Of a stretch of 64,000 nt of DNA, positions 1 through 64,000 are shown in pieces. The notes under the pieces are model-generated. The model was not told the DNA's origin and did not search any database. It saw only the letters and a list, made by a program, of their open reading frames with translations. The translations under genes were made by a program, and so were the position numbers. The DNA comes from Bacteroides sp. (GTDB taxonomy: Bacteria; Bacteroidota; Bacteroidia; Bacteroidales; Muribaculaceae): assembly GCA_014801815.1 (NCBI GenBank), contig JAAVDM010000049.1, positions 1-64,000 on the forward strand, written 5' to 3'. How positions within the stretch are numbered: the stretch's first letter is position 1; every line of letters starts with the position of its first letter.

Positions 1-88
1 GAGATTTTGGGATGATTTTACAAAGTTGAAGAGGGAGCGATGCGGGCATCGCGACCGATGAAATCTTTGTAAAAGCGCCCAAAAGATC
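1..88. repeat. imperfect palindromic intergenic element (may continue left of window)
   Basis: Left arm GAGATTTTGGGATGATTTTACAAAG (1-25) pairs with CTTTGTAAAAGCGCCCAAAAGATC (65-88); GC-rich centre. Confidence 0.5.
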
Positions 89-208
89 CTTTGTGATGAA
101 ATCAAAAATTAATAATACAATATTCAAATCTTTAATTTGGTTTTAAACTAAACACACTCTAAGAGCTACTTATATATCAACACTTTTATCAGGCAGAGAT
201 TCTGTCTG

Positions 209-1648
209 TCACTTCAATAGGACGAAGCGCGGCACAAGGCGTTCGACCTTTACCTTACCCACAGGTGTGTCTACCTCAGTGTCACTGTCGGAGAATATGA
301 TAAGTACGCTATTACCGGTTTCAGGGTCAGTCTTGGTCACCTGCAGGATGTCCGGGCCATCAGGCGAAGAGATACGGGCAAAGTTGGAAGTACCGCGCCA
401 CAAGGCAGGATTATTCTGACGCAGTGTCATGACGTAAGCCACATAGTCGCGCAGGTCGGCTTCCTCGGGCGTACGCGGTTCGAGATGACCGGTTGTACGC
501 GCTATGTTGTCTTTCTGTCCGCCTTCGGTGTCGCGGCTGAGATCTCCGTACTCATCACCGTAATACAAAGTAATAGGGCCGGAATAACCGGCGAGTATGG
601 CGTGACGCAGTTTCATCTGACGCCAGCGGTCAGCATCATCATCGGCAAAATGGTCTGCCAGACGATAACCGTCATGATTGCTCAGATAAAGATTAGGCAT
701 GACCGCATCATTGAGATAACCGCGCAGCGTAGGCACTGAATAAATGGTGACAACATCGTCCCAGCCGTTAGCCAGCCCGGGTAGCGAGGGGTCCTGCATA
801 GGGCCGCTTATCAGCTCCTTACCGTCAAAATCGAAAGCACTCAGCAAACCGCCGTCACGGTACACACCACGATTTATGACATCGGCTGTGCCCCAGTCCT
901 CACCTACCATGTAACCGAGTGTACCCCAGCGTTCGCCGGCCTCACGGCGTTTTGTGGTAAGTTCTTCGACAGCACCGCGTATCTCATTCCAATAGTTGAC
1001 ACCGTTCTGTGTGGCCTGATAAGCTTGGTCAAGTCGCCAGCCGTCAATACCGAAATTGTCTATCCAGTATGTAGCCACTTCCTTGATGTAATCGAGTGAA
1101 CCGGGATAACGTATGTTACCCTGTCCACCTTCAGGCCCTCGGTCACTGTCCACCCATTCCACATCGAGAGTGTAACCTGACGGCGACGAGGCAGTCACAC
1201 CACCGTGATGACCGAAAACACCGTCAAGTATCACATACATACCACGTGCGTGAGCCTCGCGCACCAATTCACGCAAATCATCTTCGGTACCGAAATTGGG
1301 GTCGACCGCAAAGAAATTGTTAGTGAAATAGCCGGTAGCCTGCAGCTTCTCACCTCCGCCGGCTGATGTGCTGTCGAAGATAGGTGTCAGCCATATAGCA
1401 TTGGCCCCCAAAGCTTTGATATGGTCAAGAGCAGCAGTGACTCCCTTGATATTTCCGTTCTTGCGGTGGCCGTCCGGCCCCCACATCGCCGTATAGCCGG
1501 GACCACCGTCATCGGCATGTTGGAAAGAGGCTACCATCACCTGATAGATAGTAAGTTGTCGCGGGTCCTGCTGCTCTTCGGCATGTGACACTCCGAGGCC
1601 CAGCAGCGCAAGCAGCGCCACAAGGCTACGCTTTATTAGTCTGAGCAT
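209..1648 (-). CDS. secreted alpha-amylase family glycoside hydrolase (GH13-like)
   Basis: Signal peptide; motifs DGVFGHHGG, GWRLDQA, GEDWG, SNHDGYR. Confidence 0.88.
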   Translation of the reverse strand: MLRLIKRSLVALLALLGLGVSHAEEQQDPRQLTIYQVMVASFQHADDGGPGYTAMWGPDGHRKNGNIKGVTAALDHIKALGANAIWLTPIFDSTSAGGGEKLQATGYFTNNFFAVDPNFGTEDDLRELVREAHARGMYVILDGVFGHHGGVTASSPSGYTLDVEWVDSDRGPEGGQGNIRYPGSLDYIKEVATYWIDNFGIDGWRLDQAYQATQNGVNYWNEIRGAVEELTTKRREAGERWGTLGYMVGEDWGTADVINRGVYRDGGLLSAFDFDGKELISGPMQDPSLPGLANGWDDVVTIYSVPTLRGYLNDAVMPNLYLSNHDGYRLADHFADDDADRWRQMKLRHAILAGYSGPITLYYGDEYGDLSRDTEGGQKDNIARTTGHLEPRTPEEADLRDYVAYVMTLRQNNPALWRGTSNFARISSPDGPDILQVTKTDPETGNSVLIIFSDSDTEVDTPVGKVKVERLVPRFVLLK

Positions 1649-1674
1649 AACTGAAATAATTGAAATAATCAGAA

Positions 1675-3057
1675 TTATATTTCCTCGCCGCGCAGAGTGG
1701 CCGAAGTGGCTGACAACACACGGACTTTCACAAAATCACCCGGACGGTGTTCACCGCCATCTTTACGACGACGAGCGAACACCACTACCTTATTCTGTGA
1801 GGTACGGCCAAACACTTCTTCATCACTGCGTTTCGACTTGCCCTCAACGAGCACTTCAAACTCCTTACCCACATCACGCAGGTTGGATTCGAGAGACAGT
1901 TCGTTCTGCAGGGCTATCATACGGTTCAGACGCTCAATTTTGACTTCTTCCGGCACGTTGTCGGCAAGATGCTTCGAAGCAAAAGTGCCGGGACGCTCGG
2001 AATATTTGAACATAAAAGCCGAATCGAAACCGGCTTCACGCATAAGCTGAAGAGTCTGTGTGAAATCCTCCTCGCTCTCATTGTGAAAACCCGTGAACAT
2101 GTCAGTCGAGAGTCCTGCGTTGGGCAATATACGGCGTATGGCCGCAACACGATCCAGATACCATTCGCGTGTGTACTTGCGGTTCATATCGTGCAGCACC
2201 GAATTGCTGCCGCTCTGTACGGGTAGGTGTATATGACGCGCTATGTTAGCATGACGCGCCATAGCGTGCAGCGTGTCGTCGCTCATATCTTTGGGGTGCG
2301 ATGTAGTGAAACGCACACGCATGTCGGGGGCTGCCTCAGCCACAATCTCAAGCAATGCGGGGAAGTCTGTAACTGTCCCGTCGGGTGCTTCATAACGGTA
2401 GCTATTGACATTCTGACCCAACAGAGTGACCTCGCGGAAACCACGACTGCGCAGATCCTCAAGCTCATGCAGTATGCTCTCCGGCTCACGTGAACGCTCA
2501 CGGCCACGAGTATAGGGCACAATACAGTAAGAACAGAAATTATTACAACCGCGCATTATCGAAATAAAGCCTCCTACCTTGTTGGCCCCAAGACGCCGGG
2601 GGAGCACATTACGGTAAGTCTCGGTGGTGGAGAGTTCGATATTTATAGCTTTCTGTCCCTGCTCGGCAGCGCCTACGAGAGAAGGCAAATCGAGATAGGC
2701 ATCCGGACCGGCTACTATATCGACACCGTATTCGTCTATAAGTCTGTGTTTAAGACGCTCGGCCATACAGCCTATGACACCTATGATTATATTGCGGCCC
2801 AGACGACGGCGCATCGAATTCCAGTAATTCAACCGGCCATAGATTTTCTGTTCGGCATTGTCGCGTATCGAGCAGGTATTTATCAGCACGGCAGCGGCTT
2901 CGTCGTCACGTTCGGTAGTCTCATAGCCGGCCATACCCATCATCGAAGCCACAACTTCCGAATCGGCCACATTCATCTGGCACCCGTAAGTCTCTATGCG
3001 CACTTTCTTCAAAGAAGTGCAGTTTTTATCGTTATTCGGCAAAAAAAACGGCTCCAT
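1675..3057 (-). CDS. miaB: tRNA-2-methylthio-N6-dimethylallyladenosine synthase MiaB
   Basis: Radical SAM CxxxCxxC in MRGCNNFCSYCIVPYTRGRERSR; N-terminal YGCQMNVADSE; C-terminal TRAM-like region. Confidence 0.95.
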   Translation of the reverse strand: MEPFFLPNNDKNCTSLKKVRIETYGCQMNVADSEVVASMMGMAGYETTERDDEAAAVLINTCSIRDNAEQKIYGRLNYWNSMRRRLGRNIIIGVIGCMAERLKHRLIDEYGVDIVAGPDAYLDLPSLVGAAEQGQKAINIELSTTETYRNVLPRRLGANKVGGFISIMRGCNNFCSYCIVPYTRGRERSREPESILHELEDLRSRGFREVTLLGQNVNSYRYEAPDGTVTDFPALLEIVAEAAPDMRVRFTTSHPKDMSDDTLHAMARHANIARHIHLPVQSGSNSVLHDMNRKYTREWYLDRVAAIRRILPNAGLSTDMFTGFHNESEEDFTQTLQLMREAGFDSAFMFKYSERPGTFASKHLADNVPEEVKIERLNRMIALQNELSLESNLRDVGKEFEVLVEGKSKRSDEEVFGRTSQNKVVVFARRRKDGGEHRPGDFVKVRVLSATSATLRGEEI

Positions 3058-3083
3058 ATTATTGCATGTCGGAATTTAATGAT

Positions 3084-3091
3084 TAAATTTG
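3084..3091 (+). promoter_or_regulatory. candidate Bacteroidetes -7 box TAAATTTG
   Basis: Matches TAnnTTTG, between divergent miaB and the CoA-transferase gene. Confidence 0.4.
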
Positions 3092-3124
3092 CGCAAAATT
3101 ACCACTTAAATCTAAACGCTACAA

Positions 3125-4630
3125 ATGAGCATCCCTTTTATTACTGCAGAAGAGGCTGCCAGCTATATTAAAAATGGCGACAACGTAGGCTTCTCAGGCT
3201 TTACCGCCTCCGGTACCCCTAAAGTTGTAACAGTGGCTCTGGCCAAGCGTGCCCGCGAGCTCCATGAAAAAGGCGAACCATTCAAAATCAACATGTTCAC
3301 GGGTGCTTCAACCAACGATCATGTCGATGGAGAATTGGCCCGTGCAAAAGCAATCAACATCCGTACTCCATATCAGGGACATCCTGATTCACGCAAAGCT
3401 CTTAACGATGGTGAGATACATTACTTCGATGCTCACCTGAGCCACGTATCACAGGATCTGCGCTATGGCTTCTTTGGTGACATTGACGTAGCTATAATCG
3501 AGGTGACAGAGATGACTCCCAGCGGCGAGTTTATCCTTGGTGCCGGTCTGGGTATGAGCCCCACTCTGGCTATGATGGCCAAGAAAGTCATAATCGAGTA
3601 CAGCTCTTTCTATAAGACTTCATTCCGCGGCTTCCATGACAACTATGTGCCTCTGGATCCCCCTCACCGCCGCGAGATTCCTATCTATAAGCCCTCTGAC
3701 CGTATCGGTAGCACCGTTATCAAGATTGACCCCAAGAAGATTATCGGTATCGTACCTTCCAACGCTTCGGAGAGTATCAAACCTTTCACCGCTTCTGACG
3801 AAACAACACACCGCATCGGTGAGAATGTCTGCAACTTCCTCGCTTCACAGCTCCGCGAAGGCAAGATGCCGAGAGAATTCCTGCCCATTCAGTCCGGTGT
3901 AGGTAACGTAGCCAATGCCGTGCTGTACGGTCTGGGTGAGAATCCTGACATTCCTCAGTTCGAAATGTACACCGAGGTTATTCAGGACGCCGTTATGACT
4001 CTTATGGAGGAAGGTAAATGTAAGTTTGCTTCTACCTGTGCGCTTACATTCTCAGATGACGCCATGATGCACTTCATGGACAACATCGACTTCTTCCGCG
4101 ACAAGATACTCATGCGTCCGGGCGAAATCTCCAATTCTCCCGAAGTTGTGCGTCGACTCGGCCTTATCGCCATGAACACTGCTCTTGAAGCTGACATCTT
4201 CGGTAATGTCAACTCTACTCACGTGCTCGGCACCAAGATGATGAACGGTATCGGTGGCTCGGCTGACTTCTGCCGCAACGCCTACCTGTCGATATTCTCC
4301 TGCCCCTCTATACAGAAAGGCGGTAAGATTTCGGCTATCGTGCCTATGGTTTCGCATGTCGATCACAGCGAGCACTCTGTTAAGATTCTCGTTACAGAGC
4401 AGGGTGTTGCCGACCTTCGTGGCAAAGACCCGCGTCAGCGTGCGCACACTATCATCGAGAACTGCGCTCACCCCATGTACAAACAGCTCCTCTGGGACTA
4501 CCTCAAACTTTGCGAGGGCAAGGGTGTACACACTCCTCACAGCCTGCGTTCGGCTTTCGCTTTCCACCAGACTCTTATGGAAGAAGGCGATATGACACTC
4601 ACCGACTACGCTCGTTTTGAGAAGAGATAA
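3125..4630 (+). CDS. acetyl-CoA hydrolase/transferase family (succinate CoA-transferase type)
   Basis: GAGLGMSP, QSGVGNVANAV, GIGGSADFCRNA motifs. Confidence 0.9.
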   Translation: MSIPFITAEEAASYIKNGDNVGFSGFTASGTPKVVTVALAKRARELHEKGEPFKINMFTGASTNDHVDGELARAKAINIRTPYQGHPDSRKALNDGEIHYFDAHLSHVSQDLRYGFFGDIDVAIIEVTEMTPSGEFILGAGLGMSPTLAMMAKKVIIEYSSFYKTSFRGFHDNYVPLDPPHRREIPIYKPSDRIGSTVIKIDPKKIIGIVPSNASESIKPFTASDETTHRIGENVCNFLASQLREGKMPREFLPIQSGVGNVANAVLYGLGENPDIPQFEMYTEVIQDAVMTLMEEGKCKFASTCALTFSDDAMMHFMDNIDFFRDKILMRPGEISNSPEVVRRLGLIAMNTALEADIFGNVNSTHVLGTKMMNGIGGSADFCRNAYLSIFSCPSIQKGGKISAIVPMVSHVDHSEHSVKILVTEQGVADLRGKDPRQRAHTIIENCAHPMYKQLLWDYLKLCEGKGVHTPHSLRSAFAFHQTLMEEGDMTLTDYARFEKR

Positions 4631-4656
4631 ACAGCTGACAGCATTTACAGTCAATA

Positions 4657-4707
4657 TATAATACTTACGGCTCCACTGATTCAGTCAGTGGAGCCGTAAG
4701 TATTATA
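4657..4707. terminator. bidirectional hairpin terminator
   Basis: AATACTTACGGCTCCACTGA...TCAGTGGAGCCGTAAGTATT between convergent genes. Confidence 0.8.
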
Positions 4708-4725
4708 GTCAGTATTACATCTTGA

Positions 4726-6774
4726 TTAGCCTACCGATGAGCCGGGACGCACATCACCGTTGGGGCCTATCACCACAAGACGGCCATCGGCGTCGACAGC
4801 GCTCAGAATCATGCCCTGACTCTCAATGCCGCGAAGTTTTCGCGGAGCGAAATTAGCCATGAAACATACCTCCTGACCCACAAGTTCCTCGGGTTTATAG
4901 TATTTGGCTATACCGCTGACAATGGTACGGCCACCCATACCGTCATCTATACGCAGACGCAGCAGTTTATCGGCTTTAGGCACTTTGTCGCACTCCACGA
5001 CACGACCAACACGTATATCCATACGCTCGAAAGTCTCAAACTCCACATTGTCCTTGACTGCAGCCGGCTTCCACTGCGCGAGTTGATTAGCCTCCTTAGT
5101 AGCCAGCAGTTTGTTGACCTGAGCCTCGACTACATTGTCTTCTATCTTCTCAAACAGCAGATGCGGTTTGTCAATGGTATCACCGGCTTTCACAAGGTCA
5201 AAACGGCCGAGCATATCCCAGCTCAGATGCTCAAGATGAAGCTGTGAGGCGAGATCGGCTCCCATGAAAGGCATAAACGGTTCAAAAGCCACTGCCAGAT
5301 TGGCACATATCTGAACAGCTATGTTAAGAATAGTGCCTACACGCTCCATATCGGTCTTGGCAAGTTTCCAAGGTTCGGTATCAGCCAGATATTTATTACC
5401 GGCACGCGCCACGTTCATTGCTTCCTTAAGCGCTTCGCGGAATTTGAAAGCGTCCAGACAGGCACCTTCGGCTTCGACAGCCTTACGGACTTCATCCATG
5501 ACATTATGGTCAGTCTCCGTCAGCTCGCCGAATACAGGCACAACACCGTTGAAGTACTTATGTACAAGCACCATAGCACGGTTGACGAAATTACCTAATA
5601 TCGCTACCAGCTCGGAGTTGTTACGTGCCTGAAAATCTTTCCACGTAAAGTTATTATCCTTTGTTTCGGGTGCATTAGCTGTAAGCACGTAACGCAGTAC
5701 GTCCTGCTTGCCGGGGAGTTCCTGGAGGTATTCATGCAACCATACCGCCCAGTTACGCGAAGTAGAAATTTTGTCGTCCTCAAGATTCAGGAACTCATTG
5801 GCAGGCACATTATCGGGCAGATTATATGTACCGTCGGCCATAAGCATAGCCGGGAACACGATGCAGTGAAACACGATGTTGTCCTTGCCTATGAAGTGCA
5901 GCATACGTGTCTCAGGGTCTTTCCACCACTTCTCCCATGAGTCGGGAGCAACATCTATAGTGTTGGAGATATAACCTATCGGGGCGTCAAACCACACATA
6001 GAGAACCTTACCTTCGGCACCTTCGACAGGTACAGGAATACCCCAATCGAGGTCACGACTCACGGCACGGGGCTGCAGGCCCATGTCGAGCCATGATTTA
6101 CACTGTCCGTAAACGTTTGTTTTCCATTCCTTGTGGTCTTCAAGTATCCACTTACGCAAACGCGGCTCCCACTTGTCGAGAGGAAGGTACCAGTGGCTTG
6201 TCTCACGCATCACGGGCACATTACCGGTTATAGCCGAACGAGGATTGATAAGGTCAGTGGCATTGAGCGATGTACCGCAAGCCTCGCACTGGTCTCCATA
6301 AGCACGCTCATTGCCGCAGTGAGGACAGGTACCGACTACATAGCGGTCGGCAAGGAACTGATTGGCCTGCTCGTCGTAAAGCTGCATCGAAGTCTTTTCG
6401 ACAAATTCGCCCTTATCATAGAGACGGCGGAAAAAATCGGAAGCCGTACGGCGATGAGTGTCCGAAGTGGTACGTCCATAGACATCGAACGAAATGCCAA
6501 GCTGCTCGAATGAATCCTTGATTATGTTGTGGTAGCGGTCCACAATATCCTGCGGTGTCACACCTTCGGCCTTAGCTTTGATTGTGATGGGCACACCATG
6601 TTCGTCGCTACCGCCGACAAACATCACTTCCTCACCTTTCAGGCGCAGATAGCGCGCATATATGTCAGCCGGCACATACACACCGGCAAGGTGACCGATA
6701 TGCACAGGGCCGTTAGCGTAGGGAAGCGCCGAAGTTATCAGCGTACGTTTGAATTTCTTGTTGTCTTTGTCCAT
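4726..6774 (-). CDS. metG: methionyl-tRNA synthetase with C-terminal tRNA-binding domain
   Basis: [14 protein letters not shown], zinc-knuckle [32 protein letters not shown]-terminal OB fold. Confidence 0.97.
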
Positions 6775-6805
6775 TTGTAGGATAGTATCTATTTTGAGGA
6801 AGTTG

Positions 6806-6813
6806 CAAATTTA
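6806..6813 (-). promoter_or_regulatory. candidate -7 box TAAATTTG upstream of metG
   Basis: CAAATTTA on + strand 32 nt upstream of the metG start. Confidence 0.35.
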
Positions 6814-6836
6814 CGAAAAAATCACGATAGTAACTC

Positions 6837-8384
6837 TCATAAGTCCTCATTACCGGCCGACTGAGCAGCACCATTACCACGACCGCCCTCTGCCGGAGGA
6901 GAAACCCTGTGCATTCTCTCACTTCTGCCGAAGTCCTGAAAAGTTCTGTCACCGGAATCGGTGATATCGTTTCTCTGCTCGTTTGCCTCAGTATTTTCCG
7001 ACTTTTCGTCAGGACGATGGTTTCTATTACGCCGGTTGCGATGCGAGGAATTTTCATCTCTCTCCGGCTGAATATCTTCGTCCTGTTTCAACTCACCGGA
7101 CAGCAAGTCAGTCTCATTCTGCGGCTGAGCGACATCATCTTGCGACGCAGGCTTCTGTTTCGTTTTTTTACGCTTGCGTTTCTTGGGTTTCGGGTCAGCT
7201 TTGGGAGCTTCGGGGTCAGGTTCGTCAGCAGCACACTGCGGAACTCCGGCGCTACGCAGGGAATCAACTATCAATTCAGCTGCATAATCGGCTGCCGACG
7301 AATTACCTAATCTGCGCCGCATATTCTTGTAGCCGCTCACCTGCCATTCGCGGCGCGGCGAGGGCTGAAGCAGCGGAGCCAGCTCACGGGCAATCTGTCC
7401 GGGTGTGCAGTTATGCAAAAGCAATTCCGGCACAACCGAATTGTTGACTATGAGATTGGGCAAAGAGACATACTTCACTTTCAGCAGTCTCTCCATTATC
7501 TTGTAGGACAGTTTGCTGCCGTTGGCACGGTAGCAGACTACCTGCGGCGTACCTATCAGAGCCGTCTCAAGAGTAGCTGTACCCGAAGTAACAAGAGCCG
7601 CCTGCGAATATTTCAGCAATGTAGGAGTACAGCCGAACACTACCTGCAGACCCGGGTCCTGAGCTATCTCACGATAAAACTTCTCGCTTATGGCAGGTGC
7701 GGCAGCCACAACATATTGACATGCCGGGAAACGTTTGACTGCCTCAAGCATCACGGGCAGATTATTGCGTATCTCACCCTTACGCGAACCGGGGAGCAAA
7801 GCTATAATTGGACGGTCAATATCGGCAAGTCCCTGACGTTCGACAAAATGCCGCTTTGGAGGAAGATGACCGAGAGCATAATCCATCTCCTGTACCGACG
7901 GATTGCCGACATAGGTCACGTTATATCCGTGACGGTTATAGAACGGCACTTCAAAAGGTAATATCGAGTACATATTGTCAACATACTTCTTGATACGTTT
8001 CACACGATATTCCTTCCATGCCCATACTTTAGGCGAAATATAGTAGTCAACACGTATGCCAAGCGATTTGGCGTATTTAGCCATTTTCAGATTGAAACCC
8101 GGATAATCAATCAAAATAAGCACATCCGGGTAAAATTCAGCCAGCAGTTGTCTGGCAGATTTGAGATTGCGCCACAGCTGAGGCAACTTGCGCAACACCT
8201 CGCTGAAGCCCATGACGTTCATCTGATCATAATGCACTTCCGGCCGACGGCGGGCGGCCTTGGCCATGAGGTCTCCGCCGAAAAATCGTATCTGTGCCTG
8301 TTCGTCGAGTTTTCTTATAGCCGTTATCACATCGGCTGCATGAATATCGCCGGATGCCTCTCCGGCAATCAGCATATACTTCAT
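6837..8384 (-). CDS. lpxB: lipid-A-disaccharide synthase with long charged C-terminal extension
   Basis: MKYMLIAGEASGDIHAADV; LLPGSRKGEIRNNLP; extension after ~aa 385 rich in K/R/E/D. Confidence 0.92.
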   Translation of the reverse strand: MKYMLIAGEASGDIHAADVITAIRKLDEQAQIRFFGGDLMAKAARRRPEVHYDQMNVMGFSEVLRKLPQLWRNLKSARQLLAEFYPDVLILIDYPGFNLKMAKYAKSLGIRVDYYISPKVWAWKEYRVKRIKKYVDNMYSILPFEVPFYNRHGYNVTYVGNPSVQEMDYALGHLPPKRHFVERQGLADIDRPIIALLPGSRKGEIRNNLPVMLEAVKRFPACQYVVAAAPAISEKFYREIAQDPGLQVVFGCTPTLLKYSQAALVTSGTATLETALIGTPQVVCYRANGSKLSYKIMERLLKVKYVSLPNLIVNNSVVPELLLHNCTPGQIARELAPLLQPSPRREWQVSGYKNMRRRLGNSSAADYAAELIVDSLRSAGVPQCAADEPDPEAPKADPKPKKRKRKKTKQKPASQDDVAQPQNETDLLSGELKQDEDIQPERDENSSHRNRRNRNHRPDEKSENTEANEQRNDITDSGDRTFQDFGRSERMHRVSPPAEGGRGNGAAQSAGNEDL

Positions 8385-8470
8385 AAATTTTTAAGCTGTG
8401 TATGGTTACGGGGTCTGACACCGAATCACAACGCTTCCTTACAGTGTCGCCCGGGCGTATAATGCCTTTC

Positions 8471-8668
8471 TAAGTAGGTCTTAAAAATTAATGAACATAT
8501 AAAACGCAGTTATTTTTGAGGCGATTCGGACGCGGAGCGAAGGAGAATACTTCAGTATCCGACTGAGTGACAAGTCCGAAGCGACCAAAAATAACAAGTT
8601 TTATTGTTCAAGATTCAAAGACTGTACCTATAAATAGATATCGTTTAATTTTTAAGAGTTACCTATTA
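8471..8668. repeat. MITE-like palindromic repeat, full-length copy A
   Basis: Ends TAAGTAGGTCTTAAAAATTAA / TTAATTTTTAAGAGTTACCTATTA; inner inverted repeat GTTATTTTTGAGGCGATTCGGAC...GTCCGAAGCGACCAAAAATAAC. Confidence 0.75.
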
Positions 8669-8820
8669 GATTGATTATAGCGCCGTAGGTTTACATGACT
8701 ACTGTTTTTTTAAGTCTATTGACCTCTCCGTTTCAATAACAAGCCACTGTCTGACGTTCTTATAAATGACACGGCGCAGTCCGTAACATACGTAAATCTT
8801 CAAAAACGGTTACACTCCAG

Positions 8821-9498
8821 ATGTGGCATCTTCTTACATTTCTCTCTCTACCGAACTGGCTGCTCGCTGTCATCGTACTGCTCGCTGCCATTGTGGTTAC
8901 TTATATATTTAGATTGTTTTCTCCGCGTATGCGGCACGGACGTGAGGGTGAACGAAAGGTTCGGCAACTGCTTGACGGCATGGCTAACAAGGCAAATATT
9001 CCGCTGCATGACCTTCTGCTTCCGACAGCAGGCGGTCACACAACCCAGATTGACCACTTGCTTATATCGCAACGGGGAATATTTGTTATCGAAACCAAAA
9101 GCCACTATGGAACAATAACGGGCGACCCGCAAAATCGTAATTGGAGACAGCAAGCCACCACGTATACCCAAGACTTCTATAACCCTCTCATGCAGAATGC
9201 TTCACATATACGCCATCTGCGCAATCTGCTCAGGCGGCTCCCGGCCGAATGGTTTATATCGGTAGTGGTATTCACCGATGCCGAAAGTCTGAAGATCTCA
9301 CGCGGAGGTGACGGTGTCGTAGTACTGCTTTCAGATCTCTCCGACAAACTGAAACAATATCCGCGTATCATAGAAAGGAAACAACTGTCCGAAATAGCAG
9401 GCACCGTACGCAAAGCTAATTTCCGGAATCCGCTGAAACGTATAAAACACGTATTTCATGCCCAACGCACCGCGAAGCAGTCAAATAACAATAAATAG
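8821..9498 (+). CDS. NERD (nuclease-related) domain protein with N-terminal TM segment
   Basis: GREGERKVRQLL...TQIDHLLISQRGIFVIETKSHYGTITGD. Confidence 0.85.
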   Translation: MWHLLTFLSLPNWLLAVIVLLAAIVVTYIFRLFSPRMRHGREGERKVRQLLDGMANKANIPLHDLLLPTAGGHTTQIDHLLISQRGIFVIETKSHYGTITGDPQNRNWRQQATTYTQDFYNPLMQNASHIRHLRNLLRRLPAEWFISVVVFTDAESLKISRGGDGVVVLLSDLSDKLKQYPRIIERKQLSEIAGTVRKANFRNPLKRIKHVFHAQRTAKQSNNNK

Positions 9499-9509
9499 CT
9501 CCCGCTCCA

Positions 9510-10931
9510 ATGAATAAAGCACGTTATCTCATTCTCGCCTTTATAAGCGCTCTGATAGGGTTGGCCATGACAGCCTGTATCTCCGACGATTTCTCGACCT
9601 CGCCCGATGACAGGCTCACATTCTCTACCGACACCGTAAGTTTCGATACCGTCTTTACGGGACAAGGTACACCTACAGCACGTCTGTTAGTATTCAATCA
9701 CGCAAAAAAGGCTGTCAATATCTCTTCGATACGTTTCGCCCGACAGGATACGGAGTTCTCACTTAATGTCGATGGCATGAGCGGTGAGACTTTCAGCGAC
9801 GTCGAGATTCGTGGCGGCGACTCTATCTATGTGTTCATCGAGTGTAATCTGCCCGAGTCTGCCAATAAAGAACCACATCTTGTCAGCGACCGCCTGCAGT
9901 TTGTCACTAACGGTGTGACACAAGAAGTCGAGGTCGAGGCGTACGGTCAGAACGTTACCCGACTGCGTGGCACAGTGCTGACGGAAGATACCTATTTCAA
10001 TGATTCCGTACCTTACGTAGTGACCGATTCTCTGATTGTAGAAGCCGGTGCCACACTCTATGCCGCTCCCGGCACGCGCCTGCTGTTCCATGACAAGGCG
10101 AAATTAGTGGTACGCGGACGTATCGAGGCCGTCGGCGAACCGGGACGGCTCGTCCAGCTGCGCGGTGATCGTCTTGACAACGTATTGCCGGACGTGCCGT
10201 ACGCCATACTTGCCGGACAGTGGCAGGGTGTGAACATAGCCTCCGGTTCATTCGACAACCGTCTGGAGTACGTCCAGATGCAATCTACAGTCGAGGGTCT
10301 GACAATAGATTCCTGCGCACTCGATGACCGCACACGCCTGACGCTGGTCAACAGCTGGCTGCACAATTCTCAAGGCTCGGTACTGACTTCCCGATATGCC
10401 CGTGTCAACGCATACGGAGTATGCTTCTCGGAAGCGGCTAATGCTGTAGTATCGCTTACCGGCGGTGTACATGATTTCAGCCAGTGTACTATATCCAATT
10501 ATTATCTCTTCTCGGGTTCAGGCGAACCGTTGCTGTATCTGTCACACCTCTACCCCGATGACCGTATCGGCAATTCAGCGCCACTGATGCAGGCTGACTT
10601 CGGCAACTGTATACTGTACGGAATGCGTTCCTCAATCAATACCTCCAGTCTTGCCGACACTAATGTGTATCTGCGCTATGTATTACTCAAAGAGAATGGT
10701 GAAGACGACGATCATTTCATTTTATGTCTGTGGGGAAAAGACCCCCTGTTTTATACAGTGCGTGAGGATTACTATTTCAATTATCGTCTGCGTCCTGAGT
10801 CACCGGCCATCGCAGCAGGCAACCCTACCTTAGTAGCTGCTCCCACACTCACCGACATCGACGGACTGCCACGTCTCTCGGCAGGCGCTCCCGACCTCGG
10901 TGCATACGTCTACGTTGCTCCGGCCGAATGA
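9510..10931 (+). CDS. lipoprotein, probable right-handed beta-helix surface protein
   Basis: Lipobox LIGLAMTAC; beta-rich repeats; C-terminal TLTDIDGLPRLSAGAPDLGAYVY. Confidence 0.75.
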   Translation: MNKARYLILAFISALIGLAMTACISDDFSTSPDDRLTFSTDTVSFDTVFTGQGTPTARLLVFNHAKKAVNISSIRFARQDTEFSLNVDGMSGETFSDVEIRGGDSIYVFIECNLPESANKEPHLVSDRLQFVTNGVTQEVEVEAYGQNVTRLRGTVLTEDTYFNDSVPYVVTDSLIVEAGATLYAAPGTRLLFHDKAKLVVRGRIEAVGEPGRLVQLRGDRLDNVLPDVPYAILAGQWQGVNIASGSFDNRLEYVQMQSTVEGLTIDSCALDDRTRLTLVNSWLHNSQGSVLTSRYARVNAYGVCFSEAANAVVSLTGGVHDFSQCTISNYYLFSGSGEPLLYLSHLYPDDRIGNSAPLMQADFGNCILYGMRSSINTSSLADTNVYLRYVLLKENGEDDDHFILCLWGKDPLFYTVREDYYFNYRLRPESPAIAAGNPTLVAAPTLTDIDGLPRLSAGAPDLGAYVYVAPAE

Positions 10932-10975
10932 CGTCTGTATCAATACGATTTTTATTACTTTAGCTGTATCTTATC

Positions 10976-12037
10976 ATGAGCCATACTCTTCAGCGTTCGA
11001 CTGTAAAATCGCCTATAGGTGACATCGAAATCTTTACCCTGACCAATAAGCAGGGAGCCTCGGTCACTCTGTCATCTCTCGGTGCCGGAGTTATTTCCGT
11101 GCGTGTTCCCGACCGTGAAGGACGTCTTGACGAGGTGAGTCTGACATACGCCTCGCCTGTCGACTTCATCGACGATGCTCCTGCCTCGGGCAAGACACTC
11201 GGCCGTTATGCCAACCGTATAGCCGGTGCCAAATTCCGCCTTGAGAGCCGCAATGTGTGGCTTGAGGCCAATGACGGCCCTAACGCTCTGAACGGAGGTC
11301 GCAACGGTTTTCAGAACCGCCTGTGGCAGGTGGAGAGCGCGGGAAACAGTGAGGTGATATTCCGGCGTGTTTCAGAAGACGGCGAAGAGGGCTATCCGGG
11401 TCATCTGGTGGTCGATGTCCGTTACCGCTGGGACAATAAGTGTCGTCTGTCAGTCAGCTACGAAGCCTACACCGATATAACTACAATAATAAACCTCACC
11501 AATAACTGCTATTGGAATCTGCGCGGTGCCTCTTCCGGAAGTTCCGGTATGCTGGAACAGGAACTTTCCCTTAAAGCTGTGCTATACCTGCCCTGTAATC
11601 AGCAGCTGATACCACTCGGGCCGATGGAGCGTGTCATGGGCACCCCTATGGATTTTCTCAAACCCAAACCAATCGGGCAAGATATAAATGCGCCTTTCGA
11701 CGTATTGGCTCTCGATAACGGCTACAACACTCCTTTCATGCTTGACCGCTGGTGGCCCGGCACCTTCATCGAGGAAGCTGCCCGACTCTATGACCCCGTC
11801 AGCGGACGGTGTCTGACTATCGGCACCGACCAGCCCTCCGCCCTACTCTACACGGGCAATCATCTCGAAGCCGCTCCACCGGCACCCGACGGCACACCGC
11901 GTCAGCCCCATGATTTTGTTTCCATAACCATGCAGGGTGTACCCGATGCTCCCAACCGTCCGCATTTCCCTCACCAGACTCTTTTCCCTGAAGATATCTA
12001 CCGACGCCGTATAGTCTACACTTTCTCGGTGCTCTAA
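10976..12037 (+). CDS. galM: aldose 1-epimerase (galactose mutarotase)
   Basis: GKTLGRYANRIAGAKF, LNGGRNGFQNRLW, NLTNNCYWNL, PHQTLFPEDIYRRRIVYTFS. Confidence 0.93.
   Translation: MSHTLQRSTVKSPIGDIEIFTLTNKQGASVTLSSLGAGVISVRVPDREGRLDEVSLTYASPVDFIDDAPASGKTLGRYANRIAGAKFRLESRNVWLEANDGPNALNGGRNGFQNRLWQVESAGNSEVIFRRVSEDGEEGYPGHLVVDVRYRWDNKCRLSVSYEAYTDITTIINLTNNCYWNLRGASSGSSGMLEQELSLKAVLYLPCNQQLIPLGPMERVMGTPMDFLKPKPIGQDINAPFDVLALDNGYNTPFMLDRWWPGTFIEEAARLYDPVSGRCLTIGTDQPSALLYTGNHLEAAPPAPDGTPRQPHDFVSITMQGVPDAPNRPHFPHQTLFPEDIYRRRIVYTFSVL
11951..12037 (+). repeat. galM 3' end; left copy of direct repeat flanking the GTPase/Hsp70 island
   Basis: 87 nt aligns without gaps to 25459-25545 (15 mismatches counted by eye; 26-nt identical core 11999-12024). 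Confidence 0.85.
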
Positions 12038-12050
12038 GGAGTCATTTCAA

Positions 12051-12109
12051 AATGTATAATAATCTGTAGAGACATACCAAAGGTATGTCTCTACAGATTA
12101 TTATACATT
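12051..12109. terminator. perfect hairpin, bidirectional terminator
   Basis: AATGTATAATAATCTGTAGAGACATACC-AAA-GGTATGTCTCTACAGATTATTATACATT. Confidence 0.85.
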
Positions 12110-12134
12110 GATTAGAGTAGTGAACAATAACGAA

Positions 12135-13025
12135 TCAATCTTCTTCGACAGCATTGTCCTGTTCATCGGAATCATTATATAGGTTATTCTCCTGCAATAA
12201 CTCGGCAAGACTGTTCCACTCTTTGATTTTATTTTCATAGTGTGCTTTCTCTTCCTCGTTAAGTTCAGGATGTTCTGATATAAATTCCTCAAAGCAATCA
12301 GCTATAGATTTGGCTCCTCGCCAGTCACCATAAATGTAAGCATTCCTGAAGTATTCGATAGCTTTGTCATGATTTTTTTCACAACCGAGTCCATCGGCAT
12401 ATATCCAGCCCATACGATAGGAATATTCTTCCGGATCAAGAGCAGCAGCTACTTCTGTCCATTTGAAAAGCTGTGCAAGCCACTCCTCATTATCAAGATA
12501 ATCCGGCATGGTCAAATCCCAATAATAATCACTTAGTTTTCCGGCTGCTTCGGCATTGTCGTCAGCAATCGACTCGTAATATTCGACTCCGATTTCGGGG
12601 TCACCGCCCTGTGCCATATTCATGTAGTAATCACCGAGCCAAAGCCGAGCCGACTCCTGCCAATGGCTGTCAATCTCAGCGCACTTTTCGTAAAAACGTT
12701 CAGCATCGTAGTGATCATACTTCTGCCTCGGACCACCCTCGGACTGATCCGGAGTCTCGGCATTATCGCACATATACCCAAGCAGGTAGTAGCCGAGGGC
12801 GTCACCACCTTCAAATGCCGCTTCCTCTGCAAGTGAAAAACATTTGTCTAAGTCAACATCCACGCCGATACCTTCGTGATAGATATAGGCCAGCAGTCCT
12901 GTAGACTCCGGAGTGACCGGAGCATTTCGAACCATCTGATATGCTTGGCGGCAAACTTCGGGATTTCCCTCGTTACCGTCAAGCATATCAATAAACTTAT
13001 CTGTAAGAGTTATCATATCAGTCAA
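12135..13025 (-). CDS. Sel1/TPR-like repeat protein (island accessory)
   Basis: Repeats such as YRMGWIYADGLGCEKNHDKAIEYFRNAYIYGD; acidic C-terminus. Confidence 0.75.
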   Translation of the reverse strand: MTDMITLTDKFIDMLDGNEGNPEVCRQAYQMVRNAPVTPESTGLLAYIYHEGIGVDVDLDKCFSLAEEAAFEGGDALGYYLLGYMCDNAETPDQSEGGPRQKYDHYDAERFYEKCAEIDSHWQESARLWLGDYYMNMAQGGDPEIGVEYYESIADDNAEAAGKLSDYYWDLTMPDYLDNEEWLAQLFKWTEVAAALDPEEYSYRMGWIYADGLGCEKNHDKAIEYFRNAYIYGDWRGAKSIADCFEEFISEHPELNEEEKAHYENKIKEWNSLAELLQENNLYNDSDEQDNAVEED

Positions 13026-13842
13026 ATCTTACACGGGGATTCATCTGAGAAGGTGAATGCCAGTCAATGCCGTATTTTTCTTCTAATATTTCTCTTTTCA
13101 CACTCCATATACGAAAGCACAATTCTCTGTGACGCGGCACACTCTCAAACCTGTCATTCAACTCGTCCTCAAGGTCATAATAGATTTCTTCCCATTTATG
13201 GGTATATTCAACAGGGTCTTTCTTCAGACCTCCTATTTTCGGATTAATCATAATCTGAGTAAGTTCCTCCTTAGTAAAAAGCCGGCTGATAGCTGTCACA
13301 AACTCCTTATCCCACTCCTCTGTACGCCAAGGATCAGCCTCAAGAAGAAGATTAAGCTTTAAAAGTTTCTTTGCCAAAGGTTTGATTGACTCATCATCCG
13401 GATTCTCACGTAATACACTCCTTACATACATAAACAAGACCTTGTACAGAGCGTGATTATATACTGACTCTCCGAGGGCGGAACAGAATCTAGGAATAGT
13501 CTCCTTGTACACTTCCACCGGCGTCATATTATCATACATCAGACGTACGACACCGTTTGCCAGTTCCTCCATAGGACGGTAATCATTAAGCTCATCATAT
13601 GCCTCGGCGAGAAGTACATAGAGCTGCAGAAGAGTCAGGTCATGACTGTGGTCATAAGCTTCTCGCTGAAGCATATCGACAAGAGAGGAATAAATGAAAA
13701 CATCCTTCTCGTCCACATCATCGTCATTATCAGGCAAATTTCTCGGACTTAAGGCTAACGCCTCTTCCAGACGTTCATCTATTGATTTCGAAGTGTCATT
13801 GACAATACCGTCAACTGTTTTTTTTAATTTAGACTGCTTCAT
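13018..13842 (-). CDS. hypothetical alpha-helical protein (island accessory)
   Basis: Intact ORF overlapping the next gene by 8 nt; no family recognised. Confidence 0.7.
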   Translation of the reverse strand: MKQSKLKKTVDGIVNDTSKSIDERLEEALALSPRNLPDNDDDVDEKDVFIYSSLVDMLQREAYDHSHDLTLLQLYVLLAEAYDELNDYRPMEELANGVVRLMYDNMTPVEVYKETIPRFCSALGESVYNHALYKVLFMYVRSVLRENPDDESIKPLAKKLLKLNLLLEADPWRTEEWDKEFVTAISRLFTKEELTQIMINPKIGGLKKDPVEYTHKWEEIYYDLEDELNDRFESVPRHRELCFRIWSVKREILEEKYGIDWHSPSQMNPRVRFD

Positions 13843-13876
13843 ATCTGTATTCTGACGATAAAAAAATTTTTATGGA

Positions 13877-15634
13877 TTAGATATCTACTCCCAATTTAGC
13901 AAGTACCTCCTTCAGCGTTTTAGGATCGGAAATATTCTTAACCGTTGTCACACCGAAGTCTACGTTTCTGAACTTGTTGGTAGCCTGATTTACAGTCTCA
14001 GTCAGACCTAATTCCTCTTCGATATATTGTCTCGGTGTCTTTCCGTCAAGATAACCGAGATCACTTTTGGTCAGAAGGAAAAAGAAGTTTATATTCTTCA
14101 GCTTCCGTCCATGTTCCTCAAGTATAGAAGCCAACCGAGAGTAGGTACTTGCCGGCGATGAATGTTCGGACTCATTACGTGTCTTTATCCATACTTTTGC
14201 TTTCGAGCTTACACCGGGCATAAGCGGATCTACCATTGACGGGTCGATAATGAATACTATTGATTCAACATTCTTATAGAACTCCAGAGCTGTGGGAGTA
14301 CGCGACACATTTGTATCAAAGTTCTCACCTGCGACATCATAGAAGAACTGGTGCCAGGGGACAGGCGATAATTTACGTGGTAGCATAAGCTGAACGACTT
14401 TGAACCACTGACGCTGATCAGTCTGCACATTGGCTCCTTTCTTAATACGGTCAGCTATGGCTTGTATCTCAGTATCCGGAGTGGCATCGGTCTGGGTCGC
14501 CTTGGTCTTACGTGTTATAAGATCCAGTTCGGAGTAAAGGAAATAGGTCTTGCCTGATGAACGATGACCTACAATACCGATGTGTTTCTCCGTACCAAAT
14601 GATTTGTCACCGGTATGATGCTCCATATTCTTACAATTCTTACAACGGCGTTTCAGCTTGGCCTTACCATTGAAAATCATGGTAGGAAGCTGTTTATGAG
14701 TATCAGGGTTAGTCTGGTGAAACACTCCGTAAATACCCGGTTGAAGTCCTACCGGATGCACATGGTAGTTATCGACCATATACTCAAAGCCCTTGGTAGA
14801 ACCGCAGGAAGGACACGGACGCCGGATATCGTATATTTTCATCACCAGCCATTCAATACCCATAAGTATACCCATAAATATTATAAGCAGAGCGGCTATA
14901 GCCATAAAGATAACGGCAGGGCCGATAAACACAATGAGAAGCACATCCCAAAGATCTTTGAATATATAGAGAGTCCAGTCAAAGAAATTGAGATTGTTCA
15001 TGAAATCGAAACCCCAGTCGACAGAGAGCTGGCCCACACGTGCTATAGTTTCTTTGTTAACAAGAATCAGAGCGGCTACGATTCCGAATATTATTGCATA
15101 TAACCAGTTCTCGAAGAAAAAGATAATAGCCAGTCCAAGTGTTATCCAGCCTGCCCATACGAGTACAATCAGAAGAATCTTGAACACCCACAGTATACCA
15201 TACGCCCCTAAGCCTACTGCCATCAGAGTCACCATAGCAGCAAGGAAGGACAATATGAGACATCCGGTTAGTATAAGAACATTAATGTAAGGCTCCTTAT
15301 AGAACATCCAAAGCCTTTCCATTTTACCTCTTGTTAAAGGCTTCCATTTATCAAGAGTCTCCGTATTTGCCAAAAGCCATCGTATCACTATCCACATATA
15401 CAATCCGGTCAGAACCACAATCAGCAGATACAGTAACCACGATGGAGCGTTAGACTTTGCATCTACAAGAGCAAAGCGATACAGAATACTGTTCCAATAA
15501 TTCTTCAGAAAACCGACATTACTGTCATTGGTATATTTGACATTGATTTCGGCAGTCTTTGTAGTCATAACACTTCCGGGTGTCGTATATTCACGCTCAA
15601 TAGTTTTGATGTGTTTGCCCCGACTGTTAAACAC
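13877..15634 (-). CDS. membrane-anchored P-loop GTPase (TRAFAC/double-GTPase-like)
   Basis: Multiple N-terminal TM segments; CPSCG...CKNC; Walker A GIVGHRSSGKT; FYDVAGENFD; LLTKSDLGYLD. Called start is GTG; coding-like frame extends upstream to ~15712. Confidence 0.8.
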   Translation of the reverse strand: MFNSRGKHIKTIEREYTTPGSVMTTKTAEINVKYTNDSNVGFLKNYWNSILYRFALVDAKSNAPSWLLYLLIVVLTGLYMWIVIRWLLANTETLDKWKPLTRGKMERLWMFYKEPYINVLILTGCLILSFLAAMVTLMAVGLGAYGILWVFKILLIVLVWAGWITLGLAIIFFFENWLYAIIFGIVAALILVNKETIARVGQLSVDWGFDFMNNLNFFDWTLYIFKDLWDVLLIVFIGPAVIFMAIAALLIIFMGILMGIEWLVMKIYDIRRPCPSCGSTKGFEYMVDNYHVHPVGLQPGIYGVFHQTNPDTHKQLPTMIFNGKAKLKRRCKNCKNMEHHTGDKSFGTEKHIGIVGHRSSGKTYFLYSELDLITRKTKATQTDATPDTEIQAIADRIKKGANVQTDQRQWFKVVQLMLPRKLSPVPWHQFFYDVAGENFDTNVSRTPTALEFYKNVESIVFIIDPSMVDPLMPGVSSKAKVWIKTRNESEHSSPASTYSRLASILEEHGRKLKNINFFFLLTKSDLGYLDGKTPRQYIEEELGLTETVNQATNKFRNVDFGVTTVKNISDPKTLKEVLAKLGVDI

Positions 15635-15742
15635 GTTGGCTTTAGTCCAGTGACCATGGGAGTCTGTCTCATATTTATACGTATATTTGTCAACAGGACA
15701 TAATTTAGCCTTATTATTTTTTTCTTCTTTCTATTATTACTC

Positions 15743-16735
15743 TTATTCCATTTGCTTATCTGAAATTGTCTCATCACGATCAAGCGCTATCCCATCGTTT
15801 GCAAACTTACGGATACGATCAAAAAGAGAAGATTCAAGTAGATTGATAACCCGGGGAACAGATGTTGTATAGTCAACGACAATAAAAAACTCCTCATCTA
15901 TACGTGTAGTATTCTGACTCAGCACCACAATCATGTCAAGGTCTTCAGGCACACCGGTATAATATAAAGTATTAGCCTGAAATTGCAGATGCCGTGTAAG
16001 AGTTAGAGGAAGTTTCGAAAGAGTGTACAGCAGATCCGGGATTTGGCTGTCGTCAAGACGTACTACAAGTTTCTTCGCTTCCACAGTCCCGTCCTTACCT
16101 GCATTTCTGGAGCGATGCATCGCCGTCAGCAGACCTAAGGCTACCTCTGTCAGAAAATTACCATCCTCATAATCAGCCGGAGCGAAAGAAATCTTTTCAG
16201 AAGGTAAAGGAGCAGGATCTCCCACAAGCAGTGTGCGAATCTCGGCATTAGCCGGTGTAAGACGCTTATCTGCAGGGAGAAATTTATTTTGTCTCATCAT
16301 CGCTGCAAACGCCGTAATGTCAGGCTGCTCATTAAATACAGCTAAGTGAGCGATGTAATTAGAGCCGTCACGGCGTGCCGAATCAATATCGGCAAAGAAA
16401 CCGTAATCGCTCACCACATAGAGAGTACGTCCTGCTACCCATACTTTTTTACCATTACTCAGAGTTACTTCACGGAATGTGTACAGCGACGGGTAACAAT
16501 CCTCTATTAACGGGGTAGCTATTATGTCGCTCTCTGTGGCCTTCTGGGCTGTGGGCAGAGAATAATTGACCATTGCCGACTGTACAATCTCAGCGGCCTC
16601 TTCTGAAGTAAGACCCGGACTGTGAGTACGAAGACCGAAGCCGGAAGCACCGGTATTTATGGATTTCTGGGTAGAGCTCCAGATTATCTGCTCGTAAGGA
16701 TATTCCTTCGGCCTGAAAGGATCTGTAATAGTCAT
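15743..16735 (-). CDS. GAP1-like (GTPase-associated protein 1, N-terminal/middle region) protein
   Basis: N-terminal IIWSSTQKSINTGASGFGLRTHSPGL; adjacency to two such GTPases. Confidence 0.65.
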   Translation of the reverse strand: MTITDPFRPKEYPYEQIIWSSTQKSINTGASGFGLRTHSPGLTSEEAAEIVQSAMVNYSLPTAQKATESDIIATPLIEDCYPSLYTFREVTLSNGKKVWVAGRTLYVVSDYGFFADIDSARRDGSNYIAHLAVFNEQPDITAFAAMMRQNKFLPADKRLTPANAEIRTLLVGDPAPLPSEKISFAPADYEDGNFLTEVALGLLTAMHRSRNAGKDGTVEAKKLVVRLDDSQIPDLLYTLSKLPLTLTRHLQFQANTLYYTGVPEDLDMIVVLSQNTTRIDEEFFIVVDYTTSVPRVINLLESSLFDRIRKFANDGIALDRDETISDKQME

Positions 16736-16741
16736 CGGGAC

Positions 16742-17917
16742 TTATTTTTTGAGAGGAAGTGGAAAATTGAGTTTATTTAAAATCCACACTAACGGGTCAA
16801 GTACTCTGAAAGGATTTAACTCGCTTGTCAGATTGGTGCCTTTCGGAGCACTGCCGAGGGCCGAAACTCCGAAGAAGCAGACATTCTTATCGGCATCTTT
16901 CCAGTTATTGTCGATATTATTGATGAAGTCCGGTTGTCTCCATACTCTATCAAGAATACTTTTGATACTCTTGCTGTTCATCTCGAATTCCTTGAGATTT
17001 ATACCGTCAGTCATCAGATAAGGAGAGTTAGTTTTCAGACCGGCTATAGAACAATCCTGAAAACGCTCATCTCCGGAAGTTATATAGTCGATTTTACTGA
17101 AGACAACTGCCATGGGCTTTGAGAACATGGCTTTGGCCTCCTCATTGCCCTCCTGAAAATGACCTAAGAGAGCTGATAGAATAGAATCGAAACCGGTATC
17201 GGCTTTCGGTTTACCGAGACGCTTACGCACTGCGTCGATATTCTCTGTATCCACAAGATATAGAATCGCATCCGATTTGGTAAGAAATTTCACATTCTCG
17301 GCAATGTTGGCCGTCTGTCCGAAATTCTCACCTGCAGTATCATAGAACACTAAATGCATTGACTCTCCTTTAGGAGAAGTCAGAGTGAAAATCATCGGAA
17401 TGCGTGAACGGAAATCGCCTACGGCAGTCTGATCGACACATCTGCTGTTGTTATACAGAGGATTATAAAAATCGTTCTTATAACGGTTTTCAGTCTGTAA
17501 CTCACTTTGCTCGGCCACATTCTTATACTCGAGTCCAAGTCGACCGAGTCTGTTTACATTCCTGCGCAGTTCCTCTATCAACACCGCTATATAGTTCGAC
17601 TTACCGCTGCTTCGCGCTCCTACTATAGAAATGATTTTGCCGCCGTTGAGTACCATGTCGTTAGGTATTCTGTTATGACACTTAGGGCAAAGCATCATGT
17701 AGGTTTTCTTTTTACAGTCAGGACATACGGCTGATTTCGGCGTGCCGAATGACAGCAGTCCCCGCTTCGGCACTATAGAGCGTCCCTGGGGATTCACAGG
17801 TGTAGGTTTCCAGAAATTTTTATATTTCTCATCTTCAACTTTCTTACAACGGCATAGGAAATGTACGTTTGCGCTGTCGAATGATTCGAAACAATAGGGA
17901 CATGTAACTTTACTCAT
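16742..17917 (-). CDS. zinc-ribbon P-loop GTPase (TRAFAC/double-GTPase-like)
   Basis: CPYCFES...CPDCKKKTYMMLCPKCHNRIP; Walker A SIVGARSSGKS; FYDTAGENFG; VFSKIDYI. Confidence 0.82.
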   Translation of the reverse strand: MSKVTCPYCFESFDSANVHFLCRCKKVEDEKYKNFWKPTPVNPQGRSIVPKRGLLSFGTPKSAVCPDCKKKTYMMLCPKCHNRIPNDMVLNGGKIISIVGARSSGKSNYIAVLIEELRRNVNRLGRLGLEYKNVAEQSELQTENRYKNDFYNPLYNNSRCVDQTAVGDFRSRIPMIFTLTSPKGESMHLVFYDTAGENFGQTANIAENVKFLTKSDAILYLVDTENIDAVRKRLGKPKADTGFDSILSALLGHFQEGNEEAKAMFSKPMAVVFSKIDYITSGDERFQDCSIAGLKTNSPYLMTDGINLKEFEMNSKSIKSILDRVWRQPDFINNIDNNWKDADKNVCFFGVSALGSAPKGTNLTSELNPFRVLDPLVWILNKLNFPLPLKK

Positions 17918-17929
17918 GAGGTTTTGAAT

Positions 17930-20560
17930 TTAGGGATTGTTAACTTCCGGTACAATTGTAAGTTGTGAATTTACAGAAAGCTCCACAGGTACGAGACGAA
18001 AATACAAATCGTCTCCCTTTTCAGAAGGTTCGACTGTTATCTCGGCTTTACCACTTCGCAAAGCATTAGCCTTTATAATAGCTGAGGCAGGATGATTAAT
18101 GAGATCGGCAGGCGGAAAACCATTTTGTACCAATACCTTCAGATCACAGGGAAGATCTCCTCCCGGACCCGATAAGGAGAGGACATACTTGTTTGACCTC
18201 AGAAAGCCGAATCTCTTTACTTGCGTTACTTTATCAAAATTGATTATCATTGCCTTCAGAGTGAAGGACTTTTCTGTAATAGGCCCTTCAAGAAGGCCTT
18301 CGGAAGTGTCAGCAACAGACTTTACAGATACATTTACAGATCCGGTACCCTCAGGAACAGGAACGTTAAAGAATCCGTTTGGTCCGGAGCGGTAAACTTT
18401 CCGACTTTGTAGAGCACCGCCATCAAGACTCCATTCCACCTTTGCCTGATCAGAAGCCCCTCATTTCCATTTTAACGATATTCCGTTCTGGCCTCTGCTG
18501 ATTTGAACGGAATCAAGAGCCGATACAGACGATACTTTAACTCCGTCACCTACCACACCTATATTTCCTGACACAGTAACCGGAATAAAATAGTGTAGAC
18601 CGGTGAAATCCTTAGGGACAGTACAGTTATTTCCGGCCACATTAAGGCGTTCGGCAGTAAAAGTATCAATAGACACTACATCGTTACGATTGACCTTGAA
18701 AGGTTTCGAGGAACGGTAAATGAATACCTGGCCTGTTTTAGGCGTTTCCCAGCTGAGACTGGCACGGGAATCTTCCTCACTTACCGATAAAGACACTGCC
18801 TTAGGCTTTTCCTGTGGCATCGCACGCATGGCTATAGGGTTGCCTTTTACTGTACCGCCACGGCCGTCGCTGAATATCGGGGTCAGCGTATAGTTGTAAG
18901 CTTTACCTTTTGACAGTCCGGGGTCTCGGAAAGTCGTACCGCTTGCCATAGCCGGAGTACTGTCATCACGACTTATTTCCATACCGGTCAACCCCTTTAG
19001 AGGTTGCCAGGAAAAAGTGACACTGTTCTCGTCTACATTCATAGCAATATCAGCTGGAACAAGTTGCTGTATAATAACAACAGGTACGGAAGTTGTGCCG
19101 CAGGTAGCCGACATACGTCCGTTGACTTCTGCAAACACTCCATAGTAATATTCAGTGCCGACAGCAGGATTCGGGTCATCAATAACCAGATTGGCTGTTT
19201 TGCCTACTACTTTCCCATCTTTCAGGGAAGTAGGTCGTGCGGCTTCACGGCGAACTACCGTATAGACTGCTCCCTCGATAGGGATAGCTTTCCAACTGAC
19301 CGAAACGGTTTTGTTTGTAACCTTTGCGGTAACAGCTTCAGAAGAGGGTACAGGCATTGAGTCAGCGGTTCGTTTTATTTTGGCTACCAGCTCTTTTGTT
19401 GCTGAATATCCCGGCCATAAATCTTCTGCCTGTACTGCTAATTGTGAAGCTATATTAAGATTCTTACGGGCTACAGCGCTTTCAGCATCAGAAATCAGCT
19501 GTAAAGCCCGGCGCATACCTGTAAAGGAGAAAACGCATCTTACACAACTCATATCTGCCGGTGCAGATTTCGTGCCACACTTAGGACATGTTATGTCAAG
19601 CGGCATAGAACAGTTACGACAATGTTCGGCCTTACGGTCATTGAGCGCACCGCAGAAACGACAGGTTTTCGATGTGGCACTAACAGAACCGTCATCATAC
19701 TGCATACCGAGTTCCTGCGCCTTAGCTGCTATCAGACCTTGTGCAAGAGCCAGTTCAAGCCCGTTGCGTGTACATTCATCGAGCAATTACTTGTACAAAT
19801 CCGGTGCGATGAACTTTCTGTTTATAGAGGCCATCATGGTCATTTTCTCTCCTACAGAATCAAAGCCCGCCTCACGCAGAGCTTTGTCATATCCTTTACG
19901 CAGATTCTGATCGGAAATGAAATCCTGAATAGCCGACATAAGATGGTGTGCTATATCTTTGGCCGGAGTACGTTGCACATCAACAGAATCAGCACGGGTC
20001 TTTGTAGTCAGTACCTGTGAGAAGCGGGTATGGTCAGTGTCGGCAGGTATACCTAAAAACTGATAAATATTCAGAAGGCCGAGTTTTTTCAGATAGCTGT
20101 TGATAGCGTCCATACGTGCTTTAGGCAATGGTTTCACACCGTCGTCATGAATAGGTTTCACAACCGGACCGGAAGTTCTGACCTTAGCCCCTATAATACT
20201 CAGAATATCTTTGGCAGACAAGCCCTTGGATTTAAATTTTCTTTCTACTGCCGTTAGCGCATCAGCATCAATTTCCATGGTGCGCTTATCTACAAATGTA
20301 TTGGCAAAATCACAGACTTCGCTTTTAAGTTCCTGAAGTATCTTATCGGCCTGAGATGCGATATAGGAAGGTTCATTCTGCACTCTGTCGATAGCCTGAG
20401 TAATGAAGTCATTGATTTCAGTGTACTACTCAGGTGTAATCATTCTGCGGTTACGCTTTCCCGTAAGATTCGTCTGTTCTTTTTTAAGAGCAGCTACAAT
20501 TTTCTTAGGGTCACGTTCCGAAGGAGGAACTTTGGAAAGAGTAAATATATTATATGCCAT
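17930..20560 (-). pseudogene. J-like + zinc-ribbon + FN3 protein, single frame interrupted by three in-frame stops (TAG 20426-20428, TAA 19787-19789, TGA 18461-18463)
   Basis: All segments share one frame; ATG at 20558-20560 gives MAYNIFTLSKVPPSERDPKKIVAALKKEQTNLTGKRNRRMITPE*YTEINDFITQAIDRVQNEPS...; FN3 strand continues across the TGA (ISLKWK*GASDQAKVEWSLDGG). Confidence 0.8.
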
Positions 20561-20578
20561 AGTGCAGAATAATAATTA

Positions 20579-22654
20579 TTATTTTATACCCATACTGAAT
20601 TCCTGTGCAATAGAAGAGAACGCAGCATCGAGCTTATCTACAGATGTTAAAATACTCAGAGAATCTTTCGAAGATATTTTTTGTAAAAATTTTTTATCGG
20701 CTTTGCCGAAACCTATCGCAGCAATCTGAATACCGTCGGCTTTAGCCTTTTCGGTCTCATCTATTGCTTTGTTCTTATGATCCCATATACCATCGGTAAG
20801 TATTATGAGAATACGATTGTCTGTAGGAGCCTGCAACAACTGTTTATGACATTTCTCAATCGGTTCACACGCATTACCATAACCGATACGGGCGGAATAG
20901 GTGTCTTTCTCAATTTCGGCTAACGCTGCCATAGCTTTTTCCGGATTAGACTCAAATGTACAGTAATTCATCTGTCTGTCTGAAAAACCCTGAAGCGTAA
21001 TTAAAAAAGAACCTTCCGGCAACTGTCTGATAAACTCGGCAGTAGCCTTACAGGCTTTTTCAATAGCACTACGCCAGCACATTGACCCGGATTCATCAAT
21101 AGTCACTATTATAGACATCGGTACGAAGTTTGAGGCTTTAGGTGCTTCGTATAGCCAGCTGAGATCGTCTTCGAGTTCAACTTTTTCTATCTGAAGCTGC
21201 CGACCTGTATTGAGCTGCCGGCCCTCGACAGAAATTATACCGTTTGCATCATAGCTGTAAGCTATTTCTATTACAGCTCCGTCAGGATTATCAACATGTT
21301 CAATACCGTGAAACAGATATTTCCCGACTACAAGGCATTTATCAATATCCGTTGAGTCTCCCTGCGTCAGATATACTGTCTGTATATTATCACTGCCGCG
21401 CCGTGTACGGAACTTAAGCCTGCGTCTGTCGGTGACAGGTATTTCTTTATTTTTACGTATAATTATGGAATTAACGTACTTTGAACCGTCCGAACTTATA
21501 GCTACAGTACCGAGAGAATGGCTCATCACATCTGCTATTCTGACTCTGCCGGCCAACTGAAAACGCGGGGCTTCTTTAGAACGGCCTCCGATAGCACCGA
21601 GCGACTCACGGGCCTTCATAGAAGCTACAATCGCTGCTCCGAGAGCTACCGCTTCATCGGCGTTAACTCCTGTAAGCGGACGTTTACCGGTCATTTCAGC
21701 AACCCATTCATATACCATCGGCATTCTGGTAGACCCACCCACAAGCAGAGCACCGTCAAGATCATGCCATCCTAAGCCTGCTTCCGAAAGAATATTGTCG
21801 CATATAACCTGAGTGGTGTGAAGCAGAGTCTTCGTCAGCTCTTCAAACTCGGCACGTGTCACGGTATATTTACGTCGCTCACCGTTGCTGCGTACATTTA
21901 TCACTGCCGAACTACGGTTTGACAACTGTTTCTTCAGATTTTCCACAGCGAGTGTAAGATCTGAGAGGCCTTCCATATCCTCCTCAATATCATAACCGGT
22001 AGCGGCCATAAACTTACGGGCGATATGCTTTATGAGCATGTCGTCAAAGTCCTTACCGCCGAGTTTGTGATCTCTGCCCGTAGCCAGTACTTTCAATTGT
22101 CCGCTTTCAATCTGAAGTACTGTAACATCGAATGTGCCGCCCCCAAGGTCATAGACAAGAATACGGCTTCCTTCCTGACGGTTGATGCCATAGGTGATTG
22201 CAGCCGCAGTAGGCTCGTTGAGAATAGCTAAAACCTCAAGGCCTGCTCTTCGGCCGGCCTCTACTGTCTGTGTACGCTGAAAATCGTTGAAATACGCCGG
22301 AATTGTGATAACGGCTTTATGTACAGGATGCCCGAGAAGCTCTTCAGCGCGTGTCTTAAGATGGTTAAGTAGCATTGCCGAAAGCTCCATAGCTGAAGAT
22401 TCTTTATCTCCAGCCGTATAAGTATAGTCAGCCTGCCCCATGTAGCGCTTGAAAAAGAGAGCCACATCTTCTCCGAGCTGCAACATATCTTTAGCTTCGG
22501 CACCTGTTTTTACTTCACCGTCAGGCGAAAACCATACTGCTGAGGGAACCAGTTTATCACCATAGCAATCGGCCAATACGGCAGGTTTGCCGTATTGGTC
22601 GATTGTAGCTACAGCAGAATAAGTGGTTCCAAGGTCAATACCTATGAAATCCAT
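20579..22654 (-). CDS. Hsp70 (DnaK)-like protein fused to C-terminal vWA domain
   Basis: GIDLGTTYSAVA, VYDLGGGTFDVTVLQ, LLVGGSTRMPMV; then IIVTIDESGSM (DxSxS) and IILTDGIWD. Confidence 0.9.
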   Translation of the reverse strand: MDFIGIDLGTTYSAVATIDQYGKPAVLADCYGDKLVPSAVWFSPDGEVKTGAEAKDMLQLGEDVALFFKRYMGQADYTYTAGDKESSAMELSAMLLNHLKTRAEELLGHPVHKAVITIPAYFNDFQRTQTVEAGRRAGLEVLAILNEPTAAAITYGINRQEGSRILVYDLGGGTFDVTVLQIESGQLKVLATGRDHKLGGKDFDDMLIKHIARKFMAATGYDIEEDMEGLSDLTLAVENLKKQLSNRSSAVINVRSNGERRKYTVTRAEFEELTKTLLHTTQVICDNILSEAGLGWHDLDGALLVGGSTRMPMVYEWVAEMTGKRPLTGVNADEAVALGAAIVASMKARESLGAIGGRSKEAPRFQLAGRVRIADVMSHSLGTVAISSDGSKYVNSIIIRKNKEIPVTDRRRLKFRTRRGSDNIQTVYLTQGDSTDIDKCLVVGKYLFHGIEHVDNPDGAVIEIAYSYDANGIISVEGRQLNTGRQLQIEKVELEDDLSWLYEAPKASNFVPMSIIVTIDESGSMCWRSAIEKACKATAEFIRQLPEGSFLITLQGFSDRQMNYCTFESNPEKAMAALAEIEKDTYSARIGYGNACEPIEKCHKQLLQAPTDNRILIILTDGIWDHKNKAIDETEKAKADGIQIAAIGFGKADKKFLQKISSKDSLSILTSVDKLDAAFSSIAQEFSMGIK

Positions 22655-22675
22655 CTTTCAGTGTAATTAGCAAAA

Positions 22676-23062
22676 TTATATAAGTTTAATGCCGGTCACT
22701 TTAATCTTTTCCTGTGCTTTTTCAACTTCTGAAAGGGCATTCTGAAGCATCATCTCTATATGAGTTGATTTTCCATTGCTGGAAGCATCAGTCACATCCA
22801 CACTCAGCAGACCGGACTTATCTATATTTACAACCACATCAAGCGGTGAATCAGCAGGCAGATTTGGATTAAGAGGGAGTTCCTGATCAGCCAGTTTTGT
22901 ACAGGCATCTTCCGGCACATTTACTTCATCGGAAAGATCTTCGTAAAGTTCGATAAGAACAATCTCCTGATTGGCTTCTACTGTCGTGGCTTTAAATTCA
23001 AAATGATGAGGTACCGCAGTATTACGCATTACTATATTCTTAATACCGCTTACAAACCTCAT
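22676..23062 (-). pseudogene. Hsp70 substrate-binding domain fragment, out of frame with the upstream ATPase domain
   Basis: IVMRNTAVPHHFEF...PLDVVVNIDKSGLLSVDVTDASS; -1 frame continues from upstream gene as ...IEIENVLSRSVAMRF. Confidence 0.82.
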
Positions 23063-23088
23063 GGCTACAGAACGACTCAGGACATTCT

Positions 23089-24267
23089 CTATTTCGATTT
23101 TTTCCCTGAGCGACCTCCTATAGCTCCAAAAATATTATTACTCTCTGCTGCAGCTTTAGTTTCTGCATCTACCAGAGGTTCACCTGAACCATCTTCCTTC
23201 ATGGCATCACTGAATGTAGCGAGATTAATACCATATATGGCGGCACCCTTAGCCACACTCTGGTTCGGGTCGCAGTACTCGATTGGCTTTCCGGGGAATT
23301 CAGTTTCAAGACGTTCCTTCACCTGTTTCATCATTGTCGAACCGCCTACAAGCAAAATCTTATCAAAATCCTTTACTCCCTTAGCAGCTGCCTTCTCAAG
23401 AATATCTTTGGTAAAGCCCATCGTGGTATCAAGAAGAGCTTTAGTCATCTCATCAAACTTCTCGCGTGTCAGCTCAATACGCTCACTATTGAATTTAATG
23501 ATAGTTTTCTCTTTCTGAGTAAGCTGTTTTTTTGCATTCTCGGAACTGAGTTCAAGCTCACCCATCATATCAATGTCATCACGTACAGATGCTGAGTCCT
23601 CGCCCGAAGCGGCGCAGTATTCAGAAATTACATGGTCTATAATTTTGTTATCCCAATCCTTACCACCAAGCTCATGATTGCCACCGGTGACAACCATCTG
23701 GATTTTACCGTTCTCAACACGGAGCATAGTGATATCGAATGTACCTCCGCCAAGGTCATAAACAAGTACCGTCTGTGGCTGATCAACATTGAGGCCATAG
23801 CTGATAGCAGCAGCCGTAGGCTCATTGAGAATATCGAGCACGTTGAGACCTGCGAGTTCTCCGGCAGTTTTTGTAGCGTTACGTTCCTCCATACCGAAGT
23901 AAGCAGGGCAGGTAATAACCACATTTTTCACTTCCTCGCCAAGCTGCTCACCGGCATCTTGTGCAATCTTACGCAGAATAATCGCCGATATTGCCTCAGG
24001 GGTATATTCCTTGTCAAAAGCAAAAAACTTATAATCTCGTTTGCCCATCTGACGTTTGATAACAGAACAGACATTTACCGGATCAGTAGCCAGTGTCTGT
24101 TTAGCCGATTCTCCGACAGAGGTGTTATCGCCCTCTTCGAAAGCTACTACTGAAGGGGTTACCGGAGATGCCTCGGAATTAGGTACTACCTCCGGTTTAC
24201 CGAAGTCATTTACATAAGCGATACAGCTGTAGGTAGTTCCAAGGTCGATACCGAAAATCTTTCCCAT
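23089..24267 (-). CDS. Hsp70 (DnaK)-like ATPase domain, truncated by frameshift
   Basis: GKIFGIDLGTTYSCIAYV, VYDLGGGTFDITMLR, LLVGGSTMMKQV; ends FGAIGGRSGKKSK* at an A6 tract. Confidence 0.9.
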   Translation of the reverse strand: MGKIFGIDLGTTYSCIAYVNDFGKPEVVPNSEASPVTPSVVAFEEGDNTSVGESAKQTLATDPVNVCSVIKRQMGKRDYKFFAFDKEYTPEAISAIILRKIAQDAGEQLGEEVKNVVITCPAYFGMEERNATKTAGELAGLNVLDILNEPTAAAISYGLNVDQPQTVLVYDLGGGTFDITMLRVENGKIQMVVTGGNHELGGKDWDNKIIDHVISEYCAASGEDSASVRDDIDMMGELELSSENAKKQLTQKEKTIIKFNSERIELTREKFDEMTKALLDTTMGFTKDILEKAAAKGVKDFDKILLVGGSTMMKQVKERLETEFPGKPIEYCDPNQSVAKGAAIYGINLATFSDAMKEDGSGEPLVDAETKAAAESNNIFGAIGGRSGKKSK

Positions 24268-24325
24268 GTTTATTTATGATTTTTGTTATATCAGCCTCCA
24301 TTGACTGGAAACTGTTATGATGATT

Positions 24326-25099
24326 TTATTTTTTAAGTTTATAAAGTTCCGCTTTTTCCTGACGCAGAATAGTACCGTTCCATGCATATCCCGGACGCAG
24401 TTTTTTTGCTATCCTACCATCAAGTTCCGGATCATCTGTCTCCACCGTCCGTACTACCTGATGAAGTTTACGGTCAAAGAGCGGGTTTTCTCCTTCGCTT
24501 ATCAATACATCAACCCCGTTGTTCTCAAGTAAATCCTCAAGATCAGCCGGAATATTTCTGATAACTTTATGAAGTTGTTCCGGAGTAAGTTTATCAAGAC
24601 GTTCAAGGGCTTTGCGATAATCGTCAAGAATAGTTATCGTTTCAAGAATAAAAGGCTTCAGCAGCTTGGCATAAAGATCATCCTTATACTTCGCCATTTC
24701 CGAGTACATTCTGTCGAACAACTCTGCTTTCTGAGCAGCATACTTGAAATTTTCATTAAGCCTTGTACTTAAAGTTTCGACAGCCGCAGTAAGCGACTCT
24801 ATCTTCTTCTCAAGAGCGTCGATTCTAACATCTGCTTCAGAATTTTCAGTTCCGGGACTTTCATTTTCACAAGAACAGACTGTTTGGGAAGCTTCCTCGC
24901 ATTTCTCTTCAATATCCTCAACTAATGGAATATTATCGTATACATGTAACCTTTGATCAGACTCAGAATCAGACTCTTCTTGAGTGTCAGACTTTGTAGT
25001 ATAAGGAGGTACGGTAGAAGATTGCGCAGATTGAAGTACGAAGTCCTCTTCTTCCTCAGTACGGTAACTATTGAAGGGAGGGGGCAGTGAATCATTCAT
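24326..25099 (-). CDS. GrpE-like nucleotide exchange factor with acidic N-terminus
   Basis: Coiled-coil then LLENNGVDVLISEGENPLFDRKLHQVVRTVETDDPELDGRIAKKLRPGYAWNGTILRQEKAELYKL. Confidence 0.82.
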   Translation of the reverse strand: MNDSLPPPFNSYRTEEEEDFVLQSAQSSTVPPYTTKSDTQEESDSESDQRLHVYDNIPLVEDIEEKCEEASQTVCSCENESPGTENSEADVRIDALEKKIESLTAAVETLSTRLNENFKYAAQKAELFDRMYSEMAKYKDDLYAKLLKPFILETITILDDYRKALERLDKLTPEQLHKVIRNIPADLEDLLENNGVDVLISEGENPLFDRKLHQVVRTVETDDPELDGRIAKKLRPGYAWNGTILRQEKAELYKLKK

Positions 25100-25458
25100 A
25101 ACAAAGGCATCTAGGGTAGAATATAATTCTATTATAAATTAGCTGATTCCTCTAAACATAGACATTTAGACACTGATAATCAGCTGTTACTCGTGCATAA
25201 CACAAGTTTAACAATCTCCCTGAATTTTAATATTGGCCGAATATATTTTGAAACCTTATTTTAGTACTCTAACAACAAAATAGTTACTCTTTTTGAATAT
25301 AAAGTCGATAAATCAGTAGAAATGTCCGGTAAAATCTTAAACTTTACCCAAAAAATCAAACTTAAGGTCTTAAAATAAGGAAATTATTTGTAAATATAAG
25401 TATAACTCTTAAAATTGATATATCCACACTTATTAAATAATGTTAAAATAATATTAAA

Positions 25459-25545
25459 CCAAATCGTCCGTACTTCCCTCACCAAACTATTTTCCCAAAA
25501 GATGTTTACCGACGCCGTATAGTCTACACTTTTTCGTTTTTTTAA
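25459..25545 (+). repeat. displaced galM 3'-end copy (right direct repeat of island)
   Basis: Encodes PNRPYFPHQTIFPKDVYRRRIVYTFSFF* vs galM PNRPHFPHQTLFPEDIYRRRIVYTFSVL*; core TACCGACGCCGTATAGTCTACACTTT identical. Confidence 0.88.
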
Positions 25546-25584
25546 CAACAAGGAAAGTTTATAATCTATGCCCAATCTGTCTGT

Positions 25585-26754
25585 TCAGGCTTTATGACGG
25601 AGGAATTTTTCGGATAACCAGGCTCGAACAGGAATATCATAAACTTTAACGCTGGCGTATGCTATAGCAACAGAGGCAATGAAGATGCTGACGGCAACCC
25701 ATATATGGGTGCCGAGAGGTACATCGCTATGCTGTGCAGCCCAGTTCATCTGAACGTATATCATTGGATAATGGGTAATGTAAAGCGGATATGAGATAAG
25801 ACCGAGAAACCGACATACTGCTGTGGTTTTACGACCGGTCAAAGGACTTCCCGCACCTGCAGCAACGATAGCCGGATAGACAAACAGGATTATTACCGCA
25901 CAATAAATACCGTTCAGCCATTCGTATGTCTGACCGCCGATATGAGGCATTACCAAAGTCAGCACAACTGCAACCGAACACCACAACATTCCGCCATGAC
26001 GGAGGCGGATACGCCAGTTGCTAATACGATAAAGCAACAGACCGCCGAAGAACGGATACAGTAGACGGCATATACCGATATATATCTGGTCCGGCGTAAG
26101 ACCGAAGCCTCCTATAACGGTATATTTAGCGTATGAGCGAACCTCAAGCAGACCGAATACATCTAAGTTCATCGTAAGGTCAATAGTCAGGAAAGCCGAA
26201 AGAAATACCATTACAGCAAGCAGGGCTTTACTGAAACGCCTTACGAATAACGCATAGAGTATATTTGCCACATATTCCCAGAGCAATGACCACTGTGCGC
26301 CGTTAAGTGAATTGATTTCTTGCCAGCCGCGTATATCCATTGATGGAGGAGTCGGAAACATAATACACCCCAACACCATAATGAGAAGAAGTTTCCACCA
26401 GGGTGTCTGCATAACGAGTTCAAAACCGGGGGCAGCACTGAAATAAAACCAGAACGCACCAATCAGTGTGCCGAGAATCACCATAGGTTGCAGACGTATA
26501 AGACGACGCTTGAAGAAATCCCATACAGTCATCTTGCTCCAGCGGTCATCGTAAGCGTAACCTATCACAAAGCCGGAAAGCACGAAAAAGAAATCAACGG
26601 CAAGATAACCGTGATTCAGTATCTGCTCTTTCGGACCGGGTGAATATGTCTCAAACAGATGAAAGGCCACTACTATCATAGCTGCCACTCCACGCAGTCC
26701 GTCAAGAATCTCAAACCTCGGTTTAGAGGATAAAGGTAGTGTCTCTGCTGCCAT
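25585..26754 (-). CDS. acyltransferase family 3 (OafA-like) membrane protein
   Basis: EILDGLRGVAAMIVVAFHLFE; multiple TM segments. Confidence 0.9.
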   Translation of the reverse strand: MAAETLPLSSKPRFEILDGLRGVAAMIVVAFHLFETYSPGPKEQILNHGYLAVDFFFVLSGFVIGYAYDDRWSKMTVWDFFKRRLIRLQPMVILGTLIGAFWFYFSAAPGFELVMQTPWWKLLLIMVLGCIMFPTPPSMDIRGWQEINSLNGAQWSLLWEYVANILYALFVRRFSKALLAVMVFLSAFLTIDLTMNLDVFGLLEVRSYAKYTVIGGFGLTPDQIYIGICRLLYPFFGGLLLYRISNWRIRLRHGGMLWCSVAVVLTLVMPHIGGQTYEWLNGIYCAVIILFVYPAIVAAGAGSPLTGRKTTAVCRFLGLISYPLYITHYPMIYVQMNWAAQHSDVPLGTHIWVAVSIFIASVAIAYASVKVYDIPVRAWLSEKFLRHKA

Positions 26755-26786
26755 TATTGAAAGTATTTATTCATTTTTCAAGGCAC

Positions 26787-26794
26787 AAAATTAA
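26787..26794 (-). promoter_or_regulatory. candidate -7 box TAATTTTG for the acyltransferase gene
   Basis: CAAAATTA on + strand 33 nt upstream of start. Confidence 0.35.
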
Positions 26795-26835
26795 GGAAAG
26801 TCAATTTCACTCAGTTTACCGATATTTCAAAATAT

Positions 26836-27687
26836 TTGAACTATATTTGCCTTATGAAAAAATATGCTTTCGTATATGATGATGTGAGGATCACTCCGGA
26901 GCGTCAGATAGGCAAACATTCCCATCATCAATGGGAACTGTCACATGTTGTCAGGGGTGGCGGTTTCCGCACTATCGGTGACAATACAGAAGCCATGAAA
27001 GAAGGTGAGGTAATTCTTATTCCTCCGGACATCCCCCACGTATGGAAATTTGACCCCGATATAGTCGATGATGAGGGTTGTATCGCCAACATAACGATAT
27101 TTTTTGAGTCTTCCCTACCCGGAAAGTTGGCTTCCGTTATCCCGGAACTGGAAGATACGCTCAATCATATTGCAGTGCGGAACGAAGCAAGGACATATTC
27201 CGGACAGATACGTAATGAAATTGTGTCATTGCTATATTCAATGCGTGGTAAAACCGCTGAAAGCCGTCTGCCGGATATGTTTCGGCTGCTCATGTTAATC
27301 GCAAGAACAGAAGACAGTCATGGAGTAGGCCGTAACAGCCTACTGAGCATGACTGAACAACGAATGGAACGTATGAGCACATTCTGTGCCTGCAACTATG
27401 CCCGTAACATCAGTCTTGAGGAAATTGCAGGCTATGTAGGTATGAATAAATCCGCTTTCTGCACATTCATGAAGCGGCATACAGGAAAAACTTTCTCTGA
27501 ATACATAAATGAACACCGTCTTGCACGTGCAATGGAACGTCTGAAAAATACAGATGACAACATTGCCGACATTGCATATACCGTAGGATTTAGCAATGTA
27601 ACTTACTTCAACAGGTTATTCAAGGCTCATTATGGATATACACCGAAATCCACAAGAGTGTCCGGATATAATCATTCCGATATTTAA
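26836..27687 (+). CDS. AraC-family regulator with cupin sensor (true start probably ATG at 26854, MKKYAFVYDD)
   Basis: Cupin HSHHQWELSHVVRGGG; HTH NISLEEIAGYVGMNKSAFCTFMKRHTGKTFSEYI. Confidence 0.9.
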   Translation: MNYICLMKKYAFVYDDVRITPERQIGKHSHHQWELSHVVRGGGFRTIGDNTEAMKEGEVILIPPDIPHVWKFDPDIVDDEGCIANITIFFESSLPGKLASVIPELEDTLNHIAVRNEARTYSGQIRNEIVSLLYSMRGKTAESRLPDMFRLLMLIARTEDSHGVGRNSLLSMTEQRMERMSTFCACNYARNISLEEIAGYVGMNKSAFCTFMKRHTGKTFSEYINEHRLARAMERLKNTDDNIADIAYTVGFSNVTYFNRLFKAHYGYTPKSTRVSGYNHSDI

Positions 27688-27701
27688 GAGCTACTTAACT
27701 A

Positions 27702-28469
27702 TCAGCGGAGACGGTAAAGGAAACGTCTATAGCATGTTTTAAGCCACCAGACGAAGGCACGCTGCGCACGGCCTTTGCCGAGCCACTTTTTGCGGACGGT
27801 TAGAGAAGATGGAAAATTACCATTGAAACTTCCCTGTACGGCAGGCGCCGGTTCACACCATAGATAATCAAGAACACCGAGCTGTATCATGTAAGTATGG
27901 TAATTGTCAACAGGAATGTGTATTTTGTCACGGGCAGCTGTGTCGATGAAAGCACGGCAGGCCGCAGCGTTGATGTAGAAAGCCCCTGCGTAACGATCAT
28001 GTAGACCGGGATATAGTAACTGACCCTTACGGCGCTGACTGTAAGGCACAAAGCGAAGCGGTGTGCCATCATACGAAAGTATCGTGGGACGTGACTTGTC
28101 ACAACCCGATTGATATTCGGCCAACGATCGGTTAAAGATATCACAGAAGTCTTTGCGCAGCGATATATCATCTTCAAGTATAAGTGCGCCTTCCCAACCT
28201 TGTTCAAGTATATAATGACAGCTTAGAAGATGCTTGTAGCTACACGACTGTACGCCGGGAGACGCTGTAGACATTTCGCCGGTGAAGACCTCACGGCGTA
28301 TATCGTCGTTCATATCGTCGATATCACCGTCAAGAAAAAACTCGAAGTCAATGCCGAGACGTCCGAGCATACGTTCAATATGCTCACCGCGTGCCTCATA
28401 TCCTTTCTTGACATGTAGCACCAGACATGGTGCGTTGATACCTTTATGCTGATTATTGCTCGTCACCAT
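27702..28469 (-). CDS. glycosyltransferase family 25-like (LPS/O-antigen)
   Basis: GVQSCSYKHLLSCHYILEQGWEGALILEDDISL. Confidence 0.82.
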   Translation of the reverse strand: MVTSNNQHKGINAPCLVLHVKKGYEARGEHIERMLGRLGIDFEFFLDGDIDDMNDDIRREVFTGEMSTASPGVQSCSYKHLLSCHYILEQGWEGALILEDDISLRKDFCDIFNRSLAEYQSGCDKSRPTILSYDGTPLRFVPYSQRRKGQLLYPGLHDRYAGAFYINAAACRAFIDTAARDKIHIPVDNYHTYMIQLGVLDYLWCEPAPAVQGSFNGNFPSSLTVRKKWLGKGRAQRAFVWWLKTCYRRFLYRLR

Positions 28470-28499
28470 AAAATGAATTTGTGTATTTGCAGTTCGGTA

Positions 28500-29450
28500 T
28501 TATAAATGAGAAAGGCGTTTACGAGCCTCTTCCTCTCCATAATAACGGAAAAAATCAGCTTTGGTGCGTTTCCAGCGGTTATGACTCCACAGCCACAGAG
28601 CGGGCTGGCGATGTATTGACTCGGAAAGCATATCATAGTATTTCTGTGTCAGCTCAAACTGCGGAAGTGACTTGGGATTGTCGGTCATTCTGACATAACG
28701 GCAGGTATAATAACCTCGCTTGTCACGTCTTATATCGCAGTAGAAGACAACCGAATCAAACATTCTCGACAGTCGTTCGGGACCGGTGAATGTAGATGTC
28801 TCCTGATGAAGAAAGTCAGCGAAATAATGCATACCGTCAAACAGCGGTACTTGATCAGCTATAAAACCGACCATAAATGGTGTTCCTTCTCTTCGCCATT
28901 TCATAAGGGTGGGAAGCGTATCAGCCATTTTTATCGAAGTGGCACCGCAGCGGCCACGTATACTCAGAAAAGCTTCATCAGCCGCTTTATTCTCAAGCGG
29001 GTGGTATATCTGTCCCATGTGCAGCTTCCGGTCAAAATGCAACGGTATCGAACTTACCCATTCCCAGTTACAGTAATGACCCAGATAGAGAGTAACATTG
29101 CGGCCTGCTTCGAGATAACGCTGCACCTCATCTCCATTCTCAAAACACATACGGCATCTTATCTCCTTCTCGCTCATGCGTCCGAGTCTGAGGGTCTCCA
29201 CGAAGTAGTCACCCAGAAAACGATAGAAGTCTCTTTCTATCTTACGCAGTTCAGCCGTCTCCATATCGGGAAAACTTGCAGTCAGATTTTTTCTTATCAC
29301 CTTCCGGCGATAGCCGACAATCCGACCGGCAAAGAAAGCCACCGTGTCGGAAACGCCGTAAAGCACTCCTGACGGTAATGAGCCGATAGCCGAAAAGAAC
29401 ATCTTGAGCAAGCGGCCTCCAAATGATATTTTTCGTGCGTCTTTCTTCAT
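28500..29450 (-). CDS. LpxL/HtrB-type lipid A acyltransferase
   Basis: LGHYCNWEW (HxxxxE/D-like), GFIADQVPLFDG, PALWLWSHNRWKR. Confidence 0.85.
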   Translation of the reverse strand: MKKDARKISFGGRLLKMFFSAIGSLPSGVLYGVSDTVAFFAGRIVGYRRKVIRKNLTASFPDMETAELRKIERDFYRFLGDYFVETLRLGRMSEKEIRCRMCFENGDEVQRYLEAGRNVTLYLGHYCNWEWVSSIPLHFDRKLHMGQIYHPLENKAADEAFLSIRGRCGATSIKMADTLPTLMKWRREGTPFMVGFIADQVPLFDGMHYFADFLHQETSTFTGPERLSRMFDSVVFYCDIRRDKRGYYTCRYVRMTDNPKSLPQFELTQKYYDMLSESIHRQPALWLWSHNRWKRTKADFFRYYGEEEARKRLSHL

Positions 29451-29563
29451 CGCACTATTTGGTTAAGTTAATTTAAATAACATGAGCACCTGTACGGTAC
29501 GCTCTCTATATCGCCCGACAGATGCTCATGTCATAAGTTTAATATTGTTTCAGACGGCGTTTA

Positions 29564-30943
29564 TCAGAACGGGAAGTTGATACCGAAATTGAAAGCGCCG
29601 TTTGAGCTTAAAGGTACACCCTGCTTAGAAAGCTTACCTAACGTGTGGTCCATACCGGCGAACAGATTGAATCCTGTCAGATGGAGATTTAACAGCCAAC
29701 CGAAGCCGACACCGTAAGTACCGGCAGCCAGATTGACGTCTGCAGAGAAGCAGTCTACCGGATTGACATTAGCCGACAGACGGAACTGTGTCCATGTATA
29801 CGGGCCGTTTATATGAGTAGAGTTGAGCAAACCGAAATGCAGACGGCGGTATTCAGGCAGTTCCCACTGAGCGGCAAAGTTGAGAGTGGCGGCCAGAGCG
29901 CGTGTGCGTGAAGAGAGTTCACCGTTGTTATCAAGCTGATAGAGCTGTGCGAGATCATCGGTAAGGCGATCCCATTCATTATCGAATGAGTTGGCGGCGT
30001 CACCGTTGGCATTGAATGTGTACTTGTCAGTCTCGAATGTCTTTGTACCGTTGGTCGAAGCCCACTGTGTGGAACCCCAACTTATGAAACCCAAGTCAAG
30101 CACTGCAGCCGAGAACTTGAAATCGTTCCATTCATATTCCGCACCTAAGTCGAGACCCAGACCGAAACCCGAGAGTTTATAACCGTCATCAACATTACCG
30201 CCCGATACATACTCCTTGCCGGTCTGCTTGCTATGCTTCATATCGTAGCGGAAGCCCCCTATCGAAGTATAAATGTCAGCATTCGAGAGTATTGACCAAT
30301 TATCCTCACCGAGTATGAGTTTGGCTTCGTTAAAACGGAAGTCAACATTACCGCCTCCTAAGAGCACTTTCAGACTGGCACCGACACGCAGACCGGGCAC
30401 CTGAGTTATATCACGCGAATGATTAAGAGCCAGCTGTGCGTAGGCATGAGCGTTACCGAACATATTCTCTATGTCATAGGTAGCGTTAGAAATACCCTCC
30501 TTCGCCAGCGAGAAGAAAGCTCCGGGCACCGAAACATCGGCACTTGCCACAGCACTCAGCGACACGGCATTATAACCGCCGAAAGCATTGAAGCCGACCG
30601 TAATCAGGTCAATTTTCTCTATTGTACCGAAACGGTTTTTGTCTCCGAAACGACTCATAGCTTCCGAGGTACTGATACCGGGATTAGTAAACAGAACGGT
30701 CTTTCCGTTCAGATTATATATCACATCTTTGACATGCAGATTACCGTGAAAGTTGACGTTCAGGTTACCTAAAGCAGGGAACGAAACAAAACCTTTTTCG
30801 TTACCAAAGGCGGGGTTCATCTGGAAACGATAATCATAGTTATCCAGAAAGTAGCCTGAATAAGTTGTCTGGGCACTCATACCCGTGACGCTGCCGACGG
30901 CTACAGCGGCGCATATCATTATTTTCTTAAGGCAAGAATTCAT
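29564..30943 (-). CDS. outer-membrane beta-barrel-like protein (DUF5723-like)
   Basis: Signal peptide; QMNPAFGNEKGFVSFPALGNLNVNF; NFGINFPF C-terminus. Confidence 0.7.
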   Translation of the reverse strand: MNSCLKKIMICAAVAVGSVTGMSAQTTYSGYFLDNYDYRFQMNPAFGNEKGFVSFPALGNLNVNFHGNLHVKDVIYNLNGKTVLFTNPGISTSEAMSRFGDKNRFGTIEKIDLITVGFNAFGGYNAVSLSAVASADVSVPGAFFSLAKEGISNATYDIENMFGNAHAYAQLALNHSRDITQVPGLRVGASLKVLLGGGNVDFRFNEAKLILGEDNWSILSNADIYTSIGGFRYDMKHSKQTGKEYVSGGNVDDGYKLSGFGLGLDLGAEYEWNDFKFSAAVLDLGFISWGSTQWASTNGTKTFETDKYTFNANGDAANSFDNEWDRLTDDLAQLYQLDNNGELSSRTRALAATLNFAAQWELPEYRRLHFGLLNSTHINGPYTWTQFRLSANVNPVDCFSADVNLAAGTYGVGFGWLLNLHLTGFNLFAGMDHTLGKLSKQGVPLSSNGAFNFGINFPF

Positions 30944-30986
30944 AGTTTCTTAAATTCTGAAGAGTTAATTATTCTTATGCGTCCGC

Positions 30987-32756
30987 TCAGAATTTCTTGG
31001 TGTAGCTGCCGCTAACCTTTGCGCGGATATTTTTCAGGGTAAGAGTCTGCGAGGGAGAAAGTGCTTTCTCTGACTCATCAGGCTCGACAGTAGCTGTGAA
31101 AGTTATGCCGTCCAGATGCTGTACAGTGCCGTTAACACGGATAACAACTTCCTCATCTTTTGCATTGGCCGGTATCTCGGCGCCTACAATCGTGACTTCT
31201 GAAATCTGATTGCCGCTCTTATCTATCGGATAACCGGTGATATTGGCTTTCAGTGGCAGATCACTGTCTACCGACATAGATATTTCAAGTGTGGATATAG
31301 TTATGGCATCTACATCTTCATCATTCCAACCGTTTTCGGTCTTAGTGTAGACAATCTTTGAACCCACACCACTCTTCAGAGCAAGAGGAGCCACAAACTC
31401 CCAACTGCCTTCAAGAGCATTGAGATTGTGCCCGAGCCGGAAACCGTTTACAGCCTGCTCGAATATCTGCGGGTCAACGAGGTCAATGCCTATGCTCTTG
31501 GGCAGACCGTTACCGCTTATCACACTGCCAAGTGAAGTGAACGGTACATGTACGGGATTCGTATAACCGGTCGGTACTTGATCCGCAGCAGGCGACTCAG
31601 GTGAAAGACAGAAATTGTACGGGCCTGTCACACCCTTATTGTAGTTGACATCGAAGTAACCGTTATCAAGGCTGAAATACTTCTCCGGCTCACCGTCACG
31701 CACGGCGGTAAGTTGCAGACCGGTACGGTATTCAAGTTTCTCTTCAGCTACAGGATTGTTGACACTCAGATAAATCTGAGGATTGCTCAATACAAGATTC
31801 GTACCTTCCTGGGCAAGGAAGTCAGGCAGTTCGGCGAGTGAGATGGGAGAAATATTGAGGGCATCGCCTTCAAGCATATAGTGTATTCTGCCGGACACAG
31901 CCGTTACAGACAGTGGAGATATGGCATAATCGACATTTAGACTCACATTTTCCGGTACAGTCACGGCCGCATCAGTTTTAGGAGTCACAAGAAGAAGAGC
32001 ACTCTCAATATTTACATTAGAATTAAGTTCAAGAGAATGTCTGTTGTAGTCTATAGTACAGCCATTGTCGGCAAGATTTACACCTGACGCTTTAAGTGTG
32101 ATTGTGGCAACACCATTCTCAAGTTTAACCGAAGGAATCTCAAGACGTCCGTTATTATAGATACCGTCGGGTAAGACATTTGTTATCGTAAGTCCTTTAG
32201 GAAGGTCAAGCAAAAGATTCTGCAGCTCGATTTCAGCAATTTCAGTCACTTCCGGAGAAGCCGTAAATGTCAGAGCGATACTCAGTTCATCTGTAAACAG
32301 TTCAGTCAGCGATATTATAGCAGCATCAATATTTTCGGCGCGGTAAGAGATTGATTTTTCTATCGGCGCAGTCAATCCCAGGGTTAGAGAAGGAAGTTTG
32401 GCAGGAGCATTGTTACGGTTAGCTCCCACATTGAAGCTGACTGTCGTGGAAGATACTGAAGGGGCATTGGTCGAGAATGAAGGAATGTGTATAGGTTCAG
32501 ACGCGAATGTACCGCTCTCCTGTACAGCATAGAAGGTCTGTCCGCCGATAGTTATTTCCTTAATCTGGTCTTCCGGCTTAACATCAATAATGTCACCCAA
32601 AGTCACAACGTCAATATTGACGGGTAGCACAAGGTCATTTACCTTAAATTCACTGGTGGTATCAATGTCCGAGAGATCGTAATTGTCATCGATACAACCC
32701 GTCAGTGAAACCATCGCCAATAAAGGCAAACCTCCGTAGAGAAAAATACGTTTCAT
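30987..32756 (-). CDS. lipoprotein of unknown function, beta-rich
   Basis: Lipobox LLAMVSLTGC; intact 589-aa ORF. Confidence 0.7.
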   Translation of the reverse strand: MKRIFLYGGLPLLAMVSLTGCIDDNYDLSDIDTTSEFKVNDLVLPVNIDVVTLGDIIDVKPEDQIKEITIGGQTFYAVQESGTFASEPIHIPSFSTNAPSVSSTTVSFNVGANRNNAPAKLPSLTLGLTAPIEKSISYRAENIDAAIISLTELFTDELSIALTFTASPEVTEIAEIELQNLLLDLPKGLTITNVLPDGIYNNGRLEIPSVKLENGVATITLKASGVNLADNGCTIDYNRHSLELNSNVNIESALLLVTPKTDAAVTVPENVSLNVDYAISPLSVTAVSGRIHYMLEGDALNISPISLAELPDFLAQEGTNLVLSNPQIYLSVNNPVAEEKLEYRTGLQLTAVRDGEPEKYFSLDNGYFDVNYNKGVTGPYNFCLSPESPAADQVPTGYTNPVHVPFTSLGSVISGNGLPKSIGIDLVDPQIFEQAVNGFRLGHNLNALEGSWEFVAPLALKSGVGSKIVYTKTENGWNDEDVDAITISTLEISMSVDSDLPLKANITGYPIDKSGNQISEVTIVGAEIPANAKDEEVVIRVNGTVQHLDGITFTATVEPDESEKALSPSQTLTLKNIRAKVSGSYTKKF

Positions 32757-33151
32757 AAATTTGACAGTTAAGATAGTTACTATTGATTAGCCCCGATTTG
32801 TATAGGCAGGGCTTTGACATATATGTAAAGGTTATATATTATTTTATGCAAAATTAAACAAATTCTATATAATAACAAAACTCCGGACTTAAATTCACAG
32901 TTTTTCTGTCAGTATAAAACATGTCTAAATGGAAGAGGTTATCTTAGTTCTAATAAAAGAAGAAAAAGTAAAAGCAGGAAGGAAATCACATATAGTATGT
33001 GAAAAACACTTATCTTTGTAGAAAATTATGGCGATGAAGGGTAATATCAGCAAGACTGAAATCGCAGGAAATAATACGGCGAATCGGCGCCGGTGAAGGT
33101 GGCTGTCCGGAAAGACAATAATTATGAGTAGCACTTAAAAATAGAGAAATT

Positions 33152-33583
33152 ATGAAAAAGTATAGAAACGCCAGATATAGTTCACGTTGGGATTGCTTTA
33201 CGTGGGCCATCATCGGACTTGTTACGGTAGGCTGCATCATTCCTTATTTCTCGGATGATGGAATATGGCCGATAATTATATGTCTTGTGGCGTTGGCTTT
33301 TATTTTACTGACGTTTATCGGTATCTATTACAGGATTGACGAGGATAAACTAATAGTGTATACCTTCTTTGTTCCGACTGCTTATCCTATTGCAAAGATA
33401 AAAGAAATCAAGACTACTAAGAGTGTGCTGTCGGCACCGGCAGCCTCGTTGACACATCGCTTGGCAATCACTTTCACAGACCGTAAGATATTGAAAAGTA
33501 CTACCCCACTCATTATTTCGCCTGTTCGTCAGAAAGAGTTTATAAAACAACTCCTTATTATCAACCCTGAAATCAGTCATTAA
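33152..33583 (+). CDS. bacterial PH-domain membrane protein
   Basis: Two TM segments then YYRIDEDKLIVYTFFVPTAYPIAKIKEIKTTKS...ISPVRQKEFIKQLLIINPEI. Confidence 0.7.
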   Translation: MKKYRNARYSSRWDCFTWAIIGLVTVGCIIPYFSDDGIWPIIICLVALAFILLTFIGIYYRIDEDKLIVYTFFVPTAYPIAKIKEIKTTKSVLSAPAASLTHRLAITFTDRKILKSTTPLIISPVRQKEFIKQLLIINPEISH

Positions 33584-33680
33584 GCATTTAAGTCTGTCTG
33601 TCTCCGACAGACACTCTTACAAATTGAGGGCAAAGGGATAACGTTTCCAGTTTCCAAAGAAGCAAATGCAGATTACACGA

Positions 33681-33749
33681 TTTTGCTGATGTGGGGAAAT
33701 TTCGCCGCCGCGAAATTCGCGGCGGCGAAATTTCCCCACATCAGCAAAA
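33681..33749. repeat. perfect 69-nt palindrome (34-nt arms, 1-nt centre)
   Basis: TTTTGCTGATGTGGGGAAATTTCGCCGCCGCGAA-A-TTCGCGGCGGCGAAATTTCCCCACATCAGCAAAA. Confidence 0.97.
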
Positions 33750-33828
33750 CTATATATATTTGCACCTTATACTTTCACAGAAGCCGGTGAAAGAGAAAGA
33801 GTTCCCAATCAATCTATAAATACCATAC

Positions 33829-34527
33829 ATGAAATTTCATAACAGAGAAAAAGAACTGAAACAACTGGCGGAAATTCGTCAGCGTTCATTCGATAACCCC
33901 TCTCAGCTTACGGTAATCACCGGTCGCAGACGTATCGGAAAGACCAAGCTAATACTGAAAAACTGTGAAGATACACCTACAGTATATCTTTTTGTAAGCC
34001 GTAACAATGAGGCAGTTTTATGTCAGATGTTTGCCCAATCAGTCACAAATAGTCTCAACATACCGTTTCCAAAAGGAATAAGCTCATTCGTTGAACTGTT
34101 TGCCCAGATAATGATAATCGGACGAAGTGAGAATTTCAATCTTGTGATAGACGAATTTCAAGAACTGTATAATATTAATCCGGGTATATTCAGCGGTATA
34201 CAGGATATCTGGGACAGATTTAAAGACAGTACCCACGTCAATTTCATAGCCTCCGGTTCTGTTTATACCCTTATGCACAAAATATTTCTGGATTATAACG
34301 AGCCTCTGTACGGACGTTGTGATACGGTTATGAAGATACGGCCATTCGATACCTCAGTCCTCAGAGAAATTCTGCAAGAGCATTATGAGGATTATACAGC
34401 TGAAGTAAAACGGCAAAGTAAAAATTTCCGACCCGAACAGTTCAAAGCAAAAATCGAACACTTGCGTCATAAAGTTCTATCTGATTACAGCATTGAATCA
34501 ACTCTACTGACACTTGAGGATATGTAG
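33829..34527 (+). pseudogene. archaeal-type AAA ATPase, C-terminally truncated
   Basis: NREKELKQL...VITGRRRIGKTKLI; LVIDEFQEL; FIASGSVYTLM; lacks the usual C-terminal half. Confidence 0.72.
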
Positions 34528-34554
34528 GTAACAGAGGATATAGAATAGTCTGCC

Positions 34555-34640
34555 ATAACCTTCACGGCATTGTCACCTACTGTGACCACATACACACCTT
34601 GAGCCAAAGATAACTGCACTTCATCAGTTACTTTATCACA
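34555..34640 (-). pseudogene. remnant of T9SS C-terminal sorting domain
   Basis: Minus-strand translation KVTDEVQLSLAQGVYVVTVGDNAVKVMAD, no intact ORF. Confidence 0.6.
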
Positions 34641-34780
34641 ACTTATTCATTCTCTCTTGACGAGGCATGGAATCCCGATGAAATGGAAGTTGTGACTTTT
34701 GTCAACAACTATGACAGTGAAAACGTCACTAATAACGCTATCAACAATGTAGAATCCTGGCGTATCTCAACCGCACTGTT
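34636..34780 (+). pseudogene. remnant of Omp28-like protein C-terminus
   Basis: ITTYSFSLDEAWNPDEMEVVTFVNNYDSENVTNNAINNVESW resembles YEYSCEFNLSQLWVRENLQIVAFIGNYNSQNAAD in ORF 51978-53765. Confidence 0.6.
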
Positions 34781-34869
34781 AAATAGCATTTTCATCATCA
34801 CTTTAAACGTCACTACATATTACGGGAATATGGACTATAATTATGTACCGAAAGAACAAAATTTTTAGC

Positions 34870-34877
34870 TAATTTTG
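34870..34877 (+). promoter_or_regulatory. candidate -7 box TAATTTTG upstream of GT90 gene
   Basis: TAnnTTTG 30 nt upstream of ATG 34907. Confidence 0.35.
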
Positions 34878-34906
34878 CCTGAAGTTAACAAGATTGACCG
34901 GACAGA

Positions 34907-35890
34907 ATGGAAAACTCAGCTACTAAGGGAAAGATAAAGCGTCAGAACAATCAGCTGTATTACCTTGCGGGAATATGGCGTACCGATCTGTTGCCCCGTT
35001 GGGTGAAGCGGCTTAAACGACAGCTTTGTCTGCGGGGATGGGAAAAACGTCCGGACGTAACCTATATACGTGACCGTGTTGAATACTACTGTCGGGTCAG
35101 ACCCGGCAGCAGGACTATGCAGCAGGATATACCGGGTCAGCACGCATACTGCGTAGGGGATTTCTCACGGCATGGTATGGGCAGTCATTATTATTACGAC
35201 ATGGGACGGTATGTGAAATCATTTGACCCGTCATTACAGATGGCTTGCTTCACGTGTGACATCTTTTTCAATCCCGATGGCCCAAATCTGATGAAAGGCC
35301 GACGTCTCGACTCTCGCCGCGACAACTGCGCGTTGCTCAATCTTGACTCCCGCCGACACTTTATGAAAGTGTATGACTCCATACCGTTTGCCGAAAAGAA
35401 ACCGGTACTGTTCTTTCGCGGTGATATAACCGGCAAACCTCACAGAATAGCATTTTTCGAGCGCTGGGCTGATAATCCGTTGTTTGATTTGGGCGATACA
35501 TCACCAAATTCCACTACACCTTGGGTCAAACCTAAAGTCTCGATACCCGAACACTTCACATATCAATTTATACTATGTCTTGAGGGTAACGATGTCGCTT
35601 CGGCTCTGCAATGGGTAATGGCTTCAAATTGTGTTCCAGTAATGACACGCCCAACTGTCGAAGGGTGGCTTATGCACGGACGCTTGAAACCCGGAGTACA
35701 TTATATCGAGATAGCAGACGACTACAGCGATGTAGCCGAAAAGATAGCATGGTACACCTCTCACCCTGACGAGGCTGCACGCATAGCCGAAGAATCACGA
35801 CGTTGGGCCGAACAGTTCAGTGACCGCAGGCGCGAGAACATCATTTCTTATCTGGTAGTGGATCGCTTTCTGAAAGCGGTCAATTCCTGA
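34907..35890 (+). CDS. glycosyltransferase family 90 / CAP10-like
   Basis: FFRGDITGKPHRIAFFERW; FILCLEGNDVASALQWVMASNCVPVM. Confidence 0.85.
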   Translation: MENSATKGKIKRQNNQLYYLAGIWRTDLLPRWVKRLKRQLCLRGWEKRPDVTYIRDRVEYYCRVRPGSRTMQQDIPGQHAYCVGDFSRHGMGSHYYYDMGRYVKSFDPSLQMACFTCDIFFNPDGPNLMKGRRLDSRRDNCALLNLDSRRHFMKVYDSIPFAEKKPVLFFRGDITGKPHRIAFFERWADNPLFDLGDTSPNSTTPWVKPKVSIPEHFTYQFILCLEGNDVASALQWVMASNCVPVMTRPTVEGWLMHGRLKPGVHYIEIADDYSDVAEKIAWYTSHPDEAARIAEESRRWAEQFSDRRRENIISYLVVDRFLKAVNS

Positions 35891-35922
35891 GAATCTTCCG
35901 TTTTATTAACTATATAAAAACT

Positions 35923-35967
35923 AAAAAGAGCCGCCGACAGCATCTGTTTGCTGTCAGCGGCTCTTTT
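35923..35967. terminator. bidirectional hairpin terminator
   Basis: AAAAAGAGCCGCCGACAGCA...TGCTGTCAGCGGCTCTTTT between convergent genes. Confidence 0.8.
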
Positions 35968-35991
35968 ATTTCAATAAATCAGAATTACTCT

Positions 35992-37608
35992 TTACTTCTC
36001 CTCGGGAAGATGAGGACCGGCTACTACAAGAGCCTTACCTGCTTCGTTCCATTCGAACTTCTTGAAGTTCTTGATGAACATGGCAGCCAACTTCTCAGCC
36101 TTGGCAGTCCACTCGGCAGGATCAGCATAAGTGTCGCGGGGGTCGAGAATCTTCGGGTCTACGCCGGGCAGTTCGGTAGGCACAACGAAGTCGAAGATAG
36201 GAATTTCCTTAGTAGGAGCCTTCAGAATCGAGCCGTCGAGGATAGCGTCGATAATACCACGAGTATCGCGGATAGAGATACGCTTGCCTGTACCGTTCCA
36301 ACCTGTGTTGACCAAATAAGCCTTAGCACCGCTCTTCTGCATCTTCTTAACCAGTTCCTCAGCATACTTTGTGGGGTGCAGCTCAAGGAAAGCCTGACCG
36401 AAGCAAGCCGAGAATGTCGGAGTCGGCTCTGTGATACCGCGCTCTGTACCTGCAAGCTTCGAAGTAAAGCCAGACAGGAAGTAGTACTTGGTCTGATCAG
36501 CAGACAGAATAGATACCGGAGGCAGAACGCCGAAGGCGTCAGCCGACAGGAAGATTACATTCTTGGCGTCGGGACCGGCAGATACGGGAGCCACGATGCT
36601 CTCGATATGGTTGATAGGATAAGAAACACGGGTATTCTCGGTAACGCTCTTGTCAGCGAAATCAATCTTACCGTTCTCGTCTACAGTTACGTTCTCAAGA
36701 AGAGCGTCACGGCAGATAGCCTTATAGATATCAGGCTCGCTGTCCTTGTCAAGGTTGATAACCTTAGCATAACAGCCACCCTCATAGTTGAAGACACCAT
36801 TATCGTCCCAACCGTGTTCGTCGTCACCAATCAGCAGACGCTTCGGGTCGGTTGACAGAGTTGTCTTACCTGTACCTGACAGACCGAAGAAGATAGCAGT
36901 GTTCTTGCCTTCCTTATCAGTGTTGGCCGAGCAGTGCATCGAAGCGATACCCTGCTGGGGCAGATAATAGTTCATCATAGAGAACATACCTTTCTTCATC
37001 TCGCCGCCGTACCATGTGTTGATGATAACCTGCTCCTTAGAAGTAGTGTTGAACACAACGGCAGTCTCAGAGTTGAGGCCGAGTTCCTTATAGTTCTCAA
37101 CCTTAGCCTTCGAAGCGTTGTAAACTATGAAATCAGGCTTGAAGTCCTTGAGTTCCTCCTCGCTGGGAGCGATGAACATGTTGGTTACGAAATGAGCCTG
37201 CCATGCAACTTCCATGATGAAACGCACAGCCATACGAGTGTCCTTGTTGGCACCGCAGAAACGGTCTACAACATAGAGCTTCTTGCCCGAAAGTTCCTTT
37301 ACGGCTATTTCCTTAACAGCTTCCCAGGTCTTTTCAGTAACAGGCTTGTTATCGTTGGGATATTCTTCAGTTGTCCACCAAACTTTATCTTTCGAGTTGT
37401 CATCGAGTACGATGAACTTGTCCTTAGGCGAACGGCCGGTATATACACCGGTCATTACGTTGACAGCGCCGAGTTCTGTCACAACACCCTTCTCGAAGCC
37501 TTCGAGCGAAGGATCAGTCTCTGCCTTGAACAGTTCCTCGTAAGAAGGATTATAAATTACCTCCTTGACATCTTTAATGCCATACTGAGCCAAATCGATT
37601 GTTGCCAT
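35992..37608 (-). CDS. pckA: ATP-dependent phosphoenolpyruvate carboxykinase
   Basis: [44 protein letters not shown]. Confidence 0.97.
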
Positions 37609-37706
37609 AGAATTTAATATGTTTTTTTAATTGTGTTATATACGGTTCATAGGGTTCCTCTTACGAACCCTTACCTGTAGAACAAACTTTCTGCCTATTT
37701 CAGTTA

Positions 37707-37714
37707 CAAATTTA
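37707..37714 (-). promoter_or_regulatory. candidate -7 box TAAATTTG for pckA
   Basis: CAAATTTA on + strand ~100 nt upstream of start. Confidence 0.35.
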
Positions 37715-37893
37715 ACAATTATTTTTGAGATTGGCCGATTATTGCCTGAAGTTTCGTATTTGCAACCCTCCTAATTAACCTATGTTAGTATTTACAACAC
37801 ATTTATTAACATATTTTTTGTGCCTATGCAACCGGGTGAATCCGGACGCAGAGGCACAAAAATATGCTATTATGATATCAAGTAACTCTTAAC

Positions 37894-39186
37894 TCAGACC
37901 ACACGCAGCAGATAATAATTCTTCTTGCCGCGCTGCACAAGTATATACTTGCCGTCAAGCAGACTTTCGGCACCTACTACCGTTGCCGGGTCAGTCACTT
38001 TTTCCTTATTAATCGACACACCGCCGCCCTGTACCATCTTTCGGGCCTCGCCCTTGGAAGGGAACACAGATGTCTTGCCGGCAAGAAGTTCAAGCAACGG
38101 AATCCCTGCCTCTATATCGGTGCGTGCCACCTCAAACTGAGGCACACCCTCAAACACATCAAGCAGCGTTTTCTCGTCAAGTGACAGCAGTGCCTCGCGG
38201 GCCTGATTGCTGAACAGTATCTGCGATGCCTCGACAGCGGCTTTGTACGCCTCTTCGCCATGTACCATCTCGGTGACTTCTTTGGCGAGACGCTTCTGCA
38301 GCGGACGGCGACCGGGGTCGGCGGCATGTTTGGCGGCAAGCGCTTCTATTTCCTCTTTCGTGAGGAAAGTAAATATCTTCAGATACTTCTCGGCGTCTGC
38401 ATCGCTGACATTAAGCCAGAACTGATAGAACTTGTAAGGTGAGGTATAACGTGCGTCAAGCCATACATTACCGCTCTCGGTCTTACCGAATTTACCGCCG
38501 TCAGCCTTGGTTATCAGCGGACAGGTCAGAGCGAATACTTCACCGCCTGTCTTGCGGCGTATCAGCTCGGACCCTGTGGTTATATTACCCCATTGGTCCG
38601 AACCGCCGAGCTGCAGTTTGCAGCCCTTCTCCTGATAGAGATGCAGAAAGTCGAAGCCTTGCAGCAGCTGGTACGTAAACTCGGTGAAACTCAGACCGTC
38701 GCGGGCCTCACCGTTAAGACGTTTCTGTACCGAATCCTTGGCCATCATATAATTTACGGTTATATGCTTGCCGATTTCACGGGCAAAGTCAAGGAAAGTC
38801 ACATCTTTGGTCCAGTCGTAGTTATTGACCAGCTCGGCACGGTTGGGAGCGTCACTGTCAAAGTCAAGGAAGCGTGAAAGCTGTTTTTTGATAGCCTCCT
38901 GATTATGACGCAGAGTGGCCTCATCAAGCAGATTGCGCTCCGCACTTTTGCCCGAGGGGTCACCTATCATACCTGTGGCACCACCCACAAGAGCAAGCGG
39001 TTTATGGCCGCAGCGCTGAAAATGACGCAGCATCATCACGCCGCACAGGTGACCGATATGCAGACTGTCGGCCGTGGGGTCTATACCTAAATAGGCGGTT
39101 GTCATCTCCTTACGGAGCTGTTCTTCTGTACCCGGCATCATGGTGTGTATCATACCGCGCCAGGTGAGTTCATCTATGAAATCCAT
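37894..39186 (-). CDS. tyrS: tyrosyl-tRNA synthetase
   Basis: [22 protein letters not shown] (KMSKS-equivalent), C-terminal S4 domain. Confidence 0.96.
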
Positions 39187-39243
39187 TTGTCTTATTATGT
39201 CTTTCTATGTTTTTTACGGTTAGTGAAGTATCGTTCCGGAGGC

Positions 39244-40242
39244 TCAGTGTGCCAACAGATAGTTGGTAAGAGTCTGTCCGACAGCTTTCAGTGTGGCGGG
39301 GTCTATATTGTCAAGATTGTCAGACACGGTATGCCACGTCGGATTGAACCCATCGCCGGGACGATAATCAATTATGTCAATGGCGGGGATACCGCCTTCG
39401 ATAAGCTTAACATGGTCATCAGTGACGGCACCGCCCATACGGTTGGGGAAATAATCGCCATAACCGGCGGCACGCGCCGTAGCCCACACGGCGTCAGCGA
39501 TACCGGGAGCAGACTTCTGCGAGAAATATTCACGACAGAAAGTGGCATTCTTTCCTCCCACCATATCGAGCAATATAGCGGCCGAAGGACGATAGTTGCC
39601 GCCGTCAGGCAGATGAGCCATGAAATACTGTGCGCCCAGCGCCCATGAATCATCGTCATTTGTAGTACCCCAGTCCTCAGCGTCAAGGAAAAGAATGTCT
39701 ATGCCGCGACTGCTTCCCGACTCCTTTATAAGACGTGCGATTTCAAGCAACACGGCCACACCGCTTGCTCCGTCGTTGGCACCGTCTACAGCATCGTTAT
39801 GACGTTTGCTGTCAGGGTCTTCATCCGCCCACGGTCTGCAGTCCCAGTGAGCTAACAGAAGCACACGGTCATCGGCCGAAGGGTTGAAACGTCCCATTAT
39901 ATTTGTGGCCATAAGCTGCGTGCCGTCAAAAGCGGTCAGGGTTGCTTTCTGTTCAGTCACCACTGCACCATGCCGTGTAAGTTCGGATGCCAGCCACTGT
40001 CCCGTGAGACGGTGGGCATCTGTGTTAGGCACACGGGGGCCGAAGTCCACCTGACGTTTCAGATAGGCATAGGCACTGTCAGCTTCGAATACCGGCGGCG
40101 GTACTGTTTCCGGTTCTACAGCGGTGCTGTCGGCAGCCGCTTTTCCGCCCGTAGCCGCACAGCCGGCCAAAGACAAGGCCGAAAGCACTGCCACTACGAT
40201 ACGTCTGTATAGTTTCATATTCATAAATCTGTATAACTCCAA
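39244..40242 (-). CDS. M28 family peptidase / glutaminyl-cyclase-like lipoprotein
   Basis: Lipobox LSLAGC; LLAHWDCRPWADED, GANDGASGVAVLLEIAR, DAEDWG. Confidence 0.88.
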   Translation of the reverse strand: MELYRFMNMKLYRRIVVAVLSALSLAGCAATGGKAAADSTAVEPETVPPPVFEADSAYAYLKRQVDFGPRVPNTDAHRLTGQWLASELTRHGAVVTEQKATLTAFDGTQLMATNIMGRFNPSADDRVLLLAHWDCRPWADEDPDSKRHNDAVDGANDGASGVAVLLEIARLIKESGSSRGIDILFLDAEDWGTTNDDDSWALGAQYFMAHLPDGGNYRPSAAILLDMVGGKNATFCREYFSQKSAPGIADAVWATARAAGYGDYFPNRMGGAVTDDHVKLIEGGIPAIDIIDYRPGDGFNPTWHTVSDNLDNIDPATLKAVGQTLTNYLLAH

Positions 40243-40248
40243 ACCATA

Positions 40249-41085
40249 TCAATGCTCCCGGATATCCTGTTTACGCTGGGATTTCCCGCCTGCAGGCTTG
40301 TGAGAACCGTCGGAACGATAACGGTCATGAAACTCAGGCATGACATGGCGTTCGTGCATTTTTGCAAGAGTCAGAAACTTATAGTAAGCCTTATTACGTG
40401 CCGTTATATATCCTGCCACACCCATAGTCCAGGCTCCTTTAAGTATATAGTTCTTTAAGAAACATACCCAAGGCTTGCCCCAGAGTTCTATCAATGACAC
40501 CGGGCGTGAAACAGTCCGTGACACCTCGGCATTAGAATATGTATTGGTTCTTGTCACCTGAGTGGTCAGATTATGCGGCAGATGTATCAGAGCAAGCTCC
40601 TTGCGTGCCGGAGGTATACGCAGTACCTCACCCTTTATAATCGGTACAGCATGTATCGTAGGGGGCCAATTGACACAGCTCTTGTCGAAGAAACGCAACT
40701 GATAGTCCGGATAGCTTGACGGGTCAAAGCGACTAAGTATATGATTCTTGCGCGGTATGAATATACCCTTTACTGAACCGGGGTCCTTAATGAAATCATA
40801 GAGATAATCTCTGAGTTCGGGAGTCACAAGCTCATCGGCATCAACTACCAGCACCCACTGCGAGCGGGCAGTATATATGGCGGTCATGCGGGCAGGTTCA
40901 CAATAATTATAGTCACCTTTCGGGAAGGTTACTACACGTGCACCGAGGCGTCCGGCCAGTTCGGGAGTACCATCGGTTGATTCCATGTCGCATACTACTA
41001 TCTCATCAAAGCCGCGCAGGTTATCAAAGACGCGTTCCAGATGTTCGGTAGCATTGTAAGTGTTTATGACTGCTGATATAGCCAT
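40249..41085 (-). CDS. glycosyltransferase family 2
   Basis: AVINTYNATEHLERVFDNLRGFDEIVVCDMESTDGTPELA; VVDADELV. Confidence 0.9.
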   Translation of the reverse strand: MAISAVINTYNATEHLERVFDNLRGFDEIVVCDMESTDGTPELAGRLGARVVTFPKGDYNYCEPARMTAIYTARSQWVLVVDADELVTPELRDYLYDFIKDPGSVKGIFIPRKNHILSRFDPSSYPDYQLRFFDKSCVNWPPTIHAVPIIKGEVLRIPPARKELALIHLPHNLTTQVTRTNTYSNAEVSRTVSRPVSLIELWGKPWVCFLKNYILKGAWTMGVAGYITARNKAYYKFLTLAKMHERHVMPEFHDRYRSDGSHKPAGGKSQRKQDIREH

Positions 41086-41239
41086 AGGTCAGATATTGGT
41101 TACAGTGCAAAATTAATTGTTTTTTCGCCGAACTCACAAATTTATGAAACGAAAAGGTTAATTTTGCGTCTATATTCATGCCGGGAGGTCTCCTGACACT
41201 GTTTTCCGGAGCCTTTCCGAAGTGTCTTACTATTAAGAT

Positions 41240-43342
41240 ATGGAACATAACCTGCATCATCATTCATCTGTTTCCGACACCCTCCGGCAGGCTTGCAGGC
41301 GGGGTATTTCGTTATATTCGGCCACACTACTGCAACTTTTCATAGCCTTGTTTGCACTGTGGCTGACACGCGCCGGATTTTACCTCTACAATTCCGACCT
41401 TACGGGCGGTATGTCTTTCGGCCAGTTTATAAAAGTTTCTTTCTACGGCCTGCGTTTCGACCTTTCGGCGCTGGCTTACTTCAATACTCTGTTTGTACTG
41501 ATGCGCTTCTGGCCCTCGGCGCTGGCGTGGCGTCGCGGGTGGATAATAGCCGGCAACACCGTATATGCCGTCTGCAATTCGCTGATGCTGCTGCTCAGTA
41601 TAGGCGACATTCCTTTCTATCGCTTCACAGGTTCACGTCTGCGCTGGCATACCTTTCTCAATATGTGGAGCGATTCAAACATGTTCCATATCATTTTTGC
41701 TTATCTGCGTGACTACTGGTGGGCCTATCTGCTTGGGCTCCTTGCCATATTTGCCGTGATATGCACGGCATGGCTGATACGCATAAAACGTCCGGCACCG
41801 ATGTGGCACTCACACCGCTTCACTCTTGCCGCCCGCTGCGGCATACTTGCCGTTGCTGCCGTGCTGACATTCATAGCTATGCGCGGACGTGTAGGTGCCG
41901 GCCATCCGTTAGCGATAGGCGATGCCGTGTGGTATGTGTCATCACCGTCACAGATAAACGTGGTGCTAAACACCCCATTCTGCGTCCTCCGCTCCATGAG
42001 CCGTGATAACACGATAAAACCCATGACGTTCTTTAATGACAACGAACTGAAAGCCATCCACTCGTCAGTACACAGACCGCGCCCTGAAGTGCCCTTCTCA
42101 CGCAAGAACGTAGTGCTCATAGCCATCGAAAGCGGCGGCACTCTCTGGCTCGACTCACAGCGTGTGTTACCAATAAATGATGACAGACGCCATCTGATGC
42201 CCTTCCTTGACTCGCTGGCACGTCAGTCACTGACACTGCGCCACGCTTTCGCAACCGGCAAATCGTCTATCGAGGGTGTGACCGGTGTTTTTGCCGGCTT
42301 TCCGACTTTTGACAGCTTCCTCTATCTGTCCTCGCCTTACAATAACAATATAGTCGATTCGCCGGCGCGTCTGCTTCAGGAAGAAGGTTACACCACAAAA
42401 TTCTATTTCGGAGGCAATCACGGTTCCTACGGCATTGATCATCTCATGCACATAATGGGTTTTGAAACCGTCACTACCCGCGACACTTTCGGTGCCGACG
42501 CTGAGTATGACGGACAGTGGGGTGTGTATGACCATGAGGTGGCAGCCTACATGGCCCGTGATCTCTCTACACTGCCTCAGCCTTTCATGGCCGGTTGGTT
42601 CACTCTGAAACCTCACGGCCCTTGGACTGTGTCGGAACGCTGGAAAACCGAAGGTTATCTGTCACCCGCCGGTTCGCTGGAACGGTGTGTCGAATACGAA
42701 GACCGTGCGATAAAGGAGTTTTTCGATATAGCACGTACACAGCCCTGGTATGACAACACGCTGTTTGTCATAACGGCCGATCACGGCTGCCGTGACCTTC
42801 CCGGCAGTGACTTCGACGGCGATTACATGCAGCCCCATATCACGATGATGTTCTATACGCCTGACGGCTCACTGACACCGCGTCTTGTCGAAGAGACTGT
42901 AGCTTCTCAGTTTGACATTGCCCCTACTCTGCTGAGTATGCTCGGCTATCCCAAACCGTTTGTAGCCGTAGGTCGTGATATATGGCACGAAGCGCCCGCA
43001 TACGCCATCAATTTCATCAACGGTATGTTTCAGATCATCAGCACACGCTATATGGTACAGCTTGACTCCTCCATGAAGAGTGTTGCCGGACTATATGAAA
43101 TAGCTATTGACCCCACACTGCGCAACAATCTGCTCGGGCCGATAGCTTCCGAACAGAAAGGCACCGTAGATAAAGTTCCGGCATCAACCGCGTATGACGC
43201 CGATGAGGTCAACTATATGATAACATTTGCACGTGCCTTTATGCAGGACTACACACATCGTCTTACAGGCAACCGCATGAGCATAAGCACAGAAAACGAC
43301 ACTGTCACAAAATCAACACATAACAATGGACAAGAACGATAA
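41240..43342 (+). CDS. LTA-synthase-like sulfatase (alkaline phosphatase superfamily)
   Basis: N-terminal TM segments; [58 protein letters not shown]. Confidence 0.88.
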
Positions 43343-44297
43343 GATATATGTGGCCGGACACCGGGGCATGGTTGGTTCGGCCATAGTGCGCGAACTGCGG
43401 CGTCAGGGTTACGACAATATAATATACCGCACACATGACGAACTCGATCTCACGGACCAACAGGCGGTAAATGATTTCTTTGCTTCCGAGCGTCCCGACT
43501 ACGTGTTTCTTGCCGCTGCCAAAGTAGGCGGTATCATGGCCAATTCCGAGTCACCGGCCGATTTCATGTATCAGAACATGATGCTTGAGATGAATGTCAT
43601 CAACGCCGCATGGCGTAACGGTTGCCGCAAACTGGAGTTTCTGGGCTCGTCATGTATATATCCGCGCATGGCTCCACAGCCTATGACAGAGGACTGCCTG
43701 CTTACCTCAGCACTCGAACAGACCAATGAAGCCTACGCGTTGGCCAAGATAAGCGGACTCAAATATTGTGAATACCTGAACCGGCAGTACGGTACGGATT
43801 TTATCTCCGTCATGCCCACTAACCTTTATGGTCCCAATGACAATTATCACCCGCGCAACTCACACGTGCTCCCGGCGCTGATACGCCGTTTCCATGAGGC
43901 GCGTATGGCAGACGCACCTAAAGTGGTGTGCTGGGGCGACGGTTCGCCACTGCGCGAGTTTCTCTATGTCGACGACCTCGCCAACCTCTGTGTATTCCTT
44001 ATGAACCATTATTCGGGCAATCAGACCGTCAACGCCGGCACAGGCAAGGAAATCACTATACGTGAACTTGCTGAAACCGTAGCCCGGATAGTAGGATATA
44101 ATGGCAAAATCGTATGGGACACGTCAAAGCCTAACGGTACGCCCCGCAAACTGCTCGATGTAAGCAAAGCCACCGGCTTAGGCTGGACATATCGCACGGA
44201 GCTTAACGAAGGTATAAAGCTCGCATATACCGATTTCCTGAGTCATACCGAGGCAACTTCCACACACAGCAAAGACACAGGCGAGGTGGAGAAATGA
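43326..44297 (+). CDS. fcl: GDP-L-fucose synthase
   Basis: [64 protein letters not shown]. Confidence 0.95.
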
Positions 44298-46531
44298 CGC
44301 AGACTCCCGCCGGGTGCCCCGGCGATGTATTCCGTTATTCTGTTGCCGGCCAGAAGCCGTGTATGACCGATGTCTATACCACGACAGCACACAGCTGTAA
44401 CACAGACCGCCGCAGGCAGACGGACAGGCATCGTAACGAAACACCGGGGTGACTCCTTACTGCGTGCCGCAACACCCGTCAGTGCGCTGCGTTCCATACA
44501 GTACAGCACCACACGTCTGTCATCTAAAGCTATCATAAGACGGTTGTGACGTGCATCAAAACTTACCGCTGTTATTTCGCCGCTTAATACTCCTGACGGC
44601 AGAATACGACGCACTTTCGACCCTTCGGCCAACCACAGACTGCCGTAGCTCGCAAAAGCTACTGCTGTGTGGGTGGCCGTTATAGTACTACTGCTGTCAC
44701 AGCCCGTCAATGCAATAGGCTGTACCTGCCTCCAGCCGCCGCTGTCAGTAGGAGAGACAGCCCACACAGCCGAGTCAGTAAAGGCATACAGCGGGAAACG
44801 GCCTAACTCACCCGACGACATACTGCGCAGTGCCGGAGCAATACCCACAAGCTTTGTCGGAGCAGGAAAAGAGAGAATACGGGAAGCCGGGAAAAGACCT
44901 CCGCACGCTTCAAGAGCCGTCAGCATACTGCCGGGTAATTCATAAACAGACTCAGCGTTCTCAACCGGCTCCGACTCTCCTGCCAATCCGTTCTCCTTAT
45001 CTCTATCCGTACCTTTAAGAAGTCCGCACCAGTATGAGCCGGCCAAAGCCCTATGACGCCGCAGCTTCAGTGTGATTTTACTATTGCCGATACACACAGT
45101 CAGCCTACGCATATCAGGGTCCGGATAGAAAATCCATACAAGTCCGTCCACGACCTCACGGCCTGCCCTCCACAAGATTTCATTTTCGGCATCCGCCTCA
45201 CAACGGCGCTCTACTGGCACACCATTTTTACTGCCTGCTACCATCACACTCCCGGGAAAGGTGTCAGCTGCGCTGTTACGGTCATCATACTGTATCAGCG
45301 TGCGTATCGCTCCGGTGTGCGGCAACCTCAACTGTGGCGCCACCACACACGTCAGTCCGTTAACTCTTTCTACCTTTCCGCCGGTTACTTCTGTGCGCAG
45401 AGTATAATCAGGACTGAATGACTCCGCCTTATCGGCAGAAGGTATCTCACCACAGAAAACTTCTGTACGGTCACCGGAAAGACTGTCAAGAGGAACTTCA
45501 CCGGCTTTATAAAATCTGCTTACTCCGCAAAGCCACTCCCCAAAGTCTTCCCTATCCGGACGTGGGTAATAAAGACACGGTACTGTATCACCTGCACTCA
45601 TAAGTTGCTGCGGACGATTGAGGCTACCGTAATCAACCGACAGACCGGAATGTGTAAAAATATCCGCTGAGGTACGCAACACCGGTGCCCGAAGACCATA
45701 AGCCGTAGTCTGCCACGGAGCCTGCTCACTCACAAAAATATCAAGGTGTGTAGCAAGCTGCCGTGTTAACTCATCAGATGGTGCTTCCGCTATCCTCATA
45801 ACAAGGCGGCATGGAACGCTGATAATACTCAATACGAGGTGCAGACAGCCGTCAGACATCACGGCATTGTCTATACACAACAGAGGAGCGGCCGACACGG
45901 GCTGCATAAGTACCGGTGCCGATGCTAACGTATGGCTGCCGTCATTCATACGTAAAGCCGCTACAACCAAAAACGGCGAACAAAACGCACCGTTCCGTCT
46001 GCACACCTCTCTATACTCTTCCAATATCCTCTCACAACCTTCACGTAATTTTACCGCTGTCTCAGAAGTGACTGAAAGAACCGCTTCCGTACCACTACTT
46101 CCCGAAGCCATATTACTCACTTCCGAACTTGTCTGTATTCCAAAATAAGCAGACACCTGTGAAAGCTCATCTTCCGGCACCTCTACAGTAAGCTGCGTGG
46201 CTGGCAGATTAAGCGCCGTTGCCTGATAAGGCGCTACCGCCGTACGTATCAATGCCCATTCTACTGAGGGTAAAACGGGACGCAGCAAATCCACATCTCC
46301 ACTCATACCCTCAATGACAGCACCGTCATCATAACCGTTCCCTGTTTTCGGAGCGGTAATCACAGGGGCGTCTTCAACAATTCCCTCACTGTTAATCAGC
46401 ACACCTTCACTACACCGCACATCTATACGTGCCCTATCCGTTCCGGTATTCGGTCGCAGCGGGTCATATATCTCAGGTTTCAACAGCACTTTTCCACTAC
46501 CGTGTACAATCTCGATTTCATTCAGTTTCAT
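44243..46531 (-). CDS. large protein resembling phage structural/virion-associated proteins; no cognate phage genes nearby
   Basis: 762-aa intact ORF without signal peptide; [37 protein letters not shown] resembles remembered Bacteroidetes prophage structural proteins. Confidence 0.5.
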
Positions 46532-46609
46532 AAAACTTTGTTCAAAAAGTTTGTCTGAGGCGAAATTACCGCCTTGTCACAGCTGTCTTTCGATTTAATA
46601 TCATTACAA

Positions 46610-46722
46610 TAAGTAGCTCTTAAAAATTAAACGAATACTGAAGTATTCTCCTTCGCTCCGCGTCCGAATCATCTCAAAAATAACTGCGTTTTATATGTTC
46701 ATTAATTTTTAAGAGCTACTTA
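46610..46722. repeat. MITE-like repeat copy B, internally deleted and inverted relative to copy A
   Basis: TAAGTAGCTCTTAAAAATTAA...TTAATTTTTAAGAGCTACTTA; interior is reverse complement of copy A left half. Confidence 0.8.
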
Positions 46723-46860
46723 TCCGTTTCAGGCCCTCTTCCGAAATGAATACATATTCCGACACAGCTTGTTAAAAAGGCATAAATATTATACATTACG
46801 GTTTAAATTTTTTAATTTTGTAAATTATTTAAATTTTGTCCTCACTCCAACTTATTTACT

Positions 46861-48612
46861 TTGATGTCTACCTACCATCATAGATTTATCTCAGAAACTT
46901 TTATAATATTTCTCCTTTTTCTTCTCTGTACCTTTTACGTTAATGCCGCAATAAGCAAACGGGGAGCTACACTGATACAGGAATGTGAAAATGCCATTTC
47001 CATGCGGCGCTACGACATTCTGGAGAAAAAGGCCGATGAATTATGTCGACTCGGACGCACACAAACCAACCGGGAAGAGGAGATAACAGGCGAAGCATTA
47101 CGTCTCCACGCTCTGATATGTGTACGTGATACCTCCGACTTCACACCGGGTATCGAAGCTCTTACAAAGGAAGCCCCGATGTTGAAAAACATCAATCCGC
47201 AGAGTTATACCATTGTCTGCCGTACACTCTCTTCTTATTACCAGCGTATTCTCAGCGACTACTCACAGGCACTGCATTATGCCTCCGAGAATCTGGAAAC
47301 AGCCCGGACTCTGGCAGACCGTAATATAGAAGCTACCGCACTGTCAGCCATCGCAAGCATTTATTTTCAGAAGCAGGACACTTCCGGGTGGTCGTATGCT
47401 CTACAGGCATACGACCTGTCGAAAGAGATAGGTGATCTCTCCACCCGCTATGTCACTGCATGTAATATGGCCAACTATCTCTTCAATAATCAGAAGTTCG
47501 AAGAAGCCATGAAGTATCTTGAAGAGGCTGAACAGTTTGCTATCCGTGCGAATCTTGAAAGTGAGAAAAGCTACCTCAACTCTTTTCGCGGCGATTTATA
47601 TTGCCGACTCGGAAAGCCCGCACAGGCGGAAAAATTCTATCTTCTGAGTTTAGAGGATTATCCCAACACATCAAACTATGATAAAATATACTCCCGGCTT
47701 TGCTATGCCATATTTTTAGTCGAACAGAAACGGTTGAACGATGCCATGAATATACTTGGCAATGTCAGCGACATGGCCCACAACTACAAGGTAACTATCT
47801 TTGAAAAAGAAATCTATGCTCTTATTTCACAGATATACGAAGAAAAAGGAGATTTTGCCCGAAGTCTGGAGTATTATAAGAAATACGCAAAGACAGCTCT
47901 TCATCTGTTCTCCGAACAGAAAGAGCGTGAATTTGCCATACTCGACCTGCGCAACAAGGTGAGCGAAGAGGAGCGGAAGAATGCGACCCAAAGCATCGAA
48001 ATCATGAAGCGCGGACGTACGATTTTAATTCTCTCGACAGCGGGTATTATATTTATTCTGATTCTTGTCGGCGGAGTTATCTATCATCGCCGTAAGGTAA
48101 CGGACTACAAACAGACTATCAGCCGTTATCTGGACAATATGCGTCAGGAACGCCATCTGCGTGAGCAGCTGGAACAGGCTAATACCGAACAGCGTGAAAG
48201 CCGTCAGACAAGCGGTCTGAATAACGGGAAATCACTTGAACTCTATCAACAGCTTGAAAGACTCATGAAAGAGGATCACCTCTATCGTGACAGTTCTCTC
48301 TCGCTGGATAAAACCGCCGGTATTCTCTCCACCAATCGTACCTATCTATCACAAGTGGTAAATGAGAAAGCCGGCAAATCATTCTCATCATACGTCAACG
48401 AGTACAGACTCAATGAAGCGGTCGAGCTGCTTTCCGACCCCGACAACAGCGAGCCGCTGAAAAATATCGGGTCAAAAGTAGGCTTTACATCACCCTCCAA
48501 CTTCTATACTCTCTTCCGACAGCGTGTGGGAGTATCTCCGTCAGTGTTCAGAGAAAATGTCAAAAAAATAGATACTGACATTCAGAATTATCAAAATGAT
48601 AATCAAAATTAA
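46861..48612 (+). CDS. TPR-TM-AraC type transcriptional regulator
   Basis: N-terminal TM/signal, TPR repeats, TM LILSTAGIIFILILVGGVIY, C-terminal AraC HTH VNEKAGKSFSSYVNEYRLNEAVELL. Confidence 0.88.
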   Translation: MMSTYHHRFISETFIIFLLFLLCTFYVNAAISKRGATLIQECENAISMRRYDILEKKADELCRLGRTQTNREEEITGEALRLHALICVRDTSDFTPGIEALTKEAPMLKNINPQSYTIVCRTLSSYYQRILSDYSQALHYASENLETARTLADRNIEATALSAIASIYFQKQDTSGWSYALQAYDLSKEIGDLSTRYVTACNMANYLFNNQKFEEAMKYLEEAEQFAIRANLESEKSYLNSFRGDLYCRLGKPAQAEKFYLLSLEDYPNTSNYDKIYSRLCYAIFLVEQKRLNDAMNILGNVSDMAHNYKVTIFEKEIYALISQIYEEKGDFARSLEYYKKYAKTALHLFSEQKEREFAILDLRNKVSEEERKNATQSIEIMKRGRTILILSTAGIIFILILVGGVIYHRRKVTDYKQTISRYLDNMRQERHLREQLEQANTEQRESRQTSGLNNGKSLELYQQLERLMKEDHLYRDSSLSLDKTAGILSTNRTYLSQVVNEKAGKSFSSYVNEYRLNEAVELLSDPDNSEPLKNIGSKVGFTSPSNFYTLFRQRVGVSPSVFRENVKKIDTDIQNYQNDNQN

Positions 48613-48720
48613 CAATTTACGATTTAAACGGTCCATTATTTGATATATTTCATTTTTAACTCTTAAATTTGGGACATCAAAAAACGGACTTCAGTCCATA
48701 ACTTCAACACTAAACCTAAT

Positions 48721-51700
48721 ATGAGAAAATCTACTTTTTTTCTCGCCGGAGTCATTGGTCTTTCAGCATGGGCAGTTCCTACAGAACCCGATGTGATTGA
48801 ACTACCGGCCAACTTCGATGCATGGAACTTGAATTTCAAGCTTCCTCTCCAGAAACTTCCCGCCTCCGAGGCGCCCGCCGTAACTAAGGCACGTCCCGTA
48901 CGTCCCATACATATGCGTAATATACGTAAAGAGGAGTCGGCAGCAAAGGAGTATTTCGTAGCAGCTCAGACGTACCATAAAGATTACGTATTCCGTTATG
49001 AAGGCGGTGCTATCACCACTTATAATATCGACATCCGTGTTGACGGAGACAAGGTTACTATAAGCCGTCTTTTTAATCTGGAAGCTCAGTCCACCGACTG
49101 GTCCGTAGGAGTAGATTACGACATTATAGGCACCTATGATGCCACTTCCAATACCATCACCATTCCGACATCGTCAAATTTCGAGGATGCCACAATAGCC
49201 GGTACAGTCGGCACTTCATTTACTGAAGTACTTGCTGCAGGCACTGTAACCGAGGACGGCAAACTTGCTCCTCAGGATCAGCTTGTATTCCAGGTTATAG
49301 GTGATTTTGAAGCTATTACCACAGACACTTCATTCGGTATAATGAACTATACCAATGATGGCGGTATGGTATATGGCACACAGACTCTGTACAGAGGCTT
49401 TTACGCAGCCCTTCCTTCCGACGAGCCTAAACTGATAGCCTTCAATGATAGCTATACACTTACCGATTCTTTCGTAAATCAGGGCACCACAAGTCAGTTC
49501 TCTGTAGTCAATGTCAGTGATACCGAGGTAGATTTCGCTATCGAATGTGATTCCGATGACGACGCTTTTTCAGCTGACCCTGAAGTCGGCACAATTCCCG
49601 CACGTCAGATTCAGGAAATAAACGTTAATTTCCTGCCCAAAACGACAGGCGACTTCGAGGGTATGGTTTCGCTCGAATATGACGGTAACACCACTACACC
49701 CGAACCTATCATTGTCTTCTATACTGCCACTGCAATACCCACTCCTGACTATTCAGCTGCTGTAAAGAACGGAGACTTCACTTTCACAACCAATATTGAA
49801 TATCCGTTTGAAATTACTACTATCGCTGACGGCACACAAGTAGCGCGTTCTACAACCAACGGCCGTGCCGGAACTTCCAAACTCAACATTGAATTTGAAG
49901 TTCCCGATGGTCAGTTAGGTGTATTTGCATGGAAAGGACAAAGCAATAATACAGGTTACTGGTACCAGAATGCCGGTGGTTACTTCATTGACGACGCCGA
50001 TGCAGCAGCTCAGAGCTTTAACGGTCTTGAAGATGATATTACCGGAACTTTGGAATTTGCCCCCGGCAAACACTCTGTACGTTTCCAGTATGAAGGTCTT
50101 GCTTATACAGGTGATGAGAAGAACGGTCTTTATGTGTACGACCTTGACCTTGTCTGCACTCCGGCTGAAGCCGATGCAGCAGTGCTTGAAACTCCTGATC
50201 TTAACCTCGGCAACTTCATGATTAAAGATGAGAACGGAATCGAAGGTCAGGGTGCGCTCGTTATCCGCAGCAAGGGTCTGAATCCTCTTAAGGTCACTAA
50301 CGTAACTTCTTCTTCCGAAGAGTTTATAGTTACGTGTCCTTCTTCACAGGCAGGACTTCTGGAAACAATCGAAATCCCCGTTATGCTTCGTGCCAATGAG
50401 GCCGGACAATACGAGGCTGAGATTACTATCGAGACAACAGGCGGCAATCTCACTGCCGTTGTGAAAGGTCTCGTACGCCGCATGGCAGACTTCTCAAGTG
50501 TGGTCACTTTAGGCTCCGAGTATGTCACCGCTTTCAGTACCGATGAGTCTTATCCTTTCGAGGTTGAAAACGGTGTGGCATATAATGCCAACTCCGGCGA
50601 AGCTGACGATATTGCTACAGAGTCATGGTTCCAGATTGACTTCACTATTCCCGAAGGTAAAGCCGGATATATAAGCTGGGACGGCGTTCTTAACGGTTCA
50701 TGTCCCGACCCGGAAAACGCTTATTGGATAGGTGACATGGGATATATAGCAATGACTCATCCTATGACTTCGGGTACAATTAACATATACCCCAACGAGA
50801 GTGATGCCAGCTCGAACTATATTGAAAACGATAGCTTCTGGAATTCTTATCTGATAAGTATACCCGGCAATCACTCCTTCCGTTTCCGCTATGACAAGAA
50901 CGGTGATGGTATCATTTCCGAGAAAGACCGCATGGAAATCTCCAATTTCCGTATCCGTGTGGAAGACTTCAAAGAACACGATGTCGAGGCACTTACCAAT
51001 GAGGTCATCTTCGAGCGTCCTATTTATGTAGGTGACAACCGTTACCTTACTGCCACAGTGACACTCAAAAATACAGGCAGTGCACCTCTTGAAGTACTTG
51101 ACTGCGTTTCAAGCCATCCTTTCTATGGAGTTGTACCTACAGGCCAGATACAGTTTAATCAAACTACACAGGTAGGTGTATGGTTCTATCCTTCAGAGGA
51201 GGGTGAATTTGATGGTACTATCACTTTCAAGACCACAGGCGGTGATGTAGACATTTATTGCTACGGTTCGACAAAAGAAGCTGAAGGTATACTTCTTATC
51301 GGCGACGTTGAGAATCAGGGAAGCGATTGGTCTTTCTATGATGCTGATATGGACGGAGATTGTTGGAATCTCGGTTACAATCTATGGGGTCTGAATCCGG
51401 AATGGGTGCATGATGGAGATGACTGCTTCGGTTCAACTTCCTATTCTTTCTATCAGGGTGCTATAGAGCCCGACAACTGGCTTATCTCGCCTGTTGTAAC
51501 TGTTCCTGATGACGGTGCTATGCTACGCTGGTATGCGGCTTCTCACCACCATGAGCGTTATGCTGAACACTACAGTGTCTACGTAGCTACACCTGAAGAG
51601 ATTCAAGACCCGGCTAATCTCAATAATCTCCAGCCTGTATTCTCGGAAACCCTTGAGGAAGAATCTGCTGACGAATGGGTTGAGCGCGTGATTGATCTTG

Positions 51701-51975
51701 CCGATTACGCAAATCAGGATATTATGGTGCTCTTCCGTCATCACGACTGCAACGGTCAGTACGTACTCAAAGTTGATGATATTTTCATCTACGATATGCA
51801 AAAGTGGAATAACGGCTCAGGTGTAGACGCCGTAGCCGGCACACCCGAAGCTGTATCGACAGAGATATATGACATCAACGGTCTCCGTGTAAGAGGTCTT
51901 GTGAAAGGTGTCAATATCGTACGCACCACTTATAGCGACGGTTCAGTAAAAACGTCTAAAATCATTATGAAATAA
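48721..51975 (+). CDS. T9SS-type secreted ASH/choice-of-anchor repeat protein
   Basis: Signal peptide; repeated beta-sandwich modules; C-terminal EIYDINGLRVRGLVKGVNIVRTTYSDGSVKTSKIIMK. Confidence 0.82.
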   Translation: MRKSTFFLAGVIGLSAWAVPTEPDVIELPANFDAWNLNFKLPLQKLPASEAPAVTKARPVRPIHMRNIRKEESAAKEYFVAAQTYHKDYVFRYEGGAITTYNIDIRVDGDKVTISRLFNLEAQSTDWSVGVDYDIIGTYDATSNTITIPTSSNFEDATIAGTVGTSFTEVLAAGTVTEDGKLAPQDQLVFQVIGDFEAITTDTSFGIMNYTNDGGMVYGTQTLYRGFYAALPSDEPKLIAFNDSYTLTDSFVNQGTTSQFSVVNVSDTEVDFAIECDSDDDAFSADPEVGTIPARQIQEINVNFLPKTTGDFEGMVSLEYDGNTTTPEPIIVFYTATAIPTPDYSAAVKNGDFTFTTNIEYPFEITTIADGTQVARSTTNGRAGTSKLNIEFEVPDGQLGVFAWKGQSNNTGYWYQNAGGYFIDDADAAAQSFNGLEDDITGTLEFAPGKHSVRFQYEGLAYTGDEKNGLYVYDLDLVCTPAEADAAVLETPDLNLGNFMIKDENGIEGQGALVIRSKGLNPLKVTNVTSSSEEFIVTCPSSQAGLLETIEIPVMLRANEAGQYEAEITIETTGGNLTAVVKGLVRRMADFSSVVTLGSEYVTAFSTDESYPFEVENGVAYNANSGEADDIATESWFQIDFTIPEGKAGYISWDGVLNGSCPDPENAYWIGDMGYIAMTHPMTSGTINIYPNESDASSNYIENDSFWNSYLISIPGNHSFRFRYDKNGDGIISEKDRMEISNFRIRVEDFKEHDVEALTNEVIFERPIYVGDNRYLTATVTLKNTGSAPLEVLDCVSSHPFYGVVPTGQIQFNQTTQVGVWFYPSEEGEFDGTITFKTTGGDVDIYCYGSTKEAEGILLIGDVENQGSDWSFYDADMDGDCWNLGYNLWGLNPEWVHDGDDCFGSTSYSFYQGAIEPDNWLISPVVTVPDDGAMLRWYAASHHHERYAEHYSVYVATPEEIQDPANLNNLQPVFSETLEEESADEWVERVIDLADYANQDIMVLFRHHDCNGQYVLKVDDIFIYDMQKWNNGSGVDAVAGTPEAVSTEIYDINGLRVRGLVKGVNIVRTTYSDGSVKTSKIIMK

Positions 51976-51977
51976 TA

Positions 51978-53765
51978 ATGAAAAAATTCATTATGACTGT
52001 CTTGGCATGTCTCGGTCTGTATGGGGCCGGACATGCCCAGATATCCGATGTGAATCTCGGATATTGTGCTGAGCAGCTTCCCACCGAGAGTGTAAGATAC
52101 AGCGAGGGTCAGGCATGGGTATCCGGTGCCATCTATATCCCCGCCTCTACTCTCAATACTTACGGAGGCAACCAGATAAACGGTATCAGAGCCGGATTGT
52201 ATTCCCGCCTCAATGTCGAGGAACTGACTGTCTGGCTGCGTAACGACCTCGATGGTGAGAATCTTGCGGAGGAAACCATAACCTCCGACTCTGATCCGAA
52301 AATTGTAAAAGGCTGGAATGAATTGAAATTCGCCTCTCCGTGGGATATTCCGGCCGACAACGAGAACGGTTTGTACATCGGGTATTCTTTCTTCCAGAAG
52401 AAGACCTCACAAGGTCTCGGCATACTTTCTGTACCGGCACAGAATGCTTTCTTTCTCAAATTCGGCGATGAGCCTTGGGAGAATCACTCTGAAGAAGGAA
52501 CGCTTTGTGTTGAAGCACTCATAAGCGGTGACAAGCTGCCGAAAGTGAATCTTGCGTTTCTCAATCTTGTCACCCCCGATATCTACATCATAGACAACGG
52601 CACAATGCAGATAGGCGGTACGGTACAGAATCTCGCCACCTACACTGTAACCGGCTTCGATGTGAATGCCTTTGTTGATGGTGAGAAAACCGGTACAGCT
52701 CACGTTGACTGCAATGTTTCTTACGGACAGTCAGGTGAGTTCTCGGTTGAGTTACCTCTGGGTATATCGTCAATGGGTGACGGACACGGTTCTGTCACAG
52801 TTACTCTCGACAATATCAATGAAGGTCTCGACGAGGACATGAGTGACAACACTCTGACAGCAGACTTCCTCATTGTACAGCATGATTTCAAGCATCGTGT
52901 CATTGTCGAGGAATTCACCACCGAACAGTGTCCCAACTGTCCCCGTGTAGGCAACTATATACATGATGCACTGGAGAAAGAGGAATTCAAAGAGGATATT
53001 CTCGTGATATGTCACCACTCCGGTTTCTACACCGACTGGCTTACTGCTTCTTTCGATGGCACCTATCTGTGGCTCTTCAACAATGGCGGAAGCACCTACG
53101 CGCCGGCTATAGCTGTTGACCGTGATGTACATGAGGATAATACTGCTGTGTGGTGTCCTTCCTCATCTTCCGAAATGGAGAACGCATGGCGTAAAGCCCT
53201 TAACCAACCGGCTTTCGTATCGCTCAATATCACCGGCGAGATTGACCCCGAGAATGCAGACCATCTTACTGTCAAAATTAACGGTGCTAAGTCACTCGAA
53301 CAGCTCTGCAATAACCCGACCATTACTGTCTATATCGTCGAGGATAACATCACAGCCAGAAATCAGGCCGGTGCTTCAGGCGAATATATCCATAATCATG
53401 TCAACCGTGCCGTCAATTCCACATGGGGTGACCCACTCGAATTCGATGGTGACGAATATGAGTATAGCTGTGAGTTCAATCTTTCCCAGCTTTGGGTACG
53501 CGAGAATCTGCAGATTGTAGCCTTCATAGGTAATTACAATTCTCAGAATGCCGCTGACTGTCCCATTCTGAATGCTTCCAACCTTCTCTTCTCAGAAATA
53601 GAGAATTCGGATCCATCAGGAATAGACTCCATAACACCCGAAGACAGCTCTGACAGCAAGATCTATTCTGTTTCTGGTATCCTTATGAACGGACAAGACC
53701 TCACACCCGGTCTCTATATCCGTAAGACAGGTAACAAGACAGAAAAGATAATAATAAAAAATTAA
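51978..53765 (+). CDS. Omp28-family, T9SS-type secreted thioredoxin-like protein
   Basis: VIVEEFTTEQCPNCPRVGNYIHDALE; C-terminal ...GLYIRKTGNKTEKIIIKN. Confidence 0.85.
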   Translation: MKKFIMTVLACLGLYGAGHAQISDVNLGYCAEQLPTESVRYSEGQAWVSGAIYIPASTLNTYGGNQINGIRAGLYSRLNVEELTVWLRNDLDGENLAEETITSDSDPKIVKGWNELKFASPWDIPADNENGLYIGYSFFQKKTSQGLGILSVPAQNAFFLKFGDEPWENHSEEGTLCVEALISGDKLPKVNLAFLNLVTPDIYIIDNGTMQIGGTVQNLATYTVTGFDVNAFVDGEKTGTAHVDCNVSYGQSGEFSVELPLGISSMGDGHGSVTVTLDNINEGLDEDMSDNTLTADFLIVQHDFKHRVIVEEFTTEQCPNCPRVGNYIHDALEKEEFKEDILVICHHSGFYTDWLTASFDGTYLWLFNNGGSTYAPAIAVDRDVHEDNTAVWCPSSSSEMENAWRKALNQPAFVSLNITGEIDPENADHLTVKINGAKSLEQLCNNPTITVYIVEDNITARNQAGASGEYIHNHVNRAVNSTWGDPLEFDGDEYEYSCEFNLSQLWVRENLQIVAFIGNYNSQNAADCPILNASNLLFSEIENSDPSGIDSITPEDSSDSKIYSVSGILMNGQDLTPGLYIRKTGNKTEKIIIKN

Positions 53766-53884
53766 TCCATAGCTGATATATAATAGAAGTGGGGCGTTAT
53801 CTTTGAGGATACCGCTCCACTCTTATTTTATGTCAGTTAGGAGTTTTATGCCAGTTACGAGACAGAATCTGCTGAACGTATAAA

Positions 53885-53906
53885 GAGCTACGGCAATATT
53901 GCCGTA
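53885..53906. terminator. hairpin GCTACGGCAA-TA-TTGCCGTAGC
   Basis: Perfect 10-nt arms between convergent genes. Confidence 0.6.
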
Positions 53907-53959
53907 GCCCTCACGCTCACAATGAATATGAGTAATCAGACAAGTAGTTCTTAAATCTG

Positions 53960-55612
53960 TTACTTCTTCACAAACTTAACAGTAGTATTGCCATCTGAAG
54001 CTACATAAATACCGGCAGGCAGAGTCTCAACATTGACAGTATTCTCACCTGAAGCTACTAATATACCGTTGATATTCATCACTTTGATAGAACCAATACC
54101 GGTAACGGTCTGTACAGCTGCATTATAACGTACACTTTCTGTAGCTGTAATTTCCTCTACTGAACTAAGCTCACGAAGTTTATACTCCGCACCTATGTTA
54201 ATCTTATTGTAGCCGTGGAAATCATAAGCATCTTCAACCGATACAGTATAGGGTGAAGTGATAGTACGCTCAGTGTTAGTAAATAGTCTTACCAACTCAT
54301 AGTCATCACGCTCGTAGGCCAGAACTGTTACCTCCGTACCTTCCGTTGCAAACATAAAAGTAGTCTCACGATTAAAATACGGATCAATACCAACTACGTA
54401 ACCTATAACTTCACGACCTGTATCAAAGTCTTCGTATGTAGGATAGAACTCAAGTACATAAGGAGGTTCAGCAGCATTAATCTCACACACAGGTTCGAAT
54501 ACATACCTATACACATTACCTGATACCGGATTGTTCAGTTCATCGGGCACTGTGAAAGTAAACGAAGCAATATCTGTCAGATTAGGAGAATTGTCATTCT
54601 TACCGCTAATATATTTCAGTTCAAAACCGGGAGCAACGTAAGGTATAACAAACTCGATAGTCTCACCCGGTGCAGCATTATAATGCTTAGTCAAAGTACC
54701 GTTATCATTGATATATAGATCCACTATAGTAATACCGAACGTACCGTCATTCATATCCCAGCATGTTATAGGACATGTACCCTCATTCGGATCATAAAGT
54801 CTGGCCTCTATCGTGCAGTCTTCCTCTATCTTTATGAAATATTCCTGATAAGCTTCCTGACTATCAATGATTTCAATAGGTTCACCGTTGACGGTTATGG
54901 ATTCGAAGGGGAAGTCATAAGAGAATTTAGCCACACATACGTAGTTACCTATCTTAACCACGCCCGGCTGATCAACACTGTAAGCGCCATCTTCACGCTC
55001 AAGATCAGCATTATAAGGATAGAAACCTATTCTGTTATCGTTCTTAATGAACTTCACGAGAGCATAACCTTCAGGAGCCACAATCTCGCGCATTGATAGA
55101 GTCAGTGTACAAGGTTCTCCGGCGAAGAAAGTGTACTCACCGTCAGCCTCCTGAATAAAGTTATTACCGGCGTTCACATTCTCAAGCACATAGCCAAACT
55201 CACTGCTCACTGTCACTTCGACCATATAAGGTACATTGAGCGTAATAAGTCCCTGAAGTTCCACTTTCTCTCCTGCCACAGTCATATTGACATGAGAAGC
55301 CAACATATCTGAAACAGCGTCACCATTTTCAATATCGCATACCATAACAGTCACAGGTATCGAAGCAGGTGTGTGACGGGCGTGTATATCAATCTGCATA
55401 CCGCCTTCAGCTACAATGGCTGTACAGGAGTCTGATTAACAGTCACGTCAGTTATCTGACAGTTTTCAGCAGCTGTTATTGAAAGATTATTCTTGATAGC
55501 TGCCATGTCAAACATATTCCGGCCATCGGTCAGACTCAGGACATCACCATAGCCGTTCAACTGTCTTACTACTACAGCCGAAGCATCGTCAACATTTATT
55601 ACAAGACCTACT
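53960..55612 (-). pseudogene. T9SS-type secreted protein, 5'-truncated and frameshifted (intact ORF 53960-55399)
   Basis: C-terminal LPAGIYVASDGNTTVKFVKK; upstream frame VINVDDASAVVVRQLNGYGDVLSLTDGRNMF...TVNQTPV continues, shifted by one frame at ~55425. Confidence 0.7.
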
Positions 55613-56846
55613 CAACGGAATTGTAATCTTCCGTGACGGTAAACAACTTACAGTTCTTACCGATACCAAACCCGGTGAGGCCATGACCTATACTGACTCT
55701 GACATCACTGAGAAAGGAGAATATCGCTACGATATCTTCGCAATCGGCACAGGCGGTGAAGGTATGAAAGCTACTTCATTTGTATATCTTGGAGAAGACT
55801 CTCCGGCGTCCGTAGCATCACCCCTGCTGGAAGGTGTAGATGCCTACACTTCAGCCGTAATCTCATGGGAGCCGGTCACTACAGGATTACATAACGGTAA
55901 CATAGATCCCGCTTCGGTAAGATATACGGTTTACCGTCGCCCCGACAACAAGCTCGTAGCCGAAAACATAACTGAAACTTCTGTAACGGATAACAGTATC
56001 AGACGTACTCTCAGTTACTATTATGATGTAGTGGCATCAAACGAACTTGGTGAAGCTCCCGAAACTCCCACACGTTCCTTCATACTTGGGCCTGCCTTTG
56101 AAACTCCCTTCGTAGAGGAGTTCGACAGCGATAAAGAAACTTTGAATCGCTGGTTGCTTACAGATGCTAACGGTGATTACAACACATGGATGTTCAACAG
56201 CACTGCAGGTAGCACATTCTTCGGTGACTATGAGACAGCTCTTGAATATCTTATATCTCCCGTATCAGGTGGGCCTTACTACGATGCAGATGAATGGCTC
56301 GTATCAGGTCCGATAAAGTTCGAATCCGGAAAAAAATATGAAATCGAACTTGCCGTGCGTTCTGTAGCTACCGAGTATCTTGAAATCGGCATAGGCAGCT
56401 CGGAGATTCCTGAAGATATGTATATAGTGGATTGCCTTGAAATAGAGCCTTCGGAGATAACAGGAGATGAAAACAGTGTACGTCCGACTTACTATGTCAC
56501 TGAACTTAGAACCGAAGGTATTGAGATAGGTAGCGTTGGTCTGCACCTCTGCACTCCTATTGATGATATCCATTATGCTTTCATTCAGATATGTAGTGTC
56601 ACAGTAAGAGAAAGAGATGAGAACGGTATCAATACTGTTACAACACCTGTACTTCTCACCCGATTCAACAACGGTAGTTTTGAAATAAACGGCGACTTCG
56701 AGAAAGTCGAAATCTTCGCTACCTCAGGTGCAAAGATGATGGAAAGCACTACTGCTATCACCGACCTTTCCTCTTGTCCCGAAGGTGTATATGTAGCCGT
56801 CATCACTACTAAATCAGAACGCAGCACCGTGAAGTTTGTGAAGTAA
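55600..56846 (+). pseudogene. FN3/T9SS-type secreted protein, 5'-truncated
   Basis: Reading frame before called ATG 55683: NGIVIFRDGKQLTVLTDTKPGEAMTYTDSDI; C-terminal CPEGVYVAVITTKSERSTVKFVK; no signal peptide. Confidence 0.7.
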
Positions 56847-56871
56847 TTCTCACATATTAATAGTATTAATA

Positions 56872-56922
56872 AAAGCATAATTAAAGGCTCTATGTTGAAC
56901 ATAGAGCCTTTAATTATGCTTT
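56872..56922. terminator. perfect hairpin, bidirectional terminator
   Basis: AAAGCATAATTAAAGGCTCTATGTT-G-AACATAGAGCCTTTAATTATGCTTT. Confidence 0.85.
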
Positions 56923-56947
56923 GACTATATTTTACTCAGACTATCGT

Positions 56948-58933
56948 TTAGCGTACTACGACTTTGACAGCGCGACCGTTAGCCGATACGATATAGATAC
57001 CGGCAGGAAGCTCGATGTTGCCGGCTTCAGCAGCAACAGCTACGCGGCGACCGTCTACTGTGTAAACAGAAGCACCGGCTTCGGCAACCTCAACAAAACC
57101 ATAACCACCCTTGGCAAGAGCCGAGGCAGATGCGTTTACGGTATCAACACCACTATTCTCACTGGCAGCAACAATACATGCATTCTCAATCAGGCCGGTG
57201 GTATTGTTGATTATCATAGCTACAAGAGAGCAATTGGCAGGAGTTGTGACACCTGTCAGCTTGAACTCTTCACCATATTCATAGACTACACCCCTCTCAA
57301 CTGATGAAGGCAGACTGTTTTCTATACCCATAGGCTTGGAACATCTGCGGGCAACCTCGTTGAATTTCATTGATACCTGCGAAGGTTTGGACTCCCAGCC
57401 ATAGTAATCACCCTGCTGACCCGACATATAGTTAGTCTGTGCGTAAGGACCAACTTCATTTTCGATGACTGTATATGCTACACTGAAATTAGCAGCCTCA
57501 ACGTCCAGACCGAAAGTGGTCTTTGTGGCCATGGTTGCTGTTTTATCGTCATATTCGAAAGTAGCACTAATTTCCGCTACTGAAGGTACATCAACCACGC
57601 TCAGGAATGCTTCCTCGATAGTATCAGGGGCCGGATATACATTGACATTCATCTGACGGTTCACAAAAGATGAAGGGAAGCCAGCCACGTACTGCGCAAG
57701 AGGATAATAGGGCATATTGGGACTATCCATTACCTGCATTGGATCACTGCTACCATGTACGGCAATACCGATGAATCCCTTATCAGCATAATTAGTATGC
57801 ATATATTCCATACCGGCTATACCCATAACACAATAACCACACCAGTTTCCTGTGAATTCCTCAAAGACAACATTACGCTGGTAGCCTTCGTCTACAGAGT
57901 TAAGGAAACCGGATACAGATGATATAGCAAGGTTATCCACACCGTTAACCTGGGTAAGAGTAAGGGTGTAAGGAATATTCACACCTAAAACATCGGTCGA
58001 GAACTCAACATCAGCTGTCTGCCAGTCACCGAAAGCAGCAGAACCGTTAGCCTTAGCTACGTAAGTCTGAGACTCCATACCTTCGATATCCATAACGTAT
58101 GTAAGTTCGGCAGCATCGTTGGCACCTTTGCCTACAAATGTGGTAGAGAAAGAGAAAGTCTCACCTTTAACAACTGTACCGGGTATGTTAGCCTCAACAA
58201 GTGAAGCCTGATTCTCGGGCAGATTATCACCCTCTATCACCAAACGCAAACACAGACAACCGGCTGCGGGGGCCCAGTCACGCCAGGCCCATTCAGCATT
58301 GACAATATTACCGGAATTATCTACAGTCATGTTTGAATATACAAGACCGGCACCGGCATCATCAGGGAGGCCATAGTCAGTGATATAGCAATATGTTGCA
58401 GGATTGGTAGGCACATCAATATCGTAACCTACATAAAGTTCACCGGAAGCAGGTATAACCACAGGGGTATCGAAAGCTACCGTCGACCACTCGAAGCCGT
58501 CTGCGCCAAGAGTACCTTCATTGGTAGAAATAGGTTCGCCGCCAAGCTCGGTACTTGCCCATATAGTAGTGGTAGAACAGGGGTTAACATAACGGTTGCC
58601 GGTACCCTGAGACACAGGATTAGCAATCTGAAGAGCTACAATACGGTTACCGGCAAGACTTGCGACAGTTTCCTCATTTACTAAAATACCCATCTTCACA
58701 TTACCTGTGCCGAGAGCAAAAGCAGTATAAGGCTCATCACAGTAACCCCAAATGATACTGTTCACATCGCCGGGGGCACGCATAAGACCCTTGGCGGCGG
58801 CAGGAGCATCGAGACGTTCCACACCCTGCAGGCGGGCATTGCCCGACAGGGAAATCGCATCGTAAACCGCTGTCGCACCCATAGCAGGCAGCGTAGCCGC
58901 AAAAGCAGCCATAACGAGTAAAGATTTGTTCAT
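56948..58933 (-). CDS. Omp28-family, T9SS-type secreted protein
   Basis: Signal peptide; NVVFEEFTGNWCGYCVMGIAGMEYM; C-terminal ELPAGIYIVSANGRAVKVVVR. Confidence 0.85.
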   Translation of the reverse strand: MNKSLLVMAAFAATLPAMGATAVYDAISLSGNARLQGVERLDAPAAAKGLMRAPGDVNSIIWGYCDEPYTAFALGTGNVKMGILVNEETVASLAGNRIVALQIANPVSQGTGNRYVNPCSTTTIWASTELGGEPISTNEGTLGADGFEWSTVAFDTPVVIPASGELYVGYDIDVPTNPATYCYITDYGLPDDAGAGLVYSNMTVDNSGNIVNAEWAWRDWAPAAGCLCLRLVIEGDNLPENQASLVEANIPGTVVKGETFSFSTTFVGKGANDAAELTYVMDIEGMESQTYVAKANGSAAFGDWQTADVEFSTDVLGVNIPYTLTLTQVNGVDNLAISSVSGFLNSVDEGYQRNVVFEEFTGNWCGYCVMGIAGMEYMHTNYADKGFIGIAVHGSSDPMQVMDSPNMPYYPLAQYVAGFPSSFVNRQMNVNVYPAPDTIEEAFLSVVDVPSVAEISATFEYDDKTATMATKTTFGLDVEAANFSVAYTVIENEVGPYAQTNYMSGQQGDYYGWESKPSQVSMKFNEVARRCSKPMGIENSLPSSVERGVVYEYGEEFKLTGVTTPANCSLVAMIINNTTGLIENACIVAASENSGVDTVNASASALAKGGYGFVEVAEAGASVYTVDGRRVAVAAEAGNIELPAGIYIVSANGRAVKVVVR

Positions 58934-58982
58934 GTTTTTTTCTGAGTGTTAAGCTATAGTTGAACAATATAGTTTTTCGGAC

Positions 58983-59175
58983 AAGCAGCTCTTAAAGATT
59001 AACGAATATATAAAAACACAGTTATTTTTGAGACGATTCGGACGCGAAGCGAAGGAGAATATTTCAGTATTAGACTGAATGGCAAGTCCGAAACGAACAA
59101 AAATAATAAGTTTATAATTTAAGATTCAAAAACTTTACCTAAAAAATATATCGTTTAATTTTTAAGAGCTACTTA
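58983..59175. repeat. MITE-like palindromic repeat, full-length copy C
   Basis: AAGCAGCTCTTAAAGATTAA...TTTAATTTTTAAGAGCTACTT with same interior as copy A. Confidence 0.78.
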
Positions 59176-59217
59176 ACATCGCAAATTTAGTATTTCTTTC
59201 ATTAACCCACAAGTACT

Positions 59218-59274
59218 ATGATATGAAATGCCCCGTGACACGGAAAAAAAGTGTCACGGGGCATTTCATATCAT
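59218..59274. terminator. perfect-arm hairpin at 3' end of minus gene
   Basis: ATGATATGAAATGCCCCGTGACAC-GGAAAAAAA-GTGTCACGGGGCATTTCATATCAT. Confidence 0.8.
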
Positions 59275-60011
59275 AATTCTTCAGGCAGTCCCACCCACCA
59301 GTCGGAGTCATCGGTACGTAGTCTTTCACTGGCCGGAGGCAGATAAGGCGAAGGCTTGCGATGCCGTTTCGGAGGCGGCATTATAGGCCCGGGCGGTTCT
59401 TCAGCTTCCGGTTCAGTTGCCTCCGGTTCCTCCTGAGGCACTTCTTCGGGCTGTACGGCAGCCTGCTGTGCAGTCTGCTGACGCGGAGGAAGATTGACGG
59501 TATTGTATATACCGCGCAGGTCAATGACCTGCATGTCGTCAGAGTAGTCGAAGCCGGTCAGGGTAGTCAGAGCCTCACGGGTGTCGCGTAACTGCGCAGT
59601 GAGCGTACTTATCTTCTGCTCGTACTTACGTTTCATAACCTCGGCCTGTGAGAGCTGATCATTAAACTGCTTCAGAATCTCGTCTACCGATTCATAATCC
59701 TCCAGACGTTCTTCAGCCTTCTCAAGAGCTTCGCTGGTGCGGGCCAATGCCTCTATTGTCTCGCGCAGGCGCACAGCCATGTCGGTGTTACGTGCCGACA
59801 GGGCCACATTCTCGCAGCGCTGGGCATCGAGCAGAGCAGCCGCCTCGCGCAGACCGTCACGCAGAGTGGGTATGTAGGCGAGGTCGTTGGCCATGTGCTC
59901 AAGCAGCATCAGGGTGCGCCACGGATGAAGCATGACATCAAGCACACCGGCAGGTCTCGGAGCGCCGAGACTGGTCAGGGAATCGGTGGTGTCGAGGAGG
60001 TCTTTAGTCAT
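59271..60011 (-). CDS. coiled-coil protein of unknown function with proline/glutamate-rich tail
   Basis: Intact ORF overlapping 60004 gene by 8 nt; EVMKRKYEQKISTLTAQLRDTREALTTL. Confidence 0.65.
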   Translation of the reverse strand: MTKDLLDTTDSLTSLGAPRPAGVLDVMLHPWRTLMLLEHMANDLAYIPTLRDGLREAAALLDAQRCENVALSARNTDMAVRLRETIEALARTSEALEKAEERLEDYESVDEILKQFNDQLSQAEVMKRKYEQKISTLTAQLRDTREALTTLTGFDYSDDMQVIDLRGIYNTVNLPPRQQTAQQAAVQPEEVPQEEPEATEPEAEEPPGPIMPPPKRHRKPSPYLPPASERLRTDDSDWWVGLPEEL

Positions 60012-63000
60012 TATGTTCGTCGATGGTGTCGGCGTCCGGTTTCATCACTACGCCCGTACTCTTGCGGCCGTTGATAGCTATGGTCAGGGGGCTGTCGAAA
60101 CGTACTATACGCACGGCATCGCTTTCGCTTTCGGCCGGCAGCGAATCGAGATAAGCGCTGTCGAAGTAGCCTGAACCGGCTGTGGGGTCGATGGTGAAGT
60201 AACCGACACCGAACGAGGTGAGATTCTGGAAGAAATGTGTGCCCTGCGATGGCTCTATACGATAACCGGGCAGAGCGCTTTCGACTATCAGACGCGCGCC
60301 GGCTATCTGTGCCCAGCGTACCGGAATACCAAGTGAGGAGTCTGACGAACCCCAGCGTCCGGGGCCAATCAGTATGTACGGCTCACCTTTCTCCACCATA
60401 CGCTTGTTGATGGCCTCGATTTCGGCAGCGACTTCCGGATTACGCGAACGGTCAAAGTTCTGCGGCTTGACATAGACCACGTAGCGCACATTGTCCATGA
60501 CGCCGTGTCCGAGAGCTGTCTCACTGCGGAGTATAAGCCGGCTGTCGTCTACCTTCATTATCGAGTCGTCAAGCATCTCTTTCTTGTCGACTATCGGACG
60601 CATCTGGAGCCAGTAGACAGTGCCTTTATTCTTGCTCGACATAGCGTCGGGATTGAGATTGCCGGCAAATTCTATCTCAACGGGACGCCCCATGGCGTAC
60701 TGACCTTTAGAGAGCATGAAGTCTATGACTTCGGCAAGCGGAGCTACTTTCTGACGCAGCACATTGGCGAATGTAACCACTTTACGACCCGGCCCAAAGC
60801 CGGTGTCGCGCAGTATACGGTCATTGACGTCAAAAGTGCTGACCAGATACTTCAGTGCCCCGCTCTTGAAAGCTTCGGAAACCGGCAGCTTGACAATGTT
60901 GAAGCCGTCATCAGTGGTGAAGCGTGTCTCACCGCTCACTTTGGAGGGCAGAGCATAGAGGTTAGTCTGAGTGTCGCGCAGAGCCAGTTCGAGTGTCGAG
61001 GTCTGCAATACTTTGTCGGGGTGACGCGGCGAAAAGCGCAGTGCCATACCACCGTCTACAATATATTTGCCAAGACCAACGGCCACTTCGGCCACACCCT
61101 CTTCAGCCTGTTCGTCATTAAGAGGATAATAGTTGAGCGAGCGGCCCACACCCGAGAACGACGGATAGTAATAGCCGTCGTGATCCTCACCGGCGACCTC
61201 CTGCAGTATGACTGCCATCTTCTCCTGATCGATGACATTGCTTGTCGCGTTCATGTAGGCTTTGGAGTCAGCGAAAAATACCGAAGCATATACACCTTTG
61301 ACAGCATCTGAGAGCAGACGCAGCATCTCGTCGACATTGGCAAGACGCGGTATCATATAGGTGCTGTAGACCCCGGCGAAGGGCTGATAGTGAGAGTCTT
61401 CGAGCAGTGACGAGCTACGCACGGCTATCGGGCGGTCAAATACCTCGAACAGCGCCGAGAAGTCCTCGATAAGTGTCTGAGGCAGACGGGCAGCGAGAAA
61501 GCGGTCGAGTATCTCCTGATCCGAGAGGTCGGAAAGAGCCACAGGATAGAGATTGTTCGACTCCATGAACTCGTCGAATATATCGGTACAGAGTACGATG
61601 GTACGCGGTATGGTAATCTGCATACCCTCGAAGTCCTCACACACAGGGTTGCGCTTTATAATCTGGTCAATGAATGCCAGACCACGACCCTTACCGCCCA
61701 AAGAACCCTGCCCTATGCGGGCGAAGTTTGAGTAGCGGTCGAAGCGGTCTTTGCGGAACACGGCCACAACGCCGCGATTCTTCATGCGGCGGTATTTGAC
61801 AATACACTCGAAGATAAGCTTACGCACGGCGGGAGCCTGTGCTATATCGGTGAACTTCTTGGTGCTTATGGCCTCAGCTATGGGGAACAGGGCACGCGAA
61901 TAGAGCCAGCGTGATATGTCATTGTGCAGGCAATGCTGGAACAGCGCGTCTGAAGGAATGTTGAAGATGTTCTTCTGCAGGTCCTTGAGGTCATGTATGC
62001 GCATCAGCTCATTGCCGGTGGCGGGGTCACGCACTATGAAGTCGCCGAAACCGAACAGATAGCTCATGGCACGGCGCAGATTCTGCGGCAGGGTCTTTGA
62101 GTTCTTGTCGATAAACTCCAGCCCAAGCTGTTCGGCTTCCGCACGGTTGGCACTCTCCTGACTCTCGATTATGATAGGCATACAAGGGTCGTCGGCACGT
62201 ACCATGCGAGCGAAGTCCATACCGGCGTGCGGGTCTTTCTCACCATTACGGGGGAAACGCACGTCGCTGATTATACCGAGCAGATTGCGGCCGTAACGGC
62301 GGTACAGTGCCTCGGCCTCCTCGTAGTCACGAGCGAGAAGCACTTTAGGCCGTCCGCGCATACGGAACATCTGTTCATGCTCATTCAGGGCCTCGGTCGA
62401 GAATATCATCGACTGCTTGAGCAGATATTTGTAGATGTGCGGTAATACAGCTGAGTAGAAACGTATCGAGTCCTCAATCACCAGAATACACTGCACACCG
62501 ACTTCGCCGATGTCATTGTCGGCATTCATGCGGTCCTCGATGAGCTTGATTATAGCAAGAATGAGGTCCACGTTACCAAGCCACGAGAATACATAGTCGA
62601 CACCTTCGAGATTCTCATTGGCAATGCGTCGGCGCACTTCTTTCGAGAAGGGTGTCAGCACTACGAATGGAATCTCAGGATAGAGAGCGTCTATGTGACG
62701 TGCCTGTTCGAAAGTCTCGCTCAGGTCTACGCCGGGCATGGCAATGATAAGGTCGAATTTCTGCTGCTCAAGGGCTTTATAGGCTTCATCATAGTTGGCC
62801 ACTTTGGTGAAGCGCGGGGGCGACGAGAGGTTGAGCGACACATATTCAAAATATATCTGCTCATCGACACGCCCGTCTTCCTCCATCATGAAGGCATCGT
62901 AGGGAGTGGCTATGAGCAGGACATTGAATATACGCCGCTGCATGAGATTCTGGAAAGCCGTGTCTTTAAGATACAGACGGCTCAGTACGCTGTCGTTGAC

Positions 63001-63033
63001 GTTCTGCATATCAGTCGTCCTTATGGGCGTCAA
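60004..63033 (-). CDS. PEP/pyruvate-binding-domain protein with N-terminal receiver-like domains
   Basis: GQGSLGGKGRGLAFIDQII; IAVRSSSLLEDSHYQPFAGVYSTYM; receiver-like LIIAMPGVDLSE...IPFVVLTPF. Confidence 0.85.
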   Translation of the reverse strand: MTPIRTTDMQNVNDSVLSRLYLKDTAFQNLMQRRIFNVLLIATPYDAFMMEEDGRVDEQIYFEYVSLNLSSPPRFTKVANYDEAYKALEQQKFDLIIAMPGVDLSETFEQARHIDALYPEIPFVVLTPFSKEVRRRIANENLEGVDYVFSWLGNVDLILAIIKLIEDRMNADNDIGEVGVQCILVIEDSIRFYSAVLPHIYKYLLKQSMIFSTEALNEHEQMFRMRGRPKVLLARDYEEAEALYRRYGRNLLGIISDVRFPRNGEKDPHAGMDFARMVRADDPCMPIIIESQESANRAEAEQLGLEFIDKNSKTLPQNLRRAMSYLFGFGDFIVRDPATGNELMRIHDLKDLQKNIFNIPSDALFQHCLHNDISRWLYSRALFPIAEAISTKKFTDIAQAPAVRKLIFECIVKYRRMKNRGVVAVFRKDRFDRYSNFARIGQGSLGGKGRGLAFIDQIIKRNPVCEDFEGMQITIPRTIVLCTDIFDEFMESNNLYPVALSDLSDQEILDRFLAARLPQTLIEDFSALFEVFDRPIAVRSSSLLEDSHYQPFAGVYSTYMIPRLANVDEMLRLLSDAVKGVYASVFFADSKAYMNATSNVIDQEKMAVILQEVAGEDHDGYYYPSFSGVGRSLNYYPLNDEQAEEGVAEVAVGLGKYIVDGGMALRFSPRHPDKVLQTSTLELALRDTQTNLYALPSKVSGETRFTTDDGFNIVKLPVSEAFKSGALKYLVSTFDVNDRILRDTGFGPGRKVVTFANVLRQKVAPLAEVIDFMLSKGQYAMGRPVEIEFAGNLNPDAMSSKNKGTVYWLQMRPIVDKKEMLDDSIMKVDDSRLILRSETALGHGVMDNVRYVVYVKPQNFDRSRNPEVAAEIEAINKRMVEKGEPYILIGPGRWGSSDSSLGIPVRWAQIAGARLIVESALPGYRIEPSQGTHFFQNLTSFGVGYFTIDPTAGSGYFDSAYLDSLPAESESDAVRIVRFDSPLTIAINGRKSTGVVMKPDADTIDEHND

Positions 63034-63814
63034 GATACTGCTCCAGTGCTGCTGTCATACTGGGTGCCTCCTTAGTGGGGGCCTTGAGGTCGAGACGCAG
63101 ACCGGCGTCTTCGACAGCCTTGGCCGTAGTGGCACCGAAAGTACCTATGCATACCGGCTGACCGTCTTTACCGAAGTCAGGAAAATTCTTCTGCAGTGAG
63201 GCTATACCGGAAGGACTGAAGAAGAGCAGCATATCGTAATCGAAAGGCTCGTCAGGAGTGAAGTCATTGCTTACCGTGCGGTACATCACAGCCTTCGTAT
63301 AGTTGATTTTATGACGATCAAGCACAGAGAGATTGTCTTTGTGTACGTCTGAGACGGGGAACAGGAACTTCTCTTTGTGATTCTTGTCGAGAGCCGCCAG
63401 CAGCTGTGGGTCGTCAAGTTTGCCTGATGTGCCGAAGCTGATCTTGCGCTTGCGATAGACTATATATTTCTGCAGGTAGAGCGCTATGGCTTCGGTGGTA
63501 CAGAAATAGCGCATGGTATCGGGAACGCTGACACGGGTCTCCTCGCAGAGACGGAAAAAATGATCGACGGCTGTCTTAGCCGTGAATATCACAGCAGTGA
63601 AGTCTGCCAGATTGATTTTCGACTGCCTGAACTCCTTGGCAGTGAGTCCCTCCACTTTGATAAATGGCCGGAATACAATCTCTACACCATGCTTGGCCGC
63701 TATCTCGTAATAGGGAGATTTCTCGGAAGAAGGCTGCGGCTGGGATACTAATATTTTCTTGATTTTCATGCTCTTGCTGATTGCGCGCCGGTTATTTTCA
63801 GACCAATAGGACAC
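63011..63814 (-). CDS. hemD: uroporphyrinogen-III synthase (HemD-like)
   Basis: KKILVSQPQPSSEKSPYYEIAAKHG; DYDMLLFFSPSGIASLQKNFP; CIGTFGATTAKAVEDAGL. Confidence 0.8.
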   Translation of the reverse strand: MSYWSENNRRAISKSMKIKKILVSQPQPSSEKSPYYEIAAKHGVEIVFRPFIKVEGLTAKEFRQSKINLADFTAVIFTAKTAVDHFFRLCEETRVSVPDTMRYFCTTEAIALYLQKYIVYRKRKISFGTSGKLDDPQLLAALDKNHKEKFLFPVSDVHKDNLSVLDRHKINYTKAVMYRTVSNDFTPDEPFDYDMLLFFSPSGIASLQKNFPDFGKDGQPVCIGTFGATTAKAVEDAGLRLDLKAPTKEAPSMTAALEQYLDAHKDD

Positions 63815-64000
63815 AAAGTAACACAGCGGCGATATAAGTGAGAATCAATGGGACGATTTCTAAGCTGCAAAGGTAGTACAAAAAAAGCACCCATGACGAA
63901 AATTGATTGAAAAAAATCCTTAAACCCTTCCATATAAAGATGAGTTTGGCGAGCACCAATGCTCCTCCGGCTACATACAGAAATGTCATCTGTTCACCCG
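63798..64000 (-). CDS. C-terminal part of a multi-TM protein (DUF4271-like), cut by window end
   Basis: Hydrophobic ORF overlapping hemD start. Confidence 0.5.
   Translation of the reverse strand, partial: GEQMTFLYVAGGALVLAKLIFIWKGLRIFFNQFSSWVLFLYYLCSLEIVPLILTYIAAVLLCVLLV

Follow-up and report, generated by a model that had tools for sequence, protein, structure and literature searches.

Does an Hsp70 gene that is cut in two by a frameshift between its domains encode a regulated product, or is it simply broken? The gene in question, Hsp70a, lies in the window (the whole 64,000-nucleotide stretch of DNA analyzed here), and a preliminary description of the sequence had placed a frameshift at an A6 tract between its ATPase and substrate-binding domains (SBD). 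The assembly does contain that frameshift, with one base fewer than in the congeneric genomes G371 and G441, and it is most simply explained as loss of function in an operon undergoing decay. The break is made up of three features:

23089..24267, minus strand: Hsp70a ATPase domain fragment, 392 aa, ending GRSGKKSK* (Pfam and G371 ortholog)
23098..23103, minus strand: A6 tract (coding strand), one base short compared with the AAAAAG of the sister genomes
22676..23107, minus strand: linker plus substrate-binding beta domain of Hsp70a, read in the other frame (Pfam, orthologs and 2v7y alignment)

The coding-strand letters at 23089-23109 (minus) are TCA GGG AAA AAA TCG AAA TAG, preceded by GGT CGC. 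They put the tract (T6 on the plus strand) at 23098-23103, two bases away from the 23096-23101 originally given for it, and the stop of the ATPase ORF at 23089-23091. The open SBD frame reaches upstream to about 23107, and from its first ATG the ORF runs over 22676-23062 and encodes 128 aa. The first ORF matches the ATPase half of the Pfam HSP70 profile and the second matches profile positions 404-507 of 599. The residues that follow the break, IEIENVLSRSVAMRF, align with the linker and SBD start of the solved DnaK 2v7y, VVLLDVTPLSLGIET, so that the break falls directly ahead of the interdomain linker. The coding strand, the Pfam placement and the DnaK alignment thus bear out what had been said of the ORF end, of the continuation in another frame and of the position at the linker. 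Over residues 1-390, the intact 530-aa ortholog in G371 shares 98% identity with the ATPase ORF, whose fusion to the SBD cannot be put down to a chance ORF because G371 and G441 each encode a single 530-aa protein.

Although the system's Hsp70a can be aligned with DnaK over the ATPase domain, linker and SBD-beta, it is lid-less, at about 530 aa, and scores far under the DnaK and HscA equivalog cut-offs, which makes it a divergent, system-specific Hsp70. A DnaK of about 640 aa (about 43% identical) is present in most relatives, and no such match was found in the window's genome, an incomplete draft with an assembly 78.6% complete.

Orthologs of Hsp70a at E <= 1e-140 occur in 4 of 111 genomes of the genus: the window genome, G371, G441 and G265. 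In each of the other three genomes a single uninterrupted frame encodes 530-535 aa. At the position of the break, G371 and G441 read GGG AAA AAG ATC and G265 reads CAA AAG ATT; none of the three has an A6. Further afield, 79 homologs were fetched from bacterial and archaeal genomes that range from Bacteroidales to Methanosarcina, and in every one the Hsp70 frame is long and unsplit. This rules out conservation of either a split or a shift site; family members encoded as two polypeptides, which the preliminary description had considered, are absent from those examined. Among 23 homologs read codon by codon, L098 is the sole one with a stop in the match, past the end of the SBD. L079 and G441:C43 are one and the same contig. 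Neither the shift site nor the frame overlap is conserved in the orthologs examined, and viral contigs, also searched, yielded no relative. By these comparisons, the split and the A6 homopolymer are private to the window genome. A fixed single-base deletion, as had been proposed, fits the site, but the closest relatives carry AAAAAG and not the A7 from which it was thought to derive, so the base that went missing could be either the G of AAAAAGA or, if an A7 arose in between, one of its As.

Hsp70a is the second gene of a co-oriented run of seven, separated by gaps of 6-63 bases in G371: GrpE, Hsp70a, Hsp70b-vWA, zinc-ribbon/FNIII, zinc-ribbon DO-GTPase, GAP1-like and transmembrane (TM) DO-GTPase. 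Its companions in the window are in unequal states of repair:

24326..25099, minus strand: GrpE-like nucleotide exchange factor, first gene of the operon, intact (Pfam PF01025, E 1.1e-16)
20579..22654, minus strand: intact 691-aa Hsp70b carrying a fused vWA domain at its C terminus (Pfam HSP70 and VWA)
17933..20560, minus strand: zinc-ribbon/FNIII pseudogene (876 aa in relatives), interrupted in frame by three nonsense codons; the gene is open in G371, G441 and G265
16745..17917, minus strand: DO-GTPase with N-terminal zinc ribbons, 391 aa, intact (Pfam DO-GTPase2, E 1.7e-9)
15746..16735, minus strand: GAP1-like gene, cut by a deletion to the first 325 of 736 residues
15768..15800, no strand: deletion junction, about 1.9 kb lost (1947 bases in G371, 33 in the window)
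13880..15730, minus strand: TM DO-GTPase gene lacking about 226 N-terminal residues of 843

This operon-wide damage was absent from the preliminary description. Over 876 codons the FNIII gene and its orthologs are collinear, but the window copy is interrupted by TAG at 20428-20426, TAA at 19789-19787 and TGA at 18463-18461, where G371 has CAG, GAA and TGG. Reassignment of a stop codon was considered for this gene and rejected, since three different stop codons are involved. Downstream, the deletion fuses the GAP1 and TM-GTPase genes out of frame. The relatives keep the system whole as far as it can be followed: all seven genes are kept in G371, G265 has matches to all seven over their length, and in G441 the FNIII gene is open and the GAP1 gene is open up to the contig end. 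Hsp70b-vWA has a full-length match in each of these three genomes and adjoins Hsp70a in related genomes.

The gene content resembles that of the GAP1-N2 GTPase-centric systems with an Hsp70/GrpE theme, conflict systems predicted from genome context only (eLife 2020;9:e52696, PMC7159879). As there, the operon combines Hsp70, GrpE, an FNIII protein, a GAP1-like protein and two DO-GTPases, one with N-terminal zinc ribbons (recognized here from cysteine spacing) and the other with transmembrane segments. It differs from the described systems in that it comes from Bacteroidales, fuses an Hsp70 to a vWA domain, has a zinc-ribbon FNIII protein in place of a DnaJ/TPR-FNIII one and is decayed in the window. 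PF19993 is over its cut-off in both DO-GTPase genes. The GAP1-N2 match of the GAP1-like protein (E 3.7e-4, 21.0 bits) is under the Pfam cut-off of 24, though position and size fit, and the fn3 match has 25.2 bits (E 2e-5) against a cut-off of 25 in the window fragment and 21.3 bits in G441. With these two matches near or under their cut-offs, membership in the GAP1-N2 DO-GTPase systems with Hsp70/GrpE theme is probable, not proven. By analogy, the operon would be a predicted conflict (immune) system; PADLOC gave no match for its seven proteins.

Could the missing base be nothing more than an error of sequencing or assembly in a homopolymer, the organism's own Hsp70 being intact? The genome is a draft, A6 is a homopolymer and purifying selection is strong on both sides of the break; taken on its own, the A6 site might conceivably be a base-calling error. 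The surroundings argue otherwise. About 0.72 Mb of the window's genome was compared with 1.04 Mb of G371, a gene counting as testable if the G371 ORF had a nearly full-length counterpart in the sample from the window's genome. Two of 69 such ORFs are disrupted, Hsp70a and FNIII, leaving 0 of 67 among the remaining genes and no second frameshift; the reverse comparison gave 1 of 76. (Two G371 candidates on C7, 27314 and 28433, were flagged with stops and set aside, since these stops lie only at or before the starts and so are no lesions.) Together, 15 intact window genes have eight A/T tracts that are six or more bases long; all are unbroken, and so is an A7 on the coding strand elsewhere in the Hsp70a gene. 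Three kinds of lesion packed in one operon, with none in the 67 other genes, do not reflect a base-calling error rate, and the neighboring lesions, substitutions and a deletion, are not products of homopolymer error, which leaves the operon broken in any case. The operon-wide evidence against error is strong, and error as the source of the missing base is quite unlikely.

The readings in which the break is functional fare worse. Programmed -1 ribosomal frameshifting at A6, or slippage during transcription there, would yield a short ATPase-only product together with full-length Hsp70. The tandem AAA AAA lysine codons permit some -1 slippage, constraint continues 3' of the break and a predicted hairpin (z -1.8) spans the site. 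However, that hairpin is unexceptional and encloses the tract instead of lying downstream of it, and the context G AAA AAA T departs from the canonical slippery heptamer, X XXY YYZ, with its downstream stimulatory structure. A6 is also short for RNA polymerase slippage. With shift site and split found in no relative and the partner genes of the operon broken, such recoding is highly improbable, and residual full-length Hsp70a, which slippage could still yield, is not needed to explain anything in the comparison. A phase-variable contingency tract that toggles Hsp70 on and off is barely conceivable: there is a homopolymer where the frame shifts, but it is six long, interrupted (AAAAAG) in G371 and G441 and absent in G265, and so not a conserved repeat. 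The nonsense codons, the large deletion nearby, the undamaged genes elsewhere and the want of a homopolymer in relatives make each of these earlier suggestions, sequencing error included, unlikely. Nor is it likely that both halves are made as a two-subunit split Hsp70, or that the ATPase-only product is itself useful. Reinitiation would be possible, with about 27 bases between the stop and the ATG of the SBD ORF, and an Hsp70 lacking the peptide-binding domain is natural to some GAP1-N2 systems (PMC7159879). But an SBD begun at that ATG would miss the linker as well as its first strand, the orthologs are all unsplit and further genes of the system are broken, and this reading is almost certainly wrong. 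A combined version, in which a leaky A6 gives some full-length Hsp70 along with an ATPase-only product that acts like the SBD-less Hsp70s, would make the change regulatory and the operon partly remodelled; it is very unlikely.

The clustering of lesions in Hsp70, FNIII and GAP1/TM-GTPase points to real, lineage-specific decay. Very probably, then, the whole of a GAP1-N2-type DO-GTPase/Hsp70/GrpE operon is decaying in this genome, and its Hsp70 gene was put out of action by a one-base deletion private to the lineage. In the relatives, intact Hsp70a would be a lid-less chaperone of about 530 aa, thought to partner GrpE, the vWA-Hsp70, the FNIII protein and the GTPases. In the window, translation would halt at the interdomain linker and give at most an ATPase-only fragment, for which coupling to the substrate-binding domain would be impossible, and Hsp70a would have lost its function.

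When did this happen? Parsimony counts of nonsynonymous (N) and synonymous (S) changes along the window branch give 7 N to 82 S for Hsp70a (5 N to 57 S in the ATPase part, 2 N to 25 S in the SBD part). Purifying selection this strong makes the Hsp70a break probably recent, and it is probably among the later events of the decay. The FNIII gene has 15 N to 23 S, three of the N changes being the nonsense codons, against 6 to 39 on the G441 branch (p 0.010, or 0.0045 with Hsp70b included); Hsp70b itself has 15 N to 30 S on the window branch. The significant FNIII excess over the G441 branch, together with the constrained Hsp70a, suggests that the decay of the operon is recent. The same constraint is a counterpoint to decay, since the break must be either very recent or partly bypassed, and three genes, GrpE, Hsp70b and the zinc-ribbon DO-GTPase, have kept open frames. 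Synonymous divergence between the window and G441 is 0.4-0.5 in Hsp70a (22676-24267), which exceeds the 0.13-0.15 of the three genes downstream and suggests that the Hsp70a segment was swapped by recombination, as an exchange of alleles.

An apparent regulatory frameshift thus turns out to be gene decay once the neighbors are read. A predicted, multi-gene, immune-like operon would have been lost in one gut Bacteroidales lineage, with an intact copy retained in sister species, and such a pattern of loss is expected for defence systems that are costly or subject to gain and loss.
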